A model generated the notes under the pieces. That model saw only the letters and a list, made by a program, of their open reading frames with translations. It was not told the origin of the DNA and did not search any database. Shown in pieces: positions 1-64,000 of a stretch of DNA of 64,000 nt; the stretch's first letter is position 1, and each line of letters begins with the position of its first letter. A program made the translations under genes and the position numbers. Source of the stretch: Clostridia bacterium (GTDB taxonomy: Bacteria; Bacillota; Clostridia; Oscillospirales; Acutalibacteraceae); assembly GCA_017428625.1 (NCBI GenBank), contig JAFRQM010000011.1, positions 1-64,000 on the forward strand. Direction: 5' to 3'.

Positions 1-1067
1 AACAGATTTCAAACGCTCAATTTACATTGGTCGGTAAAGGCGCATACCGAGCGGAAGAAGTTGATGCATTTCTCAAAAACGCAGCTGATTCTTATGAGCA
101 ACTTTCCGCGCAAAATGCAGATCTTATGAAAAAAATGGGTATTCTTGCACAGAAAATTGAAGAATACCGTGCCGAAGAAGATACAATCAAATCAACACTT
201 CTTATAGCAGAACGAACTGCAAAAGCAGTTCGTCAGGAAGCAGAAGATGAAAAGGCGGCAACTATAGCCGCCGCAAAGGCTGAAGGCTCCGAGATTATCG
301 AAGCCGCAAGAAAGAATGCCAAAGATTTTGTTGATAAAACCAAACAGACTGTTCAGGCTTATATTGAAAAAGCTAAAGCCGACGGTCAGTCTGCAGTATC
401 TGCCGCGAATAAATCAGCAGAATCAATTATTGCAGAGGCAAAGAAAAAAGCTTCTGAGATAATCGGCGACAGCGAAAAAAGACTTGCATTTTACACTTCT
501 CAGGCTGCGAGACTTAAAGATGAAGTCGGTAAATATAAAGCATCAGTGGGAGATGTTTGTGAAAAACAGTTGTCATTACTTGATGATATTGCTGATGAAC
601 CCGATATTAAAGACCTTGAACTAAATGCTGACGATGTTTCAGAAGAAATATCTGTTGAAGAAGTTGAAGTTCCCGTTGTTTCAACTGAAGAACTTGAATC
701 GCAGGTTGATGCTGTTGCCGAAGATGTAGAAAACTTCGATTTAACAGATGAGACGGTTGAAATTCCGGTCGAAGATACCGCAGAAGATACAGATGAAACA
801 GAAGATGCAGAAGAAACGGAATCTGAAGATCTGAATGATTCTGACGAAACAGAAGAAGATGTTTCTGTTCAAGATGAAGACGAAGATGTAATTGAAGAAA
901 CTGAAACTGTTTCTGAAGTTGCAGAAGAAGATTCGATTGATAGTATTCAGGAAAACGATGAAAAAGATGATGAAGATGATTTTTCAGGATTCAAAATCAA
1001 TCTTGATGATATTGCTGATGACGATGACGATCAGCAGTCAATTTTCAGCGGATTTTTCGATGACTGA
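1..1067 (+). CDS. DivIVA-family cell-division/septum protein, 5' end cut by window
   Basis: The reading frame is open from the first base, so the true start lies upstream; a TTG at 27 is only an internal codon. The N-terminal part contains the DivIVA signature GAYRAEEVDAFL followed by a long alanine, lysine and glutamate-rich coiled coil (to about residue 190 counted from the TTG). The last 150 or so residues are an acidic, low-complexity tail rich in Glu and Asp, ending with FSGFFDD. DivIVA proteins bind curved membrane at septa and poles and recruit division or wall-growth factors. lspA follows 8 bases downstream on the same strand, as part of a likely cell-envelope operon. The acidic tail is much longer than in typical Bacillus DivIVA. 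The family assignment is solid; the specific role is unknown. Confidence 0.85.
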   Translation, partial: QISNAQFTLVGKGAYRAEEVDAFLKNAADSYEQLSAQNADLMKKMGILAQKIEEYRAEEDTIKSTLLIAERTAKAVRQEAEDEKAATIAAAKAEGSEIIEAARKNAKDFVDKTKQTVQAYIEKAKADGQSAVSAANKSAESIIAEAKKKASEIIGDSEKRLAFYTSQAARLKDEVGKYKASVGDVCEKQLSLLDDIADEPDIKDLELNADDVSEEISVEEVEVPVVSTEELESQVDAVAEDVENFDLTDETVEIPVEDTAEDTDETEDAEETESEDLNDSDETEEDVSVQDEDEDVIEETETVSEVAEEDSIDSIQENDEKDDEDDFSGFKINLDDIADDDDDQQSIFSGFFDD

Positions 1068-1074
1068 TTATTAA

Positions 1075-1563
1075 ATGTTTCAACTGATTTCATTGATTTC
1101 AATCATTGCCCTTGCCGGATTTGATCAAATAATAAAAAGAATAGTGTCAGACTATTTGTCGGAAAACGGAAGCAAAGAGTTTTTATTCGGTTTATTTCGT
1201 CTTAATTATGTTGAAAATACCGGTGCAGCGTTCAGCTCGTTTTCAAACAGCATTGTAGTTTTATCGGTTTTGACATCGGTAATAATCTTTGCTTGTCTTA
1301 TATATCTTATGATGAGAAAATCACCGAGTATAATTGTTACCGTTTCGCTTATTCTTGTTATATCCGGCGGAATCGGGAATATGATTGACAGAGTTTTAAG
1401 AGGCTATGTTATTGATTTTATTGAACCTTTGTTTATGAATTTTGCCGTATTTAATATTGCCGACTGTTTTATTACCGTAGGTGCTTTTATGCTTGCGGGA
1501 TATGAATTATTAATCGGATTTAAAAAGCCCGGCAAAAAAAGCAGAGGTGATAAAAATGCCTGA
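1075..1563 (+). CDS. lspA: Lipoprotein signal peptidase (signal peptidase II)
   Basis: A 162-residue integral membrane aspartyl protease that removes signal peptides from diacylglyceryl-modified prolipoproteins. All family boxes are visible: FDQIIK near the N terminus, NYVENTGAAFS, GGIGNMIDR, then GYVIDF with Asp114 and FNIAD with Asp130. The last two are the catalytic aspartate pair by family knowledge. Four hydrophobic segments fit the usual topology. The start ATG sits 8 bases after the DivIVA stop. The 3' end overlaps the next gene by 8 bases, which suggests translational coupling with the pseudouridine synthase; the lspA-rluD order is common in Firmicutes. Confidence 0.95.
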   Translation: MFQLISLISIIALAGFDQIIKRIVSDYLSENGSKEFLFGLFRLNYVENTGAAFSSFSNSIVVLSVLTSVIIFACLIYLMMRKSPSIIVTVSLILVISGGIGNMIDRVLRGYVIDFIEPLFMNFAVFNIADCFITVGAFMLAGYELLIGFKKPGKKSRGDKNA

Positions 1564-2509
1564 AAACGGTATTGTGATAGGCATTGAAGAACCGATTACT
1601 ATAATTGTTTCTGCTGATGAGTCCGGGCAAAGAATTGATAAAATAATTGTTTCTTCAGTTCCTTCGTTATCCAGGTCATTTATTCAATCGCTTCTTTCGT
1701 CATCCTGTGTATTTGTTGACGGAAAAACCGTTTCAAAAAATTACAGACCCAATGAAGGAGCAGTTATACAGTTTATTGTTCCTTCTCCCCGTGAACTTGA
1801 AGCAGTTCCGCAGAACATTCCTTTGGATGTGAGATACGAAGACAATGATTTATTGGTTGTAAACAAGCCCAGAGGAATGGTTGTTCATCCCGCTGCAGGT
1901 AATCCCGACGGAACACTTGTAAATGCACTGCTTTTTCACTGCGCTGACAATTTATCCGGCATAAACGGCGTTATAAGACCCGGTATTGTTCACAGAATAG
2001 ACAAAGACACAAGCGGGCTTTTGCTTGTTGCAAAAAATGATTTTTCCCATATTTCCCTTGCCGAGCAAATAAAGAATCATACCTTGGACCGCGAATACCG
2101 TGCTGTAGTTCACGGTAAATTGAAAGAAAAATCAGGAGTAATTGACGCGCCGATAGGCAGAAGCACCAAAAACCGTAAAATGATGTGCGTTACCGAGCAT
2201 TATTCACGTCCGGCTGTTACACATTATGAAGTTCTTGATGAAACATCAGATTTTTCTTTTGTTCGACTGAAACTTGAAACAGGCAGAACACATCAGATAA
2301 GAGTTCATATGGCTTATATCGGTCATCCTGTTGCAGGAGACCCTGTTTACGGTCCATCAAACGGAATTAAAAGTCTGAACGGTCAATGTCTTCACGCAGG
2401 TCTTCTCGGTTTTACTCATCCTGTCAGCGGTGAAAGAACTGTTATTAAATCCGAATTGCCTGAATATTTTACGGATTTTTTGAAAAAATCCGGACTGAAT
2501 ATTAAATAA
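1556..2509 (+). CDS. RluA/RluD-family 23S rRNA pseudouridine synthase
   Basis: A 317-residue enzyme that isomerises uridine in RNA, most likely in 23S rRNA. An S4-type RNA-binding domain occupies the first 80 or so residues (RIDKII at its start). The catalytic domain follows, with the HRIDKDTSGLLLVAKN motif in which Asp149 is the nucleophile, and GRTHQIRVHM further on. A GTG at 1547 could extend the frame by three codons, but ATG 1556 is preferred because the AGAGGTG ribosome site lies 7 bases ahead of it. The gene overlaps the 3' end of lspA. RluD (helix 69) is the likeliest specificity, but RluB-independent paralogues with other targets exist. Confidence 0.92.
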   Translation: MPENGIVIGIEEPITIIVSADESGQRIDKIIVSSVPSLSRSFIQSLLSSSCVFVDGKTVSKNYRPNEGAVIQFIVPSPRELEAVPQNIPLDVRYEDNDLLVVNKPRGMVVHPAAGNPDGTLVNALLFHCADNLSGINGVIRPGIVHRIDKDTSGLLLVAKNDFSHISLAEQIKNHTLDREYRAVVHGKLKEKSGVIDAPIGRSTKNRKMMCVTEHYSRPAVTHYEVLDETSDFSFVRLKLETGRTHQIRVHMAYIGHPVAGDPVYGPSNGIKSLNGQCLHAGLLGFTHPVSGERTVIKSELPEYFTDFLKKSGLNIK

Positions 2510-2558
2510 CAGAATATGCGGATTATTCCGCTTATATTAAAATGGAGGTGTCCTCATA

Positions 2559-3401
2559 GTGGATGCAGTTGTAAAAAAACAATTAAAAATCAAAGCCTGC
2601 AATGCCAGAATCGGAATAATTGAAGGTGTATTCAATGCCAAGTCCGGTCATCCGGGCGGTTCGCTGTCTTGTGTTGACATTATCACTTATTTGTATTTTC
2701 ATCAAATGAATGTTGACCCTAAAAATCCTCAGTGGGAAGACAGAGACAGATTTGTTCTTTCAAAAGGTCATTGCGCGCCCGCGCTTTATGCTGTTCTTGC
2801 TCTTAAAGGCTTTTTCCCGGTTGAAGACTTGAAAACACTCAGAAAACCCGATTCTTACCTTCAGGGCCATCCCAGTATGAGATACACTCCCGGTGTAGAT
2901 ATGAGCACCGGCTCATTAGGTCAGGGTATTTCGGTTGCTTGCGGAATGGCGCTCGGCGGTAAACTTTCGGGCAAACCTTTCAGAGTATATACAGTTCTCG
3001 GTGACGGTGAAATTCAGGAAGGTCAGGTTTGGGAAGCTGCAATGTATGCCTCCGCAAAGGGTCTTGACAATCTTTGCGCTGTTGTTGACTTGAACGGTCT
3101 TCAGATTGACGGTTCAATAGCGGATGTCAACTCTCCGTATCCCGTTCCTGAAAAATTCAAAGCGTTCGGATGGAATGTTATTGAGATTTGCGCACACAGT
3201 TTTGATGAAATTGATGCCGCTTTTAAGCAGGCATCCGAATTCAAAGGCAAGCCCTCTGTTATTATTGCAAACAGCGTTAAGGGCAAAGGTGTTTCATTTA
3301 TGGAAAATCAGGTGAATTGGCACGGTGCCGCTCCCAATGCCGAACAGTATGAACAGGCTATGAGCGAACTCAAAGCGCAGCTTGCCGATTTAGAAGCATA
3401 A
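2559..3401 (+). CDS. Transketolase, N-terminal (ThDP-binding) subunit
   Basis: A 280-residue half-transketolase. It carries the thiamine diphosphate and metal-binding region: SGHPGGSLS, LSKGHCAPALYA, GSLGQGISVACGMALG and the GDGEIQEG...N signature. With the next gene it forms the complete enzyme, which moves two-carbon ketol units between sugar phosphates in the non-oxidative pentose phosphate pathway. The start is GTG, chosen because GGAGGTG (2544-2550) lies 8 bases upstream and no ATG is closer. Split transketolases of this kind are usual in Clostridia. Only 25 bases separate it from the second subunit, so the two are certainly co-transcribed. Confidence 0.93.
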   Translation: MDAVVKKQLKIKACNARIGIIEGVFNAKSGHPGGSLSCVDIITYLYFHQMNVDPKNPQWEDRDRFVLSKGHCAPALYAVLALKGFFPVEDLKTLRKPDSYLQGHPSMRYTPGVDMSTGSLGQGISVACGMALGGKLSGKPFRVYTVLGDGEIQEGQVWEAAMYASAKGLDNLCAVVDLNGLQIDGSIADVNSPYPVPEKFKAFGWNVIEICAHSFDEIDAAFKQASEFKGKPSVIIANSVKGKGVSFMENQVNWHGAAPNAEQYEQAMSELKAQLADLEA

Positions 3402-3426
3402 TCTTAAGGGAAAGGAAGTAAACAAA

Positions 3427-4377
3427 ATGGCTGAAGTAGTAAAAATGGCAACTCGCGAAGCATACGGCAAAGCGCTTGTTGAACTTGGCGAGAAAAATGA
3501 TAAAGTAGTTGTTCTTGATGCCGATCTTGCGGCAGCAACAAAAACAGGTATGTTTAAAAAAGCTTTTCCCGACAGATTTATTGATACAGGAATTGCCGAA
3601 GGCAATATGATGTGCGTCGCTGCCGGTCTTTCCACAACCGGCCATATTGTATTTGCCAGTTCATTTGCGATGTTTGCAGCCGGTCGCGCTTTTGAACAGG
3701 TAAGGAATTCTATCGGATATCCTCACCTTAATGTTAAAATCGGCGCAACACACGCAGGCATTTCCGTAGGTGAAGACGGAGCCAGCCATCAGTGCTGTGA
3801 AGATATTGCACTGATGCGTTCAATTCCCGGTATGACAATCATCAACCCTGCCGATGATGTCGAGGCAAGAGCCGCAGTAATAGCAGCTGCCGAGATGGAC
3901 GGTCCCGTTTATCTTAGATTCGGCAGACTTGCTGTTGAAAGATTCAATGACCCTGATAATTATGAATTCAAAATCGGAAAAGCCGTTAAACTCTGTGACG
4001 GATCCGATGTTACAATCTGTGCTACGGGTCTTATGGTTAAAGAAGCTCTTATTGCAAAAGATATTCTTTCATCGGAAGGCATTTCCGCTTCGGTGATTAA
4101 TTTTCATACTATTAAACCTATTGATGAAGAAGCGATTATTGAAGCTTCAAAATCAACGGGTGCAATTGTAACTGCTGAAGAACATAATATTGTCGGCGGT
4201 TTCGGCTCTGCCGTTACAGAAGTTGTTTGCAAAACAGTTCCTGTTCCTGTTCTCAGGGTCGGCGTAGAAGATAAGTTCGGTAAATCCGGTCCTGCAGTTG
4301 AAATGCTTCACATTTACGGTCTTGACGCAGCTAATATTGTTGCTAAGGCAAAAGCGGCAATTTCTATGAAACAATAA
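3427..4377 (+). CDS. Transketolase, C-terminal (pyrimidine-binding) subunit
   Basis: A 316-residue partner of the preceding subunit. The pyrimidine-binding domain shows FIDTGIAEGNMM, where Glu58 is the catalytic glutamate that activates the thiamine. The C-terminal transketolase domain begins around residue 190. The length matches stand-alone clostridial C-terminal subunits. A purine-rich ribosome site (GGGAAAGGAAG) precedes the ATG. The nearest neighbours downstream, a coiled-coil DivIVA-like protein and a fumarase subunit, do not suggest an additional role. A 1-deoxyxylulose-5-phosphate synthase is unlikely because that enzyme is a single long chain. Confidence 0.93.
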   Translation: MAEVVKMATREAYGKALVELGEKNDKVVVLDADLAAATKTGMFKKAFPDRFIDTGIAEGNMMCVAAGLSTTGHIVFASSFAMFAAGRAFEQVRNSIGYPHLNVKIGATHAGISVGEDGASHQCCEDIALMRSIPGMTIINPADDVEARAAVIAAAEMDGPVYLRFGRLAVERFNDPDNYEFKIGKAVKLCDGSDVTICATGLMVKEALIAKDILSSEGISASVINFHTIKPIDEEAIIEASKSTGAIVTAEEHNIVGGFGSAVTEVVCKTVPVPVLRVGVEDKFGKSGPAVEMLHIYGLDAANIVAKAKAAISMKQ

Positions 4378-4397
4378 TTTTTTCATACGGTGATATT

Positions 4398-4916
4398 ATG
4401 GCATCCGGTCAGATACTCAGACGCGCTTTTTTCGGCGGATTCAAAAGAGAAGACGTAATTGATTATGTAGAAAAACTTCAAATTAAACTGTCTGACTCTC
4501 AGAAAACGGCAGAATCATTGAGATTAAAAGCAGATAATGTAGATAAAAATGAATCGGTTATCTGCTCCCTGAACAATGAAATTGAAAAACTGAGAATAGA
4601 AAATGATACAAATCAGAACACAATTCAATCGTTAAATGAACGGATTATTTCAGAGCAGGCTGTTTTTGACAATATCCGAAACATTTGCGATGAATTTGAA
4701 AAAAATAGAAGTGACTTTGAAAATCTTATCAATTCAACTAATCTTAAAAAAACCGATAAACTGACCGATGCTTTGAAATCTTTAATTGTTTATCTTGATT
4801 CCGTTTCTTCAAATTTTGACACGGATTATTTTGACAATGACCAGTTCAGATTTGATGTTGACGGTCTGACAAAAGTTGAAGAAGAATTCCTCAGCAAAAA
4901 GTTTTCTGAAGAATAA
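4398..4916 (+). CDS. DivIVA-like coiled-coil protein
   Basis: A 172-residue hydrophilic protein. The N-terminal motif RRAFFGGFKREDVIDYVEKLQ resembles the short DivIVA membrane-binding module (hydrophobic patch then an acidic EDVxxYxE helix). It is followed by about 80 residues of predicted coiled coil and an acidic tail. Function is not known; by analogy it may bind membrane and act in division or cell shape. The ribosome site is weak (GGTGAT). The gene lies 20 bases after the transketolase and 10 bases before the fumarase subunit, so it is in the same transcription unit. It is the second DivIVA-type gene in the first 5 kb. Confidence 0.6.
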   Translation: MASGQILRRAFFGGFKREDVIDYVEKLQIKLSDSQKTAESLRLKADNVDKNESVICSLNNEIEKLRIENDTNQNTIQSLNERIISEQAVFDNIRNICDEFEKNRSDFENLINSTNLKKTDKLTDALKSLIVYLDSVSSNFDTDYFDNDQFRFDVDGLTKVEEEFLSKKFSEE

Positions 4917-4926
4917 GGTATAACAA

Positions 4927-5451
4927 ATGGCTGAATTCTCAATTAAAACAGAAGAAATAAAAGATTACAGCAGTATTCTCAATGCAGGCGATACAGTAAA
5001 ACTTTCCGGCGTTGTTTACACATCGAGAGATGCCGCACATAAAAGGATATTTGAAATTCTTGAAAACGGCGGTGAACTGCCATTTGATTTATCCGGTGCT
5101 TCGATTTACTATGCAGGCCCGACACCTACACCCGAAGGCGGAATAATCGGCAGTTGCGGCCCCACAACTTCTGGAAGAATGGATAAATTTGCACCGAAAC
5201 TTCTTGATTTAGGTCTTGCGTCTATGATAGGCAAAGGTCCACGCAGCAAAGAAGTTTGTGATGCAATAGTTCGTAATAATGCCGTTTATTTCTGCGCTAT
5301 CGGCGGTGCAGGGGCTCTGTGCTCAAAAAGTATTGAATCCTGCGAAGAAATTGCCTTTTTTGATTTGGGCTGTGAGAGCGTAAAAAAACTCGTATTTAAA
5401 GATTTTCCGGTAATTGTCGGCATTGATTGTCACGGCGGCAATTTGTTTTAA
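4927..5451 (+). CDS. Class I fumarate hydratase / tartrate dehydratase, beta subunit
   Basis: A 174-residue protein that matches the C-terminal half of Fe-S hydro-lyases (FumA, TtdB). The diagnostic stretch is YYAGPTPTPEGG, then GSCGPTTSGRMD and GKGPRSKEV. This subunit supplies substrate-binding residues, while the alpha subunit carries the [4Fe-4S] cluster; together they interconvert fumarate and malate or act on tartrate. The alpha subunit is normally adjacent but is not found anywhere in this window. The ATG follows the previous stop by 10 bases with an AAGGTA site. It is the last gene before a strong hairpin terminator. Confidence 0.85.
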   Translation: MAEFSIKTEEIKDYSSILNAGDTVKLSGVVYTSRDAAHKRIFEILENGGELPFDLSGASIYYAGPTPTPEGGIIGSCGPTTSGRMDKFAPKLLDLGLASMIGKGPRSKEVCDAIVRNNAVYFCAIGGAGALCSKSIESCEEIAFFDLGCESVKKLVFKDFPVIVGIDCHGGNLF

Positions 5452-5458
5452 AACAGCA

Positions 5459-5493
5459 GGAGCAATTATCAATCAATAATTGCTCCTTATTAT
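5459..5493 (+). terminator. Intrinsic terminator, probably bidirectional
   Basis: A perfect 11-bp stem, GGAGCAATTAT (5459-5469) with ATAATTGCTCC (5476-5486), has a six-base loop and is followed by TTATTATTATT. It closes the operon from the DivIVA gene to the fumarase subunit and lies 11 bases from the stop of the convergent permease gene. Confidence 0.85.
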
Positions 5494-5497
5494 TATT

Positions 5498-6661
5498 CTA
5501 TTCTGTTATTCGTTTTTTCTTTATATTTATTATTTTATAACCTGCACTGATAAAAGCTGCAATAACAATTCCTGTTTCCGGGTTTATAACCATAATAATT
5601 GTAATGACGCAAATAAATGCGATTATGCCGGTTATGCCTGATGTAAATGCAGATTTTAAATAACTCCAGATGTTTTGCTGCCACATACCGATTATCAGTA
5701 TTACGGCGCACGTAGAAACAGGCGTTCTGCCAATCGGTTTATTTAAAAATACTATTATTAATGAACATAATATCGAGCATGAAACAGCAGTTATTATTTT
5801 TGTAATAATGCTGTTTTCTTGCTTTTTTGAAGGGTAGGGCGCTACACAACCTGCAATTGAGCACGCACAAACAAATGCAGATGATAATAATATATTTTTT
5901 TTATTTGCCGGAACATCATCAACAGTAAATCTGTATAAATAAACAAACAGCAACGAAAAACCGCAAATAATACCGCCGAAAATATTTATATTTGAAAAAT
6001 CAATTAAACCTGAATAATAATCGTATGTTCCGATTTCGTTTATGGGCGAAATTATGTTTCCGGGAATAAGAATTATATTCAACGGTATTGTAATTACAAA
6101 GCACCAGAATGCGGCGGGAATTTTTTTACTTAAGTTTTTAAACTTTCTTCTGTAAACAATCATTACAACCAAAACTATTGTGCCGTAAAGAACCCCGCGC
6201 CAGTTGCCGTGAAAACCAAGTGAACGGTAAGATTTTAACATTTCAACAACATTTTTGCCGACCGCGCCGATTCCGAAATAATCTGTGGTCTGCATAACTG
6301 TCATATATAGAGTAAATCCCAGCATTACTGCCGCTGTTACCGGTGTATATACTGCCGATTTCAGTTTTTCGGTTTTAAGAAAAGATAAAACAACAAGAAG
6401 AACTGCGCATAATAAAACTCCTGCCAAAGCAGTGTTTAAACCGTAAAAAGCCGATACACTGTATAAAACAACAAATAATGAAAATGAAGGCAAAAGGCCG
6501 GTAAAAGGATATGCTAAACTGCAGATTACAGCCGAAAACAAACTTGCATTCATTGAAAAAGTAGAACATACGCACATTGATATAACAAGCGGAAGAATGC
6601 GTGTCATATTAAAAAAACCATCCGTAAAACCGGAAAATATCTCTTTTGATTTGTCTGTCAT
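5498..6661 (-). CDS. SulP-like (SLC26/UraA-fold) membrane transporter without STAS domain
   Basis: A 387-residue, very hydrophobic protein with about ten to twelve membrane segments. The stretch TAAVMLGFTLYMTVMQTTDYFG resembles the conserved central region of SulP anion transporters and related nucleobase permeases, and a late INPETGIVIAAF segment fits the last transmembrane part of the core. There is no cytoplasmic STAS domain after the membrane region, whereas typical SulP proteins have one. The substrate cannot be read from the sequence. It is transcribed alone, convergent with the upstream operon. Family membership is an inference from motif pattern and hydrophobicity only. Confidence 0.5.
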   Translation of the reverse strand: MTDKSKEIFSGFTDGFFNMTRILPLVISMCVCSTFSMNASLFSAVICSLAYPFTGLLPSFSLFVVLYSVSAFYGLNTALAGVLLCAVLLVVLSFLKTEKLKSAVYTPVTAAVMLGFTLYMTVMQTTDYFGIGAVGKNVVEMLKSYRSLGFHGNWRGVLYGTIVLVVMIVYRRKFKNLSKKIPAAFWCFVITIPLNIILIPGNIISPINEIGTYDYYSGLIDFSNINIFGGIICGFSLLFVYLYRFTVDDVPANKKNILLSSAFVCACSIAGCVAPYPSKKQENSIITKIITAVSCSILCSLIIVFLNKPIGRTPVSTCAVILIIGMWQQNIWSYLKSAFTSGITGIIAFICVITIIMVINPETGIVIAAFISAGYKIINIKKKRITE

Positions 6662-6689
6662 AATCTACCTCTAAGTAAAAACTGCAAAT

Positions 6690-6718
6690 AGTTTACAATA
6701 AATTTCAGAAATATACAA
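6690..6718 (-). promoter_or_regulatory. Possible sigma-A promoter of the permease gene
   Basis: On the minus strand TTGTAT (-35) and TAAACT (-10) are spaced by 17 bases, about 30 bases ahead of the permease start codon. Both boxes deviate from consensus. Confidence 0.4.
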
Positions 6719-6802
6719 GCAAAGAATAAAATAACTCTTAAAAATGTAGAAAAAAACATAAATATATGTTAATATATTTTTACTTTATTATCGGAGAATA
6801 CA

Positions 6803-7801
6803 ATGAACAGTAAAAAAGCTAAAAAAATCGCTACATGGATTATTGTGCCCCTTATGGCACTGATTTTTATTCTTGATATTTCTACAGTTGTTTTATTCAA
6901 TAAATACTGTAAAAGAATAAATATTGAAAAAGAACAGTTTGATTATTCAAACGGCGATGACCGTATTCATTTTCTTAACACAGCCAACTCAGACGCAATT
7001 CTGATTGAAAGCAACGGAAAGTTTGCATTGATTGACTCCGGCGAAGGCAATAATAACCCCAGAAGAAAAACCGAATACAAAGGTTATGAAGAAGAAACCG
7101 TTGATTACATTTTAAAAACCTGTATGGATGAAAGCGGAACAGCCCGTCTCTCTTTTATTCTCGGTACACATTGCCACTATGATCACATAGGCTCATTTCA
7201 CGCAATTATCACCAATGAGAATATTAAAATAGATAAAGCATATTTTAAAGGCTGCGATGAGAATATGTTCAGCAAATATGATTTTAAATGGGGCCTTACC
7301 GAAACTTATAATCAGATTATTGAAGACCTGAATGACAAAAATGTCCCGGTTATTCACAATCTTCCCGATGAGCCTTTTATATTCGGAGATTTTACAATTC
7401 AGTTTTTTAACACTGTTAATTCTCCGGATTTGGCAGGCAAAGGTGAGAACTCTGAAAGTGTCGGGGTAAAAGTAACAAAAGGCAAAAAAGTAGCTTTTCT
7501 TGCCGCAGACATAACAAGACCGAGCGGAGTTGAAGATTTGGTAGCCGATAAAGTCGGCGATATAGACTTGTTAAAAATCGGTCATCACGGTTATTACGGT
7601 TCTTCTTCAATGAAATTTCTTAAAGTATTAAAGCCTGAAATTGCAATAGTTACAAATCATCTCGGTAAAGTTTATCCGAATGTTAAGTGGAATCTTGTAA
7701 TGGTTGCAAAATGCCCGTTTTTTGCAACTTATGATAATAACGGAATTATTGCCTCATTTACGGATTCTGACAAAATAGTTCTTACAAATCAAATATACTG
7801 A
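6803..7801 (+). CDS. Membrane-anchored metallo-beta-lactamase-fold hydrolase (ComEC/Rec2 C-terminal type)
   Basis: A 332-residue protein with one N-terminal membrane segment (about residues 10-35) and an extracellular MBL-fold domain. The metal-binding motif is HCHYDH at residues 123-128. A later ADIT and [11 protein letters not shown] give further metal ligands in the pattern of the ComEC/Rec2 hydrolase domain. Such domains hydrolyse phosphodiester bonds; the free-standing anchored forms are poorly characterised and may act on extracellular nucleic acid. It lacks the ComEC channel, so a direct role in DNA uptake is not implied. A cyclophilin gene follows 13 bases downstream, so the two are probably co-transcribed. 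Confidence 0.8.
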
Positions 7802-7814
7802 AAGGAAATATAAA

Positions 7815-8408
7815 ATGAGTAAACAGATTAGAAAACCTGTTAAAGGTGATATCACTGCGGTTATGAAAACAAACAAAGGAGATATTAAAATCGTCTTTTT
7901 CCCCGACGCTGCAGAAAAAACAGTTGAGAATTTTGTTACCCACGCAAAAAACGGTTATTATGACGGCGTTGTTTTTCACAGAGTTATTAATGACTTTATG
8001 ATTCAGGGCGGTGATCCCACCGCAACCGGCAGAGGCGGTGAAAGCATCTGGGGCAGACCGTTTGAAGATGAGTTCAGCGTAGATTACCATAATATACGCG
8101 GCGCTTTGTCAATGGCTAACGCCGGTCCTGATACAAACGGCAGTCAGTTTTTTATTGTTCAGGCAAAAACAGTTAATTCCTCATTATTGCAGCAAATGAA
8201 ACAATACCCCGAAAGTTTTCCCGAAGATACAGTTAACGATTATGAAAAACTCGGCGGAACACCGCACCTTGATTTCAGACACACCGTTTTCGGTCAGGTT
8301 TATGAAGGCTTGGATGTTGTTGATAAAATTGCCTCTGTTCAAACAGATTCAAGAGACAAACCGCTTGATGATGTTGTTATTCTCGGCGTTGATATTGAAG
8401 AAGTATAA
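7815..8408 (+). CDS. Cyclophilin-type peptidyl-prolyl cis-trans isomerase
   Basis: A 197-residue cytoplasmic isomerase with no signal peptide. Family motifs are clear: [16 protein letters not shown] (with the catalytic Arg), [31 protein letters not shown] and [15 protein letters not shown]. It catalyses isomerisation of peptide bonds before proline during folding. It has an insertion of roughly 25 residues between the NGSQFFI strand and the HTVFG motif, common in clostridial homologues. An AAGGAAAT ribosome site precedes the ATG. It sits directly behind the MBL-fold gene and converges on rfbC. Confidence 0.93.
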
Positions 8409-8441
8409 AAGCCACCCAGAATAATCCGAATGGCATATTTG

Positions 8442-8993
8442 TTAATATTTAAAATGTATGTCGCTGTTTTTCAAAAGAGGAGCAGCGGCATCTTTGTCTG
8501 AAATTACAGGGTTTTCAACAGGCCATTCAACGCCTATATCGGGGTCATGGTAGCAAACGCTCCTGTCATTTTCAGGTGAGTAAAACGCGTCTGCCTTATA
8601 AAGAACTTCAACATCCGGGGTAAGCGTAACAAATCCGTGAAGAAAACCGCGTGGAATAAAAAACTGTTTTTTGTTATCTTCGCTCAATTCAATACCATAC
8701 CATTTTAAATATGTAGGCGAACACTCACGGATATCTACAGCAACATCAAATATTTTTCCCCTTGTGCATGTTAGCAGTTTTGCCTGAGCATCAGGGTTTT
8801 TCTGGCAGTGAAGCCCTCTTAATGTGCCTTTCTGAGAGGAATAAGAACGGTTATCCTGCACAAAGTCTGCTGTTATTCCGAATTCTTCAAGAGTTCTTTT
8901 TGAATATGATTCATAAAACCATCCTCGGTTGTCGCCGAAAACCTTCGGCTCAAGTATAATTAAACCGTCAATTCCGGTTTTTATAAGATTCAT
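8442..8993 (-). CDS. rfbC: dTDP-4-dehydrorhamnose 3,5-epimerase
   Basis: A 183-residue cupin enzyme of the RmlC family, which epimerises C3 and C5 of dTDP-4-keto-6-deoxyglucose in dTDP-L-rhamnose synthesis. Visible signatures are [28 protein letters not shown] (catalytic His) and the [15 protein letters not shown] segment with the catalytic Tyr. Length is normal. Its start overlaps the stop of rfbA by four bases (ATGA), so the two are translationally coupled. rfbB lies 13 kb away on the other strand, and no rfbD reductase is present in the window. Confidence 0.95.
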
Positions 8994-9922
8994 ACCTCTT
9001 CGTCATCCTCTCTGCCCCAGTGAGGTCTTTCGCCAGGTTTGCTGCCGTAAAGAATTGTTCCGTTTGCAACTCTTTGAAGATGCCTGCCGTAAGAAGATTT
9101 ATCATATTTTTCAGCGGATTCAAGAAGAGATTTTTTACTTATCCACCTGTTGTTATATGCTATTTCCTCGGGTGCGGAAATTTTGATTCCCTGAAGTCTT
9201 TCAACCGTTCCGATAAAGTTTGAAGCTTCATAGAGCGCTTCAACGGTTCCTGTGTCAAGCCAGGCGTAACCTCTGCCGAGAAGTTGAACATCAAGCGTGC
9301 CCGCTTCAAGATACATCTGGTTTATGTCGGTTATTTCAAGTTCGCCGCGTTTGGAAGGTTTTAAAGCCTTGGCATAATCTATAACTTTGTTGTCATAAAT
9401 ATAAAGCCCGGTAACGGCATAATGTGATTTCGGGTGTTCCGGCTTTTCGACTATTGAAACGGGAATTCCTTTTGAGTTGAATTCAACAACGCCGAACGCC
9501 TGCGCATTCTCAACATTATAGCCGAAAATTGTGGCGCCTTCCTCTTTTTTTACCGCCTGTCTGAGCATATGGCCGAGGCCGCTGCCGTAAAAAATATTGT
9601 CGCCGAGAATCATTGCAACATGTTCTTTGCCGATAAATTTTTCGCCGATAATAAAAGCCTGAGCAAGACCGGCGGGATGTTCCTGAACGGCGTAAGAAAG
9701 TTTTAACCCGAACTGTTTGCCTGTTCCGAGCAGTCTTTCAAATTTAGGTGTGTCGTCAGGTGTTGAAATAATAAGAATCTCTCTTATACCCGCAAGCATA
9801 AGAGTTGACAAAGGATAATATATCATAGGTTTGTCATAAACAGGCAAAAGCTGTTTGCTGGTAACCATTGTGAGCGGATAAAGTCTTGAACCGGTTCCGC
9901 CGGCAAGAATAATTCCTTTCAT
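8990..9922 (-). CDS. rfbA: Glucose-1-phosphate thymidylyltransferase
   Basis: A 310-residue nucleotidyltransferase that makes dTDP-glucose, the first step to dTDP-rhamnose. It shows the sugar nucleotidyltransferase loop [11 protein letters not shown], the [15 protein letters not shown] segment and [10 protein letters not shown]-terminal extension of about 20 residues beyond the usual 290 ends in an acidic EDDEEV. The ATG has an AGGAG site 9 bases ahead and a consensus promoter a short distance further. It is first in a two-gene operon with rfbC. Rhamnose is likely destined for a wall polysaccharide or wall teichoic-type polymer. Confidence 0.95.
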
Positions 9923-9957
9923 TATAAATACTCCTTAAAGTTTTATAATTTTATATA

Positions 9958-9986
9958 ATTTTATCACTTTATAGAAAAAGTGTCAA
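9958..9986 (-). promoter_or_regulatory. Sigma-A promoter of rfbA-rfbC
   Basis: On the minus strand TTGACA (9981-9986) and TAAAAT (9958-9963) are spaced by exactly 17 bases. The transcription start would fall about 30 bases ahead of rfbA. Confidence 0.8.
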
Positions 9987-10086
9987 ATAAATACGGCAAC
10001 TGCTTTATAAACCTAATAATTATACAACTGTCTTATACTCAGAACAAATACATTGAAAAGGCAAAGAGTTATTGAAAGAAGAATAA

Positions 10087-10155
10087 ATGTTTTTTATTAA
10101 AACGGTAAAAAAAGAACTCGCCGAATTGATAAGAGCAATCAGCGAGTTAATTTAA
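10087..10155 (+). CDS. Possible 22-residue peptide at the prophage edge
   Basis: A short frame starting MFFIKTVKKELAELIRA. The ribosome site (GAAAGAAG) is weak, and its second half is covered by an inverted repeat, so it may not be translated. Its size and the hairpins that follow recall small phage or type I toxin peptides, but there is no real sequence match that I can state. Coding status is uncertain. Confidence 0.25.
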   Translation: MFFIKTVKKELAELIRAISELI

Positions 10156-10198
10156 AAGGCGGACACGCCTTTAAGGGAAGCAGGGCTTACCACCCTGC
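10115..10198. repeat. Three consecutive hairpins at the left edge of the prophage remnant
   Basis: Stem 1 is AACTCGC (10115-10121) with GCGAGTT (10142-10148). Stem 2 is AAAGGCG (10155-10161) with CGCCTTT (10166-10172), a four-base loop. Stem 3 is GCAGGG (10180-10185) with CCCTGC (10193-10198). Read on the minus strand, stem 1 is followed by CTTTTTTT and would work as an intrinsic terminator. The set could be a structured RNA or the 3' end of a lost gene. Confidence 0.6.
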
Positions 10199-10253
10199 CG
10201 ACCTCGAAAAAATTATATCACATAAATACTAAAAGTCAACAGCGAAGGAGTAG

Positions 10254-11150
10254 AAAAATGTCAACAAGGTACTCGGCACAGTAACTGAAAAGGAACGCAA
10301 AGCGACAATCCGCAACACAAGAACGCTGATGAACGGAGCGCACAATGCCGGTGGATATGAAGCAATGCAACAGGCGGCTTCTGACGGTATTATCCTTGAC
10401 AAGCAGTGGTTGGCAACACACGATGAAAGAACCCGTGACTCTCACGCATATCTTGACGGTGAAACGGTGCATTATAACGAGCGTTTCAGCAACGGTTTAC
10501 GCTATCCGCAAGACCCGCAGGGCGAAGCAGCAGAGGTTTACAACTGCCGTTGCGCTATGCGAGAAATAACAAGAGGGTTTTATAACAAATACACAGGCAA
10601 AACCGAAATGCTGCCTGACGCACCGCAAGAAAAATATGCAGAAGAGTCAAAGAAATATTGGGATAAATACTTTGCGGAAAAGAAACAAAAAGAGGCTGAT
10701 TTAGCGGCGGCAGAAAACCCGAATTATAGCAATAAACTGTTGCAAAATAAGGAAAAATATGGTAAAATTAATAAAACAGAAGAAACCGATTTTTATGTAG
10801 GAGAAAATGGGAAAGCACTACCGGCAAAGTATAAAGATTGGATAGGCGACAGTAAACGGGAAGAACTGCTTGCAAAGGCAGACAACGCAAAATTATATAA
10901 TGCGATAGACCAATTATATCGCCCGAAAAGTTTTATCGGTGACGGTGGCACAGCGGACGCATTAAGATTTGAAAAAAGCACAGGTTTAAATATAAGTCGA
11001 AACAATGGAAATCATTATAACAAAGCGATTGAATTGAAACGAAACCTTTCAAACAAAGTAATGAAAGAGCCTTTAACACCTGATGAAAGGACTATTGCAG
11101 AAAAACTAATAAATGACCTTAACAAAGCAATTAAAGAATGGGAGGAATAA
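10254..11150 (+). pseudogene. Phage MuF-type head morphogenesis protein, N-terminally truncated, with toxin-like C-terminal domain
   Basis: The open frame runs from just after a TAG at 10251; the first ATG in frame is at 10329. Residues from that ATG start inside the MuF/SPP1 gp7-like domain: KQWLATHDERTRDSHAYLDG and EVYNCRCAMREI are the conserved end of the domain, with the NCRC motif. The 200 or more residues normally ahead of this are missing. After a charged linker, the last 80 residues (SFIGDGGTADALRFE, HYNKAIELKRNL, then an acidic helix) look like C-terminal modules I recall from polymorphic toxins. The stop is directly followed by the ATG of an acidic immunity-like gene. An ATG at 10258 behind GAAGGAG is out of frame and ends after eight codons. 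Confidence 0.7.
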
Positions 11151-11522
11151 ATGAAATACGAGGAGTTATACAAAGATTTCATTTCGCTGTTTCCTGATGA
11201 CAAACCGTTTTTTGACGAGTTGTGTGAAAAGAATGCAGTTGATGAAACAGACGGAACACATATACAGTTTGCATTTGTTGTTATTCCTTTCATAAAAAGA
11301 ATTATAAAAGAGTCTCCCGAAAAAACAAAAAGAGCGTTTGACTTTTTCGAGGAAATGGAAAAGACAGGGATAACAGACATTCAAGAAGTGGTTGATTTTA
11401 CTGTTTTAGAAACATTACTCAATGACGAACCCTACGACTTTGATATTTATGTGCCGTATTTAGGCAAAGAAACAAAAGAGGCAGCACACGCAGTCGCACG
11501 GTGGTTTGATGTTCCGTATTAA
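11151..11522 (+). CDS. Small acidic protein, probable immunity partner of the MuF toxin domain
   Basis: A 123-residue acidic, mostly helical protein beginning MKYEELYKDF, with no signal peptide or membrane segment. It starts on the base after the stop of the MuF-toxin gene and is followed at once by a terminator, the arrangement expected for a toxin-immunity pair. The segment VVDFTVLETLLNDEPYDFDIYVPYLG near the end recalls small uncharacterised proteins found beside polymorphic toxins; I cannot name the family with certainty. The frame is intact although the upstream phage gene is truncated. That would fit selection to keep the immunity gene, or simply a recent decay. Confidence 0.6.
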   Translation: MKYEELYKDFISLFPDDKPFFDELCEKNAVDETDGTHIQFAFVVIPFIKRIIKESPEKTKRAFDFFEEMEKTGITDIQEVVDFTVLETLLNDEPYDFDIYVPYLGKETKEAAHAVARWFDVPY

Positions 11523-11525
11523 AAT

Positions 11526-11550
11526 AAACCCTGCTTAACGGCAGGGTTTT
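11526..11550 (+). terminator. Terminator behind the toxin-immunity pair
   Basis: A perfect 9-bp stem, AAACCCTGC (11526-11534) with GCAGGGTTT (11541-11549), has a six-base loop and ends in TTTT. It lies four bases after the immunity gene stop. Confidence 0.8.
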
Positions 11551-11572
11551 AATATTGCAAAAGGAGATAAAA

Positions 11573-11707
11573 ATGACAATTGGAAACAAAGAAGCAGACC
11601 AAATATGCGTAGTTGACAGTGAAACAAGAGAAGTTCTTGCTGTAATTAGCGACACCGAGATAATTGAGCACACAGGCGTAGCCGTAGAAATAGATTTTGA
11701 GGATTAA
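11573..11707 (+). CDS. Small phage-type hypothetical protein
   Basis: A 44-residue acidic protein starting MTIGNKEADQICVVD and ending with VAVEIDFED. It has a good ribosome site (AAAGGAGAT, 4-5 bases before ATG). I do not recognise a family; its length, position behind the phage terminator and acidic composition fit a small phage accessory gene. Its last four bases overlap the stop end of a small gene on the opposite strand. Confidence 0.55.
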   Translation: MTIGNKEADQICVVDSETREVLAVISDTEIIEHTGVAVEIDFED

Positions 11708-11913
11708 CCTAAGTTGTTTTTCTTGCTCTTATCTGGATTTGAGCAGGGTGTTTCAACTCCGTTAATCTTTCTGATATGAAAATCATCGGAGTATTGACCG
11801 CTTTTTATTTTGCTAACAAATTGACTGCGGTTCATTGTTTTACCTGTGTTTAAATCTTTGAATGTCTCGTTTCTGCCAGTTTTAGTTTGCGAGATGGTTT
11901 TAACTTTGCTTAT
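11704..11913 (-). CDS. Small phage-type protein with a non-standard (ATA) or lost start codon
   Basis: On the minus strand a clear 69-codon frame reads SKVKTISQTKTGRNET, then SDDFHIRKINGVETP and ends in NNLG. The pattern resembles short phage or integrative-element proteins related in style to DUF3892; this is from memory. At the expected distance behind an AGGAAGGAGA ribosome site the codon is ATA (11911-11913), not ATG; the only in-frame ATG (11835) would delete the first 26 residues. Either the start codon mutated, making this a pseudogene, or a rare ATA start is used. The stop overlaps the end of the plus-strand gene by three or four bases. Confidence 0.5.
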   Translation of the reverse strand: MSKVKTISQTKTGRNETFKDLNTGKTMNRSQFVSKIKSGQYSDDFHIRKINGVETPCSNPDKSKKNNLG

Positions 11914-11965
11914 AGTGTTCTCCTTCCTCTACGGCTACGAGATTATTATTTCACAATTCATATCA

Positions 11966-11993
11966 ACACTCTACACCTGTAGGGTGTTTTTTT
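11966..11993 (+). terminator. Terminator of a deleted phage gene
   Basis: ACACTCTACA (11966-11975) pairs with TGTAGGGTGT (11978-11987, one G-U pair) and is followed by TTTTTT. No plus-strand gene ends just ahead of it, so it probably belonged to a phage gene that has been lost. Confidence 0.6.
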
Positions 11994-12012
11994 ATACCCG
12001 AAAGGCAGGATT

Positions 12013-12234
12013 ATGGAAGATAACATTGAAATTGAGGTTGACCTGACGGAATTTACAAAAGGCATAAAGAAAGTGTCAGAGGCGGAGGTTTACGCACTTA
12101 TGCAAGCGGCACGGTCAATAGGCGGCGAAGCGGCGGGCTTTGCAAAAGAAAACTGCCCTGTTGACACGGGTCTTTTACGAAACAGCATTGTGTTCGCATT
12201 GTCGGGCGGCGGAAAAAAGAAGGCTTGCAAATAA
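12013..12234 (+). pseudogene. HK97 gp10-like phage tail/connector protein, C-terminally truncated
   Basis: A 73-residue frame whose sequence matches the N-terminal half of HK97 gp10-family proteins: EVDLTEFTKGIKK, a helix AEVYALMQAARSIGGEAAGFAKE and the family hallmark CPVDTGLLRNSI. Full-length members have roughly 120-150 residues. Here the frame stops soon after this motif, and its last codons (KKKACK, stop) are encoded by the bases of the ileS terminator hairpin. The gene was therefore cut by the recombination or deletion that formed the right edge of the remnant. It has a ribosome site (AGGCAGG) but is very unlikely to be functional. Confidence 0.75.
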
Positions 12235-12249
12235 TTAAATCTGCAAGCC
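12213..12249 (-). terminator. ileS terminator, fused to the prophage junction
   Basis: GGCTTGCA (12222-12229) pairs with TGCAAGCC (12242-12249). On the minus strand the hairpin is followed by TTCTTTTTT. It lies directly behind the ileS stop codon. The 5' arm on the plus strand is also read as the end of the truncated gp10 gene. Confidence 0.8.
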
Positions 12250-12257
12250 CTTAAGGT

Positions 12258-15200
12258 TTATTTTGTTTTTTCAACGCCGAGAGTAACTTTAATGCCGTTT
12301 ATATCCCATTCTTTGCAATATGCGCCGCATGATGAATTGATTATTTCTTCTGCAAGAACATCGTGCATTATGCTTTCGCCGGATTTTTCAAAAACACCGG
12401 TGATTACATCGCAGTTTTCTCCGCTGAAATAAACTCTGATGTGGTCCATAACTTCAAAACCGGCTTCTTTGCGCATTGTCTGAATTTTGGAAATTAGTTC
12501 ATTTACATAACCTTCCGAAATCAGTTCATCGTCAAGAACGGTGTCAAGAACAACATTTACGCCGTAATCCGAAACAGAATACAAACCGTCTTTCTGAACG
12601 GAACTGATGAGCAGGTCTTCTTCGGTAAGTTCAACGGGTTCGCCGTTGACTTCAAATTTAACGGCGCCTTCGCTGTCAAGCTGTGCTTTCGCAGCAGACC
12701 CGTCAACATTTGCAAGGTAATCTTTTATTCCGTTAAGGAGTTTTCCGTATTTTGGGCCTACGGTTTTAAGCTGCGGTTTAAAAGCATAAGATACAAAGCC
12801 GGATGCGTCTGTGACAAATTCAACAGATTTGACATTCAACTCATCTCTGATTATTGAAGACAGTTCTTCATTCAGCGATTTGTCAGCTTGAACAAACATT
12901 TTTGAAAGAGGCTGCCTGTTTTTGATGTTGGCACCGTTTCTTGCCGCTCTGCCGAGAACAACAATGTCAAGAACTTCCTGCATTGATGATTCAAGTTGTT
13001 TGTCAATTTTGCTTTCGTCAGCAACAGGGTAATCGCAGAGGTGAACGCTTTCGGGAGCATTTTTATCAATATTGCAGACAAGGTTTCTGTAAATCTGCTC
13101 TGACATATAAGGAATCATCGGTGCCGAAAGTTTTGCAACGGTAACAAGAGCGGTGTAAAGGGTCATATAAGCGTTAATCTTATCCTGACTCATCTCCTGT
13201 GCCCAGTAGCGTTCTCTGCCGCGGCGCACATACCAGTTGCTTAAATCGTCAACAAAACTCTGTAATGCCTTTGCGGCTTCGGGAATACAGTATTTTTCGA
13301 GGTAACCGTCAACTGTAAGAATAAGCGTATTGAGTTTTGAAACAAGCCATTTATCCATTACAGAGAGTTTGTCATACTTAAGCGAATATTTTGTTGCGTC
13401 AAAACTGTCAATGTTGGCATAAAGAACAAAGAAAGCATAAGTGTTCCACAATGTGCCCATAAATTTTCTCTGGCCTTCAACAACCGCTTTGTCATAAAAA
13501 CGGTTGGGAAGCCATGGCGCGGAATTGGTATAGAAATACCATCTTATTGCGTCTGCGCCGAATTTTGCAAGTGCATCAAACGGATCGACAGCATTGCCTT
13601 TGGATTTTGACATTTTCTGACCGTTTTCATCCTGAACAAGACCGAGAACAATAACATTTTTGTAAGGGGATTTATCAAAAAGAATTGTTGAAATAGCAAG
13701 CAGTGAGTAGAACCATCCTCTTGTCTGGTCAACTGCTTCGGAAATGAATTCCGCGGGGAACTGGTCTTCAAACAGTTCTTTGTTCTCAAAAGGATAATGG
13801 TGCTGCGCAAAAGGCATTGAGCCGGAGTCGAACCAGCAGTCAATAACTTCGGGAACACGCTTCATCTGTTTGCCGCATTCAGGGCAGGTGATGGTAACGG
13901 CATCTATATAAGGGCGGTGAAGTTCGATGTCATCCGGGCAGTTGTCAGACATAGATTTGAGTTCTTCAATGGAGCCTATAACGTGCCTGTGACCGCATTC
14001 GCATTCCCAAATGTTAAGCGGAGTGCCCCAGTAGCGGTTGCGTGAAAGACCCCAATCCTGAACATTATTGAGCCAGTCGCCGAATCTGCCGGTGCCTATG
14101 CTTTCGGGAATCCAGTTGATTGTATTATTATTTTTTACAAGGTCGTCGCGAACCTCTGTCATTTTTATAAACCAGGATTCTCTTGCATAATAAAGAAGAG
14201 GAGTGGAGCAACGCCAGCAATGAGGATAATCATGTTCCATTTTGGGAGCGCTGAAAAGTATTCCTCTTGAATCGAGTTCTTTCAAAACCTCGGGGTCGCA
14301 GCTGACAGCGCCCATGTCAATTTCAGCCTGAGTGGGTTTTGCGCGCATACCGGCAAAAGGCGTTTCTTCTTTCATAACACCGTGTTCGTCAACCATCTGA
14401 ACAAACGGCGCGTCATATTTTCTGCCGACTCTTGCGTCGTCTTCGCCGAAAGCGGGAGCAATGTGAACAATTCCCGTGCCGTCTGACATAGTTACATAAT
14501 TGTCGCAATAAATAAAGAAAGCTTTTTTATGTTGTTTGTCGGCAGCATCTTTTGCGCACTGGTAAAGTGGCTCATACTCTTTATATTCAAGGTCTTTGCC
14601 GGTGTATGTTTCAAGAATTTCATATATTGAGCCGAGAACACTGTCAAGAAGCGCTTTCGCGAGAATATAAGTATAACCGTCGGCGGCTTTGACTTTAGCA
14701 TATATTTCATCGGGATTTACGCAAAGGCCGATGTTTGAGGCAAGGGTCCACGGTGTTGTAGTCCAGGCAAGGAAATAAGCGTCTTCACCTTTAATCTTGA
14801 AGCGGACTACAGCGGTGCGTTCTTTTAATGTTTTATAGCCCTGAGCAACCTCGTGTGATGAAAGAGGGGTGCCGCAGCGCGGGCAGTAGGGAACAATTTT
14901 GAAACCTTTATAAAGAAGGTTTTTGTTCCAGATTTCTTTAAGAGCCCACCATTCGCTTTCAATATAATCGTTGTGATAGGTTACATAGGGGTTTTCCATA
15001 TCCGCCCAGAATCCGACAGTTTCGGAGAAATCCTCCCACATGCCTTTATATTTCCAGACGCTTTCTTTGCACAGTTTAATAAACGGTTCAAGACCGTATG
15101 CTTCAATCTGGTCTTTGCCGTTTATTCCGAGCAACTTTTCAACCTCAAGTTCAACCGGAAGGCCGTGAGTGTCCCATCCGGCTTTACGGGGCACCATATA

Positions 15201-15428
15201 GCCCTTCATAGTTCTGTAACGGGGAATCATATCTTTGATTACACGGGTAAGAACATGACCGATATGAGGTTTGCCGTTGGCGGTAGGGGGGCCGTCATAA
15301 AAAGTATATGTGGGGTTCCCTTCGCGTATTTTTATGCTTTTTTCAAAAATGTCATTCTTTTTCCAGAAATCGAGAACTTCTTTTTCGTTCTTTACAAAAT
15401 CAAGGCTTGTTGACACTTTGTCATACAT
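12258..15428 (-). CDS. ileS: Isoleucyl-tRNA synthetase
   Basis: A 1056-residue class I aminoacyl-tRNA synthetase that charges tRNA-Ile. HIGH is at residues 55-58 (GKPHIGHV) and KMSKS at about 605-609. The connective editing domain lies between them, and the tRNA-binding helical domain follows. CPRCG and a CPECG pair appear in inserted zinc-type modules. The start is ATG 15426-15428 (MYDKVSTSLDF) because GGAGGT lies 7 bases ahead. An upstream frame extension of 27 codons runs through the T-box and terminator and is not used. The eukaryote-like long form (about 1050 residues, KMSKSKGNAVDP) is typical of many Clostridia. Regulation is by the Ile T-box upstream. Confidence 0.96.
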   Translation of the reverse strand: MYDKVSTSLDFVKNEKEVLDFWKKNDIFEKSIKIREGNPTYTFYDGPPTANGKPHIGHVLTRVIKDMIPRYRTMKGYMVPRKAGWDTHGLPVELEVEKLLGINGKDQIEAYGLEPFIKLCKESVWKYKGMWEDFSETVGFWADMENPYVTYHNDYIESEWWALKEIWNKNLLYKGFKIVPYCPRCGTPLSSHEVAQGYKTLKERTAVVRFKIKGEDAYFLAWTTTPWTLASNIGLCVNPDEIYAKVKAADGYTYILAKALLDSVLGSIYEILETYTGKDLEYKEYEPLYQCAKDAADKQHKKAFFIYCDNYVTMSDGTGIVHIAPAFGEDDARVGRKYDAPFVQMVDEHGVMKEETPFAGMRAKPTQAEIDMGAVSCDPEVLKELDSRGILFSAPKMEHDYPHCWRCSTPLLYYARESWFIKMTEVRDDLVKNNNTINWIPESIGTGRFGDWLNNVQDWGLSRNRYWGTPLNIWECECGHRHVIGSIEELKSMSDNCPDDIELHRPYIDAVTITCPECGKQMKRVPEVIDCWFDSGSMPFAQHHYPFENKELFEDQFPAEFISEAVDQTRGWFYSLLAISTILFDKSPYKNVIVLGLVQDENGQKMSKSKGNAVDPFDALAKFGADAIRWYFYTNSAPWLPNRFYDKAVVEGQRKFMGTLWNTYAFFVLYANIDSFDATKYSLKYDKLSVMDKWLVSKLNTLILTVDGYLEKYCIPEAAKALQSFVDDLSNWYVRRGRERYWAQEMSQDKINAYMTLYTALVTVAKLSAPMIPYMSEQIYRNLVCNIDKNAPESVHLCDYPVADESKIDKQLESSMQEVLDIVVLGRAARNGANIKNRQPLSKMFVQADKSLNEELSSIIRDELNVKSVEFVTDASGFVSYAFKPQLKTVGPKYGKLLNGIKDYLANVDGSAAKAQLDSEGAVKFEVNGEPVELTEEDLLISSVQKDGLYSVSDYGVNVVLDTVLDDELISEGYVNELISKIQTMRKEAGFEVMDHIRVYFSGENCDVITGVFEKSGESIMHDVLAEEIINSSCGAYCKEWDINGIKVTLGVEKTK

Positions 15429-15442
15429 ATTTTTTACCTCCA

Positions 15443-15672
15443 CAAATAAAATAACTCCGCCCATACAGGACGGAGTTAATAATCCGTTAACCACCTGATA
15501 TGCATACATGATTTTATGCTTCCCCGCTAACGGTGGGACTCCGTCAAAGCCTACTTGTGAACTTTCGGTTTGAAACTCGGGAGTGATGTTCGTTCATTGC
15601 AGTAAATACCGGCATCTCACCGTCGCCGGCTCTCTTTGATTTACTCAGCAAAGACTACTGTCTCCGTCAATG
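15443..15672 (-). promoter_or_regulatory. T-box leader (isoleucine) controlling ileS
   Basis: Read on the minus strand, the leader has the expected order: stem I with AGTA and AGAGAGCCGG...GGTGAGATGCCGG, then the specifier loop GAAC-ATC-ACTCCCGAG with the Ile codon ATC at 15585-15587. The GTAGGCTTTGACGGAGTCCC stretch and CACCGTTA follow. The T-box sequence AGGTGGTTAACGG lies at 15484-15496 and overlaps the start of a terminator, AACTCCGTCC paired with GGGCGGAGTT (15453-15477), with a following T tract. Uncharged tRNA-Ile would stabilise the antiterminator and allow ileS transcription. The specifier agrees with the downstream gene. Confidence 0.93.
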
Positions 15673-15699
15673 TTTTTAAGGTGTTTTTAATTTCGATAA

Positions 15700-15728
15700 A
15701 GTATATCATAAGCATTTTGTAATGTCAA
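15700..15728 (-). promoter_or_regulatory. Sigma-A promoter of the T-box/ileS unit
   Basis: On the minus strand TTGACA (15723-15728) and TATACT (15700-15705) are exactly 17 bases apart. Transcription would start near 15693, about 20 bases ahead of the T-box stem I. Confidence 0.85.
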
Positions 15729-15746
15729 TAAATTAAAGTTAAAACA

Positions 15747-15774
15747 TTGATTTTAAATTTTAATATGATAAAAT
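15747..15774 (+). promoter_or_regulatory. Sigma-A promoter of the lipase-like gene
   Basis: TTGATT (15747-15752) and TAAAAT (15769-15774) are spaced by 16 bases, about 35 bases before the ATG. It is divergent from the ileS promoter, with roughly 20 bases between the two -35 boxes. Confidence 0.65.
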
Positions 15775-15809
15775 AAAAATATTAATTTTACTAAAAATGG
15801 AGAATATCT

Positions 15810-17411
15810 ATGTATAACGGCAACGAACCGGTTGTTTTTGTAACCGGAATCGGTCAGACCTGGTCAACACTTAATAACAGCGACGGCTACAGTTGGAATC
15901 TTGTTCCTCAGAAAAAAGAAATCGTTTTCAAAGATTTCAACTTGAAAATGTATTTTAAACTTGCCGGTGTTTTACTGCGCGGGTTGGTTACTCTTACCTC
16001 TGATTCCGATTTTACAAAGGCGGAGCCCGTGCGGGATCTTTTTGCGGCTCTGCTTTCGTGCTGTGTTGTTGATGAAAACGGAAATCTGCCCGAAAAAGTT
16101 AACGTCAGAATTTACGGAGCGAGATCTTTTGCGGAACTCAGGAACATTAATTTGATTACAGGTGAAAAATGCAGCGACTTTGAAAAAAGTATGCTCAGAA
16201 GAATTTACCATGATATTCCCTGTAAAGAACTCGCTGAAAAAATTGGGGAAGAAAACCTTTATTGTTTCAATTATTCTCCGTTTTCAGACATATATGCCGA
16301 TGCAGACGCATTGCATGAAATGATAAAAAAGATTATTGCCAAACACGAAGGCTGTAAAAAAGTTGTTCTTGTGCCTATGAGCATGGGAGCATCTGTTGTT
16401 AACGCTTATATTGACAAATATTACTCAGATGAATCGGGAGCCATTGACGGTAATTATATAAGCAAAATCATCAGCATAGTCGGCGCATGGAACGGAAGCG
16501 ACGGGCTTTCAGATTTAATCACTTTTAATATAGGAGATGATTTCACTGAACGGCTCGGCACTCTGATTAACGAAAAATACGCAAAACATCTCTCAAAATT
16601 CAAAGAAAAACAAATTGAAAAAGTTTTCGCAAGCCTTATTGACGGCGTTGTTCACTCCGTTATTCTTCGCAACACATCTTTTATGGCTCTGGTGCCTAAA
16701 GAAAGATATAATGAGGTTGTTAAAAAACTGTTTTCCGGCACAAAAGACAAACAGCTGCTCAGCGTTTTGGAAAAATCCGAAAGATACTATAAAGCTCAGT
16801 GTAATCTGATTAACAGATTGCTTTCACTCAGATATAAGTGCTCGGTAGGCGTTTATTTCATTTGCGGATATAATAAAAAATTCGGTCAGGACAGCCGTGA
16901 TTTTGATTTTTTATCTCTTTTTAAAAGCGCAAAAAGCGTAAATTCAGATTCTGTAATTCAGATAACCTCTACCGCACCGGGCGCGTGGGCAGTGCCCTTT
17001 GGGGAGGCTTTAAAAAAAGAAGGCAGATATATTTCGCCCGACAGAACAGTTGATGTTTCGGGAAGTCCGTTTCGCGACACAATCTGGCTTTTTGAAGGGC
17101 AGTATCACGAGATAGGCAGTAATAACACAGCATTACGGCTTGCGGGCGATATTGTTACCGGCGAGGTTGAAAACATTGATGATATTTATCCGCAGTTCAA
17201 TAAATCAAGAGATATCAGCGGAGTAAATGAACTGTTACAAAAAGCAAAGCAGACAGACGACATGATTTCTCTGCCTCTGAAAAAAAGAGAGGCTGTAAAA
17301 ACAGCAGCCTCAAATGTAATAAAAATGCTTGATTGTGTCGAAAACAATCCTGAATATGACAATGCGGTTATTCAGGCATTAAAAAATGAATTGTCAGATA
17401 TTTTGATTTAA
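15810..17411 (+). CDS. Alpha/beta-hydrolase, LCAT/lipase-like
   Basis: A 533-residue protein with no signal peptide. It opens with VVFVTGIGQTWSTL, as in lipases where a strand carries the oxyanion hole. Next come a long insertion and NLYCFNYSPFSDIYADADAL. The nucleophile elbow is VLVPMSMGASVVNAYIDKYY with Ser191. The elbow reads P-M-S-M-G, so the first glycine of GxSxG is replaced by proline. A late WLFEGQYHEIGSNN region could supply the catalytic histidine. This layout recalls lecithin:cholesterol acyltransferase-like hydrolases. The substrate is unknown. The gene has its own promoter and terminator, so it is monocistronic. Confidence 0.55.
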   Translation: MYNGNEPVVFVTGIGQTWSTLNNSDGYSWNLVPQKKEIVFKDFNLKMYFKLAGVLLRGLVTLTSDSDFTKAEPVRDLFAALLSCCVVDENGNLPEKVNVRIYGARSFAELRNINLITGEKCSDFEKSMLRRIYHDIPCKELAEKIGEENLYCFNYSPFSDIYADADALHEMIKKIIAKHEGCKKVVLVPMSMGASVVNAYIDKYYSDESGAIDGNYISKIISIVGAWNGSDGLSDLITFNIGDDFTERLGTLINEKYAKHLSKFKEKQIEKVFASLIDGVVHSVILRNTSFMALVPKERYNEVVKKLFSGTKDKQLLSVLEKSERYYKAQCNLINRLLSLRYKCSVGVYFICGYNKKFGQDSRDFDFLSLFKSAKSVNSDSVIQITSTAPGAWAVPFGEALKKEGRYISPDRTVDVSGSPFRDTIWLFEGQYHEIGSNNTALRLAGDIVTGEVENIDDIYPQFNKSRDISGVNELLQKAKQTDDMISLPLKKREAVKTAASNVIKMLDCVENNPEYDNAVIQALKNELSDILI

Positions 17412-17450
17412 AAATACGGCTTGCAATTTTATGCAAGCCGTATTTTTTTA
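17412..17450. terminator. Bidirectional terminator
   Basis: A perfect 14-bp stem, AAATACGGCTTGCA (17412-17425) with TGCAAGCCGTATTT (17432-17445), has a six-base loop and a following T run. It separates the convergent lipase-like gene and rhaA; the rhaA stop lies inside its T run. Confidence 0.9.
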
Positions 17451-18683
17451 TCTCTTTATAAGAACTTTTTTTTCATATTTTTCTATTTCATCATAATAGC
17501 TGTTTGTCAGATTCTGTCGTTCAAGATATTCGTTCCAGACATCTCCGAATGGTGCTGTTTTTATTTCTTCTGAAAGCGCCATAAGCTGTGTGAATTTTGC
17601 CATATTCTGCAGTTCTTTCATTTTTTCAACCGGCTGAAGCATAGCATAAAGCAAAGCTTTGTGAACGCTACGAACTCCGGTAACCCAAGCGGAAATACGG
17701 TTAATTGAGGCATCAAAATAATCTGTTGCTATAAACACGCGGTCAAGTGCGTTATTACGAACTATTTCTTTAGCGATTTCTTTTGTTTCATCGTCGAGAA
17801 TAACAACATGGTCTGAGTCCCAGCGGACGCCCCTCGTAACATGAAGCGCTATTTTTTCATTAAAAAGAAGAAGCGATGAAATTTTGTCGGATACAAGTTC
17901 TGTCGGATGATAATGACCGTTGTCCATAAGAGGAGTTATACCGGCCTTTGTTGCGTATGAAAGGCAGAATTCCGCGCTGCCGACAGTGTAACTTTCAAGA
18001 CCTATTCCGAACACTTTAGACTCAAGTGTAACATAAACCTTTGATTTGTCATAAGGCTCTGCAAGAACCTCATCCATTGAATCCTTGAATCTTTTTCTCG
18101 GTGAAAGTCTGTCTGCAGGAATATCTTTGTAACCGTCGGGAATCCAAAAGTTAATAACGCATGGAACACCTGTTTCATCAGCGAAATATTCCGCGATTTT
18201 TATGCAGGCTTTTCCATGTTTTATCCAGTATGCGCGAACTTCATCATCGGGAGACGAAAGAGTGAGATTTTCTTTTACCATAGGGTGTGAGAAAAAGGTG
18301 GGATTAAAATCTATGCCTATGTTTCTTGCTTTTGCAAATTCAACCCATTTCGTAAAGTGTTCCGGTTTAATTTCGTCTCTGCCGACAGGTTCTCCTTCAA
18401 ATATGGCGTAACTGGCATGCAGGTTCAATTTTTTTTTGCCTGGAATAAGAGAAAATGCTTTGTCAATATCCGCCATCAATTCTTCGGGTGTTGTTGCTTT
18501 GCCGAGGTAGTTGCCGGTAGTTTGAATACCGCCCGAAAGAACTTCTTTGTTATCAAAACCCGTAACATCGTCACCCTGCCAGCAATGAATGCTGACTGTA
18601 ACATCTTTTAGTTTTTCAATTGCTTTTTCGGTATCAATTCCGTATGAAGCATAAATCTCTTTTGCTGATAAATACCTTGTCAT
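17448..18683 (-). CDS. rhaA: L-rhamnose isomerase family protein
   Basis: A 411-residue enzyme close in length to E. coli RhaA (419). Family features include VSIHCWQGDDVTGF at the N terminus, the HASYAIFEG segment, GIDFNPTFFSHP and, later, DNGHYHPTE and HVTRGVRWDSDHVV, which supply metal and substrate ligands. It converts L-rhamnose to L-rhamnulose, but some family members act on D-allose or other hexoses. A GGAGG site precedes the ATG. It is third in a manA, transporter, rhaA operon. rhaB kinase and rhaD aldolase are absent here, so the physiological sugar is not certain. Confidence 0.88.
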   Translation of the reverse strand: MTRYLSAKEIYASYGIDTEKAIEKLKDVTVSIHCWQGDDVTGFDNKEVLSGGIQTTGNYLGKATTPEELMADIDKAFSLIPGKKKLNLHASYAIFEGEPVGRDEIKPEHFTKWVEFAKARNIGIDFNPTFFSHPMVKENLTLSSPDDEVRAYWIKHGKACIKIAEYFADETGVPCVINFWIPDGYKDIPADRLSPRKRFKDSMDEVLAEPYDKSKVYVTLESKVFGIGLESYTVGSAEFCLSYATKAGITPLMDNGHYHPTELVSDKISSLLLFNEKIALHVTRGVRWDSDHVVILDDETKEIAKEIVRNNALDRVFIATDYFDASINRISAWVTGVRSVHKALLYAMLQPVEKMKELQNMAKFTQLMALSEEIKTAPFGDVWNEYLERQNLTNSYYDEIEKYEKKVLIKR

Positions 18684-18702
18684 AATATCCTCCGTTTATG
18701 AT

Positions 18703-19959
18703 TTATTCTGGTTTTATTGATGAATCTCTGAATTTTTTCCACTTACCGAATGCTGCAGCACAACAAAGAAAACCAAGAGCACTTATAACAGACCAAATAA
18801 GGAAATTAATCTTCCAATTGTTAAACATTTCTGCTATTGCCGCAATAGCGTAAATGGAAATTGCACTGCCTATGTATGTGAATGAATTAAGTATTCCTGA
18901 AACTGTTGAAACCTTATTGAATTTTGCAAAGTAATTGGGAACCTCGCATACAAGCATCAGGTTAATTCCGTGCATACAAGCAGTAATTACAGCCATCAAA
19001 AAAATAGATAAAATAACACTGGTTTTATTAAAAACAGTAAGAAAAGCAGCGCTTATAAATGATATAACAAACAACAGAGCGGCGCTTGAAACCTCATTTT
19101 TAAATTTTCGCTGAATAGCAGAAGCAGCTGTTGAACTGAAAATAGCGAGCAGAGGCAGAGCGACTGTTGAAAGAATTGAAACCGACGTGTTGAGATTGTA
19201 TGTTTCCGAAATAATTGAAGGCATCCAGGTAGTTACGCCGTCACGAAGTGTTCCTTGGAGAATAATACCGACAGCGATAGGAATAAGCCCGGTTATGAAA
19301 ATGTATTTTTTGTCAAGTTTCAGTGCTTTTTCGGTTTCGTATTTGCATTCTGTTTCTGTTTTGGAATGACTGACGCATTTTTCAAAGAATCTGATTCCGA
19401 AAATCCAGATTACACATATTATAACGGCTGCGGCACAGCTGATGAAAAATGCAGTCTGCCATTTTGAAAATTTAATGCAGAGCGGAACAAGAATATAAAC
19501 TGTGATTGTCGAAAGTGAACTGGCAATTGTAACATACAAAACAGCTTTTTTGTAATTTTTATTGTCAAGTAGGTCGCTCATAATGCGAACAATCGGCGGC
19601 CACATCATTGCCTGAGCAAGACCGTTAACGCACCAGACTGCAATCATCAGATATATATTGTAACTGACAATCGGAATGGTAAAATTACAAACAGCGGTGA
19701 TTAGCAGACCGGTTACGATAATGTATTTTGCCTTGAACCTGTCGCCGAGAACACCGCTTAAAAGCTGCCCGGCACCGTAAGTCATAACGGCACCTGTGCT
19801 TGCAAGCCCTGCAAGTGTTTTGGAAATATTGAGCGAAGTATAAATCTCAACAAGCGCGGCATCGTAATTCTTGCGTGTTAAATAACTGATGAAATACACA
19901 ATGCTGCAAAGTGTTATAAAAAAAAATATATATTTTTTGTTTGTTATTTTTTCTGACAT
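18703..19959 (-). CDS. Major facilitator transporter, OPA (organophosphate:phosphate antiporter)-like
   Basis: A 418-residue protein with 12 predicted membrane helices in two halves joined by a charged loop (about residues 185-205). YFISYLTRKNYDAAL in helix 1 and GAGQLLSGVLGDRFKAKY in the loop between helices 2 and 3 match the GlpT/UhpT/UhpC group. These carriers exchange sugar phosphates or glycerol phosphate for phosphate, though some act as sensors. The gene lies 19 bases ahead of rhaA and 15 bases after manA, so a sugar or sugar phosphate handled by those two isomerases is the likely substrate. Confidence 0.75.
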   Translation of the reverse strand: MSEKITNKKYIFFFITLCSIVYFISYLTRKNYDAALVEIYTSLNISKTLAGLASTGAVMTYGAGQLLSGVLGDRFKAKYIIVTGLLITAVCNFTIPIVSYNIYLMIAVWCVNGLAQAMMWPPIVRIMSDLLDNKNYKKAVLYVTIASSLSTITVYILVPLCIKFSKWQTAFFISCAAAVIICVIWIFGIRFFEKCVSHSKTETECKYETEKALKLDKKYIFITGLIPIAVGIILQGTLRDGVTTWMPSIISETYNLNTSVSILSTVALPLLAIFSSTAASAIQRKFKNEVSSAALLFVISFISAAFLTVFNKTSVILSIFLMAVITACMHGINLMLVCEVPNYFAKFNKVSTVSGILNSFTYIGSAISIYAIAAIAEMFNNWKINFLIWSVISALGFLCCAAAFGKWKKFRDSSIKPE

Positions 19960-19974
19960 TTATTTTCTTCCGTT

Positions 19975-21042
19975 TTAACAAGGCGGCAGACACTCAATTA
20001 AAGTAAAACCGTTCGAGGTTCTGAAATCAATGCTGTTTATGCAGGCGGGCATAAACATACTTTCGCCTTTTTTAATTTCAATATTGTTAACGGCACCTTC
20101 ACCATCAATGCAAACCAGAGCGGAAGGAAGGCACTCTGGGTTTATTCTTACAAAATCTTTTTTTATATCAAGTTTTCTCAATGAAAAACACGGCGTATTG
20201 TTATAACTTATAAGTTGAGTGAGAATAAAATCCTTATTTGAATCAATGATTTGGGGCTTAATCTTGTATTTTTTTACCACTTCATCATATGAATACTTAA
20301 TATAATTGAAGCAGTTAAACATTTTATCAAATCCCAAACCCATATGACATAAAAAATCAGGCATTTTTTCACCAAGCGTGTTGTGTTTTTCAAGGCTGAT
20401 AGTGTAATCCGTCGGCTCCTGAATCTCGATCAGAAAACAGCCGGGTCCTATAGCATGCGGTGTTCCGCCTTCTATAAGAAAAACATCGCCCGGTTTTACG
20501 GTAATCTTATTCATAAGAGCAGATATTGTGTCGATATCCTGCCTGTCAAACAGTTCTTTGAGTTTATCTTTTGTTACATCTTCTTTAAATCCGAGAAGGA
20601 TGTATGGCTCTTCGCCGTTTATCTTTCTTCCGTTGAGAATATACCAGGCTTCTGTTTTACCGTAATCGGAATGAAACAGAGTTTCAGCAGCAGTTTTGTC
20701 AGGGTGAACCTGAATGGGAAGACGCTCCGCTGAATCAAGAAACTTTGTAAGAACACCGAAATTCTCGCCGTGTTTTTCAATATGCTTTTTACTCAGATAC
20801 ATTTCAGGGGCGGAGTTTATTATATCCCGGAGATATTCGCCGTTTTCCGTCTTACTCAAGCCCTCGTTTTCGGGTTTGTTTTCTCTTTCGGGGTTGTTGG
20901 CGGTAACAACGGAGGCAATCCAGTCTTCGGGAAAATTGCCGTCAAAGCCGTTGACGCCCCTGAATTCATCAAGCAATTTTCCGCCGAAATACAGACGCCA
21001 AACTCTGTTGTCTGAGAGTTTAACAGGTTTGCGGTCAATCAT
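19975..21042 (-). CDS. manA: Class I mannose-6-phosphate isomerase
   Basis: A 355-residue cupin-fold zinc enzyme that interconverts mannose 6-phosphate and fructose 6-phosphate. The zinc ligands are seen in PIQVHPDK, KTEAWYIL and GGTPHAIGPGCFLIEIQE. The length is slightly more than the 315 residues of the Bacillus form. It is the first gene of a minus-strand operon with the OPA-like carrier and rhaA and has its own promoter. It may feed imported mannose phosphate into glycolysis or provide mannose phosphate for wall polymers. Confidence 0.92.
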   Translation of the reverse strand: MIDRKPVKLSDNRVWRLYFGGKLLDEFRGVNGFDGNFPEDWIASVVTANNPERENKPENEGLSKTENGEYLRDIINSAPEMYLSKKHIEKHGENFGVLTKFLDSAERLPIQVHPDKTAAETLFHSDYGKTEAWYILNGRKINGEEPYILLGFKEDVTKDKLKELFDRQDIDTISALMNKITVKPGDVFLIEGGTPHAIGPGCFLIEIQEPTDYTISLEKHNTLGEKMPDFLCHMGLGFDKMFNCFNYIKYSYDEVVKKYKIKPQIIDSNKDFILTQLISYNNTPCFSLRKLDIKKDFVRINPECLPSALVCIDGEGAVNNIEIKKGESMFMPACINSIDFRTSNGFTLIECLPPC

Positions 21043-21070
21043 TACAGACCTCCTGATAAGCTTTTATTTA

Positions 21071-21099
21071 ATAATACTATCGAAAAGTAAAAAAATCAA
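21071..21099 (-). promoter_or_regulatory. Sigma-A promoter of manA operon
   Basis: On the minus strand TTGATT (21094-21099) and TATTAT (21071-21076) are 17 bases apart, about 28 bases ahead of the manA start. Confidence 0.65.
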
Positions 21100-21134
21100 C
21101 ACAAAAAACATAACAATAAATATGTAATAAAATC

Positions 21135-21163
21135 TTGAAAACTACAATATATTGTAGTATTAT
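21135..21163 (+). promoter_or_regulatory. Promoter of the exonuclease-rfbB operon with a perfect palindromic operator in the spacer
   Basis: TTGAAA (21135-21140) and TATTAT (21158-21163) are spaced by 17 bases. The bases ACTACAATATATTGTAGT (21141-21158) form a perfect 18-bp palindrome that fills the spacer and touches the first base of the -10 box. A dimeric repressor bound here would block RNA polymerase directly. The TACA...TGTA half-sites recall BlaI/CopY- or NrdR-type operators, without a firm match to any one. Confidence 0.65.
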
Positions 21164-21192
21164 AAAAGTATCAAACTGCAAAGGATGTTCTG

Positions 21193-22080
21193 ATGCGTTT
21201 TGTAATTATGGATCTTGAATGGAATAACACCTATTCCCGTAAGAAAAAAGGTTTTTTCAACGAGATAATTGAAATCGGCGCCGTTATGCTTGATGAAAAT
21301 TTTAATGAAACAGATACATATTCGCAGGTTATTAAATCGCAAGTCGGCAAAAAACTCAGAAGCAGTGTCAAAAGACTTACGAATATAACCAACGAGGATG
21401 TGCGATCAGGTGAACTCTTTACAAAAACTTTTTCGGATTTCCGAAAATGGCTCGGCAAAGAAACAAACACTTTTTTCACCTGGGGCGACACCGATATAAG
21501 AGTTCTTACAGACAATTTCAAATATCTGAACGGAATTGATACTATTCCATTTATGAATAATTACTGCGATTTGCAGAAATGCTACCAAAGAATTTCCGGC
21601 ACAGGTCAGCAGACAGGTCTTCATATTGCTGCGGAACAACTGGGAATTGACACAGAAAGTTACAATTTTCACAGGGCTCTTGACGACAGTCTTTTAACAG
21701 CAGAGATTCTCAGAAAAATATATAATAAAGCAGTTTTTGACGGTTTTACATCAGAATGTTCCGATGAGTTTTATAAAAAATTATTTTTCAAAGCAAAGGT
21801 TATAACTAATATTGATAACCCTATTGTAGATAAATCAATGTTTAATTATAACTGTGAAAAATGCGGCAGAAAGTGCACGGTTGTTCAGGATTGGAAATAT
21901 TATAATCAGTTTTTCAGAGCAGTTTATTATTGCAGAAACTGTAAGACATATTATAAAGTGGGCGTCCGTTTCAAAAAACTATATGACCGAGTGGATATTC
22001 GCAAAATCGCAACCCCTTTTGACCCTGAAGAAGAAAAGAAAAAGAAGGAATTTAAAGAAAACGGAGGCGCAGAGAATTGA
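21193..22080 (+). CDS. DEDD-family 3'-5' exonuclease with C-terminal zinc ribbon
   Basis: A 295-residue protein. Residues 1-180 are an RNase T/DnaQ-like fold: FVIMDLEWN (ExoI with DxE), GDTDIRVLTDN (ExoII) and FHRALDDSLLTAEIL (ExoIII with HxxxxxD). The proteins of this group act on RNA or single-stranded DNA; KapD is the nearest annotated type. A C-terminal module with CEKCGRKC and CRNCKTYY forms a zinc ribbon, followed by a lysine-rich tail. It is cotranscribed with rfbB, overlapping by four bases (TTGA), although the two functions have no obvious link. Confidence 0.85.
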   Translation: MRFVIMDLEWNNTYSRKKKGFFNEIIEIGAVMLDENFNETDTYSQVIKSQVGKKLRSSVKRLTNITNEDVRSGELFTKTFSDFRKWLGKETNTFFTWGDTDIRVLTDNFKYLNGIDTIPFMNNYCDLQKCYQRISGTGQQTGLHIAAEQLGIDTESYNFHRALDDSLLTAEILRKIYNKAVFDGFTSECSDEFYKKLFFKAKVITNIDNPIVDKSMFNYNCEKCGRKCTVVQDWKYYNQFFRAVYYCRNCKTYYKVGVRFKKLYDRVDIRKIATPFDPEEEKKKKEFKENGGAEN

Positions 22081-23096
22081 AAATTCTTGTTACTGGCGGC
22101 GCAGGTTTTATCGGCAGTAATTTTATTTATTATCTGCTTGATAACCGTCCTGAGTACGAAATAGTCTGTCTTGACAAACTTACTTACGCCGGCAATCTTA
22201 AAACTCTGAAAAAAGCCTTAAACAATGACCGTTTCACTTTTACAAAGGGAGATATTGCCGACAGGGATTTTGTTGATAAACTGTTTCAAAACAATCAGTT
22301 CGATATTGTCGTTAATTTCGCAGCCGAAAGTCATGTTGACCGCTCAATTGAACATCCTGACATTTTTTTAAGAACCAATATTATTGGCACGGCAAGTCTT
22401 CTTGACGCTTCAAAAAAATACGGGGTAAAAAGATTTCATCAGGTTTCGACAGATGAGGTTTACGGCGACCTTCCTCTTGACAGAACGGATTTATTCTTTA
22501 CAGAAGAAACGCCCATTCATACTTCAAGCCCTTATTCTGCCTCAAAAGCCTCAGCCGACCTTCTGACTCTTGCTTATTTCAGAACTTATAAACTTCCCGT
22601 TACAGTTTCAAGGTGTTCAAATAATTACGGTCCATACCATTTTCCGGAAAAACTTATTCCTTTGATTATTACGAGAGCGCTCAATGATGAGAGCATTCCT
22701 GTTTACGGTCAGGGGCTTAATGTTCGCGACTGGCTGTATGTGGAAGACCACTGCAAAGCGATAACGATGATTATTGATAAAGGCAGAGAAGGCGAGATTT
22801 ACAACATCGGAGGTCATAATGAAAAAACAAACATTGATGTTGTTAAAACGGTTTTGTCAATTCTCAATAAACCTGAATCACTTATAACTTATGTCAAAGA
22901 CAGGGCCGGGCACGATTTAAGATATGCTATTGACCCGTCTAAAATCAGCCGCGAACTCGGTTGGATACCTGAAACACGGTTTGATTCCGGCATTAAAAAA
23001 ACTGTTGAATGGTATCTTGAGAACCGCACATGGTGGCAAGATATTATCAACGGTGAATATAAAGACTACTACAACAAAATGTATATTAACAGGTGA
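22077..23096 (+). CDS. rfbB: dTDP-glucose 4,6-dehydratase
   Basis: A 339-residue extended short-chain dehydrogenase that makes dTDP-4-keto-6-deoxyglucose. NAD binding is shown by GGAGFIGSNF at the start. The catalytic parts are STDEVYGDL (Asp-Glu pair) and YSASKA (Tyr-xxx-Lys). The start is TTG, supported by GGAGG at 22063-22067, and it overlaps the exonuclease stop by four bases. It supplies the second step of the dTDP-rhamnose pathway whose first and third enzymes are at 8.4-9.9 kb on the other strand. Confidence 0.95.
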   Translation: MKILVTGGAGFIGSNFIYYLLDNRPEYEIVCLDKLTYAGNLKTLKKALNNDRFTFTKGDIADRDFVDKLFQNNQFDIVVNFAAESHVDRSIEHPDIFLRTNIIGTASLLDASKKYGVKRFHQVSTDEVYGDLPLDRTDLFFTEETPIHTSSPYSASKASADLLTLAYFRTYKLPVTVSRCSNNYGPYHFPEKLIPLIITRALNDESIPVYGQGLNVRDWLYVEDHCKAITMIIDKGREGEIYNIGGHNEKTNIDVVKTVLSILNKPESLITYVKDRAGHDLRYAIDPSKISRELGWIPETRFDSGIKKTVEWYLENRTWWQDIINGEYKDYYNKMYINR

Positions 23097-23101
23097 TTGA
23101 A

Positions 23102-23130
23102 AAGGCTGTGCCAACAGGCACAGCCTTAAA
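23102..23130. terminator. Bidirectional hairpin terminator
   Basis: AAGGCTGTGCC (23102-23112) and GGCACAGCCTT (23117-23127) form a perfect 11-bp stem with a four-base loop. It lies between the convergent rfbB and beta-galactosidase genes. Confidence 0.8.
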
Positions 23131-23134
23131 ATAT

Positions 23135-26128
23135 TTAAAGAGGAATAACGGTGAATGAGAATTCAAGCCCTTTGCTGGCATCAACATCATAAGACGGCAA
23201 TGTGTCGGGACCGCAACTTGATGTTCCGGTTCCGCGTAGAAAACCGTCAATGTTAATAACCGATGTTTTTTCATCAGACAAATCTTCAGGGTGTTTTGCA
23301 TTTAAAAGGGTGTTAAGGCAATAGTTTCTTGCATTGAATGAGAACGGTTTTTCATTAAAACAGAATTTTAGTCCGTTGCCTTTTCTGTTTGTGACAAGCA
23401 ATTCTTTTACTTCCGTTCTGTTACCGGAATCCTGCGGTTTGATGTAAGCTTCCTGCATTGATGGAATATCGGTTTTATATCTGCCTGTTATGCATTGAGC
23501 GTTAAAATCACACATATTTTCTTTTTCGCCGAGACCGTAATACTCTATATATTTATACTCTTTGGGCATTTCGAGCGTCAGTCCGAATCTCGGGAAATGC
23601 TTTGCTGCAGTTTTGTTTGTGAGGGGCATAATTGAAGCGGAAACATTTACAGCGCCACTGTTTGAAACAAGACAGACAATATCTCCTTTTGCGATTTTTT
23701 TGCTGCCGTTTACAAGAATGAATTCAGTATCAACATAAACTTTATTGCCTTTTTGTGTGGCGCTCATTGCAGAAAGTTCAGTTTTGTAATCTGCGTAGCC
23801 CGCCTTTTTCCAGTTATCGCGTTGTGCAGCGTCGTTGTCAAGCAATGCGCGGAAAATATTGGGATAAAAACCTTTGCAGAAAGAAGGCTTTTTATTGATT
23901 AATTCTTTGCTGCCGAAAAGGAAACTTTCTATAAAACCGGTTTTGCTGTTAAAAGTGATTTTGCCGTTTTTAAAAGAAACTGTGATAATTGAATCGTCAA
24001 CATTCAGTTTTGCTTTGCCTTTACCTGCCGGAACATTGCAGATATAGTCATTTTTAAGAACAATCTGTTCTTTTGCGATGAATCTATCTTTTTCTTTATA
24101 TAAAATATTTATAAAAGCATCGCATTTTGTTTTCGGAATATTTACGGGGTAATCAATCCTTATTTCAGAACAAGGCTCAATATCAAGGTTGATAATATCA
24201 GTTCTTACTGTTTTTTCTCCATTCAAAACAACAGAGCATTCGGCGTTAATATAAGAAGAATTTCTGAAACGGTTTGTGTTTGTGAAAACGAGTTTCCCGT
24301 CACTGAAAGATGCTCTGACAGGGCGGTAAACAGCCTGCATTTCGTATGCGCCGGTGTGAGGAGTTCTGTCGGGATAAACCAGACCGTCAACACAGAAATT
24401 ACCGTCATGCCTCTTCTCACCGTGGTCGCCGCCGTATGTATATTTCAATTTGCCGTTTGCGTGGTAAACTGCATGGTCAGCCCATTCCCAAATGCAGCCT
24501 CCCATTAAATTGTCATAATTATAAAGGTGCTTCCAGTAATCTTCAAGTCCGCCGGGGCCGACACCCATAGCGTGAGCATATTCGCAAAGGAAGAAAGGTT
24601 TTTTAGTGTATTTGTCGCCTCTCTTGTATTTGCCGATTTTTTCAACATCATTCTGATGAGTATACATTTCTGAAATAACATCATAGGCGAATCTCTTACC
24701 GCGCACAACACCTTCATAATGCACGGGAATCTGCGGACAGACCTTATGAAGAAATTTATAACAAGCGTCCTGGTTGCAGTAACCTCCGGCTTCGTTTCCG
24801 AGCGACCACATTGTAACGCAGGTGCGGTTTCTGTCACGGTAATACATTCTGCTTACCCGGTCAATGTAGCGCGCCTCCCATGCGGGGTTGTGGCTGATAA
24901 GGTCAATGTTATCATAAAAACTGCAACCGCAGCCATGAGTTTCAATATCTGCCTCATCAACAACATATAATCCGTAAATATCACAAAGAATAAGGAACAG
25001 ATGGTCGGGAGGGTAGTGTGAAGTTCTGACTGCATTCACATTGAGTGATTTCATAAGTTTTATATCGTTTTCCAGGTCTTTGAAACTCATTGCATAGCCG
25101 GTTTTAGGATTTGTGTCGTGATGATTGACACCCTTGAATTTAATTTTTTGACCATTGAAAAAGAAAATATTTTTCTTAATTTCAACTTTCTTGAATCCGG
25201 TGTAGTTTCTGAGTGACATTATTTCGCCGTTCTTATTCAACAGAGTGACATATAAATCATAGACCTTCGGAATTTCGGCGTTCCAACTTTCAACCTCCAG
25301 ACCGGAAAATGATAAAACGCTTTGTGCTTCGGCTTTGTTTTCGGTCGATTTTATAAGTTTTTTGCCGTCATAAAGTTCAGCGCAAAGAATATATCCGGTT
25401 GTTCTCCCTTTTAATTCAACTTTTATATCAAGGTTCCACTTGCCTTTTAACATTTTTCTTTCAAGGCAAAAATCATTTATATATGTGTCGGGCATTTCAT
25501 AAAGAAGAACATCTCTGAAAATGCCGTTTTCCCTGAACATATCCTGACATTCAAGAAAAGTTCCGTTGGACCATTTGTGAATAACGGCAAGAATTTCGTT
25601 TTCGCCGTCAACAGTATATTTTTTCAGATCAAATTCTGCTGTGTTGTGCGCTCCTTCGCTGTAGCCGACAAAACTGCCGTTCATATATAAATCAAGTCCA
25701 CCGGCAACACCGAGAAAACTGATTATATATTTTTTCTCTTTTTTAAGTTCGATTTTCTTTCTGTATATGCCTACAGAACACTCGTCGGGAACATTCGGGA
25801 GCGGATTGTCAAACTCATACTGACAGTTAATATAAACAGGATTTTCGTAACCTGTTCTTTGCCAAGTAGAAGGAACATTGACAGGTTTGAATTTTATTAT
25901 AGAAGTGTCAATAACATCGGGGATTTCGGTATTTTTTCTGAAATATGCAAAATCCCATTTTCCTGATAATACCGTAACTAAATCAGAAGAGGAGCGCTCT
26001 TTGGCAAGCTTAGTTTTCTGAAGAACGGATTTTGAAGTGTAGGGGATGAAATATGCTCTCGCAGGCAATTTGTTGATTTCATAAACTTTGAAATTGTTGA
26101 AATTGGTTCTGTTAAAAGTGTATTTCAT
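23135..26128 (-). CDS. GH2 beta-galactosidase (LacZ/EbgA type)
   Basis: A 997-residue enzyme near the E. coli LacZ length of 1024. The jelly-roll domain (WQRTGYENPVYIN, FLGVAGGLDLYMNG) is followed by the TIM barrel with NAVRTSHYPP. The acid/base glutamate is E446 in SLGNEAGG and the nucleophile E516 in FLCEYAHAMG. The C-terminal beta-sandwich (GH2 domain 5) closes the chain. There is no signal peptide, so it acts on imported lactose or small beta-galactosides. It starts 4 bases after the murC stop on the same strand and shares murC's transcript, an unusual pairing with no transporter nearby. Confidence 0.93.
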   Translation of the reverse strand: MKYTFNRTNFNNFKVYEINKLPARAYFIPYTSKSVLQKTKLAKERSSSDLVTVLSGKWDFAYFRKNTEIPDVIDTSIIKFKPVNVPSTWQRTGYENPVYINCQYEFDNPLPNVPDECSVGIYRKKIELKKEKKYIISFLGVAGGLDLYMNGSFVGYSEGAHNTAEFDLKKYTVDGENEILAVIHKWSNGTFLECQDMFRENGIFRDVLLYEMPDTYINDFCLERKMLKGKWNLDIKVELKGRTTGYILCAELYDGKKLIKSTENKAEAQSVLSFSGLEVESWNAEIPKVYDLYVTLLNKNGEIMSLRNYTGFKKVEIKKNIFFFNGQKIKFKGVNHHDTNPKTGYAMSFKDLENDIKLMKSLNVNAVRTSHYPPDHLFLILCDIYGLYVVDEADIETHGCGCSFYDNIDLISHNPAWEARYIDRVSRMYYRDRNRTCVTMWSLGNEAGGYCNQDACYKFLHKVCPQIPVHYEGVVRGKRFAYDVISEMYTHQNDVEKIGKYKRGDKYTKKPFFLCEYAHAMGVGPGGLEDYWKHLYNYDNLMGGCIWEWADHAVYHANGKLKYTYGGDHGEKRHDGNFCVDGLVYPDRTPHTGAYEMQAVYRPVRASFSDGKLVFTNTNRFRNSSYINAECSVVLNGEKTVRTDIINLDIEPCSEIRIDYPVNIPKTKCDAFINILYKEKDRFIAKEQIVLKNDYICNVPAGKGKAKLNVDDSIITVSFKNGKITFNSKTGFIESFLFGSKELINKKPSFCKGFYPNIFRALLDNDAAQRDNWKKAGYADYKTELSAMSATQKGNKVYVDTEFILVNGSKKIAKGDIVCLVSNSGAVNVSASIMPLTNKTAAKHFPRFGLTLEMPKEYKYIEYYGLGEKENMCDFNAQCITGRYKTDIPSMQEAYIKPQDSGNRTEVKELLVTNRKGNGLKFCFNEKPFSFNARNYCLNTLLNAKHPEDLSDEKTSVINIDGFLRGTGTSSCGPDTLPSYDVDASKGLEFSFTVIPL

Positions 26129-26132
26129 ACTT

Positions 26133-27530
26133 TCAGTTCCTTTCGCTTTTTTCGTGTAGCATTTTTATCATTATTTTTGCTGCTTTATAAATATCACCGC
26201 AGCCGAGCGTGATAACAAAATCACCTTTTTGCGCATGGTCAACAACATAACGGGAAACTTCCTCAAATGAGTTGAACCATACACTGCCTGGAATTTTATC
26301 GGCAAGGTCGGCGGTGCATATTCCGTATGTATTAACTTCTCTTGAACCCATTATTTCGGTCATTACAACTTTATCGGGGATTTTCAGAACATTAACGAAG
26401 TCGTCAAAAAGAATTTTTGTTCGAGAGTATGTAAAAGGCTGAAATACAGCCCAGACATTATTATAATTCATACCCATAGCCGCTTTGAGAGTAACCTCAA
26501 GTTCTTTCGGGTGATGAGCATAGTCATCGGCAATTGTTATGCCGTCAATAACATCAAGTATTTCAAATCTTCTGCCTGCACCTTTGAAATGACTGATTAC
26601 TTCAATAATTTCATCCGGTTGCGCTCCTGTATGCTCAGCGCAGGCAAAAGCTGCCAGAGCATTATAAATATTGTGTTTTCCGGGAATTGACAAATGCACT
26701 CTTCCGAGACATTGTGATTTATGAATAACATCAAAATCGGCGTATTCATTAATTATTTCAATGTTGTCGGCATAGTAATCATTGCTATTGTTAAGACCAA
26801 AAGAAATAAGGGGTTTGTCGTTTGTTGTTCTGACCTTTTCAATTACGCTGACTGTGTTTTCATCATCACCGTTGAATATTATTTTTTTAGTAGCGAATCT
26901 GGCAAACTCCATAAATGATTTTTTAATGTTTTCAAGGTTCTTGAAATATTCAAGATGGTCTTCATCTACATTTAAAATAACTGCGACATCCGGTGTGAGT
27001 TTAAGAAAATGGTCGCAGTATTCACAACACTCGCACACCATGTGTTCACTTGTGCCGACTATTCCGCTTGTTCCTGTAAGAGGTAACTTGCCGCCGATTA
27101 CAGCGGAAGGATTTTTGCCGCATTCAATAAGAATCTGTGTCAGCAGAGCGCTTGTTGTTGTTTTACCGTGTGTTCCGCTTATACCGATGCAGTCGGTGAA
27201 AATTCTTGTAATCGCGCCCAGTATATCGTTTCTTTCAAAAAGAGGAATCCCGGATGCTTTTGCCGCCTCAAGTTCAGGGTTGCCGGGAAGTATTGCGGAT
27301 GTGTAAATAATCAGTTCGGCGCCTTCAATATTTTCGGCTTTCTGCCCTAAAGTGATTTTTGCGCCAAGTGCGCGCACTCTTGCGAGCGTGTCGGTTTCGT
27401 TATTGTCGGAACCGGATATTTCATATCCTTTTTCGTGAAGAATCTCAGCTATAGGGCACATCCCCGAACCGCCTATTCCGATAAAATGAACTCTTTTAAC
27501 TTTTTTAAGTAATTCATCTATTTCAAACAT
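26133..27530 (-). CDS. murC: UDP-N-acetylmuramate--L-alanine ligase
   Basis: A 465-residue cytoplasmic Mur ligase that adds L-alanine to UDP-MurNAc in peptidoglycan synthesis. HFIGIGGSGMCPIAEIL gives the Rossmann-like substrate domain, GTHGKTTTSALL the ATP loop and DDYAHHPKE the late MurC signature. The start ATG (27528-27530) is chosen because AGGAG stands about 9 bases ahead; a 21-codon extension upstream is hydrophobic, AT-rich and has no ribosome site. murC is apart from the usual division and cell wall cluster here and is followed by a beta-galactosidase gene. Confidence 0.94.
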   Translation of the reverse strand: MFEIDELLKKVKRVHFIGIGGSGMCPIAEILHEKGYEISGSDNNETDTLARVRALGAKITLGQKAENIEGAELIIYTSAILPGNPELEAAKASGIPLFERNDILGAITRIFTDCIGISGTHGKTTTSALLTQILIECGKNPSAVIGGKLPLTGTSGIVGTSEHMVCECCEYCDHFLKLTPDVAVILNVDEDHLEYFKNLENIKKSFMEFARFATKKIIFNGDDENTVSVIEKVRTTNDKPLISFGLNNSNDYYADNIEIINEYADFDVIHKSQCLGRVHLSIPGKHNIYNALAAFACAEHTGAQPDEIIEVISHFKGAGRRFEILDVIDGITIADDYAHHPKELEVTLKAAMGMNYNNVWAVFQPFTYSRTKILFDDFVNVLKIPDKVVMTEIMGSREVNTYGICTADLADKIPGSVWFNSFEEVSRYVVDHAQKGDFVITLGCGDIYKAAKIMIKMLHEKSERN

Positions 27531-27642
27531 AACAAATCTCCTGAATTTATTTAAAATTATTATAAAACAAATCAATAGAAAAATAAACGTCATTTTATAT
27601 AAATTTTAAATTAATTTATTTTATTTTATTACAAATAAATAC

Positions 27643-27671
27643 TTGAATTATTGTTTTGTGTCCGATATAAT
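27643..27671 (+). promoter_or_regulatory. Sigma-A promoter of tmk operon
   Basis: TTGAAT (27643-27648) and TATAAT (27666-27671) are 17 bases apart and lie 36 bases before the tmk start codon. Confidence 0.75.
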
Positions 27672-27707
27672 TATAATATCTGTAAATATGCTCAATCCGG
27701 AGGCATA

Positions 27708-28373
27708 ATGAAAGGTAAACTAATTGTTATTGAAGGGCTTGACGGCAGCGGTAAATCCACACAACTTGATCTGCTCAATAAACGCCTTGTTGATGACGGC
27801 GTTGCTGTTAAGCAGATTAAATTGCCTAATTATGAAGATAAGTCAAGCGAACTGGTGAAGATGTATCTCGGCGGCAGATTCGGCAGTGAACCCGATTCCG
27901 TAAATGCTTACGCCGCTTCTTCATTTTATGCAGTTGACAGGTATGTCAGTTACAACTGTTTCTGGAAAGAAGACTATCTTTCCGGCAAAACGATTCTTGC
28001 CGATAGATATACCACATCCAACGCTTACCATCAGCTTACCAAAGTTAATGAAAACGAATATGACTCTTTCCTTGACTGGTTGGATGATTATGAATATAAC
28101 AAACTCGGTATTCCTTCACCTGACTGTGTTATATACCTTGATATGCCTGTTGAGGCATCTCAGAAACTGATGACGGGAAGATATAACGGTAATGAAGAAA
28201 AGAAAGACATCCATGAAATAAATACGGATTATCTTTCACAGTGCAGAGCGACGGCTGATTACTCCTGCAAAAAACTCGGCTGGAAAAGAATAATCTGTGC
28301 TGATGAAGTAAGAATCAAAAGCATTAATGAGATTTCCGATGAAATCTTTGAATTTGTAAAATCTGTTTTATGA
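27708..28373 (+). CDS. tmk: Thymidylate kinase
   Basis: A 221-residue P-loop kinase that phosphorylates dTMP to dTDP. GLDGSGKSTQ is at residues 9-18, and DRYTTSNAYHQL carries the DR motif. Length is slightly above average. ATG 27708 is chosen because CCGGAGG precedes it by 5-6 bases; an in-frame upstream TTG (27651) lies within the promoter. Its stop overlaps the next gene's start (ATGA), so it is coupled to the GNAT protein. It heads a long plus-strand run of genes. Confidence 0.93.
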   Translation: MKGKLIVIEGLDGSGKSTQLDLLNKRLVDDGVAVKQIKLPNYEDKSSELVKMYLGGRFGSEPDSVNAYAASSFYAVDRYVSYNCFWKEDYLSGKTILADRYTTSNAYHQLTKVNENEYDSFLDWLDDYEYNKLGIPSPDCVIYLDMPVEASQKLMTGRYNGNEEKKDIHEINTDYLSQCRATADYSCKKLGWKRIICADEVRIKSINEISDEIFEFVKSVL

Positions 28374-29230
28374 TAAGCACAGCAGAAAAAAGTAACATTG
28401 ACAATCTTAAAGATCTCTGGCGAGTGTGCTTTTACGACGAACCCAGATACATTGATTTTTTCTTTGATTACAGATTTGTTCCGTCAAACACACTTGTTTA
28501 TACACTGAATAATAAAACTGTTGCACAGTTGTTTCTTCTTGAAGGCGGATTCAGTGTCAAGGGCAATATTTATCCTTCATATTATCTTTATGCCGCGTGT
28601 ACTCATCCTGATTTCAGACGGAAAGGCATTATGAAAGAACTTCTGCTTTACGCTGAGGAAATTTCTAAAAAGCGAGACATTGATTTTATTTGCCTTGTTC
28701 CTGCTGAAAAATCGCTTTTTGATTATTATTCTAAGTTTTCTTATAAATCTGTTTTTTCAAAAACAAGAATTACTGTAGCCAAACCGGACAGTTTTGCTCC
28801 GAAATTATCTATAAATGCTTTTTCGCTCTCTTCTGATAATATTTCTTTATTCAGAAACAATTACCTGACTAAGCATGATTGTTTTGTCTGGAGCGACAAA
28901 GCAATCAATTATGCTATTAAAGAAAACATGTTTTCCGATGGTTCGTTTTATGTTTCGGATTATGGATACGCTTTACTCAGACAGATTGACAAAAACACAG
29001 GATATGTTATTGAAATCTGTTCATCAGACGGAAATCAAAACAAAATCATTGAAGATTTGTTTACTGAATTTCAATTTGAAAAACTTGTTATTGATGCACC
29101 CTGCGACTTTATTCATAACAAATGTGCATTTGAAAAGGTTGAGAACGCAATGGCGCTCGCTGTAAGTGACAAAGCAAAAAAAATAATTGATAATATAAGC
29201 GGTGCATATTTTGGCTTGTCGCTTGAATAA
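28370..29230 (+). CDS. GNAT-family N-acetyltransferase
   Basis: A 286-residue protein. Residues about 60-135 contain the acetyl-CoA site YLYAACTHPDFRRKGIMKELL and CLVPAEKSLFDYYSKFSYKSVF, a typical GNAT core. The C-terminal half (about 140 residues) resembles no domain that I recognise; it may be a second, degenerate GNAT-like or Eis-like domain. Acceptor substrate is unknown. It overlaps tmk by four bases, with the DJ-1 gene 9 bases downstream. Confidence 0.75.
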   Translation: MISTAEKSNIDNLKDLWRVCFYDEPRYIDFFFDYRFVPSNTLVYTLNNKTVAQLFLLEGGFSVKGNIYPSYYLYAACTHPDFRRKGIMKELLLYAEEISKKRDIDFICLVPAEKSLFDYYSKFSYKSVFSKTRITVAKPDSFAPKLSINAFSLSSDNISLFRNNYLTKHDCFVWSDKAINYAIKENMFSDGSFYVSDYGYALLRQIDKNTGYVIEICSSDGNQNKIIEDLFTEFQFEKLVIDAPCDFIHNKCAFEKVENAMALAVSDKAKKIIDNISGAYFGLSLE

Positions 29231-29239
29231 GGTGATAAT

Positions 29240-29785
29240 ATGTTTTATTTGTTTATGGCCGACGGAACTGAGGAAGTTGAAGCAATTGCAACACTGGATG
29301 TTTTGCGCAGGGCCGGTATAGAAACCCTTACGGCAGGTATCGGTTCAGCTTATATTACCAGTTCACACAATGTTACAATTAAATGCGATATTGAAGCAAA
29401 AGATATTATTCTTGATTCACGTCTTGAAGGAATTATCCTCCCCGGTGGAATGCCGGGAACATTAAACCTTGAAAAAGATGCGAATGTTCAGCGTGCAATT
29501 AAGTTTTGTGGTGAAAAATCGCTTTATCTCTGTGCGATATGCGCAGCACCTTCTGTTTTAGGTCGTGCAGGTGTTCTTCGTGGCAGAAAAGCAGTATGCT
29601 TCCCCGGCTTTGAAAATGACCTTACAGGAGCAGAAACACCGGATTGTTTTGTTTGTTCGGACGGAAATGTAATAACCGGCAGGGGTATGGGCTGCGCTAT
29701 TCTTTTCGGGCTTGAAATTGTTAAAGCCGTCAAAGGTGAAGATACAGCAAGCAAACTTAAAGCAACACTTCAATGTGCAATCTGA
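29240..29785 (+). CDS. DJ-1/PfpI (YajL/ThiJ) family protein
   Basis: A 181-residue protein with the family layout: FMADGTEEVEAIATLDVLRRAGI at the start, EGIILPGGMPG in the middle and the catalytic cysteine in YLCAICAAPSVLG. VITGRGMGCAILFGLEIV follows near the end. Members act as deglycases, chaperones or redox sensors; thiamine annotations in this family are historical. It is cotranscribed with the GNAT and 5-formyltetrahydrofolate cyclo-ligase genes. Confidence 0.9.
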   Translation: MFYLFMADGTEEVEAIATLDVLRRAGIETLTAGIGSAYITSSHNVTIKCDIEAKDIILDSRLEGIILPGGMPGTLNLEKDANVQRAIKFCGEKSLYLCAICAAPSVLGRAGVLRGRKAVCFPGFENDLTGAETPDCFVCSDGNVITGRGMGCAILFGLEIVKAVKGEDTASKLKATLQCAI

Positions 29786-29787
29786 TT

Positions 29788-30357
29788 ATGAGTATTTATG
29801 AAAAAAAGAAAAAACTGAGAAGTGAAATTTTAACAAAACGCAAAAGTATTTCGTCAACTTTAAAAAAGCAACTTGACAACCGTATATTTGATCGTTTAAT
29901 TGCTTATCCGCCATTTATTAGCAGCAACACTGTTTTGGTTTATTATTCGGTTAATGATGAAATTAACACTGAAAAAATTATTGATTATTGCCTTCGGAAC
30001 GGTAAAAAAGTCGCTTTGCCTGTCTGCGTTCGGAACAGAGTTATGGTTTTTTATAACATCCAATCATTTTCCGATCTCAAAGAGGGTAAATATAATATTC
30101 CCGCACCAGACACAAATATTTGCTCTCCTGTTGAAGATTTTTCAGATTCAATTTGTATTGTGCCGGGATTATGCTTCGGTAAAAAAGGAGAAAGACTGGG
30201 CTACGGCGGCGGTTATTATGACAGTTTTTTAAATGAAAACAAATTATTAAGCATCGGTCTATGCTATGACAGATTTGTTTTTGATAGTATTCCGTGTGAA
30301 AAACACGACATAAGATTAAATACGATTATTACCGAGACAAGCACAATTGAAATATGA
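29788..30357 (+). CDS. 5-formyltetrahydrofolate cyclo-ligase
   Basis: A 189-residue enzyme that converts 5-formyl-THF to 5,10-methenyl-THF with ATP. Signatures are KKLRSEILTKRKSIS, the central YYSVNDEINT segment and PGLCFGKKGERLGYGGGYYD near the C terminus, the nucleotide-binding loop. ATG 29788 stands two bases after the preceding stop; an ATG at 29773 would overlap the DJ-1 gene and add five residues. Neither has an obvious ribosome site, so coupling to the upstream gene is likely. It provides one-carbon units that could serve the purine genes further on. Confidence 0.9.
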   Translation: MSIYEKKKKLRSEILTKRKSISSTLKKQLDNRIFDRLIAYPPFISSNTVLVYYSVNDEINTEKIIDYCLRNGKKVALPVCVRNRVMVFYNIQSFSDLKEGKYNIPAPDTNICSPVEDFSDSICIVPGLCFGKKGERLGYGGGYYDSFLNENKLLSIGLCYDRFVFDSIPCEKHDIRLNTIITETSTIEI

Positions 30358-30484
30358 TAGTAACAGTTTATAGGTTTTGTTTACAAAGATACACACTGTT
30401 TTACAGAAGAACAACTTAAAATCTGTTTCTTTCTGTTGACAGGTCTTTTGAGCATTTCTCTGAGCGTTTATTGCTTTTAATTAA

Positions 30485-30565
30485 GAACCGGATTTTTATG
30501 AAAACTTCGATTTTGTAATGAGCAATGATGCTTTTCCGATGTTTATAATGGAATTATGGACCTGA
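30485..30565 (+). pseudogene. Possible remnant of a GNAT acetyltransferase C terminus
   Basis: In the 238-base gap before mltG one frame reads EPDFYENFDFVMSNDAFPMF, then IMELWT and stop. The FYEnFdF pattern followed by an acidic turn and a final strand is like the end of GNAT proteins. No start codon or upstream core is left. The rest of the gap (30358-30484) shows no convincing feature. This is a weak inference from a short match. Confidence 0.25.
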
Positions 30566-30595
30566 TTTTTTATATAATCCGAGGAATATATTGTT

Positions 30596-32131
30596 ATGGA
30601 TGAAAACAAGAACAAACAGAATAATCCTTTTGAACAGGGTGATTATTTCGGGCTCGGTGATATAGACGGGTTTAAAATTAATCTTGATGAAACAACTATA
30701 GCTTTTGACGGTGATTCATTTTTTGAGGAAACTGAGATTTCTTTTGAAGAGCCTAAAACAAACGCTCCGAAATCTTTTTCTCTGGGTCCTATTAACACAA
30801 AAGATGAAGAACCGAAAAAGAAAAAGTTTGTTGTTACATTTGATGACAGTGAAGATATTGTTCCGCCCGTCGAAACAGAGAGAAATAATCCGAGAAGCAG
30901 GGGAGGAGTATATTTTTCAAACGGAGTTCCTGCCGGTGATACAGACAAAATGGAATTACCTAAGAAAAAAACTGCTCCTGTCAGGCAGACGGTCAGGAAA
31001 AACACCGTAAAATCAAAACCCGTAAAAAAAGCACAGCCGAAGAAAAAGAAAAAGCCGGTTTCTCAGGGCAGTTTTGCACTCAGATTTTTAAGCACTGTTC
31101 TGGCGATTTCTCTTTTTATATCTTTTCTCGGTATTTCCTGCATAAACGATGTTCTTGCCATTACAAGGTCAGACGAGTCTGTTGTTGTTACAATTCCCAA
31201 TGACTGCACTGCCGACGATATTATTGATATACTTGCTGAAAACAAACTTATTCATCAGAAATGGTTCTGTAAGTTTTTCTTTAACCTTAAAAATAAAGTT
31301 TTCAATGATAACCCCGAAGAGATGGTCTTTTTAAGCGGGGTTTATTATGTTAAAAAGAATCTCGGATTTGAAGCATATCTTATGGAATTTCAGGAGGTTC
31401 AGGAAACTGAAAAAACTGTAAACGTTTTCTTCCAGGAGGGCTGGACAACTTTCCAGATGTTCGATAAACTTGAAAACTTTGAAATATGCAAAAAAGAAGA
31501 ATTGATTGCTGCGTTAAGAGGCGCTGATTATGATTATGATTTTATAAAAAATATTCCAAACAGCACAAACCGGGTATTTAAACTTGAAGGTTATCTGTTC
31601 CCCGACACCTATGAATTCTATGAGAAATGTGATGCAAACACTATTATCAGAAAAATGCTCGCGAATTTTGAATCAAAATGGAACAATGAATATTCCAAAC
31701 GCGCAGCAGAACTCGGCCTTTCTATGGACGAAGTAATGACAATTGCTTCAATTATTCAGCGTGAAGCCGGCAGTAAGGAACAGATGCCGCTTGTTTCTTC
31801 AGTAATCCATAATCGTCTGAACCACTCAATTTCATATCCCACTTTAGGGTGTGATGCTACTGCGAATTATATTGAAAAATATGTTAAACCCAATGTTACA
31901 AGTGTTCAGGCTCAGGCTTATCTGGCATACTATGACACATCATCAATAAAAGGTCTCCCCGAAGGTCCCATTTGCAATCCGGGCATTGACGCAATTGAAG
32001 CGGCGTTATACCCCGAAGAAACAAATTATTTTTATTTCTGTCACGACAATTCAGGTCAGATTTATCTTGCAACAACAAATGCTGAACACGACAAAAACCT
32101 TCTTGAGGTTCTTCGTAAAAACAATGGTTAG
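30596..32131 (+). CDS. mltG: Endolytic murein transglycosylase
   Basis: A 511-residue membrane-anchored lytic transglycosylase that cuts nascent glycan strands and sets their length. A long cytoplasmic region of about 155 charged residues precedes the single membrane helix (about 160-182, FALRFLSTVLAISLFISF). The YceG domain follows: EGYLFPDTYEFY, IIQREAGS with the catalytic Glu390, YPTLGCDATANY and GLPEGPICNPG. The cytoplasmic extension with basic and acidic blocks is usual in Firmicutes. It stands two bases ahead of a U32 family gene, as often seen. Confidence 0.93.
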   Translation: MDENKNKQNNPFEQGDYFGLGDIDGFKINLDETTIAFDGDSFFEETEISFEEPKTNAPKSFSLGPINTKDEEPKKKKFVVTFDDSEDIVPPVETERNNPRSRGGVYFSNGVPAGDTDKMELPKKKTAPVRQTVRKNTVKSKPVKKAQPKKKKKPVSQGSFALRFLSTVLAISLFISFLGISCINDVLAITRSDESVVVTIPNDCTADDIIDILAENKLIHQKWFCKFFFNLKNKVFNDNPEEMVFLSGVYYVKKNLGFEAYLMEFQEVQETEKTVNVFFQEGWTTFQMFDKLENFEICKKEELIAALRGADYDYDFIKNIPNSTNRVFKLEGYLFPDTYEFYEKCDANTIIRKMLANFESKWNNEYSKRAAELGLSMDEVMTIASIIQREAGSKEQMPLVSSVIHNRLNHSISYPTLGCDATANYIEKYVKPNVTSVQAQAYLAYYDTSSIKGLPEGPICNPGIDAIEAALYPEETNYFYFCHDNSGQIYLATTNAEHDKNLLEVLRKNNG

Positions 32132-32133
32132 TT

Positions 32134-33375
32134 ATGAATAATATGATTAAAAAGCCGGAAATTCTTTCACCCGCAGGTGATTTTGAAAGACTTCAGGGGG
32201 CTGTTAATTTCGGTGCTGATGCAGTTTATCTCGGAGCAACATCATTCGGGATGAGAAGCGCCCCTGCAAACTTCAATTATGATGAACTGAAAAAGGCCTG
32301 CGTTTTTGCTCACAGTAAAAATGTAAAAGTCTATCTTACCTGTAACACTGTTCCGAGGAACTTTGAAATTGACGTTTTGCCTGAATTTATTGAAAAAACA
32401 GTCGATGCCGGAATAGATGCTTACATTGTTACGGATATCGGTGTTTTACAATATATAAAAAAATATGCTCCAAATGTTGAAATACATATTTCAACTCAGG
32501 CAGGCATTACAAATTATGCCGCTGCAAACGCTTTTTATGAACTGGGCGCAAAACGCGTAGTTCTTGCAAGGGAATTATCACTTGAAGATATAGCGGAAAT
32601 CAGAGCGAAAACGCCCGATAACCTTGATATTGAGTGTTTTGTTCACGGTGCAATGTGTGTTTCTTTTTCTGGCAGATGCTTGCTTTCAAATTATATGACG
32701 GGCAGAGACTCAAACCGGGGCGACTGCGCTCAACCCTGCAGATGGAAATACGCACTTTGCGAAGAAACAAGGCCCGGTCAGTATTTTACTGTTGAAGATG
32801 ACAGTACGGGAACATATATTATAAATTCTAAAGATATGTGTATGATTGAGCATATTCCTGAGCTTTTTGAAGCAGGCATTTCAAGTTTTAAAATTGAAGG
32901 AAGGGCAAAATCGGCTTATTATACATCGGCTGTAACAAACGCTTATAAATGCGCTCTTGATGAATTTGAAAATTCAGGTTATTCAAATAATTTCAAACCG
33001 TCTCAGTGGATTGTTGATGAACTTAAAAAAATCAGCTACAGAGATTATTGCACAGGTTTTTATTTTGATAATCCACAAAACGAAGCCAACATATCTTTCA
33101 AAGGCGGTTATAACCGTGAATGGACTGTTGCCGCTATTGTCGAAAAATATGAAAACGGAAGACTTTATGCTTCACAAAGAAACAGATTTTTTGAAAATGA
33201 CGTGATCGAAGTAATGGAAAAAGGTGTTGAACCTTTTGAAATAAAAGTTACCGATTTAAGAAATGAAGATGGTGAGCACATTGACAGCGCTCCGCACCCG
33301 ACTATGAAGTTAAGTTTTTCCTGTGAAAAACCTATTGATGCCGGCGCTTATCTGAGAATCAAAACAAATGAATGA
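32134..33375 (+). CDS. U32-family peptidase-like protein (TrhP/YegQ type)
   Basis: A 413-residue protein. The family start PEILSPAGDFERLQGAVNFG, the barrel segment EIHISTQAGITNYAAA and the cysteine cluster in ECFVHGAMCVSFSGRC through GDCAQPCRW are clear. Although named peptidases, proteins of this group (TrhP/YegQ) are involved in prephenate-dependent tRNA hydroxylation at U34; a 23S rRNA variant, RlhA, also exists. The protein ends with a beta-barrel (GGYNREWTVAAIV onward). It is tightly coupled to mltG, a conserved pairing. Confidence 0.9.
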   Translation: MNNMIKKPEILSPAGDFERLQGAVNFGADAVYLGATSFGMRSAPANFNYDELKKACVFAHSKNVKVYLTCNTVPRNFEIDVLPEFIEKTVDAGIDAYIVTDIGVLQYIKKYAPNVEIHISTQAGITNYAAANAFYELGAKRVVLARELSLEDIAEIRAKTPDNLDIECFVHGAMCVSFSGRCLLSNYMTGRDSNRGDCAQPCRWKYALCEETRPGQYFTVEDDSTGTYIINSKDMCMIEHIPELFEAGISSFKIEGRAKSAYYTSAVTNAYKCALDEFENSGYSNNFKPSQWIVDELKKISYRDYCTGFYFDNPQNEANISFKGGYNREWTVAAIVEKYENGRLYASQRNRFFENDVIEVMEKGVEPFEIKVTDLRNEDGEHIDSAPHPTMKLSFSCEKPIDAGAYLRIKTNE

Positions 33376-33389
33376 AAGGATATTAGATT

Positions 33390-36152
33390 ATGCCTGTTTC
33401 GGTAAATGATAACGGAAACAGAATTACTTCGTTTGAAGATAAAACCATTGCGTTTTATTCATATTCTTTACACTCGTCTGTATCTGCAAAGTCTCTGGCA
33501 TCTCTTATGAACGGATTATCTGACAGTGGATATAAAATTCATCTCATAACATACGGTTCTCCTGCAGGCGTTGATTATATTGATTATAAAACAGCTGATG
33601 ATGTTGAGCGCCATGTTCTTGCCGATCTCGAAAATGACGGTATGCCTTCATCGGTTTCTTTTTTGCGAGTCTTAGGTTCAATTCCCGCAAAAACTGTAGT
33701 TCTTTGGGGAACATTTACAAAAAGAATGTATCAATGCTATCTTGCTGCCAAATCTCTCGGAAGAGCGGTAATTTTATATCAGACATCCACGCCTTTTCAA
33801 TTTGTCTCATCCGGTTCACATAATCTTTCGATTATGTTCGCAAATACTGTCAAAGGCTGTGACGCTGTCGTTACTCCTTGTAAAAAAGATACTGTACTCT
33901 TCAGCGGTATAGGTTCGGAAAACTGCAGAGTTGTTCCATTTTATTTTCCTTATGATGAGAACGAAGTTACGCCTTTGAGCGTTGAAAACAGAGAAATTAT
34001 ATTTTTCTCTGATTACACCGGGCATAATGTTCGCAATATTATCACCGCTTTCGCTTTAATTCATAATAATTATCCCGATTCAAAAATGCGGATTATTCTT
34101 ATGAATCCTGCTAAGTCATCAAAATCAAAAGATAAACTTATTGAATATGTTGAAAAAAGTGGTCTCGGCGATTCTCTGACTATTGAGAATTATAAAAACC
34201 CTTTAAACGCTTTATTTACTGCCGGAATCAGCATTACTTATTCTAATTATAATCACATTCCCGTAACTGTAATTGAATCCATTTCAAAAGGAATTCCCGC
34301 TGTTCTTGCTTTTGATTACGAATACGGCGATTGTTCTGATAATATGCCTGCGGAATATGTAAACTCTTTTAATATTCAAGATATTTATCATCTGTTTGAA
34401 AAGTTTATGAATAAAGCGGAAAGAGAACATTTAAGCGAAAAGGCAAGACTTAATCTTTCACAAAAAGTGCGTTCTTCAATAATTGAAGATTGGAAAAATC
34501 TTTTTATCGAAGCAGAAAAAAGATTTGAAAACAAAGTCACTGTTGCCAACACTAATCTTACATTATTAAGTAAAGCACTTCCTTTTGATTGCAGAAAAAC
34601 AAAGCGCTTTTTTTCTGAAAAACTGTCAGAAGGTTATTCATACGCAGAAATATTCGGCGCAATGCTTTTAAAAGGCTATTCAGTTAAAAATGTTCTTGAT
34701 GGTTTTAAAAGCGCCGGTGTTTACAGTGGTAACGGAAATATTGCCCTTGCAAAAAAATTTCAATTCATAAATGTTATTGAAAAATCATTAAAAAAAGGGC
34801 TTTCTCCCGAAGAAGCTGTCAAATCTGTTAAAAAGGGGATACATACCGGGTTTGAAATAACCGCAATGCTTTTGTTCAGCGGAATCAGTCCGGATAGAAT
34901 TGAATATATTCTCGGTATTCCTCAGAGAAAATACTTTAATTATGCTTTGAGTGAATCTTATTATCTTTTAAACAGCCTCTATAATAATGAAATCAGGATT
35001 GATTCAAGAGTAAAAAAATCCGCTATAAATAATGATATTTCCGATTTATATGGTGCAATGAAACGGTTTGAAGATCACAATCATTATGTTCTTAAATACC
35101 GTAATCATTTCTTTGTTAGAAAAGCCGTCATTGTTCATAAATGGATAACATCGCCTTGGGATTTCAAAACTATTATTGAAAAAATTGTTTGTGCACCGAT
35201 ATACGCCAGAACACTGCTTAAAAGAAAACTTCTTCTTATCGGCAAAAGAAGACTTAATAAGCGTAAGGTAACAGAAATTGATGCTTCTGATATCAGAAAA
35301 ATACAACTTCTTGTTCTGATGATTTTACTTGAACTTGACAGAATATGTAAAAAATATAATCTTACATATTATCTTGCAGGCGGTTCAATTCTCGGTGCTG
35401 TCAGACATAAAGGGTTTATCCCGTGGGATGATGATATTGACATTACAATGCCGAGACCTGATTATGACAGATTTATAGAAATTGCACAAAAGGAACTATC
35501 CGACGAATACTATCTTGATAAAGACTGTGTTCCGTTTTGCCATAACAGAATTGAAATAAGAGGAACAGATTTTTCAACATATCGTCGTAACGGTTCGGTG
35601 TTTCTTGATATTCTTGCGCTTGAAGGCAGTCCGAATGACATAAAAAAACGTAAAAACCATGAACGTATGTGTAAATTCTGGCGTTCATGTATGCTTGAAA
35701 AATCCAATCCGTTTCCTGTTTTTGATTTTTCAACAAAAAAGAAGGCTGCTCATTATTTCAGCAGTTTGATTTTGAAATTTGTTCCGAGATGGTTCATAAA
35801 AAAGAATTGGGAACGGTGGGCTAAAAAGTATTCAACCGAAGAAACATCCGATTGGGTATGTCTTCCCGCGAGCATTTACTCCTATGAACAGGAAAGATTT
35901 CCTAAAGAATATTGGGGCGAGCCCGTTTATCTTGAATTTGAAGGTATGATGTTACCCACAATGTCTCATTGGGAAGATTATCTTAAATGTCACTTCGGGG
36001 ATTATATGAAAATACCACCTGTTACTGAAAGACAATCTCATCATTTCATTTACAGTTATAATCTCGGAAAATATGCAGATATGACAGTTGATGAATTAGA
36101 AAAAATGTTTATTGAAAAGAAAGAAAAATATATGAATGACTCTTTGAAATAA
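33390..36152 (+). CDS. Fusion of a GT4-type glycosyltransferase with a LicD-family phosphotransferase
   Basis: A 920-residue cytoplasmic protein. Residues 1 to about 390 look like a GT-B glycosyltransferase (SVSAKSLASLMNGLSDSGYK near the start, ITYSNYNHIPVTVIESISKG near the donor site). Residues about 400-600 are mainly helical, with repeats such as LSEGYSYAEIFGAMLLKGYS, SLKKGLSPEEAVKSV and KKGIHTGFEITAMLLFSG. The C-terminal LicD domain begins near 640 with YYLAGGSILGAVRHKG and the metal-binding WDDDIDI at about 678-684. LicD proteins transfer phosphocholine or phospho-alditols from CDP precursors to glycans. The next gene makes such a CDP-activated compound, so the pair is probably a two-step decoration system for a surface polymer. 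Confidence 0.8.
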   Translation: MPVSVNDNGNRITSFEDKTIAFYSYSLHSSVSAKSLASLMNGLSDSGYKIHLITYGSPAGVDYIDYKTADDVERHVLADLENDGMPSSVSFLRVLGSIPAKTVVLWGTFTKRMYQCYLAAKSLGRAVILYQTSTPFQFVSSGSHNLSIMFANTVKGCDAVVTPCKKDTVLFSGIGSENCRVVPFYFPYDENEVTPLSVENREIIFFSDYTGHNVRNIITAFALIHNNYPDSKMRIILMNPAKSSKSKDKLIEYVEKSGLGDSLTIENYKNPLNALFTAGISITYSNYNHIPVTVIESISKGIPAVLAFDYEYGDCSDNMPAEYVNSFNIQDIYHLFEKFMNKAEREHLSEKARLNLSQKVRSSIIEDWKNLFIEAEKRFENKVTVANTNLTLLSKALPFDCRKTKRFFSEKLSEGYSYAEIFGAMLLKGYSVKNVLDGFKSAGVYSGNGNIALAKKFQFINVIEKSLKKGLSPEEAVKSVKKGIHTGFEITAMLLFSGISPDRIEYILGIPQRKYFNYALSESYYLLNSLYNNEIRIDSRVKKSAINNDISDLYGAMKRFEDHNHYVLKYRNHFFVRKAVIVHKWITSPWDFKTIIEKIVCAPIYARTLLKRKLLLIGKRRLNKRKVTEIDASDIRKIQLLVLMILLELDRICKKYNLTYYLAGGSILGAVRHKGFIPWDDDIDITMPRPDYDRFIEIAQKELSDEYYLDKDCVPFCHNRIEIRGTDFSTYRRNGSVFLDILALEGSPNDIKKRKNHERMCKFWRSCMLEKSNPFPVFDFSTKKKAAHYFSSLILKFVPRWFIKKNWERWAKKYSTEETSDWVCLPASIYSYEQERFPKEYWGEPVYLEFEGMMLPTMSHWEDYLKCHFGDYMKIPPVTERQSHHFIYSYNLGKYADMTVDELEKMFIEKKEKYMNDSLK

Positions 36153-36170
36153 ACAGAATAACAAAATTAC

Positions 36171-36213
36171 AAAGGAGGAAAGGCATATTAATTATTTGCC
36201 TTATTAATTAATG
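36171..36213 (+). promoter_or_regulatory. Hairpin-bridged ribosome-binding site of the cytidylyltransferase gene
   Basis: A strong AAAGGAGG (36171-36178) stands 32 bases ahead of ATG 36211, too far to act directly. Between them AAGGCA (36180-36185) can pair with TGCCTT (36197-36202). If this hairpin forms, the SD and ATG are separated by 9 unpaired bases, the ideal distance. There is no other SD near the ATG, and an in-frame stop at 36205 rules out an upstream start. Confidence 0.55.
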
Positions 36214-36945
36214 AAAAAAATAGGTAAAATATATTGCGCCATTCTCGCAGGTGGAACAGGAACAAGACTGAATTCACCTGTTCCAAAACAGTTTCTTGAA
36301 GTTTGCGGAGAACCTATTTTAATCAGAAGCATAAAAGCAATGTTTGCCGACAGCAGAATTGAAGAACTTTGGATTGGCGCAAACGGCGACTGGTATGACC
36401 TTGCTCTTAATCAGATTAAAGAATTTATCGGAAACGATGAAAGGCTGCATATTTGCCGCGGCGGCGAAGACAGAGAAGGAACTCTGCTTAACATACTTGA
36501 TTCCATTAAAAGCAATAACAATATTGATAATGATGACATTGTTCTTATTCATGATGCGGTAAGACCGTTTGCCACTAAAAGAATTATTAATGATGTTATT
36601 AACGAAATGCAGTTCTGTGATGTTTGCAATACGGTTATCCCAGTCAATGACACTATCATCAGGTCAGACGACAAAAAAACTGTTTCCGGAATGCCTGACA
36701 GAAGTGTTCTTTTTGCGGGGCAGAGCCCGCAAGGATTCAGAATAAAAACACTTATAAACGCTTTTGACTCTCTTGATTCCGAAACAAGAAAAAAACTTAC
36801 CGAAACAACAAAAGTCTGTTTTGTTCAGGATATTCCGATTCATATTGTTCAGGGTGAATTTTTCAATTTCAAAATCACCACTCCTTATGATATGCAACTT
36901 GCAGAAAGTGTTGTCATATATAAAGAAGCTGCCGGTATTGAATAA
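36211..36945 (+). CDS. IspD/TarI-type cytidylyltransferase, probably ribitol- or other polyol-phosphate specific
   Basis: A 244-residue enzyme with CAILAGGTGTRLNSPVPKQFL at the N terminus (CTP loop), IHDAVRPFATKRII and VPVNDTIIRSDD in the middle. It transfers CMP to a sugar phosphate. The AGGxGTR..PKQF loop is closer to TarI (CDP-ribitol synthesis) than to typical IspD, which has AAGxGxR. Together with the LicD domain encoded upstream, a CDP-alditol product used for polymer decoration is plausible. MEP pathway IspD remains an alternative. Translation probably depends on the bridged ribosome site described separately. Confidence 0.8.
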   Translation: MKKIGKIYCAILAGGTGTRLNSPVPKQFLEVCGEPILIRSIKAMFADSRIEELWIGANGDWYDLALNQIKEFIGNDERLHICRGGEDREGTLLNILDSIKSNNNIDNDDIVLIHDAVRPFATKRIINDVINEMQFCDVCNTVIPVNDTIIRSDDKKTVSGMPDRSVLFAGQSPQGFRIKTLINAFDSLDSETRKKLTETTKVCFVQDIPIHIVQGEFFNFKITTPYDMQLAESVVIYKEAAGIE

Positions 36946-36950
36946 AAAAC

Positions 36951-36990
36951 AACCTCTGTCAGGGATTCATTCTCAGACAGAGGTTTTGTT
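36951..36990. terminator. Terminator behind the cytidylyltransferase gene
   Basis: AACCTCTGTC (36951-36960) pairs perfectly with GACAGAGGTT (36976-36985) and is followed by TTGTT. It also lies close to the 3' end of the convergent GH4 gene and may serve both. Confidence 0.8.
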
Positions 36991-37007
36991 ATTCTATGAT
37001 AATATTT

Positions 37008-38294
37008 TTAAATTTTTTTGAAATACTGAGGCAGATATTGTCTGTGAGCTTCTTTCATTTCTTCAAAACAGTTATGAGCCGCTTCCCAATCACCGACAAG
37101 AGGATGTATCAAAAGGGCATTGAGAGCTGCTTCCTCATCTCCGTCTCTGCCGGCTTTAACGGTGTAATTCTCATATTCTTTAACTACTCTCATAAGACCG
37201 ATTATGTGTCGGTTTGTTATTTCACCAACCGGAATCGCCTTGGCACCGTCTTTTCCGACTCTTGCGGCAACCTCAATAACATCATCGGGTTTAAGGAAGG
37301 GTAGGGTGTTTCCGTTTTTGATGTTAACAACCTGAACATCATTGATATCGTTTGCTATTGCGTTTATCAGATTAACGGCTACAAGCGAATATTTATGACC
37401 GCCTCTTTCATCAAGAAGAGCAGGCTTTATGTAAAGCCCTTCGTCTGAATACATTTCGAGAAGTTGCTCTTCAATTTCCATACAAACCTGTGCTCTGCTT
37501 TTTTCACCTTCAAGCAAGTGACTCAGTTTTGCATTTCTGCAGTAATAATACTGAAGATATGAAGACGGAACAGCATGAATTGCGCGCAGAGTTTCAAGTG
37601 AAAAACCGTCGTCTTTGATATTAGCCATCACTTTCGGCGTAAATCCTTCTGAAAGAAGTTGCTCAATTTTTTCTTCACCGTTAACACGCACGCTTGTCAT
37701 CCAACTTAAATGGTTAAGTCCGACATATGTGTATTCAATTTCCTCACCTAAATCTTCTTTTGTGTCGTCTATCATATCGATTGGAACATTGCAAAGCCCT
37801 ATGCATTTGACATTTGTGTTGTTAAGAACAAATTCTGTGATGATTCCGGAAGGATTTGTGAAATTGATGAGCCAGGCATCGGGGCAGATTGACTCGATTT
37901 TGTCACAAATATTTTTAATAATGGGTATTGTTCTCTGAGCTTTGAAAAATCCGCCGATGCCTGTTGTTTCCTGACCGATGAGATTATATTTCAGAGGTAT
38001 TGTCTCGTCAAGGTGTCTGGCAGGCAGTTTGCCTACTCTTATTTGAGTGACAACAAAATCAGCGCCTTGAAGAGCTGTGTCAAGGTCATCGGTAATCACG
38101 GTTTCACAATCAATTCCTGCGTGTTTGAGCATACGGATACAAAGATTGCCGACTATTGTTCTTTTTCGGTCATCAATATCCATAAAAGATATTCTTTTTA
38201 ATTTAAGGCTGTCCTGAACTTTGAGGAATCCGTCGATAAGTTCGGGGCAGTATGTGCTTCCGGAGCCGATAATTGCTACATTAATTTCTTTCAT
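37008..38294 (-). CDS. GH4-family NAD-dependent 6-phospho-glycosidase
   Basis: A 428-residue enzyme. NAD is bound at INVAIIGSGSTYCPELIDG. Metal and substrate residues appear in FTNPSG, GLCNVP (Cys ligand) and GLNHLSW (His ligand). GH4 enzymes cleave glycosides, often 6-phosphorylated, by an oxidation-elimination mechanism with NAD and Mn2+. The protein is closest in pattern to 6-phospho-beta-glucosidases (CelF/LicH). The start is ATG 38292-38294 because AAAAGGG precedes it; an earlier ATG at 38345 would overlap the kinase gene and adds residues unlike the family. It is third in an operon after a GH109-type gene and a sugar kinase. Confidence 0.9.
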   Translation of the reverse strand: MKEINVAIIGSGSTYCPELIDGFLKVQDSLKLKRISFMDIDDRKRTIVGNLCIRMLKHAGIDCETVITDDLDTALQGADFVVTQIRVGKLPARHLDETIPLKYNLIGQETTGIGGFFKAQRTIPIIKNICDKIESICPDAWLINFTNPSGIITEFVLNNTNVKCIGLCNVPIDMIDDTKEDLGEEIEYTYVGLNHLSWMTSVRVNGEEKIEQLLSEGFTPKVMANIKDDGFSLETLRAIHAVPSSYLQYYYCRNAKLSHLLEGEKSRAQVCMEIEEQLLEMYSDEGLYIKPALLDERGGHKYSLVAVNLINAIANDINDVQVVNIKNGNTLPFLKPDDVIEVAARVGKDGAKAIPVGEITNRHIIGLMRVVKEYENYTVKAGRDGDEEAALNALLIHPLVGDWEAAHNCFEEMKEAHRQYLPQYFKKI

Positions 38295-38311
38295 TTTATT
38301 AAACCCTTTTC

Positions 38312-39250
38312 TTAAACATATTCTTGTAATATCCAGTTTATACAACCGGTAACGGGTGCCGATTTAAGTTCGGTGAATTTTAGCTTTTTCGGGCTCATCT
38401 GCTGTGCTTTTTCTTTAAGAAGATTGAGATAAAGCGGAGAAGCAAGTTTAACATTTATTGAGCCGGATAAAACAACTTCGATTTCATCCTCTTCGAAATT
38501 CATCTGTTTTGCAAGTGCTGAAATAAAAAGAGCACCTCTGTCAGTCATAAACTCTACAAGTTCAACTGCCGGATTATCCTTTTTTTCAACCGCCTCAAAG
38601 AAGATGTCAAGAAATGTTCTGATATATTTGTCACTGTCATCGGATTCAAATTCAGAAACAATGTCAAGAAAATCTTCGCGTTTATTCAGATGAAAACTTT
38701 TAAAAGCAAAGTCAGACATAATGGTTTTTGCACCGTTAAGATATATGTCATCATATATAAGACGGAAAGTTTGTTCCGCAATCCATACGCCGCCGCAAAA
38801 GTCGCCTGTAAAATTCCCGAGACCGGCAAGTTGAAGCATTCTGCCTTTTGAATCCACGGCATTGCAGCAAACTCCGGTGCCGCAGTTATAACCGATTGCC
38901 GCGCCTGAAAGAGAACCGGCTTTTACAACAAGAAACCCGTCGTTGAAAACAGAAAAGTTTTTTAATCCCTTTGCACTTAATTCTTTCACCATTTCATCAT
39001 GCTGATATTTATGGTCAATTCCGGCAAGGCCCATAAGAGTATAATTAACATTTTCTTTTGTGATTCCTGCTTTTGAGCAAAGACTGTTTATTCCATCAAT
39101 GATTATATCGGAAGCGCCGTCAAAAGAAGACTCCATATTTTCGTGATTGCTTCCGGGACCTTTATGTTCGCAAATAATGTTTTTGTTTTCATCAAAAAGG
39201 GCAAACGCGGTTTTTGTGCCGCCTCCGTCAACACCGATATAATAATTCAT
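38312..39250 (-). CDS. BadF/BadG-type ATPase, probable N-acetylglucosamine kinase
   Basis: A 312-residue ASKHA-fold kinase. The phosphate loop GVDGGGTKTAFALFD is at the start, LMGLAGIDH and FNDGFLVVKAGSLSG in the middle, IGYNCGTGVCCN and LAGLGNFTGDFCGGVWIA further on. This arrangement is that of N-acetylglucosamine kinases rather than the benzoyl-CoA reductase activators. The gene starts exactly where the GH109-type gene stops. It may phosphorylate the hexosamine released by that glycosidase. Confidence 0.85.
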   Translation of the reverse strand: MNYYIGVDGGGTKTAFALFDENKNIICEHKGPGSNHENMESSFDGASDIIIDGINSLCSKAGITKENVNYTLMGLAGIDHKYQHDEMVKELSAKGLKNFSVFNDGFLVVKAGSLSGAAIGYNCGTGVCCNAVDSKGRMLQLAGLGNFTGDFCGGVWIAEQTFRLIYDDIYLNGAKTIMSDFAFKSFHLNKREDFLDIVSEFESDDSDKYIRTFLDIFFEAVEKKDNPAVELVEFMTDRGALFISALAKQMNFEEDEIEVVLSGSINVKLASPLYLNLLKEKAQQMSPKKLKFTELKSAPVTGCINWILQEYV

Positions 39251-40516
39251 TTAATTGTTACCTTTCTTTTCAAAAAAATCGTTGCAGACTTCTTCAAGGC
39301 AATACATTCCTCTGCGGTAAGGTTCGCGGTCAATCCACATTCCGTTTGTAAAATCGGGAATCGGAACAGGATGACCTCCCATTGCAATTGATTGTTCCGA
39401 CAGGCAGGTGACCGCCATCCATGTTGCTGTGTCATAAACATCAATGGGAGGTTTACCGCCTTCTTTAACAGCCTCGACAAAAGCGTTGAGAACAAGAAAA
39501 TCCATTCCGCCATGACCGCCGTGAACACCCTCGGTTGTGTATTTCTGCCAAAGAGGATGCTCAAATTTATTACGGTATTTTCCGAAATCTTCCCACGAAT
39601 GCATCCAACCGTCTTCTGATGTGTTTTCAGTTAATCCTTCAAGGTGAACGCGGTTTCCGTCTTCCATATATATTCCTTTTGTGCCCTGAATGCGGTAAGC
39701 GCGTGAATACGCTCTGGGCAGTGAACAGTCATGAGTTAAAACAACTGTTTCACCGCCTGCGCATTTAATCATTGTCGTAACAATGTCGCCTTGATTGAAA
39801 GGATAAAACGCAAGGTCATAATCTTCGCCTTTGTTTTCTTTTATCCATTCATTAAGTCCCCGTGATTTTGAAGCCATTGAAACAAGTGTAAGAAAACGGT
39901 TGCCTCTGTTAATTGAAAGCGCTTTTGAAATAGGGCCGAGTTGATGAGTGGGGTAGAGTTCGCCGTTTCGATGCTGAAAATTAAAGAGTCTGCCGTGCCT
40001 GTTTTCTCTGCCGAGGCTGATTTCATCACGAAGATCGTGCTGATATCCGCCTTCCATATGGACTATTTCACCGAAAAGGTTTTGTTTAATCATATTGAAC
40101 AAAGCCATTTCATTACGGTCATAACAGCAATTTTCAAGCAACATACAGAACTTGCCTGTTTCTTCGGATGTTCTGACAAGCTGCCAGCATTCCTCAAGTG
40201 ATGCCGCACCGCCGACTTCTATTGCCGCATGTTTTCCTGCACGCATTGCGTCAACGGCAATTCGCGAGTGCGTAATCCAGGTTGTGGAAATCATTACGGC
40301 ATCAATATCATCTCTTAAAAGAAGTTCTTTGTAATCGGTGTATGCATCGGCATCATATCCGGCTTTTTCACCGATTATTTTTTTGCCGTTCTGTGCTCTG
40401 TCTTCGTATTTATCACACACAGCAGGCACTATAACGCCTTTAACATCAAGCAATTCGTCGAGCATTCCGCTGCCCCTGCCGCTTAATCCGATAACGCCGA
40501 TTCGTATGTTTTCCAT
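39251..40516 (-). CDS. Gfo/Idh/MocA-fold protein of the GH109 (alpha-N-acetylgalactosaminidase-like) type
   Basis: A 421-residue protein. NAD(P) is bound at IRIGVIGLSGRGSGML. The middle region contains EGGYQHDLRDE, GELYPTHQLGPISKALSINRG and LVSMASKSRGLNEW, which match what I recall of GH109 enzymes, an NAD-dependent glycosidase family in the Gfo/Idh/MocA fold. No signal peptide is visible, so a cytoplasmic substrate is likely. It heads a three-gene minus-strand operon with a hexosamine kinase and a GH4 enzyme, which fits amino-sugar salvage, for example from mucin. A plain sugar dehydrogenase is the alternative. Confidence 0.78.
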   Translation of the reverse strand: MENIRIGVIGLSGRGSGMLDELLDVKGVIVPAVCDKYEDRAQNGKKIIGEKAGYDADAYTDYKELLLRDDIDAVMISTTWITHSRIAVDAMRAGKHAAIEVGGAASLEECWQLVRTSEETGKFCMLLENCCYDRNEMALFNMIKQNLFGEIVHMEGGYQHDLRDEISLGRENRHGRLFNFQHRNGELYPTHQLGPISKALSINRGNRFLTLVSMASKSRGLNEWIKENKGEDYDLAFYPFNQGDIVTTMIKCAGGETVVLTHDCSLPRAYSRAYRIQGTKGIYMEDGNRVHLEGLTENTSEDGWMHSWEDFGKYRNKFEHPLWQKYTTEGVHGGHGGMDFLVLNAFVEAVKEGGKPPIDVYDTATWMAVTCLSEQSIAMGGHPVPIPDFTNGMWIDREPYRRGMYCLEEVCNDFFEKKGNN

Positions 40517-40551
40517 AAGAAAATCACTCCCGGTTGCATATTTAGATATTA

Positions 40552-40580
40552 ATTATATATCTGTTATTATTTAATTACAA
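40552..40580 (-). promoter_or_regulatory. Sigma-A promoter of the GH109-kinase-GH4 operon
   Basis: On the minus strand TTGTAA (40575-40580) and TATAAT (40552-40557) are 17 bases apart, about 35 bases ahead of the start codon. AGATAT...ATATCT arms overlap the -10 box and could be part of an operator. Confidence 0.65.
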
Positions 40581-40583
40581 TCA

Positions 40584-41117
40584 TTATTTAAAGTAAAGGT
40601 GAAAATATTTTTTCCATTTCAGATTATAAATTATAATTAGTCTGGAAAGAACAAAATCATAAAAGATAAAAGCTACAAGTCCCATACCTATAAGTATAGG
40701 AACGGCAAGCATACCGAATTTTTCAAGTTCATTTATTTCAAGCCCCATTAGTTTTATCATAAGATAATATGAAACAAGCATTGTTATAATAAACAGCACA
40801 GCTTTTAAAAAAAAAGCAACAGATTTCGGAAGGTGATTTTCGAATATTTTTTTGACAATCGGATAATAGCCGAAAAAAGCGGCATACATCACGGCGACTT
40901 CTTTGTCAGCGACAAGCAGTATTGACAGTATTGAGATTGTCAAATAAACGCCGAACGCCCATTTGTTATCAATTTCAATTACAACAAGAACAATAAGTAT
41001 TCCGGCAGCAGCAGGCAGAGCATATGTCAGAAAAGGAATTATAGCAACTGAAATCATCATAACCAGTGAAAGAGCGGCAACTATACCGCCGATTGCGCAT
41101 TTTGAACTCTGTTTCAA
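40584..41117 (-). CDS. Hypothetical integral membrane protein
   Basis: A 177-residue protein with about five membrane helices, starting MKQSSKCAIGGIVAAL. It has the size and glycine/alanine pattern of ECF-type substrate-binding components and of small clostridial membrane proteins, but no signature that I can name. The start is TTG 41115-41117, because GGAGG stands 7 bases before it; two ATGs further upstream (41135 and 41153) are inside or before that site. The gene is divergent from the tRNA cluster and stands 67 bases ahead of the GH109 operon. Confidence 0.6.
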   Translation of the reverse strand: MKQSSKCAIGGIVAALSLVMMISVAIIPFLTYALPAAAGILIVLVVIEIDNKWAFGVYLTISILSILLVADKEVAVMYAAFFGYYPIVKKIFENHLPKSVAFFLKAVLFIITMLVSYYLMIKLMGLEINELEKFGMLAVPILIGMGLVAFIFYDFVLSRLIIIYNLKWKKYFHLYFK

Positions 41118-41231
41118 AACAAATCCTCCATGCATAAAGCCTTTTTTTAACATTTTTCATTTTATAACATTTATTACATAAATACTTTAAATTAATGTAA
41201 ATTTTTCAGAAAATATACCTTAATTTTATTC

Positions 41232-41260
41232 TTGACATAGTATTATCCTTTTGTTATAAT
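41232..41260 (+). promoter_or_regulatory. Consensus sigma-A promoter of the tRNA cluster
   Basis: TTGACA (41232-41237) and TATAAT (41255-41260), both perfect, are spaced by 17 bases and lie 12 bases before the first tRNA. Confidence 0.92.
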
Positions 41261-41272
41261 ATCGTTTGCTAT

Positions 41273-41346
41273 GCGGGTGTAGTTCAATGGCAGAATCCCA
41301 GCCTTCCAAGCTGGTTGTGTGGGTTCGATTCCCATCACCCGCTCCA
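41273..41346 (+). tRNA. tRNA-Gly (TCC anticodon)
   Basis: The acceptor stem GCGGGTG pairs with CACCCGC; the anticodon TCC is at 41305-41307; GTTCGATTC forms the T loop; CCA is encoded. It is the first tRNA after a consensus promoter. Confidence 0.97.
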
Positions 41347-41352
41347 ATTTAT

Positions 41353-41429
<77 letters not shown>

Positions 41430-41434
41430 TTTAT

Positions 41435-41512
41435 GGTGGTTATAGCTCAGTTGGTTAGAGTGCCAGGTTGTGGCCCTGGAGGTCGTGGGTTCGAATCCCA
41501 CTAACCACCCCA
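41435..41512 (+). tRNA. tRNA-His (GTG anticodon)
   Basis: The anticodon GTG is at 41470-41472. The gene encodes the extra 5' G (position -1) opposite C73, the identity element of tRNA-His, and the CCA end. Confidence 0.96.
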
Positions 41513-41522
41513 TTTAAAAATT

Positions 41523-41548
41523 ACGCAAGGTTATGCCCTGCGTTTTTT
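41523..41548 (+). terminator. Terminator between tRNA-His and tRNA-Gln
   Basis: ACGCAAGG (41523-41530) pairs with CCCTGCGT (41536-41543) with one mismatch and is followed by six T. tRNA-Gln may be transcribed by read-through. Confidence 0.65.
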
Positions 41549-41558
41549 ATTTATATAT

Positions 41559-41633
41559 TGGGGTGTCGCCAAGCGGTAAGGCAAAGGACTTTGACTCCTT
41601 CATTCGTGCGTTCGAATCGCGCCACCCCAGCCA
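41559..41633 (+). tRNA. tRNA-Gln (TTG anticodon)
   Basis: The acceptor stem TGGGGTG pairs with CACCCCA; the anticodon TTG is at 41591-41593; GTTCGAATC forms the T loop; CCA is encoded. Confidence 0.97.
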
Positions 41634-41636
41634 AAA

Positions 41637-41668
41637 AAAGAGTATGCTTTGGCATGCTCTTTATTTTT
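41637..41668 (+). terminator. Terminator of the tRNA cluster
   Basis: AAAGAGTATGC (41637-41647) and GCATGCTCTTT (41652-41662), with one G-U pair and loop TTTG, are followed by ATTTTT. Confidence 0.85.
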
Positions 41669-41679
41669 CAACTGAATTT

Positions 41680-41698
41680 GCCCCGTCTGAGACGGGGC
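41680..41698 (-). terminator. GC-rich hairpin behind the orphan gene
   Basis: GCCCCGTC (41680-41687) and GACGGGGC (41691-41698) form a perfect 8-bp stem with a three-base loop, seven bases past the stop of the minus-strand gene. The T tract on that strand is poor (AAATT), so termination may be partial. Confidence 0.55.
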
Positions 41699-41704
41699 AG
41701 AATT

Positions 41705-42373
41705 TTAAAGTAAATATATTCCTGTTTTTAAAACAGCATATTCAGATTCACCCGAGCGGAAATAAGATTTGATTTCTTCATTAAATACACGATAATCTTC
41801 TACTTTATAATTTCCGAGAGTAATTGACCTTATTTTATAAGAATACTCGTTGCATATATAAAGTTTATTATTATATATTTTCAAATCAACCGGATGTGTA
41901 AAAGATTTATAAGTCGGACCGCCAATGCGCAATTCTATTCTGTTATGTTCAATTGAATAATTAATTACAGCGTTTGCGTCGGGAACTGTCAACCAAACGT
42001 CTCTTCCGTATGCAACAGGAGAACACGCCGGAGCGTCCTGATAAAACAGTTCATCAACATCAGTAAGTTTGCCGTCGCGGACTATTTTATAACTCCCGTC
42101 AGGATATACAGCTAAAAGCGAGCCGTCAAATAATGTTGTTACTTTACAAGTTGCAAAATCACCGAGTTGAGAAGCTATATTTCTTCCGTCAGGACCGAAT
42201 TTTTCATCAATATATTCAAAAACATCTGATTGAAAAATTTTTTCTTCATCTTGTTTATATCTGTGAAATACGCCGGATTGTTCTCCGTTTGAATTTTTTT
42301 CTCTTGCAAGATATATAAAACCGTTGTCTGTAGGAAAAATATCTATCAGATCGGCTTTGATTATTTTTCTCAA
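41705..42373 (-). CDS. Hypothetical protein, possible beta-propeller fragment, encoded directly behind 6S RNA
   Basis: A 222-residue soluble protein that I do not recognise. It begins MRKIIKADLIDIFPTDNGF and shows repeated short strands with aromatic and glycine turns (LFDGSLLAVYPDGSYKIV, HPVDLKIYNNKLYICNEY), as in beta-propeller or NHL-like folds. It has no signal peptide or catalytic motif. The start is TTG (42371-42373) with GGAGG 9 bases ahead. That ribosome site lies only a few bases past the 3' end of the 6S RNA, so the gene is probably expressed by read-through of the 6S transcript. Confidence 0.6.
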   Translation of the reverse strand: MRKIIKADLIDIFPTDNGFIYLAREKNSNGEQSGVFHRYKQDEEKIFQSDVFEYIDEKFGPDGRNIASQLGDFATCKVTTLFDGSLLAVYPDGSYKIVRDGKLTDVDELFYQDAPACSPVAYGRDVWLTVPDANAVINYSIEHNRIELRIGGPTYKSFTHPVDLKIYNNKLYICNEYSYKIRSITLGNYKVEDYRVFNEEIKSYFRSGESEYAVLKTGIYLL

Positions 42374-42387
42374 AACAGTTTCCTCCG

Positions 42388-42572
42388 AAAAATCGCCCCG
42401 CCAAGCCGATGCGGTGCCTGTAACCTGCTCTCTTGCAGGTGGGTGCCTCCCGGTGATTTCGCGCTCCCTTCGTCCGTTAAACGGGAGGTCTGCAGTCCGG
42501 CACCGGAGTCCGGCTCCCTATTATTACGTGTTGGGTTACATTGTTTCCGCATTTCTCGCACAAGGCAGGGTT
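42388..42572 (-). ncRNA. ssrS: 6S RNA (SsrS)
   Basis: On the minus strand a 185-base segment has 6S features. Its ends pair as CCCTGCC with GGCGGGG, and ATGCGG with CCGCAT, giving a long closing stem. GCAGGTTACAGGCACCGCA near the 3' side resembles the conserved GGTTACAG...GCGGC part of 6S RNA. CCGGTG/CACCGG and CTCCC/GGGAG form an upper arm, and an A/T-rich open region lies between. The 3' end is followed by ATTTTT. 6S RNA binds RNA polymerase holoenzyme and mimics an open promoter. It lies 18 bases behind DUF1292 on the same strand. Confidence 0.75.
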
Positions 42573-42590
42573 TTTATTGAATTGATAATT

Positions 42591-42896
42591 CTATTCTTCC
42601 GTTTCGTCTTCAAATTCAAAAATGTCAGAAAGTCTTTCTTCAAAAATCTGACCTATTTCTTCAAATTCATCCTCATCCTCAATAGGTTCAAGATATGTTT
42701 CACCTTTTTCTTCAATTACTCTTAAAATAATGAGTTCTCCGTCATCTTCAAGAATCTGTTTTTTATCGTCATAAAGCGGCAGAAGAGCAACATATCTGCC
42801 GTCGTCTGTTTCGATTCTGTCAAGTTCTTCAAATATATGTTCTTTGCCTTCTTCATCAACAACACTGACTATATCGGGATTATATTCATCTTCCAT
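42591..42896 (-). CDS. DUF1292 (YrzB-like) protein
   Basis: A 101-residue very acidic protein. VSVVDEEGKEHIFEELDRIE and YVALLPLYDD are the DUF1292 pattern, and the C terminus is rich in Glu and Asp. The family is widespread in Firmicutes, commonly beside the alanyl-tRNA synthetase, ruvX and mltG genes; function is not known. It has a consensus promoter and is followed by the 6S RNA, with which it may share a transcript. Confidence 0.88.
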   Translation of the reverse strand: MEDEYNPDIVSVVDEEGKEHIFEELDRIETDDGRYVALLPLYDDKKQILEDDGELIILRVIEEKGETYLEPIEDEDEFEEIGQIFEERLSDIFEFEDETEE

Positions 42897-42928
42897 AACA
42901 TATAAATCCTTTCGCTTTTTTCAATTAT

Positions 42929-42957
42929 ATTTTAACCTTTTTGGCAGATTTAGTCAA
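42929..42957 (-). promoter_or_regulatory. Sigma-A promoter of DUF1292
   Basis: On the minus strand TTGACT (42952-42957) and TAAAAT (42929-42934) are spaced by 17 bases, about 33 bases ahead of the start codon. Confidence 0.7.
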
Positions 42958-42988
42958 TGATAATTGAGAATTTTTAATAAATGATTTG

Positions 42989-43016
42989 TTGACATATTTA
43001 AACTTTCATTTATAAT
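42989..43016 (+). promoter_or_regulatory. Sigma-A promoter of the glycerol-1-phosphate dehydrogenase operon
   Basis: TTGACA (42989-42994) and TATAAT (43011-43016), both perfect, are spaced by 16 bases, about 30 bases before the ATG. Confidence 0.85.
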
Positions 43017-43045
43017 TTATTTATCAAAATATAAAAGGTGTTTTT

Positions 43046-44410
43046 ATGAAGAATTACAGTGTTGAAAGTCTGATTGCAAAAGGTTCGTTTACCTGTGAGT
43101 GCGGCAAAACTCATTCCGCTCATCTGAAGTATGCTCTTATCTGCGAAAAAGCTGTTGAGAAACTGTCGCAATACATTGAAAAACTGGGTGGCTCCAAAGC
43201 ATATGTGCTTGCGGATGAAAACACTGTCAAGGCAGGCAAGGCAGCGTTAGATAATCTTGAACAAAGCGGAATTGATTACTGTATATACATTTATGAATCA
43301 GGCATTGAACCAGATGACAAAACCGTCGGCAGGGCGTTTCTTAATTTTGATTACTCCTGTGACATTGTTTTCGGAATTGGTTCGGGCGTCATTAATGATA
43401 TTTGCAAAATTGTTTCACGCACAGCAAATCTGCCTTATATAATATTTGCGACTGCACCGTCGATGGACGGTTTCGCATCTTCAACTTCCTCAGTAATTCG
43501 AGACGGTCTGAAAGTTTCAGTTGACAGCAAATGCCCCGATGTGGTTATAGGTGACCTTGATATTTTATGCAAAGCTCCAAAGATTATGGCTGCTGCGGGT
43601 CTTGGCGATATGCTTGCAAAATATATCAGTATATGCGAGTGGAAAATCGGCAGCATTGTCACCGGAGAATATTACTGTGAAGAGGTTGCAGATATTATCA
43701 GATTTGCGCTCGGCAAATGTGTTGAGAACGCAGATAAAATTCTTTCAGGCAATAAAGAAGCTGTTAAAAGCGTAATGGAAGGACTTGTTATTTCAGGAAT
43801 TGCCGCCGATTATGCCGGCGTAAGCAGACCCGTTTCGGGCGTTGAACACTATTTTTCGCATATATGGGATATGCGCGCTGTTGAGTTCGGAACACCTGCT
43901 AACCTTCACGGAATACAGTGCGGCATCGGCACTCTTCTTGCTGTCAGATGTTATGAACTATTAAAAGATTTCAGACCTGACAAAGATTATGCTTTAAGTC
44001 AGTTTGTTAATTATAATAAAGAATCTTGGCTTCATAAAATATCAGAATATCTCGGCTCTGCCGGGGATGTAATGATTAAAAACGCCGTTAAAAGTAAGCT
44101 TTATAACCCCGAATATTTTATAAAAAGACTAGATAACATCTGTAATAACTGGAATAATATTATTGATACTGTAAATGTAGAACTTCCATCATCCGATTAT
44201 ATTTCAGAAATTCTGAAAATTACAGACGCTCCTGTTACAAGCGATGAAATAGGAATTGACTCCGGAACAAACGCGCTGACTTTCAAAATGACTAAAGACA
44301 TAAGAGATAAATACATTCTTTCGGCATTGCTTTTTGATATGGGCGTTCTTGATAATTTTGCCGATAAAGCATATAATAATAAAATAATCATTAAGGAGGT
44401 CGGCTTATGA
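43046..44410 (+). CDS. sn-glycerol-1-phosphate dehydrogenase (AraM/EgsA family)
   Basis: A 454-residue NAD(P)-dependent alcohol dehydrogenase of the iron/nickel group. GIGSGVINDICK binds the dinucleotide, and the metal ligands are in AAGLGDMLAKY, VEHYFSHIWD and NLHGIQCGIG. Bacterial members reduce dihydroxyacetone phosphate to sn-glycerol 1-phosphate, the stereoisomer otherwise typical of archaeal lipids. The C-terminal 110 residues extend beyond the classical core. The stop overlaps the start of a SecB-like gene by four bases. A ceramidase-like gene follows, so the product may enter a lipid or surface-polymer pathway. Confidence 0.85.
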   Translation: MKNYSVESLIAKGSFTCECGKTHSAHLKYALICEKAVEKLSQYIEKLGGSKAYVLADENTVKAGKAALDNLEQSGIDYCIYIYESGIEPDDKTVGRAFLNFDYSCDIVFGIGSGVINDICKIVSRTANLPYIIFATAPSMDGFASSTSSVIRDGLKVSVDSKCPDVVIGDLDILCKAPKIMAAAGLGDMLAKYISICEWKIGSIVTGEYYCEEVADIIRFALGKCVENADKILSGNKEAVKSVMEGLVISGIAADYAGVSRPVSGVEHYFSHIWDMRAVEFGTPANLHGIQCGIGTLLAVRCYELLKDFRPDKDYALSQFVNYNKESWLHKISEYLGSAGDVMIKNAVKSKLYNPEYFIKRLDNICNNWNNIIDTVNVELPSSDYISEILKITDAPVTSDEIGIDSGTNALTFKMTKDIRDKYILSALLFDMGVLDNFADKAYNNKIIIKEVGL

Positions 44411-44844
44411 GCGCTATTAACCTTAAGGCATACAGAGCAAAGGAAATAAATTTTGTAAACAAGGTCGAAAACGGCACAAAAATCGAATTTGAAAACAAGT
44501 TTTCATACAATGTAAATTACTCAAAGCAGAACATCTGCAAGGGCGAAATGAATGTCAGCGCAATTTCAAAACAATTCCCAGAAAAATTTTTTGTCAAAAT
44601 CGTAATTGAAGGGTTGTTTGATTATGACCCCACAGTTCCGAAAGAGAAAATACATGTTGAATCATTTAAACAACTCTTTCCATACGCCAAAGCGCTTGTT
44701 TCAAGTGTTACTGCAAATGCGGGCATACCCGCGCTGTTTATTCCTGCTATTGACATAGAAAAATCAAGCATTTATAAATTTGATGTCAATAAAAACGGGT
44801 TTATGCCTCCGAGAAATCCCGGTGACAATGAGGATGACGGCTGA
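44407..44844 (+). CDS. SecB-like chaperone-fold protein
   Basis: A 145-residue protein. LFPYAKALVSSVTANAGIP followed by ALFIPAIDIEKSSIYKF is the pattern of the SecB core strand and helix. SecB-like proteins occur in toxin-antitoxin-chaperone systems and as stand-alone genes in Clostridia; no toxin or antitoxin lies next to it here. The C terminus is a short acidic tail (NPGDNEDDG). It overlaps the dehydrogenase gene by four bases, with the ceramidase-like gene 9 bases ahead. Confidence 0.65.
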   Translation: MSAINLKAYRAKEINFVNKVENGTKIEFENKFSYNVNYSKQNICKGEMNVSAISKQFPEKFFVKIVIEGLFDYDPTVPKEKIHVESFKQLFPYAKALVSSVTANAGIPALFIPAIDIEKSSIYKFDVNKNGFMPPRNPGDNEDDG

Positions 44845-44853
44845 GGTGAAAAA

Positions 44854-46284
44854 ATGAAATTACTTGACACCGCTTCAAAAACAATAAATATAATAAGTGA
44901 AAAACAGGCGCTTAAAACCGCGGGAAAAATGCCTGAATTTATATCCGAACAAAATGATTATATTCTGGAAGGCACCGGATTCCAATGTGGATTTGCAGGG
45001 ACACAAATTATGCCCGATGACATTGATACCTCATCATACTGGGTTGCAGGTTTTAAAACCGGCAATAAAGTCGGCGGTGTCATTGACCCGCTTACGGTAA
45101 ATGTAATGTGGCTTGATTGCGGAAAAAACGAGGGTATTGTATTTATCAGTGCTGACCTTATCGGTCTTACGGGCTATGATGTCAGTCAGATTAGAGGTCA
45201 GCTCGGTGATTTTCGAGTCGGAACCGGCTGTAAAGAAATAATTATCTCCTGCACTCACACTCACGCGGGAATAGACACAGTCGGCTACTGGGGCAGGCTT
45301 CCGTCAACCGGAAAAAACAAAGAGTTTATGCTTCAGCTTACCGCAACAATAAAACTGCTGTGCTACTACGCTTACAATTCAAGAAAAAAGGGAAGACTTT
45401 ATTCCGGCTTTATCAATGTGCCTGAACTTGTCGTTGACGGCAGAGAGCCCTGCTTTTTTGACGACAGACTTACAAGACTGCGCTTTGTTCCCGATGACGG
45501 CGGAAATGAAACCTGGTATCTCAATTATTGCGCACACCCGAACACACTCGGTAAAAATAATAACCTTGTGAGCGCCGATTACCCTTGCTATATCAGAAAA
45601 AGAATCAAAGAATCAATAAACGCTGACATCCTTTTCAGCGTCGGAGCCACTGCCTCAATCAGCATTAAAAACATTGTTTCCGACCCGCTTGAAAACACAA
45701 TTAAAGCCGGAGTACTTCTGGGTGAAAAGGCTCTTGAAATCAACAACGACAAGGAGCTTGAACCAAAACTGCTTTTTTCGCAGAAGTTTTATTCAGCTCC
45801 TGTTGACAACACCGTTCTTTACCTTATGAAACTGTTTAATGTTGTCAACGCAAAGGTTGTCAAATCTAAATCTTCACTCGGCGTCGGTCTGCTTTGCGAA
45901 ATTGATTATATCAGAGCAGGTGATTTTTCTGTTCTCACTGTTCCGGGAGAGATTTTTCCTGAACTTGTTTATCCCGGTCATTTTTTAAATGAGGAAAACT
46001 CCTCAACGGGCGACCCGTCATCTGTAAATCCGAAGACTCTTTCTGAAATCGCCGGTGATAAAAATATTGTTATATTTGGCGTTACAAACGATATGACGGG
46101 CTATATTGTTCCGCCAAATGATTTTATTCTCAATATTTCTCAACCTTATCTCAGCACTGTTCGAGACAGGTTTGGCCATAACCATTACAATGAAACAAAC
46201 TCTCTCGGCCCGAACGCGGCATATGCTCTTGCAAAAGCGTTCAGACAGCAGATTGAAAAACTTAAGAATAAAAATTTAATTTGA
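44854..46284 (+). CDS. Neutral/alkaline ceramidase N-terminal domain-like hydrolase
   Basis: A 476-residue protein with no signal peptide. It begins the domain at FQCGFAGTQIMPDDIDTSS. IISCTHTHAGIDTVGYWG and WYLNYCAHPNTLG carry the histidines that bind zinc in neutral ceramidases, and SADYPCYIRKRI follows. True ceramidases hydrolyse the amide of ceramide; many bacterial relatives lack the C-terminal domain, as here, and may act on other amides. The neighbouring lipid-related dehydrogenase may indicate a lipid or polyol substrate. Enzyme specificity is unknown. Confidence 0.7.
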   Translation: MKLLDTASKTINIISEKQALKTAGKMPEFISEQNDYILEGTGFQCGFAGTQIMPDDIDTSSYWVAGFKTGNKVGGVIDPLTVNVMWLDCGKNEGIVFISADLIGLTGYDVSQIRGQLGDFRVGTGCKEIIISCTHTHAGIDTVGYWGRLPSTGKNKEFMLQLTATIKLLCYYAYNSRKKGRLYSGFINVPELVVDGREPCFFDDRLTRLRFVPDDGGNETWYLNYCAHPNTLGKNNNLVSADYPCYIRKRIKESINADILFSVGATASISIKNIVSDPLENTIKAGVLLGEKALEINNDKELEPKLLFSQKFYSAPVDNTVLYLMKLFNVVNAKVVKSKSSLGVGLLCEIDYIRAGDFSVLTVPGEIFPELVYPGHFLNEENSSTGDPSSVNPKTLSEIAGDKNIVIFGVTNDMTGYIVPPNDFILNISQPYLSTVRDRFGHNHYNETNSLGPNAAYALAKAFRQQIEKLKNKNLI

Positions 46285-46297
46285 AAGGAATATAAAA

Positions 46298-46831
46298 ATG
46301 GGAAATATCTGGCATGACATAAGCCCGAAGAGAATTGCTCCGGATGATTTTATTGCGGTAATCGAAATACCGAAGGGGAGTAAGAAAAAATATGAACTTG
46401 ATAAAGAGACAGGACATATTATACTTGACAGAATTCTATATACAGCAACTCATTATCCCGCAAATTACGGTTTGATTCCGCGCACTCTCGGTGATGACGG
46501 CGACCCTCTTGATGTTATGGTGGTTTGCAGTGAAATGCTTGAGACTATGACCCTTGTCAGGTGCTACCCGATCGGAGTAATCACAATGATTGACCAGGGA
46601 AAAAATGATGAAAAAATCATAACCATCCCTTTCAATGATCCCACTTACAATTCATATCGCGACATTTCCGAACTGCCTCACCATATTTTTGATGAAATGC
46701 AGCACTTTTTTACGGTTTATAAAAACCTTGAAGGCAAGGAAACTGCAGTTGATGATGTAAAAAACAGACAGACTGCTCTTAGCATTATTGAAAAAGGTAT
46801 AGATCAGTATATAGAAAATTATTGCCGCTGA
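46298..46831 (+). CDS. ppa: Inorganic diphosphatase (family I)
   Basis: A 177-residue enzyme that splits pyrophosphate. EIPKGSKKKYELDKETG, YPANYGLIPRTLGDDGDPLDVMV and KNLEGKETAVDD are family signatures with the metal-binding aspartates (DGDPLD). The length is normal for prokaryotes. It is the last gene of the operon that starts with glycerol-1-phosphate dehydrogenase and is followed by a strong terminator. Confidence 0.95.
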   Translation: MGNIWHDISPKRIAPDDFIAVIEIPKGSKKKYELDKETGHIILDRILYTATHYPANYGLIPRTLGDDGDPLDVMVVCSEMLETMTLVRCYPIGVITMIDQGKNDEKIITIPFNDPTYNSYRDISELPHHIFDEMQHFFTVYKNLEGKETAVDDVKNRQTALSIIEKGIDQYIENYCR

Positions 46832-46838
46832 TACGACT

Positions 46839-46879
46839 AAAGCAACTACATCTTGTGCAAAGGTGTAGTTGCTTTGTTT
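46839..46879 (+). terminator. Terminator behind ppa
   Basis: AAAGCAACTACA (46839-46850) pairs perfectly with TGTAGTTGCTTT (46864-46875); the T tract is short and interrupted. Confidence 0.8.
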
Positions 46880-46947
46880 GTTAATAATCAACAAATAGAT
46901 TTAATAATTTTATAAATAAATTTATATATTAATTTTATAAAATCTAA

Positions 46948-46977
46948 TTGACTGAATAACTTGTTTTGTGTTAAAAT
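46948..46977 (+). promoter_or_regulatory. Promoter of the purine operon
   Basis: TTGACT (46948-46953) and TAAAAT (46972-46977) are spaced by 18 bases, about 40 bases before purE. The 5' leader is too short for a guanine riboswitch, and no PurR-type box is seen. Confidence 0.65.
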
Positions 46978-47016
46978 TTTTAATAGAAAAACTGCTGAAA
47001 AAAAGAGGTGTGTTTA

Positions 47017-47508
47017 ATGAAAAAAATAGCGGTAATTATGGGCAGTGACAGCGACATGCCCGTTGTTCAAAAAGCTATTGATGTTCTTGACGAATACGGA
47101 GTTCCTTACGAAGTTCATGTTTATTCCGCTCACAGAACGCCGGAACAATCAAGAGAGTTTTCTTTAAACGCGCGTCAAAATGGTTTTGGCGCAATAATTG
47201 CAGCGGCAGGTAAGGCTGCACATTTGGCAGGTGCTCTTGCAGCAAATACAACTCTTCCTGTTATCGGCATTCCGGTCAAGTCATCAACGCTTGACGGTCT
47301 TGACGCTCTTCTTTCAACTGTTCAGATGCCGTCCGGCATTCCTGTTGCAACAGTCACGATAGACGGGGCTGCAAACGCTGCGCTGCTCGCGATTCAGATT
47401 TTATCTGTCAGCGATGCTGAACTTGCTGCAAGGCTTGACCGTTCAAGAGTTTCCGCATCAATGAAAGTTCTTGAAAAAGATAAAGCTATTTCCGAAAAGT
47501 TTTCCTGA
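47017..47508 (+). CDS. purE: N5-carboxyaminoimidazole ribonucleotide mutase
   Basis: A 163-residue enzyme of IMP synthesis that forms CAIR. VIMGSDSDMPVVQKAI, VYSAHRTPEQSREF, AAAGKAAHLAGALAANT and GIPVATVTIDGAANAALLA are the class I or II PurE signatures. The start ATG 47017 follows AGAGGTG by 7 bases; an in-frame GTG at 47008 lies within that site. It is the first gene of the purine operon and is followed by a leader peptide gene and terminator. No purK is present nearby, so a class II PurE that uses CO2 directly is possible. Confidence 0.95.
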   Translation: MKKIAVIMGSDSDMPVVQKAIDVLDEYGVPYEVHVYSAHRTPEQSREFSLNARQNGFGAIIAAAGKAAHLAGALAANTTLPVIGIPVKSSTLDGLDALLSTVQMPSGIPVATVTIDGAANAALLAIQILSVSDAELAARLDRSRVSASMKVLEKDKAISEKFS

Positions 47509-47531
47509 AATACATTTGTGAGGTGGTTATA

Positions 47532-47633
47532 ATGAGCAGATTTGTTTCTGATGTTTTAATTCTTTGTAACAGTGCGCTCATTTGCGCCTCCACGCACAAA
47601 AGTGTCAATTATCAGGCTGGTTATTCTGCTTAA
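47532..47633 (+). CDS. 33-residue leader peptide between purE and purF-like gene
   Basis: A short frame MSRFVSDVLILCNSALICAS, then THKSVNYQAGYSA and stop. Its GTGAGGTGG ribosome site, 5 bases before ATG, is strong. Its TAA stop (47631-47633) lies in the apical loop of a terminator hairpin. No run of a single amino acid codon is present, so classical starvation-type attenuation is not obvious. The position argues that translation affects the terminator. No homologue is known to me. Confidence 0.5.
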   Translation: MSRFVSDVLILCNSALICASTHKSVNYQAGYSA

Positions 47634-47661
47634 AAGCAGATGTAATCAGCCTTTTACTTTA
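47614..47661 (+). terminator. Attenuator-like terminator inside the purine operon
   Basis: AGGCTGGTTA (47614-47623) pairs with TAATCAGCCT (47643-47652, one G-U pair), and TCTGC (47625-47629) with GCAGA (47636-47640), loop TTAAAA. A T-rich tract (TTTTACTTTATTT) follows. It separates purE from the remaining purine genes. The stop codon of the leader peptide is within the loop. Confidence 0.75.
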
Positions 47662-47680
47662 TTTACCGGAGGTTTTTATT

Positions 47681-49105
47681 ATGGGCGGATTTTTCGGTGC
47701 CGTTTCAAACAAAGATGTTATTCTTGATGTTTTTTTTGGCACAGACTACCATTCACATCTCGGCACGCTTCGCGGAGGAATTGCAGCTTTGACCGAAAAT
47801 GGATTTGACAGGCATATTCACAACATTGAAAACACGCCTTTCAGAACCAAGTTTGAAAGCGACATTGCTGATATCAGCGGTAAAGCATGCATCGGTTGCA
47901 TAAGTGACACAGACCCTCAGCCGATTCTCATTTATTCACATCTCGGAACTTATGCCATCAGCATTATCGGCATAATTAATAATCTGACAGAACTGACGGA
48001 TGAGATTATTCACAATTCGTCAAGTCATTTCGGAGGAATGAGCGGCGGCAGAATCAACACATCCGAACTTACGGCTGCCCTTATTAATTCAAAAAAAGAT
48101 TTTGTTGAAGGAATTAAATACGCTCACGAAAAAATCGACGGTTCCGTTTCTATTCTTATTCTTACTGACAAACACGAGATAATTGCCGCGAGGGATAAAT
48201 TCGGCAGATTACCGATTCTGATAGGTAAAGATAATGACGGTTTCTGTGTTTCTTTTGAATCCTTCGCTTATGAAAAACTGGGATATAAAGACGACTATGA
48301 GCTTTCGTGTGGTGAAATTGTCAGAATCACTGCTGATAAATACGAAACTTTATATAAACCTGAAAAGACTAAAAAACGTGTATGTGCGTTCCTTTGGACT
48401 TATTACGGATACCCAAATTCACATTATGAAGGTGTTAATGTTGAGGTTATGCGCTACCGCAACGGCGAAATAATTGCAAAAACCGACAGGCAAAACGGAG
48501 TAGCGCAGGATATTGACTATGTTTGCGGTGTGCCGGATTCAGGCCTTCCCCACGCCATAGGCTACGCGAATGAAAGCCATATCCCGTTCGCGAGGCCGTT
48601 TGTCAAATATACACCCACCTGGCCGAGAAGCTTTATGCCCACAAACCAGAATGTCCGCAACCAGGTTGCTAAAATGAAACTTATTCCAGTCACCGAACTC
48701 ATAAACGGCAAAAAACTCCTTTTTGTTGATGACAGTATTGTAAGAGGAACACAACTGAGAGAAACTGTTGAGTTCCTCTATGACAACGGAGCGAAAGAGG
48801 TTCATATGCGTTCCGCTTGCCCGCCGATTATGTTCGGCTGCAAATATCTCAATTTTTCTGCTTCCACATCCGCCCTTGAACTTATCGCAAGAAGAACAAT
48901 AATCGAACTGGAAGGGCAGGAGGGTGAAAAATATATTGACGAATATATCAACCCCGAAACACTACGCGGAAAAAAACTGCGCGATACAATAGCAGAAAAA
49001 CTTAAACTTGATTCGCTTGAATATCAGACTCTTGACGGTCTGATTGAAGCCATAGGGCTTGATGAAGATGAAATATGCACTTACTGCTGGAACGGGAGGG
49101 AGTAA
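47681..49105 (+). CDS. PurF-like amidophosphoribosyltransferase lacking the glutaminase cysteine
   Basis: A 474-residue PurF homologue. The N terminus reads MGGFFGAVSNKD, so the catalytic Cys after Met, needed for glutamine hydrolysis, is replaced by Gly. The C-terminal phosphoribosyltransferase half keeps the PRPP loop LLFVDDSIVRGTQ and PDSGLPHAIGYA. Cysteines at 235 (RVCAFLW), 387 (FGCKYL), 466 and 469 (CTYC) correspond to the [4Fe-4S] ligands of Bacillus PurF. The protein might use free ammonia or another amidotransferase, or be regulatory. ATG 47681 has CCGGAGG 9 bases ahead; a 33-codon extension that includes the leader terminator is rejected. No second purF is in this window. Confidence 0.85.
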   Translation: MGGFFGAVSNKDVILDVFFGTDYHSHLGTLRGGIAALTENGFDRHIHNIENTPFRTKFESDIADISGKACIGCISDTDPQPILIYSHLGTYAISIIGIINNLTELTDEIIHNSSSHFGGMSGGRINTSELTAALINSKKDFVEGIKYAHEKIDGSVSILILTDKHEIIAARDKFGRLPILIGKDNDGFCVSFESFAYEKLGYKDDYELSCGEIVRITADKYETLYKPEKTKKRVCAFLWTYYGYPNSHYEGVNVEVMRYRNGEIIAKTDRQNGVAQDIDYVCGVPDSGLPHAIGYANESHIPFARPFVKYTPTWPRSFMPTNQNVRNQVAKMKLIPVTELINGKKLLFVDDSIVRGTQLRETVEFLYDNGAKEVHMRSACPPIMFGCKYLNFSASTSALELIARRTIIELEGQEGEKYIDEYINPETLRGKKLRDTIAEKLKLDSLEYQTLDGLIEAIGLDEDEICTYCWNGRE

Positions 49106-49108
49106 AAA

Positions 49109-50152
49109 ATGAATACAAATTCAAAATCTGACAGTTACGCTGCGGCCGGTGTTGACATTACAGCCGGTTACAAGGCGGTTGAACTTATGAAAAAACATAT
49201 TGCCCGCACAATCTCCGGCGGCGCGCTATCTGACATCGGCGGTTTCGGCGGATTGTTTGAACTTGACATTGAAAATATAAAGAAGCCTGTTCTTGTCAGC
49301 GGAACTGACGGTGTCGGCACTAAACTCAAACTTGCTTTTCTAATGGATAAACATGATACCGTTGGTATTGATTGCGTCGCCATGTGTGTCAATGACATAA
49401 TCTGCTGCGGTGCAAAACCGATGTTTTTCCTCGATTATATTGCCTGCGGCAAGAATTACCCTGAAAAAATCGCTTCAATAGTTTCTGGTGTGTGTGAGGG
49501 CTGCGTTCAGTCCGGCTGCTCACTGATAGGTGGAGAAACTGCAGAAATGCCGGGGTTTTACCCTGTTGACGAATATGACCTTGCCGGTTTCTCAGTAGGT
49601 GTTGTTGATAAAGAAAAAATCATTAATAACAAATCAATGATTCCGGGTGATATATTAATTGCTTTGCCTTCAAGCGGCATTCACTCAAACGGTTTTTCAC
49701 TTGTAAGAAAAGTATTTGATGTTGAAAATAAAGACATCAAATCTCCTGTTGATTCTCTTGGCGGAAAATCAATAGGCGAAACTCTTCTTACTCCTACAAA
49801 AATTTATGTAAAACCTGTTCTGGCTTTGCTTGAGACAATTACTGTAAAGGGCATTTCGCATATTACAGGCGGCGGATTTTATGAGAATATTCCGAGAAGC
49901 ATACCCGACGGTCTCGGAGCTGTTATCAATAAAGAATCAATCAGAATTCTTCCCATTTTTGACCTCATTTCAAAAATCGGCAATATTATCGAACACGATA
50001 TGTTCAACACATTCAATATGGGTGTCGGGATGAGCATTGTTGTTGCAAAAGAGGATGCACACAACGCTGTTGATATTCTCAAAGCAAACGGAGAAGACGC
50101 TTACATCATCGGCGAAATTGTTTCATCCGACGAAAAAATCAGAATAGTCTGA
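49109..50152 (+). CDS. purM: Phosphoribosylformylglycinamidine cyclo-ligase (AIR synthetase)
   Basis: A 347-residue enzyme that closes the imidazole ring to form [60 protein letters not shown] and [11 protein letters not shown] are characteristic. [13 protein letters not shown] is in the ATP-binding C-terminal domain. The length is standard. Three bases separate it from purF-like, so translation is tightly coupled. Confidence 0.96.
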
Positions 50153-50164
50153 CAGGTGGCATGT

Positions 50165-50779
50165 ATGGCAAAAGCAAGAATAGCCGTTATGGTATCGGGC
50201 GGCGGAACAAACCTCCAGGCTTTGATTGACGCACAGATTTCGGGAATAATCAAAAGCGGTGAAATTGTGCTTGTGATTTCAAACAGCCACACGGCATTCG
50301 CTCTGGAAAGAGCAAAAAACGCAGGCATAAAAACATTCAGCATTACAAAAAAAGAATGCGGTTCACAGCAATCTTTTGAAAAAGCGCTTATAGATGAACT
50401 TGAAAAAGAAAATATCGACCTTATTATTCTTGCAGGTTTTTTAAGTATTCTCAACAAGAGCTTTACAGACAGATTCGCAAAAAGAATCATCAATATTCAT
50501 CCTTCGCTTATTCCATCATTCTGCGGCGAGGGATATTACGGACTTAAAGTTCATGAGGCAGCACTTCATAAAGGCGTCAAGGTTACGGGAGCTACCGTGC
50601 ATTATGTAAACGAAATACCCGACGGCGGAGAAATCATTTTGCAGAAGGCTGTTTACATACGCAAAAACGACACTCCCGAAACATTACAGCGCAGGGTAAT
50701 GGAGCAGGCGGAATGGAAAATTCTTCCTGCGGCTGCCGAAATCTGTTCAAGAAAAATTATTGAAAACAAGGAGATATAA
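50165..50779 (+). CDS. purN: Phosphoribosylglycinamide formyltransferase
   Basis: A 204-residue folate-dependent GAR transformylase. MVSGGGTNLQALIDA binds the phosphate, INIHPSLIP holds the catalytic Asn and His, and VHYVNEIPDGGEIILQKAV contains the catalytic Asp. The start is ATG 50165, with AGGTGG at 50154-50159; a GTG at 50156 within that site would add three codons. It follows purM with only a dozen bases between. Confidence 0.95.
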   Translation: MAKARIAVMVSGGGTNLQALIDAQISGIIKSGEIVLVISNSHTAFALERAKNAGIKTFSITKKECGSQQSFEKALIDELEKENIDLIILAGFLSILNKSFTDRFAKRIINIHPSLIPSFCGEGYYGLKVHEAALHKGVKVTGATVHYVNEIPDGGEIILQKAVYIRKNDTPETLQRRVMEQAEWKILPAAAEICSRKIIENKEI

Positions 50780-50781
50780 TT

Positions 50782-51501
50782 ATGGGAATCTATGACATCA
50801 ACATTATTTCAGATCTTCTGAGCCAAAACACATATCCGGGCAGGGGAATAGTAATCGGCAAAACCTCCGATGGTAATAAAGCTGTTTTTGCATATTTCAT
50901 TATGGGCAGAAGCGAAAATAGCCGCAACAGAGTTTTTACCGTTAAAGACAACGCTGTTTTCACAGAACCTTTTGACGCTTCAAAAGTTGAAGACCCCAGC
51001 CTTATCATTTACGCCGCCGTTCGCAAAACCGACAACAGCATAATTGTAACAAACGGCAACCAGACTGACACAATTTTTGATTTCATAAAAGAAGGCAAAT
51101 CTTTTGAACAAGCACTTGAAACAAGATGTTTTGAACCCGACTCTCCCAACTGGACTCCGAGAATCAGCGGTCTTCTTGATTTTACAGGCAACGATTTTAC
51201 TTATAAAATGAGTATTCTCAAGAGCGCAGACGCTGAAGGCTCGGCATGCAACAGATTCACTTATAATTATACCCCAATAAACGGTTTAGGTCATTTTATT
51301 CACACATACAACTGTGACGGCAATCCGATTCCCACTTTTTCAAATGAACCCGAAAGAGTTGCTGTTACGGATGACATTGACGAATACACAAATGAAATCT
51401 GGAATTCTCTTAATGAAGCCAACAAGATTTCACTTTATGTAAGTTATATTGACATTGCAACGGGTGCTGCTGAAAACAGAATGATCAACAAGAATAAATA
51501 A
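50782..51501 (+). CDS. IMP cyclohydrolase, archaeal PurO type
   Basis: A 239-residue protein that matches the PurO fold rather than the cyclohydrolase half of PurH. YPGRGIVIGKTSDGNKAVFAYFIMGRS, NSRNRVF, then RISGLLDF and TYNCDGNPIPTF are the diagnostic parts. It closes FAICAR to IMP, the last step of the pathway. The next gene encodes the matching transformylase as a separate chain, so this pair replaces the usual bifunctional PurH. It starts 2 bases after purN. Confidence 0.88.
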   Translation: MGIYDINIISDLLSQNTYPGRGIVIGKTSDGNKAVFAYFIMGRSENSRNRVFTVKDNAVFTEPFDASKVEDPSLIIYAAVRKTDNSIIVTNGNQTDTIFDFIKEGKSFEQALETRCFEPDSPNWTPRISGLLDFTGNDFTYKMSILKSADAEGSACNRFTYNYTPINGLGHFIHTYNCDGNPIPTFSNEPERVAVTDDIDEYTNEIWNSLNEANKISLYVSYIDIATGAAENRMINKNK

Positions 51502-51514
51502 AGGAGACAGAGCG

Positions 51515-52699
51515 ATGAAAGAATTTGAACTCAAATACGGCTGTAATCCAAATCAGAAGCCTTCAAAGATTTATATGAAAAACGGCGGCGACCTTCCCAT
51601 TGAGATTTTAAGCGGAAGGCCGGGATATATCAATTTTCTCGACGCATTCAATTCATGGCAGCTTGTTAAGGAACTCAAAGAAGCTCTCGGACTTCCCGCC
51701 GTAACTTCTTTCAAGCATGTAAGCCCCACATCAGCCGCTGTAGGGGTAAAACTTTCAGACACACTCAAAAAAGCCTGTTTCGTGGATGACATTGAAGGGC
51801 TTGACGATTCTCCTCTTGCCTGCGCTTACGCCAGAGCGAGAGGTACCGACAGAATGTGCTCGTTCGGCGACTGGGTTGCCCTTTCGGATATTTGCGATGT
51901 TACAACGGCTCTTCTTATCAAGCGTGAGGTATCCGACGGAATTATAGCCCCGGGTTATGAGCCCGAAGCGCTTGAGATTCTTAAAACAAAACGCAACGGC
52001 AATTATAATATTGTTAAAATCGACCCCGATTATGTTCCCGAGGAGCAGGAAACAAAGCAGGTTTTCGGCATTACATTCGAGCAGGGGAGAAACAATTTCA
52101 AAATCAACAGGGAATTGCTTTCAAATGTAGTTACCGCGAACAAAGAACTCCCCGAAAGCGCTGTCAGAGACTTGATTATTTCGCTTATCACTCTTAAATA
52201 CACGCAGTCCAATTCCGTCTGCTACGCGGTTGACGGTCAGGCAATAGGTGTGGGCGCGGGCCAGCAGTCAAGAATTCACTGCACAAGGCTTGCCGGCACC
52301 AAGGCCGACACCTGGTTTTTACGCCAGCACGAAAAGGTTCTGAATCTTCCGTTCCGTGATGACATCAAACGCCCCGACAGAGACAATGTTATTGACGGTT
52401 ACATCAATAAAAATGAAGAGGATGTTTGCGCTGACGGTATCTGGCAAAAATATTTCAATGTTCAGCCCTCTCCTCTCACCGATGAAGAGGCAAAGGCGTT
52501 CCTTGCCACCCGTGACGGAGTAGCTCTCGGCAGCGACGCGTTCTTCCCGTTCAGCGACAATATAGAACGCGCACATAAGAGCGGTGTCAAATACATAGCC
52601 GAGCCCGGCGGCTCAATCAGGGATGACGCCGTTATTGAGTGCTGTGACAAATACGGCATTGCGATGGCATTTACCGGTATGAGACTTTTCCACCATTGA
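51515..52699 (+). CDS. AICAR transformylase (PurH C-terminal domain as a free-standing enzyme)
   Basis: A 394-residue protein homologous only to the AICAR formyltransferase part of PurH. It starts ELKYGCNPNQKPSKIY, as that domain does, and has SFKHVSPTSAAVG with the catalytic Lys-His pair. KYTQSNSVCYAVDGQAIGVGAGQQSR and EPGGSIRDDAVIECCDKYG follow near the end. It uses 10-formyl-THF to make FAICAR. The IMP cyclohydrolase domain is absent and is supplied by the preceding PurO gene. Confidence 0.92.
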   Translation: MKEFELKYGCNPNQKPSKIYMKNGGDLPIEILSGRPGYINFLDAFNSWQLVKELKEALGLPAVTSFKHVSPTSAAVGVKLSDTLKKACFVDDIEGLDDSPLACAYARARGTDRMCSFGDWVALSDICDVTTALLIKREVSDGIIAPGYEPEALEILKTKRNGNYNIVKIDPDYVPEEQETKQVFGITFEQGRNNFKINRELLSNVVTANKELPESAVRDLIISLITLKYTQSNSVCYAVDGQAIGVGAGQQSRIHCTRLAGTKADTWFLRQHEKVLNLPFRDDIKRPDRDNVIDGYINKNEEDVCADGIWQKYFNVQPSPLTDEEAKAFLATRDGVALGSDAFFPFSDNIERAHKSGVKYIAEPGGSIRDDAVIECCDKYGIAMAFTGMRLFHH

Positions 52700-52716
52700 T
52701 TTTCGGGAGTATTGAT

Positions 52717-53988
52717 ATGAATATTATTGTTGTAGGCGGCGGAGGCAGAGAACACGCCATTATAAAATCACTTAAAAAGAATAAAACAATCAACAAAATT
52801 TACGCTTTGCCCGGCAACGGCGGAATGGCGGATGACGCCGAATGTGTTGACATAGGCGCGAAAGATATTGACGCAATAGTTGATTTCGCCGTTAAAAACA
52901 ATATTGATTTTGCGGTTGTGGCACCGGATGATCCTCTTGTTCTCGGCGCGGTTGACGCACTTACTGCAAAGGGGATACCCTGCTTTGGCCCCGATAAAAG
53001 AGCGGCAATTATTGAAGGCAGCAAGGTCTTTTCAAAAAATCTTATGAAGAAATACTCCATTCCCACAGCGGAATATGAGGTTTTTTCGGATATAGAAAAA
53101 GCTCTTGATTATGTTAAAACCGCTCCGGTTCCCGTTGTTATAAAAGCTGACGGTCTCGCGCTGGGCAAAGGGGTTCTTATCTGCAACACAAGGGATGAAG
53201 CTGAAAAAGCGGTTAAAACCATTATGGAAGATAAAATCTTCGGCGAAAGCGGCAACAGTGTTGTTATTGAGGAATTTCTGACAGGACCGGAGGTTTCGGT
53301 TCTCTCATTTACCGACGGAAAAACCGTTGTACCGATGATTTCATCAATGGATCATAAACGCGCGCGTGACAATGACGAAGGCTTAAACACCGGCGGTATG
53401 GGCACGGTAGCGCCCAATCCGCACTACACACCGGAAATTGCCCGCAGGTGTATGGATGAAATTTTCATTCCCACAGTAAAGGCGATGAACAGCGAGGGCA
53501 GAACATTCAAAGGCTGCCTGTATTTCGGGCTTATGCTAACACCCAAGGGCCCGAAAGTCATTGAATACAACTGCCGTTTCGGTGACCCGGAAACTCAGGT
53601 TGTTCTGCCGCTCCTCAAAACCGATTTGTTTGAGATTATGAAGGCTGTCTCCGAAGAAAGGCTTTCCGATATTTCCGTTGAGTTCAGCGATAAATCCGCC
53701 TGCTGTGTTATTATGGCGTCTGACGGATACCCCGAAAAATATGAAAAAGGCTTTGAAATCAAAGTAAACGGCGAGCTTGACGGCGATATGTTCATTGCGG
53801 GCGCTAAAATGAGTGACGGCAAACTGCTTACAAACGGAGGCAGGGTTCTCGGCGTTACCGCTGTTGCCGATGACCTGAAATCGGCGGTTGACAAGGCGTA
53901 CCGTGAAATTGAAAAGGTCAGTTTTGAAAATGCTTATTACCGTAAAGATATTGGCAAAAGGGCGCTTGAAGCCGTAAAGGAGGCATAG
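52717..53988 (+). CDS. purD: Phosphoribosylamine--glycine ligase
   Basis: A 423-residue ATP-grasp enzyme, second step of purine synthesis. NIIVVGGGGREHAI is at the N terminus, GPDKRAAIIEGSKVFSKN and PVVIKADGLALGKGV in the ATP-grasp domain. MDHKRARDNDEGLNTGGMG and EYNCRFGDPETQVVLP complete the pattern. ATG 52717 is preceded by CGGGAG; a 7-codon upstream extension overlaps the AICAR transformylase and lacks a ribosome site. The gene lies between the AICAR transformylase and purL. Confidence 0.96.
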   Translation: MNIIVVGGGGREHAIIKSLKKNKTINKIYALPGNGGMADDAECVDIGAKDIDAIVDFAVKNNIDFAVVAPDDPLVLGAVDALTAKGIPCFGPDKRAAIIEGSKVFSKNLMKKYSIPTAEYEVFSDIEKALDYVKTAPVPVVIKADGLALGKGVLICNTRDEAEKAVKTIMEDKIFGESGNSVVIEEFLTGPEVSVLSFTDGKTVVPMISSMDHKRARDNDEGLNTGGMGTVAPNPHYTPEIARRCMDEIFIPTVKAMNSEGRTFKGCLYFGLMLTPKGPKVIEYNCRFGDPETQVVLPLLKTDLFEIMKAVSEERLSDISVEFSDKSACCVIMASDGYPEKYEKGFEIKVNGELDGDMFIAGAKMSDGKLLTNGGRVLGVTAVADDLKSAVDKAYREIEKVSFENAYYRKDIGKRALEAVKEA

Positions 53989-53989
53989 T

Positions 53990-56900
53990 ATGGTTTACAG
54001 AGTTTATGTTGAAAAAAAGCCGGGCCTTGATAATGAGGCAAGGGCTCTGAAAAACGATATCAACGCTTTTCTTCAGATTGACTCGCTTGAAAAAGTGCGT
54101 GTAATCAATCGCTATGATGTTGAAAACATAACAAAAGAGCTTTTTGATTACTCCATAAAAACGGTTTTTTCGGAACCTCAGCTTGACAACGCGACTTCAA
54201 CCATTGATTATGATAAAGACGCTTCTGTTTTCGCGGTTGAGTATCTGCCCGGTCAGTTTGACCAGAGAGCGGATTCCGCCTCGCAGTGCATTCAGATTAT
54301 TTCACAGGGTGAAAGGCCTCTTGTAAAGACCGCGAAGGTTTATATTCTTTACGGAAATCTCGAGGCCGAACAGCTCGCCTCAATAAAAAAATATGTTATA
54401 AATCCCGTTGAGAGCAGAGAAGCTTCTCTTGCCGAGTTTGAAACGCTTAAAACAGATTATGATATTCCCGTAAGCGTTGACACACTTGACGGTTTTTGCA
54501 GCCTTGACGAAAACGGACTTAAGAATTTTATGGCAAAATACGGGCTCGCGATGGATCTCGGCGACATAACCTTCTGCCGTGATTATTTCAGAAAAGAACA
54601 GCGAGACCCTACGATTACGGAAATCCGTATGATTGACACATATTGGTCCGACCATTGCCGCCACACAACATTTTTAACCATTATTGACAATGTTGAGTTT
54701 GAAGATGAAACTCTTCAGCAGGCTTACAACGAATATCTTGAAGCCAGAAAAGAAATCGGCAGAACAAAGCCGATTAACCTAATGGATATAGGCACAATTG
54801 CCGCAAAGGTACTCAAAAAACGCAGTATGCTTGACAAGCTTGATGAATCGGATGAAATCAACGCTTGCACCGTTAAAATCAAGGTTGATATTGACGGAAA
54901 AACAGAAGACTGGCTTCTTCTTTTCAAAAATGAAACTCATAATCATCCTACTGAAATTGAGCCTTTCGGCGGCGCGGCAACCTGTATCGGCGGCGCAATA
55001 CGCGACCCGCTCTCCGGGCGCTCCTATGTTTATGCCGCAATGAGAGTTACAGGCGCGGCAGACCCGCTTAAACCCGTTAACGAGACTATACCCGGCAAAC
55101 TTCCGCAACGAAAACTGGTTACAACAGCAGCGGCAGGCTACAGCTCATACGGCAACCAGATAGGCCTCGCGACGGGTCAGGTTGATGAACTGTATCACGA
55201 CGGCTATGTCGCGAAACGAATGGAAATCGGCGCGGTTATTGCCGCCGCTCCCGAAGAGAATGTCAGACGGGAATGCCCCGTTGACGGTGATGTTGTAATT
55301 CTTCTCGGCGGCAGAACGGGCAGAGACGGTTGCGGAGGCGCTACCGGGTCCTCCAAGTCGCACACACTTGAATCACTTGAAACCTGCGGCGCGGAGGTTC
55401 AGAAGGGCAACGCTCCCGAAGAAAGAAAACTGCAGAGACTTTTCAGAAACAAAGAGGCGTCTTTACTCATTAAACGCTGCAACGATTTCGGCGCGGGCGG
55501 CGTTTCTGTTGCGATAGGCGAGCTCGCTGACGGCCTTGAAATTGACCTTAATGCTGTTCCGCGCAAATATGACGGCCTTGACGGAACGGAACTCGCAATA
55601 AGCGAATCGCAGGAAAGAATGGCTGTTGTTGTCGCTCCTGAAGACGCCGAAAGATTTATAGAACTCGCTTTTGCCGAAAACCTTGAAGCTACTCAGGTGG
55701 CTGTTGTTAAGAGTGAGCCGAGACTTCGTATGAAATGGAACGGCAAATATATTGTTGATATTTCCAGAGATTTTTTAAACACCAACGGCGCTGATAAGCA
55801 TATTACAATAAAGCCTGCAAAACCGCAGGATTTTTCAAAAAAGATAAGCGGCGGATTTGAAGAAGAATACCTCAAACTCGCGGGTGACCTCAATGTTTGC
55901 TCAAAACGCGGACTCTCGGAGAGATTTGACTCAACAATCGGCGCGGGCACTGTTATAATGCCCTTCGGCGGAAAAAACCAGATTACTCCGTCGCAGGCAA
56001 TGGTTAACAAGATTTCTTCTGAAAAAAGCAACGCACAGACTGTTTCTTTTATGAGCTGGGGCTTCAACCCGTTTATCTCAGAAAAAAGCCCTTATCACTC
56101 CGCGTATTTAGCCGTTACAGAGTCAATTTGCAAACTTATTGCTTCCGGCGCGCAGTTCAAAGATGTTTACCTTACCTTCCAGGAATATTTTGAAAAACCT
56201 ATGCAGTCGCCCGAACGCTGGGGCAAACCGTTATCTGCTTTGCTCGGCGCGTTTAAAGCTCAGATGCAGTTCGGAGTTGCGGCAATCGGCGGTAAGGATT
56301 CCATGAGCGGCACATTTGAAAACATTGATGTTCCGCCCACGCTTGTTTCTTTTGCCGTTACAACAGGTGACAATAAAGATGTTATTTCTCCCGAATTCAA
56401 AGGGGAGGGTCACAAGGTTATCTGGCTTAAACCCGATTACGACAAAAACGGTCTTCCCGTTGCCGAAAGCGTCAAATCAATATTTGCAAAAGTAACCGCT
56501 CTTATGAGGCAGGGCAAGGTTCTTGCCGCTTGCACACCCGGCTTCGGCGGCGCGGCTGAAGCGGTAATGAAGGCCTGCTTCGGCAATTCTTTGGGATTTG
56601 AATTTGACAGCGCGATAACTTTAAAAGAAATCTTCGGTTATTCATACGGTTCATTTATTCTTGAACTTAACTGCGATGAAAACGACGGTATTCTTTTAGG
56701 CCGCACAAAGGCTGAAAAAACATTAAGCTTAAACGGTGCTTCCGTAGAGCTTGACAGGCTTCTTGAAGTTTATGAAAACAAGCTTGAAAGTGTTTATGCC
56801 TGCAACATAAAGCAGAGTGATAAAGAAATACCCGCTTTTGAGTATAAAGCGGAACAAAGAAAAGCGCCGGCAATCAAAACCGCGAAGCCTAAAGTTCTTA

Positions 56901-57682
56901 TTCCCGTTTTTCCCGGCACAAACTGCGAATATGACACAGCTAAAGCGTTTTCGGCGGCAGGGGCGGAGCCCGAAATAATTGTAATTAACAATCTGACCGC
57001 GACCGGTATTTCGGATTCTGTTAAGTATTTTGCCGAAAAAATAAAACAGGCAAACATCATTTTTATTCCCGGCGGATTTTCGGGCGGTGATGAGCCGGAC
57101 GGCTCGGGTAAATTCATAACCGCTTTCTTCCGCAATTCCTCAATAAAAGACGGCGTTCACGAACTGCTCAATAACCGTGACGGCCTTATGGGCGGCATTT
57201 GCAACGGCTTCCAGGCGCTTATTAAATTAGGTCTTGTTCCTTACGGTGAAATTACAGATACAGATGAAAACTGCCCGACGCTTACCTTTAACACAATCGG
57301 CAGGCATCAGTCAAGAATTGTGAGAACAAGAATTGCCTCAAACAAATCACCGTGGCTTATGAATACTCAGCCCGGCGATATTTACAGCGTTCCCATTTCT
57401 CACGGCGAAGGCAAATTCCTCGCCTCTGATGAGCTTATTTTAAAACTTGCTCAGAACGGCCAGATAGCGACACAGTATGTTGACCTTGACGGCAGACCCA
57501 CATCGGATGTCAGGTTTAATCCGAATGATTCCCGTTTCGCGATTGAGGGCATTACATCACCCGACGGCAGGGTGTTCGGCAAAATGGGGCATTCGGAACG
57601 TTATACAGACGGCCTGTATATGAATGTTCAGGGCAATTACAATATCGGAATTTTTGATTCAGCAGTAAAATACTTTAAATAA
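53990..57682 (+). CDS. purL: Phosphoribosylformylglycinamidine synthase, single-chain with glutaminase
   Basis: A 1230-residue long-type PurL. The N-terminal part (PurS-like) is followed by TYWSDHCRHTTFL and NETHNHPTEIEPFGGAATCIGG, the first ATP site. The second PurM-like repeat contains GVAAIGGKDSMSGT. A class I glutamine amidotransferase domain begins near 965 (PKVLIPVFPGTNCEYDTA), with the nucleophile Cys1071 in GGICNGFQAL. This is the proteobacterial or eukaryotic layout and some Clostridia share it, whereas Bacillus splits it into PurS, PurQ and PurL. Glutamine use is thus intact here, unlike in the purF-like protein. Confidence 0.95.
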   Translation: MVYRVYVEKKPGLDNEARALKNDINAFLQIDSLEKVRVINRYDVENITKELFDYSIKTVFSEPQLDNATSTIDYDKDASVFAVEYLPGQFDQRADSASQCIQIISQGERPLVKTAKVYILYGNLEAEQLASIKKYVINPVESREASLAEFETLKTDYDIPVSVDTLDGFCSLDENGLKNFMAKYGLAMDLGDITFCRDYFRKEQRDPTITEIRMIDTYWSDHCRHTTFLTIIDNVEFEDETLQQAYNEYLEARKEIGRTKPINLMDIGTIAAKVLKKRSMLDKLDESDEINACTVKIKVDIDGKTEDWLLLFKNETHNHPTEIEPFGGAATCIGGAIRDPLSGRSYVYAAMRVTGAADPLKPVNETIPGKLPQRKLVTTAAAGYSSYGNQIGLATGQVDELYHDGYVAKRMEIGAVIAAAPEENVRRECPVDGDVVILLGGRTGRDGCGGATGSSKSHTLESLETCGAEVQKGNAPEERKLQRLFRNKEASLLIKRCNDFGAGGVSVAIGELADGLEIDLNAVPRKYDGLDGTELAISESQERMAVVVAPEDAERFIELAFAENLEATQVAVVKSEPRLRMKWNGKYIVDISRDFLNTNGADKHITIKPAKPQDFSKKISGGFEEEYLKLAGDLNVCSKRGLSERFDSTIGAGTVIMPFGGKNQITPSQAMVNKISSEKSNAQTVSFMSWGFNPFISEKSPYHSAYLAVTESICKLIASGAQFKDVYLTFQEYFEKPMQSPERWGKPLSALLGAFKAQMQFGVAAIGGKDSMSGTFENIDVPPTLVSFAVTTGDNKDVISPEFKGEGHKVIWLKPDYDKNGLPVAESVKSIFAKVTALMRQGKVLAACTPGFGGAAEAVMKACFGNSLGFEFDSAITLKEIFGYSYGSFILELNCDENDGILLGRTKAEKTLSLNGASVELDRLLEVYENKLESVYACNIKQSDKEIPAFEYKAEQRKAPAIKTAKPKVLIPVFPGTNCEYDTAKAFSAAGAEPEIIVINNLTATGISDSVKYFAEKIKQANIIFIPGGFSGGDEPDGSGKFITAFFRNSSIKDGVHELLNNRDGLMGGICNGFQALIKLGLVPYGEITDTDENCPTLTFNTIGRHQSRIVRTRIASNKSPWLMNTQPGDIYSVPISHGEGKFLASDELILKLAQNGQIATQYVDLDGRPTSDVRFNPNDSRFAIEGITSPDGRVFGKMGHSERYTDGLYMNVQGNYNIGIFDSAVKYFK

Positions 57683-57696
57683 GGAGAGGATGAAAA

Positions 57697-59202
57697 ATGG
57701 CTATTTATTTTGAAGAACCTTCAAGAACTTTCAGCGAGTATCTTCTTATTCCCGGTTACACATCGGAAGAGAATATCCCCGCTAATGTTTCTCTGAGAAC
57801 ACCTCTTGTAAAATACCGCAAAGGCAAGGAAGAACCGGCAATCAGTCTTAACATTCCGATGGTTTCTTCCATAATGCAGTCCGTTTCAAACGACACTATG
57901 GCTATAGCTCTCGCCCGTGAAGGCGGAATGTCATTCATTTACGGTTCTCAGTCTATAGAAGACGAGGCTGATATGGTAGCGAGGGTAAAGGCATACAAAT
58001 CAGGTTTTGTAGTCAGCGACAGCAACCTTAACGCGGAGTCAACGCTTGCCGATGTTCTTAACCTTTTTGAGGAAAAAGGTCATAACACTATGGCCGTTAC
58101 CGAAGACGGCACAGCGAACGGCAAACTGATAGGCATTGTTACAAGCCGCGATTACCGGGTGAGCCGTATGCCTCTTGACCTCAAGGTAACAGAGTTTATG
58201 ACTCCGCTGGAGAAACTTATCTGCGCTTCTGAAAATACCACTCTTAAAGAGGCTAACGATATTATCTGGGAGCATAAACTCAACTCTCTGCCCATTGTTG
58301 ACAAAAACGGCAATCTTATGTATCTCGTTTTCCGCAAGGATTATTCGCAGCATAAAGAAAACCCGCAGGAGCTTCTTGACGCGAATAAAAGCTATATGGT
58401 CGGCGCCGGCATAAACTCAATCGACTATGAGAAAAGAGTTCCCGCTCTTGTTGAAGCGGGCGCGGATGTTCTTTGCATAGACTCATCCGAAGGTTATTCC
58501 TGCTGGCAGAAAAAGACTATTGATTTTATCAGAAGCAAATACGGTGACTCGGTAAAGGTCGGCGCGGGCAATGTTGTTGACCGTGACGGTTTTATGTTCC
58601 TTGCCGAAGCGGGCGCGGATTTTGTTAAGGTTGGTATCGGCGGCGGCTCAATCTGCATAACACGCGAAACAAAAGGTATAGGCAGAGGTCAGGCTACCGC
58701 TGTTATTGAGGTTGCGGCGGCAAGAGACGAGTATTTTGAAAAAACTGGAATATATGTTCCCATTTGCTCAGACGGCGGAATAGTTCACGACTACCATATG
58801 ACTCTCGCTCTCGCTATGGGTGCTGATTTTCTGATGCTCGGCAGATACTTTGCAAGGTTTGACGAAAGCCCCACACCCAAAATAAACATTAACGGCACTT
58901 ATGTTAAAGAATATTGGGGTGAAGGCTCGAACAGAGCGCGCAACTGGCAGAGATATGATCTCGGCGGTAAATCCAAGCTTTCGTTTGAAGAGGGTGTTGA
59001 TTCCTATGTTACATACGCGGGCCCCCTTCATGACAATGTTCTTAAAAGCCTTTATAAAGTAAAATCAACTATGTGCAACTGCGGTGTTCTCAATATACCG
59101 GAGCTGCAAAAAAATGCCAAGCTCACCCTTGTTTCCTCAACAAGTATTATCGAGGGCGGCTATCACGATGTTACACTCAAAACAACCGCAAATCAGGGTT
59201 AA
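57697..59202 (+). CDS. guaB: IMP dehydrogenase, variant [10 protein letters not shown] type
   Basis: A 501-residue enzyme that oxidises IMP to [16 protein letters not shown] is the start of the barrel; a CBS pair (about 95-220) is inserted; the loop with the catalytic Cys320 is [20 protein letters not shown]. The flap carries the Arg419-Tyr420 dyad ([18 protein letters not shown]), and KSTMCNCGV lies near the end. These motifs and the numbering closely resemble, from memory, the IMPDH of the protist Tritrichomonas foetus (Cys319, Arg418/Tyr419) rather than the common bacterial GPGSICTTR type. It ends the purine operon. Confidence 0.94.
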
Positions 59203-59225
59203 ACAATATAATCGGAGGTAATCAA

Positions 59226-60350
59226 ATGTTATCAAGAACACCGCCTATGGGCTTTAACACATGGAACACATTCGGTGAAAACATCAGCGATAAAGTCATT
59301 CGCGAAACAGCGGATGTAATGGTTGAAACCGGACTTCTTGACGCAGGCTACAATTACCTTGTTATTGACGATTGCTGGTCTTTGCGTGAACGCGACCCCG
59401 AAACAAACAAAATCGTTCCCGACCCCGTTAAATTCCCTGATGGAATGAAAGCGGTAAGCGATTATGTACACTCTAAAGGCCTTAAATTCGGTATGTATTC
59501 CTGCGCGGGAACAAGAACCTGCGCTGATTACCCCGGCAGTTTTGACCACGAGTTTCTTGATGCGAAAACATTTGCCGAATACGGAGCCGATTTTCTTAAA
59601 TACGATTTCTGCTACAAACCGCAAAGCGCCAACGGCCCTCTTCTTTACAGAAAAATGGGCATGGCTCTTAAAGCCTGCGGCCGTGAGATTCTTTTCTCGG
59701 CCTGTAACTGGGGCTGTGATGAAGTAAGCACATGGATCCGCTCAACCGGAGCCCATATGTTCCGCTCAACCGGTGACATTAACGACAATTTCCGTTCGTT
59801 CAAGGATATTGCGATGAGTCAGATTGACAATCTCGCTTATTCAGGCGTCGGTTGCTTTAATGACATTGATATGCTTATCTGCGGTATGTACGGTGACGGC
59901 AATGTGGCCAACGGCGGCTGCACCGATGAAGAATATAAAACGCATTTTGCCCTTTGGTGTATGTTCTCATCACCGCTTATGCTCGGTTCGGATTTAAGAA
60001 AACTCAAAGATCAGCCGTTCATTCTTAACCTTATTAAGAATAAAAACTTAATCCGTATCAATCAGGACGAGGAGTCAAGGCCCGCTTTTGCCGTAAACGG
60101 AGTTAAAGAAAGAATTACTTTTGCCAAACATCTTTCAAACAATGAGATCGCGATTATGTTTGCCAATCTTTCAGACAGTGACGGCTGCTGCGAACTGTTT
60201 TTTGATGAACTCGGTGTTCCCGCATCAAGCGGCTACGGTCTTGAAATGAAAGATTGTTTCACAAATCAAACAATGGTTAAAAAAGAATATTTCCGTCATT
60301 TCCTTAAAGCACACAGTTGCGAAGTATATATCTGCAAATTGGTAAAATAA
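59226..60350 (+). CDS. GH27 alpha-galactosidase (or alpha-N-acetylgalactosaminidase)
   Basis: A 374-residue enzyme without a signal peptide. TPPMGFNTWNTFGENISD opens the barrel. Asp127 in FLKYDFCY is the expected nucleophile and Asp184 in STGDIND the acid/base. CSFNDIDML-type and SSPLMLGSDLRKL motifs follow, and a small beta-domain closes the chain. It cleaves alpha-galactosides such as raffinose or host glycans after import. ATG 59226 follows CGGAGG by about 9 bases; an extension upstream would overlap guaB. It stands 23 bases after guaB without a terminator between, so it may share the purine transcript. Confidence 0.9.
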   Translation: MLSRTPPMGFNTWNTFGENISDKVIRETADVMVETGLLDAGYNYLVIDDCWSLRERDPETNKIVPDPVKFPDGMKAVSDYVHSKGLKFGMYSCAGTRTCADYPGSFDHEFLDAKTFAEYGADFLKYDFCYKPQSANGPLLYRKMGMALKACGREILFSACNWGCDEVSTWIRSTGAHMFRSTGDINDNFRSFKDIAMSQIDNLAYSGVGCFNDIDMLICGMYGDGNVANGGCTDEEYKTHFALWCMFSSPLMLGSDLRKLKDQPFILNLIKNKNLIRINQDEESRPAFAVNGVKERITFAKHLSNNEIAIMFANLSDSDGCCELFFDELGVPASSGYGLEMKDCFTNQTMVKKEYFRHFLKAHSCEVYICKLVK

Positions 60351-60351
60351 A

Positions 60352-60543
60352 ATGGATTACTGTCTTACTTGCGGCAAAGAATTAAAACGCGACGATGTCG
60401 GCTTTTACAAAAAGATGGTCAATCGCGGTGCTGCTGAGTATTTATGCATTGAATGTCTCAGTGAATACTACGGCATCACAACAGAAAAAGCTCGCGATAT
60501 GATAGAAAGATTCCGTGAGCAGGGTTGCACATTATTCACATAA
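60352..60543 (+). CDS. Small zinc-ribbon protein
   Basis: A 63-residue protein with two metal-binding pairs, CLTCGKEL near the start and CIECLSEYYG in the middle. The second is followed by a helix TTEKARDMIERFREQGC. Small proteins with this pattern are frequent in Clostridia beside carbohydrate genes; function is unknown. It begins one base after the alpha-galactosidase stop, so the pair is coupled. A terminator follows. Confidence 0.65.
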   Translation: MDYCLTCGKELKRDDVGFYKKMVNRGAAEYLCIECLSEYYGITTEKARDMIERFREQGCTLFT

Positions 60544-60547
60544 AATT

Positions 60548-60578
60548 AAGGCTGAACTATTTACGGTTCAGCCTTTTA
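60548..60578. terminator. Bidirectional terminator
   Basis: AAGGCTGAAC (60548-60557) pairs perfectly with GTTCAGCCTT (60566-60575) and is followed by TTAAT; rodA converges from the other side with its stop at 60581. Confidence 0.85.
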
Positions 60579-60580
60579 AT

Positions 60581-61783
60581 CTATATTTCTTTAAACGGCG
60601 TGCTAATGTTTCTTACCCTGAAGTTTACCGGGCTGCGTTCACTGCACCGTCTGAAAACGCTCATAGCAACTCCTATACCGAAATAAACACACATATTTGA
60701 TGTTCCGCCGCTGCTGATAAACGGTAAAGTAATACCTATACAAGGCAGCAAACTCAAACACATTCCGATATTGATTATTGCCTGGGCAGCTACCATAAAG
60801 GCAACGCCGCTGCAAAGCAGATAACCTGAAATATTTGTAGATTTTCTGCCGTCTTTTGCGAGCCTGAAAACAATAAATGTCAGAATGGCAAGAACGGCAA
60901 TGCAACCGATAAAACCCAGCTCCTCACCGATAACCGTTATAATCATATCGCTTTCAGTTACAGGCACATATCCGCTCTGGGTTAGAGCGCCTTTTAAATA
61001 GCCTTGACCGGTTATCATCCCCGAGCCGATCGCTTTTAGACCTCTTGCCTGCTGATATATAACATCGTCATAGGTTTCCTGAGTAAGAGCGGATGGGTAA
61101 TAGACAGCAAGAAGTCTGTTTTTCTGAAAAGCTGAGAAAAATTTTATCCAGAGTATAGGTGCGGCAACTGTTACAGCGACAATTCCGGCGAGAAAATATC
61201 TAAGCTGAACGCCGGCAAGAAACATCATACCGAGAAAAATTACAACAAAAACAAGCGCTGAACCGAGGTCACCCGTAAGAATAACAAGGGCAATGGGTAT
61301 TATACCGTGAAGACCGAGAAGAAGTATGTTCTTAAAACTGTTTATATTATCTTTTATTGCGTCTATGTGAGTTGTGAAACTTATAATAAATCCGATTTTA
61401 AGCAATTCCGAAGGCTGAAAACTAATTTTAAAACTGCCTATTTTAAAATATAACCAGCAAATAGCGTCGCTTCTGTTTGAAGGGGACTGACCGAATTTAA
61501 AAAGAGATATCATAAACAAAAGACATACAGCCATAATAAAAGGCGTAAGTCTCATTATTACTTCATAATCAAACAGAGAAATGATATAACATATAATAAT
61601 ACCGAGTAATGAGCCGATAACGGTTGAAAGGCATTCTCCTGCTACAACGCTGCCTTCCGGAATAGTATGGTATGTAGCGCTGTAAACCATAAACGCGCCG
61701 AAAACAGATGTCAAAATACAGGCAAGATAAAGAATCCAGTCTGTTTCTTTAAAAAGGTATTTAATTTCGCCGCTTGGTTTCAA
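60581..61783 (-). CDS. SEDS-family peptidoglycan polymerase (RodA/FtsW)
   Basis: A 400-residue protein with about ten membrane helices. FMVYSATY, QPSELLKIGFIISFTTHI, LVILTGDLGSALVFVVIFLGM and LPFISSGGTSNM are SEDS signatures. It polymerises lipid II into glycan strands together with a class B PBP. TESDMIITVIGEELGFIG is closer to RodA-type proteins. The start is TTG 61783 with AGGCGGTGA ahead; no ATG is closer. It stands alone on the minus strand, between the alpha-galactosidase and tsaE. Confidence 0.9.
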   Translation of the reverse strand: MKPSGEIKYLFKETDWILYLACILTSVFGAFMVYSATYHTIPEGSVVAGECLSTVIGSLLGIIICYIISLFDYEVIMRLTPFIMAVCLLFMISLFKFGQSPSNRSDAICWLYFKIGSFKISFQPSELLKIGFIISFTTHIDAIKDNINSFKNILLLGLHGIIPIALVILTGDLGSALVFVVIFLGMMFLAGVQLRYFLAGIVAVTVAAPILWIKFFSAFQKNRLLAVYYPSALTQETYDDVIYQQARGLKAIGSGMITGQGYLKGALTQSGYVPVTESDMIITVIGEELGFIGCIAVLAILTFIVFRLAKDGRKSTNISGYLLCSGVAFMVAAQAIINIGMCLSLLPCIGITLPFISSGGTSNMCVYFGIGVAMSVFRRCSERSPVNFRVRNISTPFKEI

Positions 61784-61845
61784 TATCTCACCGCCTTTCT
61801 TATATAATATTATATATTGATTTGATTATTTATTCAAGTAAATCA

Positions 61846-61873
61846 TTGATATTTATATTTGATATGATATAAT
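61846..61873 (+). promoter_or_regulatory. Sigma-A promoter of tsaE operon
   Basis: TTGATA (61846-61851) and TATAAT (61868-61873) are spaced by 16 bases, about 28 bases before the tsaE ATG. Confidence 0.65.
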
Positions 61874-61901
61874 TATATAAAATGATTCAAACGGAGACAA
61901 T

Positions 61902-62348
61902 ATGAAAATTATTAATTCATTTTCCGGCAGCGATACAGAATCTGCAGGGGAGGAGCTCGGCAAAATAACCAAAGATAACACCGTAATCGCTTTGTTCGGA
62001 GAACTCGGCGCAGGCAAAACAGCCTTCACAAGAGGTTTTGTCAGAGGTTACGGAATTAAATGCAGGGTTTTCAGTCCGACATTTGCCATTGTAAACGAAT
62101 ATAATGATAACGGTAAAACAGTCTATCATTTTGATATGTATCGTATTTCGGGAATTGATGACCTTTATTCGACAGGGTATTTTGATTACTTAGACAGCGG
62201 TGCTGTTCTTGTTATTGAATGGAGCGAAAACATAGAGGCTGTTTTACCCGAAAACTGTGTAAGGGTTCATATCGGCAAATCAAATAAAGAAAACGAAAGA
62301 ATAATAAAAATAGGAATTGGTGAAGCCTATGAAGATATTAGCGATTGA
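61902..62348 (+). CDS. tsaE: tRNA threonylcarbamoyladenosine biosynthesis ATPase
   Basis: A 148-residue P-loop protein. FGELGAGKTAFTRGFVRGYG is the Walker A region, SPTFAIVNEY and HFDMYRISG follow, and VLVIEWSEN completes the family pattern. TsaE works with TsaB and TsaD to transfer the threonylcarbamoyl group to A37 of tRNAs that read ANN codons. The 3' end overlaps tsaB by 20 bases. tsaD is not in this window. Confidence 0.95.
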   Translation: MKIINSFSGSDTESAGEELGKITKDNTVIALFGELGAGKTAFTRGFVRGYGIKCRVFSPTFAIVNEYNDNGKTVYHFDMYRISGIDDLYSTGYFDYLDSGAVLVIEWSENIEAVLPENCVRVHIGKSNKENERIIKIGIGEAYEDISD

Positions 62349-63030
62349 TTCATCGGCAAAATCTGCAAGTGTTGCTGTTGCCGAAGACGGCAGACTGCTT
62401 TCAGATTCTTTTGTCAATATCGGTCTTACTCACAGTGAAACACTTATGCCGATGATTGACTCTGTATTAAATAATGCAAAAATCGGAATAAAAGATATTG
62501 ACAGTTTCTGTGTTACAGTCGGTCCCGGTTCTTTTACAGGTATCAGAATCGGTATATCAGCAGTAAAAGGCCTGGCTCAACCCTTCGATAAGCCCTGCAT
62601 CGGAATATCAACACTTGATGCGATGGCTTATTATAATGAAGATTTCAATGGCATTATTTGTTGCGTTATGGATGCCAGATGCTCACAGGTTTATTGCGCT
62701 GTTTATTCATGTTTTAATAAACAAATCAAAAGATTAACACAGGATATTGCAATTTCGATTGATGAGTTATACAATAAATTAAAGGAATATAATTGCAGCA
62801 TTTTGCTTGTCGGCGACGGGGCTCAGTTTTGTTGTGAACGGCTTGTAAACAATCTGCCCAATGTTGTTCTTGCCGCTGAACAGACAAGGTATCAACGGGC
62901 ATACGGAGCCGTTCTGGCGGCAGTCAGACAAAACATCTGCCCTGTTACGGCACAGGAGCTTACTCCTGTTTATTTAAGACTTTCTCAGGCTGAAAGAGAA
63001 TTAAAAAAGAAAAAGGAGAACAATGTATGA
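62329..63030 (+). CDS. tsaB: tRNA threonylcarbamoyladenosine biosynthesis protein TsaB
   Basis: A 233-residue ASKHA-fold protein. ILAIDSSAKSASVAVAEDG, the dimer region LTHSETLMPMIDSVL, VTVGPGSFTGIRIGISAVKGL and VMDARCSQVYCA are typical. It is the scaffold that activates TsaD. ATG 62329 is chosen over the upstream GTG/ATG frame because the family starts at MKILAIDSS and GGTGAAG lies ahead. It overlaps tsaE by 20 bases and rpiB by four. Confidence 0.94.
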   Translation: MKILAIDSSAKSASVAVAEDGRLLSDSFVNIGLTHSETLMPMIDSVLNNAKIGIKDIDSFCVTVGPGSFTGIRIGISAVKGLAQPFDKPCIGISTLDAMAYYNEDFNGIICCVMDARCSQVYCAVYSCFNKQIKRLTQDIAISIDELYNKLKEYNCSILLVGDGAQFCCERLVNNLPNVVLAAEQTRYQRAYGAVLAAVRQNICPVTAQELTPVYLRLSQAERELKKKKENNV

Positions 63031-63473
63031 TAGCTGTTGGATGCGATCATGGCGGATATGAACTTAAAGTCGCCGTTCTTAAGCACCTTGACGAAAAAGG
63101 AGTTCAATACAAAGACTTCGGAACATACAGTTCCGAATCCGTTGATTACCCTGTTTATGCTGAAAAGGTTGCAGAAGCAGTTACCTGCGGCGGGTATGAA
63201 CTCGGATTGCTTTTTTGCGGAACGGGTATAGGTATTTCTATTGCCGCAAACAAGGTGAAAGGCGTTCGCGCAGCATGCTGTTCCGATAGCTTCTCAGTCG
63301 AAATGACAAGACTTCACAACAACTCAAATATTCTTTGCCTCGGCGGCCGGGTTGTTTCAGTCGAAAAAGGAATTGAACTGGTTGATTTGTTTCTTTCAAC
63401 ACCGTTCAGTGGTGATGAAAGGCATCAGAGAAGAATTGACCTTGTTACCGCTCTTGAAGAAAAAAATAAATAA
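63027..63473 (+). CDS. rpiB: Ribose-5-phosphate isomerase B
   Basis: A 148-residue RpiB/LacAB-family isomerase that interconverts ribose 5-phosphate and ribulose 5-phosphate. AVGCDHGGYELKVAVLKHL, DFGTYSSESVDYP and GLLFCGTGIGISIAANK with the catalytic Cys, then LGGRVVSVEKGIELV, are clear. It overlaps tsaB by four bases. It feeds pentose for PRPP, which suits its neighbour upp. Confidence 0.95.
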   Translation: MIAVGCDHGGYELKVAVLKHLDEKGVQYKDFGTYSSESVDYPVYAEKVAEAVTCGGYELGLLFCGTGIGISIAANKVKGVRAACCSDSFSVEMTRLHNNSNILCLGGRVVSVEKGIELVDLFLSTPFSGDERHQRRIDLVTALEEKNK

Positions 63474-63488
63474 CGGAGGGTTATTAAT

Positions 63489-64000
63489 TTGAATAACAAT
63501 ATTATTATTATGGAGCATCCGCTCATAAAACACAAAATCTCTTTACTCAGAGATAAAAGAACCGGCACAAACGAGTTCCGTCAGATTGTTGAAGAAATCG
63601 CTATGCTTGAAGGTTATGAAGCGCTTTCAGACCTTCCTCTTGAAGATGTTGAGATTGACACACCGATTGAAACCTGTATTACACCTATGATTTCCGGTAG
63701 AAAAATAGCAATTGTTCCGATACTACGTGCCGGTCTTGGTATGGTTCCCGGAATCCTTTCGCTTTGCCCTACGGCAAAAGTCGGTCATATAGGTATGTAT
63801 CGCGATGAAACTACACATGAACCGGTTCCCTATTACTGTAAACTTCCGAGACCCATTGAAGAGAGAACAATTATTCTTCTTGACCCAATGCTTGCAACCG
63901 GCGGATCTGCAGTTGATGCCGTGAATCAAATTAAAAAACTCGGCGGCAAAAACATTAAATTTATGTGCATTATCGCTGCACCTGAAGGTCTCGAAAAACT
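63489..64000 (+). CDS. upp: Uracil phosphoribosyltransferase, 3' end beyond window
   Basis: The first 170 residues of a pyrimidine salvage enzyme that makes UMP from uracil and [23 protein letters not shown] is the usual N terminus, [13 protein letters not shown] lies in the middle, and the PRPP loop [12 protein letters not shown] is near the cut end. The start is TTG 63489-63491, preceded by CGGAGGG at 8-9 bases; the first ATG (residue 8) would remove conserved residues. It follows rpiB by 15 bases in the same operon. Confidence 0.95.

Follow-up and report, generated by a model that had tools for sequence, protein, structure and literature searches.

Why would a purine biosynthesis operon carry, directly after its first gene, a short open reading frame (ORF) whose stop codon lies in the loop of a strong transcription terminator? 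The question is raised by the window, that is, the whole stretch of 64,000 nucleotides analysed here, from the genome of a Clostridia bacterium (G000). The operon, encoded on the plus strand, opens with purE (AIR carboxylase, 47017..47508; Pfam AIRC, 2.3e-61), continues with the leader ORF and, as the first gene past the terminator, a purF-like amidophosphoribosyltransferase gene (47681..49105), and then includes purM, purN, the genes for IMP cyclohydrolase and AICAR transformylase, purD, purL and guaB (49109..59202), which were identified through Pfam, except for purL, called from its ORF translation. Pfam matches the operon PurF weakly (GATase_7 and a sub-cutoff Pribosyltran), and the same genome encodes a second PurF-like protein (G000:C19:24112-25029) that is 37% identical to the product of 47681-49105 over the aligned part. 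We propose, with a probability of about 0.6, that the block between purE and purF is a translation-gated transcription attenuator that divides the operon, the part past purE probably being made only if a ribosome traverses the leader in time.

The leader ORF consists of 33 codons and a TAA stop (47532..47633, plus strand; MSRFVSDVLILCNSALICASTHKSVNYQAGYSA) and is preceded, at a spacing of 6 nt, by the Shine-Dalgarno (SD) sequence GAGGTG (47520..47525), confirming the frame and strong ribosome site that an earlier note had reported after purE. A PurF search across the genus and family, through which the sister copies were located, yielded two close relatives, G055 and G043, with PurF 92% and 84% and purE 87% and 84% identical to those of the window, respectively. 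In both, the leader occupies the orthologous place, its frame is open, and it is followed by a U-rich tail and purF. The leaders span 33, 35 and 39 codons in the window, G055 and G043, each ending with TAA in a hairpin loop, and the purE stop precedes the leader AUG by 23 nt in the window and by 23-24 nt across the three species. The chance of an open frame given the composition is 0.18, 0.09 and 0.19 in the three species, values that their relatedness makes interdependent. The encoded peptide drifts, with 48% (G055) and 25% (G043) identity to the window leader. Between G000 and G055, the leaders differ at codon positions 1, 2 and 3 with frequencies of 0.26, 0.26 and 0.32, compared to 0.08, 0.03 and 0.44 for purF, and the leader codon changes comprise 17 nonsynonymous and 3 synonymous ones. 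This codon-position divergence rules out a functional conserved peptide. As judged from these comparisons, selection appears to act on the structures, on the frame and on where it starts and stops, and not on the peptide; because the peptide drifts while the frame stays open, it is the act of translation, rather than its product, that seems to matter.

The terminator, hereafter H2, is a 17-bp hairpin on the plus strand (47614..47652; -23 kcal/mol, z -7.1), the stability of which was matched by none of 500 dinucleotide shuffles. It runs into a moderate, interrupted U-rich tract (TTTTACTTTATTT, 47652..47664) that ends in TTATTT, a sequence that G055 and G043 also have in their terminator tails. 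The leader TAA (47631-47633) is in the loop, within 1 nt of the hairpin centre (47633 in the window) in each of the three species, so that the location of the stop in the loop of a strong terminator before the purF-like gene, as stated in the earlier note, held up. Against dinucleotide shuffles, the terminators of the three species score z from -4.7 to -7.1, and the outer stem reads ACAGCCGTT/AACGGCTGT in G043 as against GGCTGGTTAT/GTAATCAGCC, with the letters changed and the pairing intact. Only about 17 nt separate the U-tract from the purF AUG, with its SD GGAGG at 47668-47672, leaving no room for a separate purF promoter. For the 5' arm of H2, no stable upstream pairing partner, that is, no antiterminator, common to the three species was predicted, a result that fits direct blocking by the ribosome and speaks against a switch of the trp type. 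The alternative pairing suggested in the earlier note, between AGCAGA, which actually lies at 47535-47540 rather than at 47534-47539, and TCTGCT (47625-47630), is impossible in both sister species and thus finds no support.

The arrangement is more than a chance occurrence, as judged from 796 kb of sampled stretches from the same and the sister genomes, with 323 ORFs of 12-70 codons starting with an SD and ATG. Few of these have their stop at the centre of a terminator-like hairpin, and the three pur sites surpass the others in strength; in addition, the design recurs at the orthologous place in G055 and G043. Two other leader-plus-terminator candidates were rejected, one (L175) because it is the end of a gene read in the wrong frame, the other (L170) because it is antisense to a long ORF; the remaining candidates in the 796 kb are weak matches.

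The phylogenetic reach of the element appears to be narrow. The search of related genomes that the earlier note had called for recovered the frame and the hairpin in G055 and G043, whereas none of 174 further regions upstream of purF, taken from the genus and the family as well as from named Oscillospiraceae, Ruminococcus and related genomes, contains the leader design. When the block was searched for at the DNA level in 40 relatives, the only matches outside the window's own genome were short ones to the start of purF, and a contig scan for further close relatives found nothing above 69% PurF identity. On present data, therefore, the device seems to be specific to a clade of three closely related species. 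Rfam yields no match at the leader site; elsewhere in the window, on the minus strand, a 6S RNA (42391-42574) and a T-box leader (15463-15679) score above gathering. Among the other loci, L140 and L109 (in Lawsonibacter/Oscillibacter-type genomes) encode, directly before purF, a small protein predicted to reside in the membrane (MDLSIIGGQDGPTAVLTSGGPAGLILTLLLIAAAAGAAIWLFFRRRKK in L140). Six others (L029, L031, L064, L068, L132 and L138) have strong hairpins between purC and purF, some with short U-rich tails, without a leader ORF; these might be attenuators of a simpler kind or sites of RNA processing.

How a leader ribosome could act on H2 depends on the relative progress of transcription and translation. 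In E. coli, the ribosome strongly represses terminators that lie a few nucleotides from a stop codon, and uncoupling abolishes this repression (PMC4824070). A short distance from stop to terminator has been used as a sign that the polymerase outruns the ribosomes, according to a summary (PMC7858274) of Johnson et al. 2020. In the window and the sampled stretches of its genome, terminator-like hairpins begin at a median of 8 nt past the stops of long ORFs, with 64% starting within 12 nt of the stop and 11% overlapping it. Given these overlaps, regulation cannot be diagnosed merely from the location of a stop within a terminator, and because the short distances here suggest runaway transcription, a ribosome would normally arrive too late to open H2. 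The proposal of the earlier note that a ribosome reaching the stop melts the hairpin would thus fail as it stands, given the 8-nt median, but becomes workable when combined with a gate that holds the polymerase back. Two features missed by the earlier note, a hairpin that locks the leader start and a candidate pause motif, would supply such a gate.

The start hairpin, H1 (47520..47590, plus strand), has a predicted energy of about -19 to -22 kcal/mol in the three species. The SD of the leader is also the outer 5' strand of H1: GAGGUG (47520-47525) pairs with CGCCUC (47585-47590), whereas the inner strand AAUGAGC, with the AUG (47531-47537), pairs with GCUCAUU (47576-47582). An equivalent H1 is formed from different letters in G055 and G043, and in the predicted folds, the SD and AUG of all three species are paired with a probability of nearly 1 (about 0.95-1 for the window SD). 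In a comparison set of 183 ordinary gene starts, drawn from the window's own genome and the sister genomes, none is both as stable and as locked, and at only 2 of the 183 are both the SD and the AUG paired with a probability of at least 0.9. Compared to shuffles, H1 scores z from -3.7 to -0.7 and so is not strongly extra-stable in every species; the case for it rests on what the predicted hairpin covers and on its recurrence in three species. When the whole leader of the window is folded, the minimum-energy structure pairs the SD region otherwise; hence, at least one fold competes with H1. The alignment misplaces G043 within H1, where the pairs were counted by hand, and a single clear compensatory pair was found (G-C in the window, A-U in both sisters). 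Taken together, these models indicate that the leader ribosome site and AUG are locked by H1 in the three species.

In each of the three species, the candidate pause motif, TTGTTT (47542..47547, plus strand), starts exactly 10 nt past the A of the leader AUG; a second match, TTCTTT (47560..47565, plus strand), is, of the sisters, kept in G055 only. NusG of the three genomes reads RNTRGVTGF, the N and T of which would correspond to N81 and T82 of B. subtilis NusG. These two residues are said to read the pause motif (PMC12288461), which is TTNTTT in the non-template strand (PMC12288461, PMC8060035), and only a small fraction of TTNTTT motifs causes strong pausing in B. subtilis (PMC12288461). 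Motif and residues together point to a pro-pausing site, but because TTNTTT occurs often here (4.3 per kb per strand) and does not suffice for pausing on its own, this evidence is suggestive. If the usual RNA polymerase footprint of 14 nt is assumed, a polymerase paused at TTGTTT would have the RNA 3' end near 47552 and the RNA up to about 47538 outside, such that the SD and AUG would be exposed while the 3' strand of H1 would still be unmade.

From these parts, their conservation and the predicted folds, we infer a pause, a race and its outcome. The polymerase would pause at TTGTTT soon past the leader AUG, when the SD and AUG have emerged and the complementary strand of H1 has not yet been made. 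A ribosome loading during this interval, whether recruited from solution or arriving from the purE stop, 23 nt before the AUG, would keep H1 open and, having been loaded during the pause, would begin right behind the polymerase and trail it closely. Once over about the last ten leader codons, it would cover the 5' arm of H2, which would stay unfolded while the polymerase enters purF. If the ribosome is late, H1 would lock the leader, H2 would fold and transcription would terminate after purE. Scarcity of ATP and GTP would slow the polymerase, prolong the time available for loading and switch the operon on, closing a negative feedback loop. The choice of polymerase speed, and hence of purine NTP supply, as the signal is a guess. 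The complete speed-measuring version, in which a NusG pause times loading, the start closes behind the polymerase and low purine NTPs cause read-through, is held only tentatively, with the balance tipped against it.

The alternatives differ in what, if anything, the leader is thought to sense. If the leader were simply a gene for a small protein, transcribed together with purE and overlapping the terminator as a normal gene end, this would accord with the 11% of terminators that overlap the stops of long ORFs in this genome, yet the drifting peptide with its excess of nonsynonymous changes, the fact that the conserved peptide stretch I-C-x-S is the H1 strand that pairs with the SD, and the lack of space for a purF promoter make this very unlikely. 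Even less credible is an attenuator of the trp/his type, where an antiterminator arises when the ribosome stalls at special codons. The 2-4 Cys codons of each leader could be taken in its favour, but they fall mostly within H1, there is no run of control codons, the peptides drift, the pathway product is not an amino acid and no antiterminator is predicted; furthermore, the geometry fails, because amino-acid attenuators have the terminator more than 20 nt past the leader stop (PMC4824070), whereas here the stop is inside it.

Two other readings have to be taken more seriously. H2 could be a constitutive partial terminator that lowers the expression of purF and the later genes relative to purE, with leader translation fixing the level of read-through and sensing nothing. 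The combination of a strong H2 with a moderate U-tract would suit this view, as would the failure to recognise any sensory element or Rfam match at the site, but to set a fixed ratio, the locked start and the pause motif that the three species have retained would both be superfluous, and we consider this reading unlikely. It is possible, albeit with the odds against it, that the signal is translation capacity: starvation or ppGpp would cut leader initiation, H1 would close and purine synthesis would be switched off, or else the leader would be fed mainly by ribosomes terminating on purE, so that expression of the operon would hinge on the translation of purE. A close upstream stop and a locked start site are the usual geometry of translational coupling, and both are found here in all three species; the sequence, however, looks alike for this version and for the one with polymerase speed as the signal. 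Returning to the translation-gated attenuator as such, the points counted against it are its restriction to three close species, the usual proximity of terminators to stop codons in this genome, the interrupted U-tract, the high frequency of TTNTTT and the single clear compensatory pair in H1. The conservation of the frame, the stop-in-loop position and the terminator while the peptide drifts supports the translation-coupled attenuator after purE that the earlier note had proposed, in a form that was incomplete without the start gate.

Our search of the literature (open-licence papers) agrees with the earlier note in finding no purine leader-peptide attenuator, so that, within that literature, this would be the first leader-ORF attenuator described for the synthesis of purines, and it would belong to a genus that lacks purine riboswitches. 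The locus provides a concrete case of how a pause motif and a self-closing start hairpin could couple transcription and translation at one spot. If the speed-measuring reading is true, coupling would be programmed locally in a lineage whose polymerase otherwise runs ahead of the ribosomes.

Among the known systems, the purine riboswitch (RF00167) also attenuates purine genes in Bacillota; its covariance model matches neither the window nor any of 45 genus genomes. In E. coli pyrBI, the leader stop lies beyond the terminator hairpin, whereas here it is in the loop. The likeness to pyrBI consists in a terminator located within a translated leader gene, prevention of termination by a ribosome near the polymerase and a role in nucleotide synthesis (PMC4824070); a hairpin within or overlapping the leader ORF, which is presumably translated, is found in all three species. 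The present element differs in serving purine genes, in its position in the middle of an operon rather than in a 5' leader, in its hairpin-locked start and in its Bacillota host, and, in contrast to the UTP-sensing U-rich run of pyrBI, it shows no clear nucleotide-specific run, the leader being U-rich or A-rich depending on the species. The mgtM and mgtP ORFs of Salmonella mgtCBR are similar in that short ORFs sense ATP or charged tRNA via coupling (PMC3641672), and the mgtM peptide is likewise not conserved, but they have no intrinsic terminator with the stop in its loop, follow the opposite ATP logic and are unrelated in sequence and genes. In B. subtilis tlrB (yxjB), a NusG pause gives time for leader translation, and a ribosome near the leader stop interferes with the terminator (PMC6851288). 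The shared features are a leader peptide, a NusG pause motif, a ribosome block at the leader stop and no antiterminator (PMC6851288), pausing and the ribosome block being predicted in our case, where all three species have the motif between the leader start and the terminator together with a NusG of the putative pro-pausing type. In tlrB, a macrolide antibiotic stalls the ribosome at an RYR motif, and neither RYR nor RXR is present in the C termini of the three leaders (QAGYSA, PAGYSA and SRSVCD); moreover, tlrB sequesters the SD of the downstream gene, whereas here the SD of the leader itself is locked. By analogy with these systems, we call the purE-purF element a putative variant of ribosome-controlled attenuation that would combine pyrBI-like topology with tlrB-like timing.
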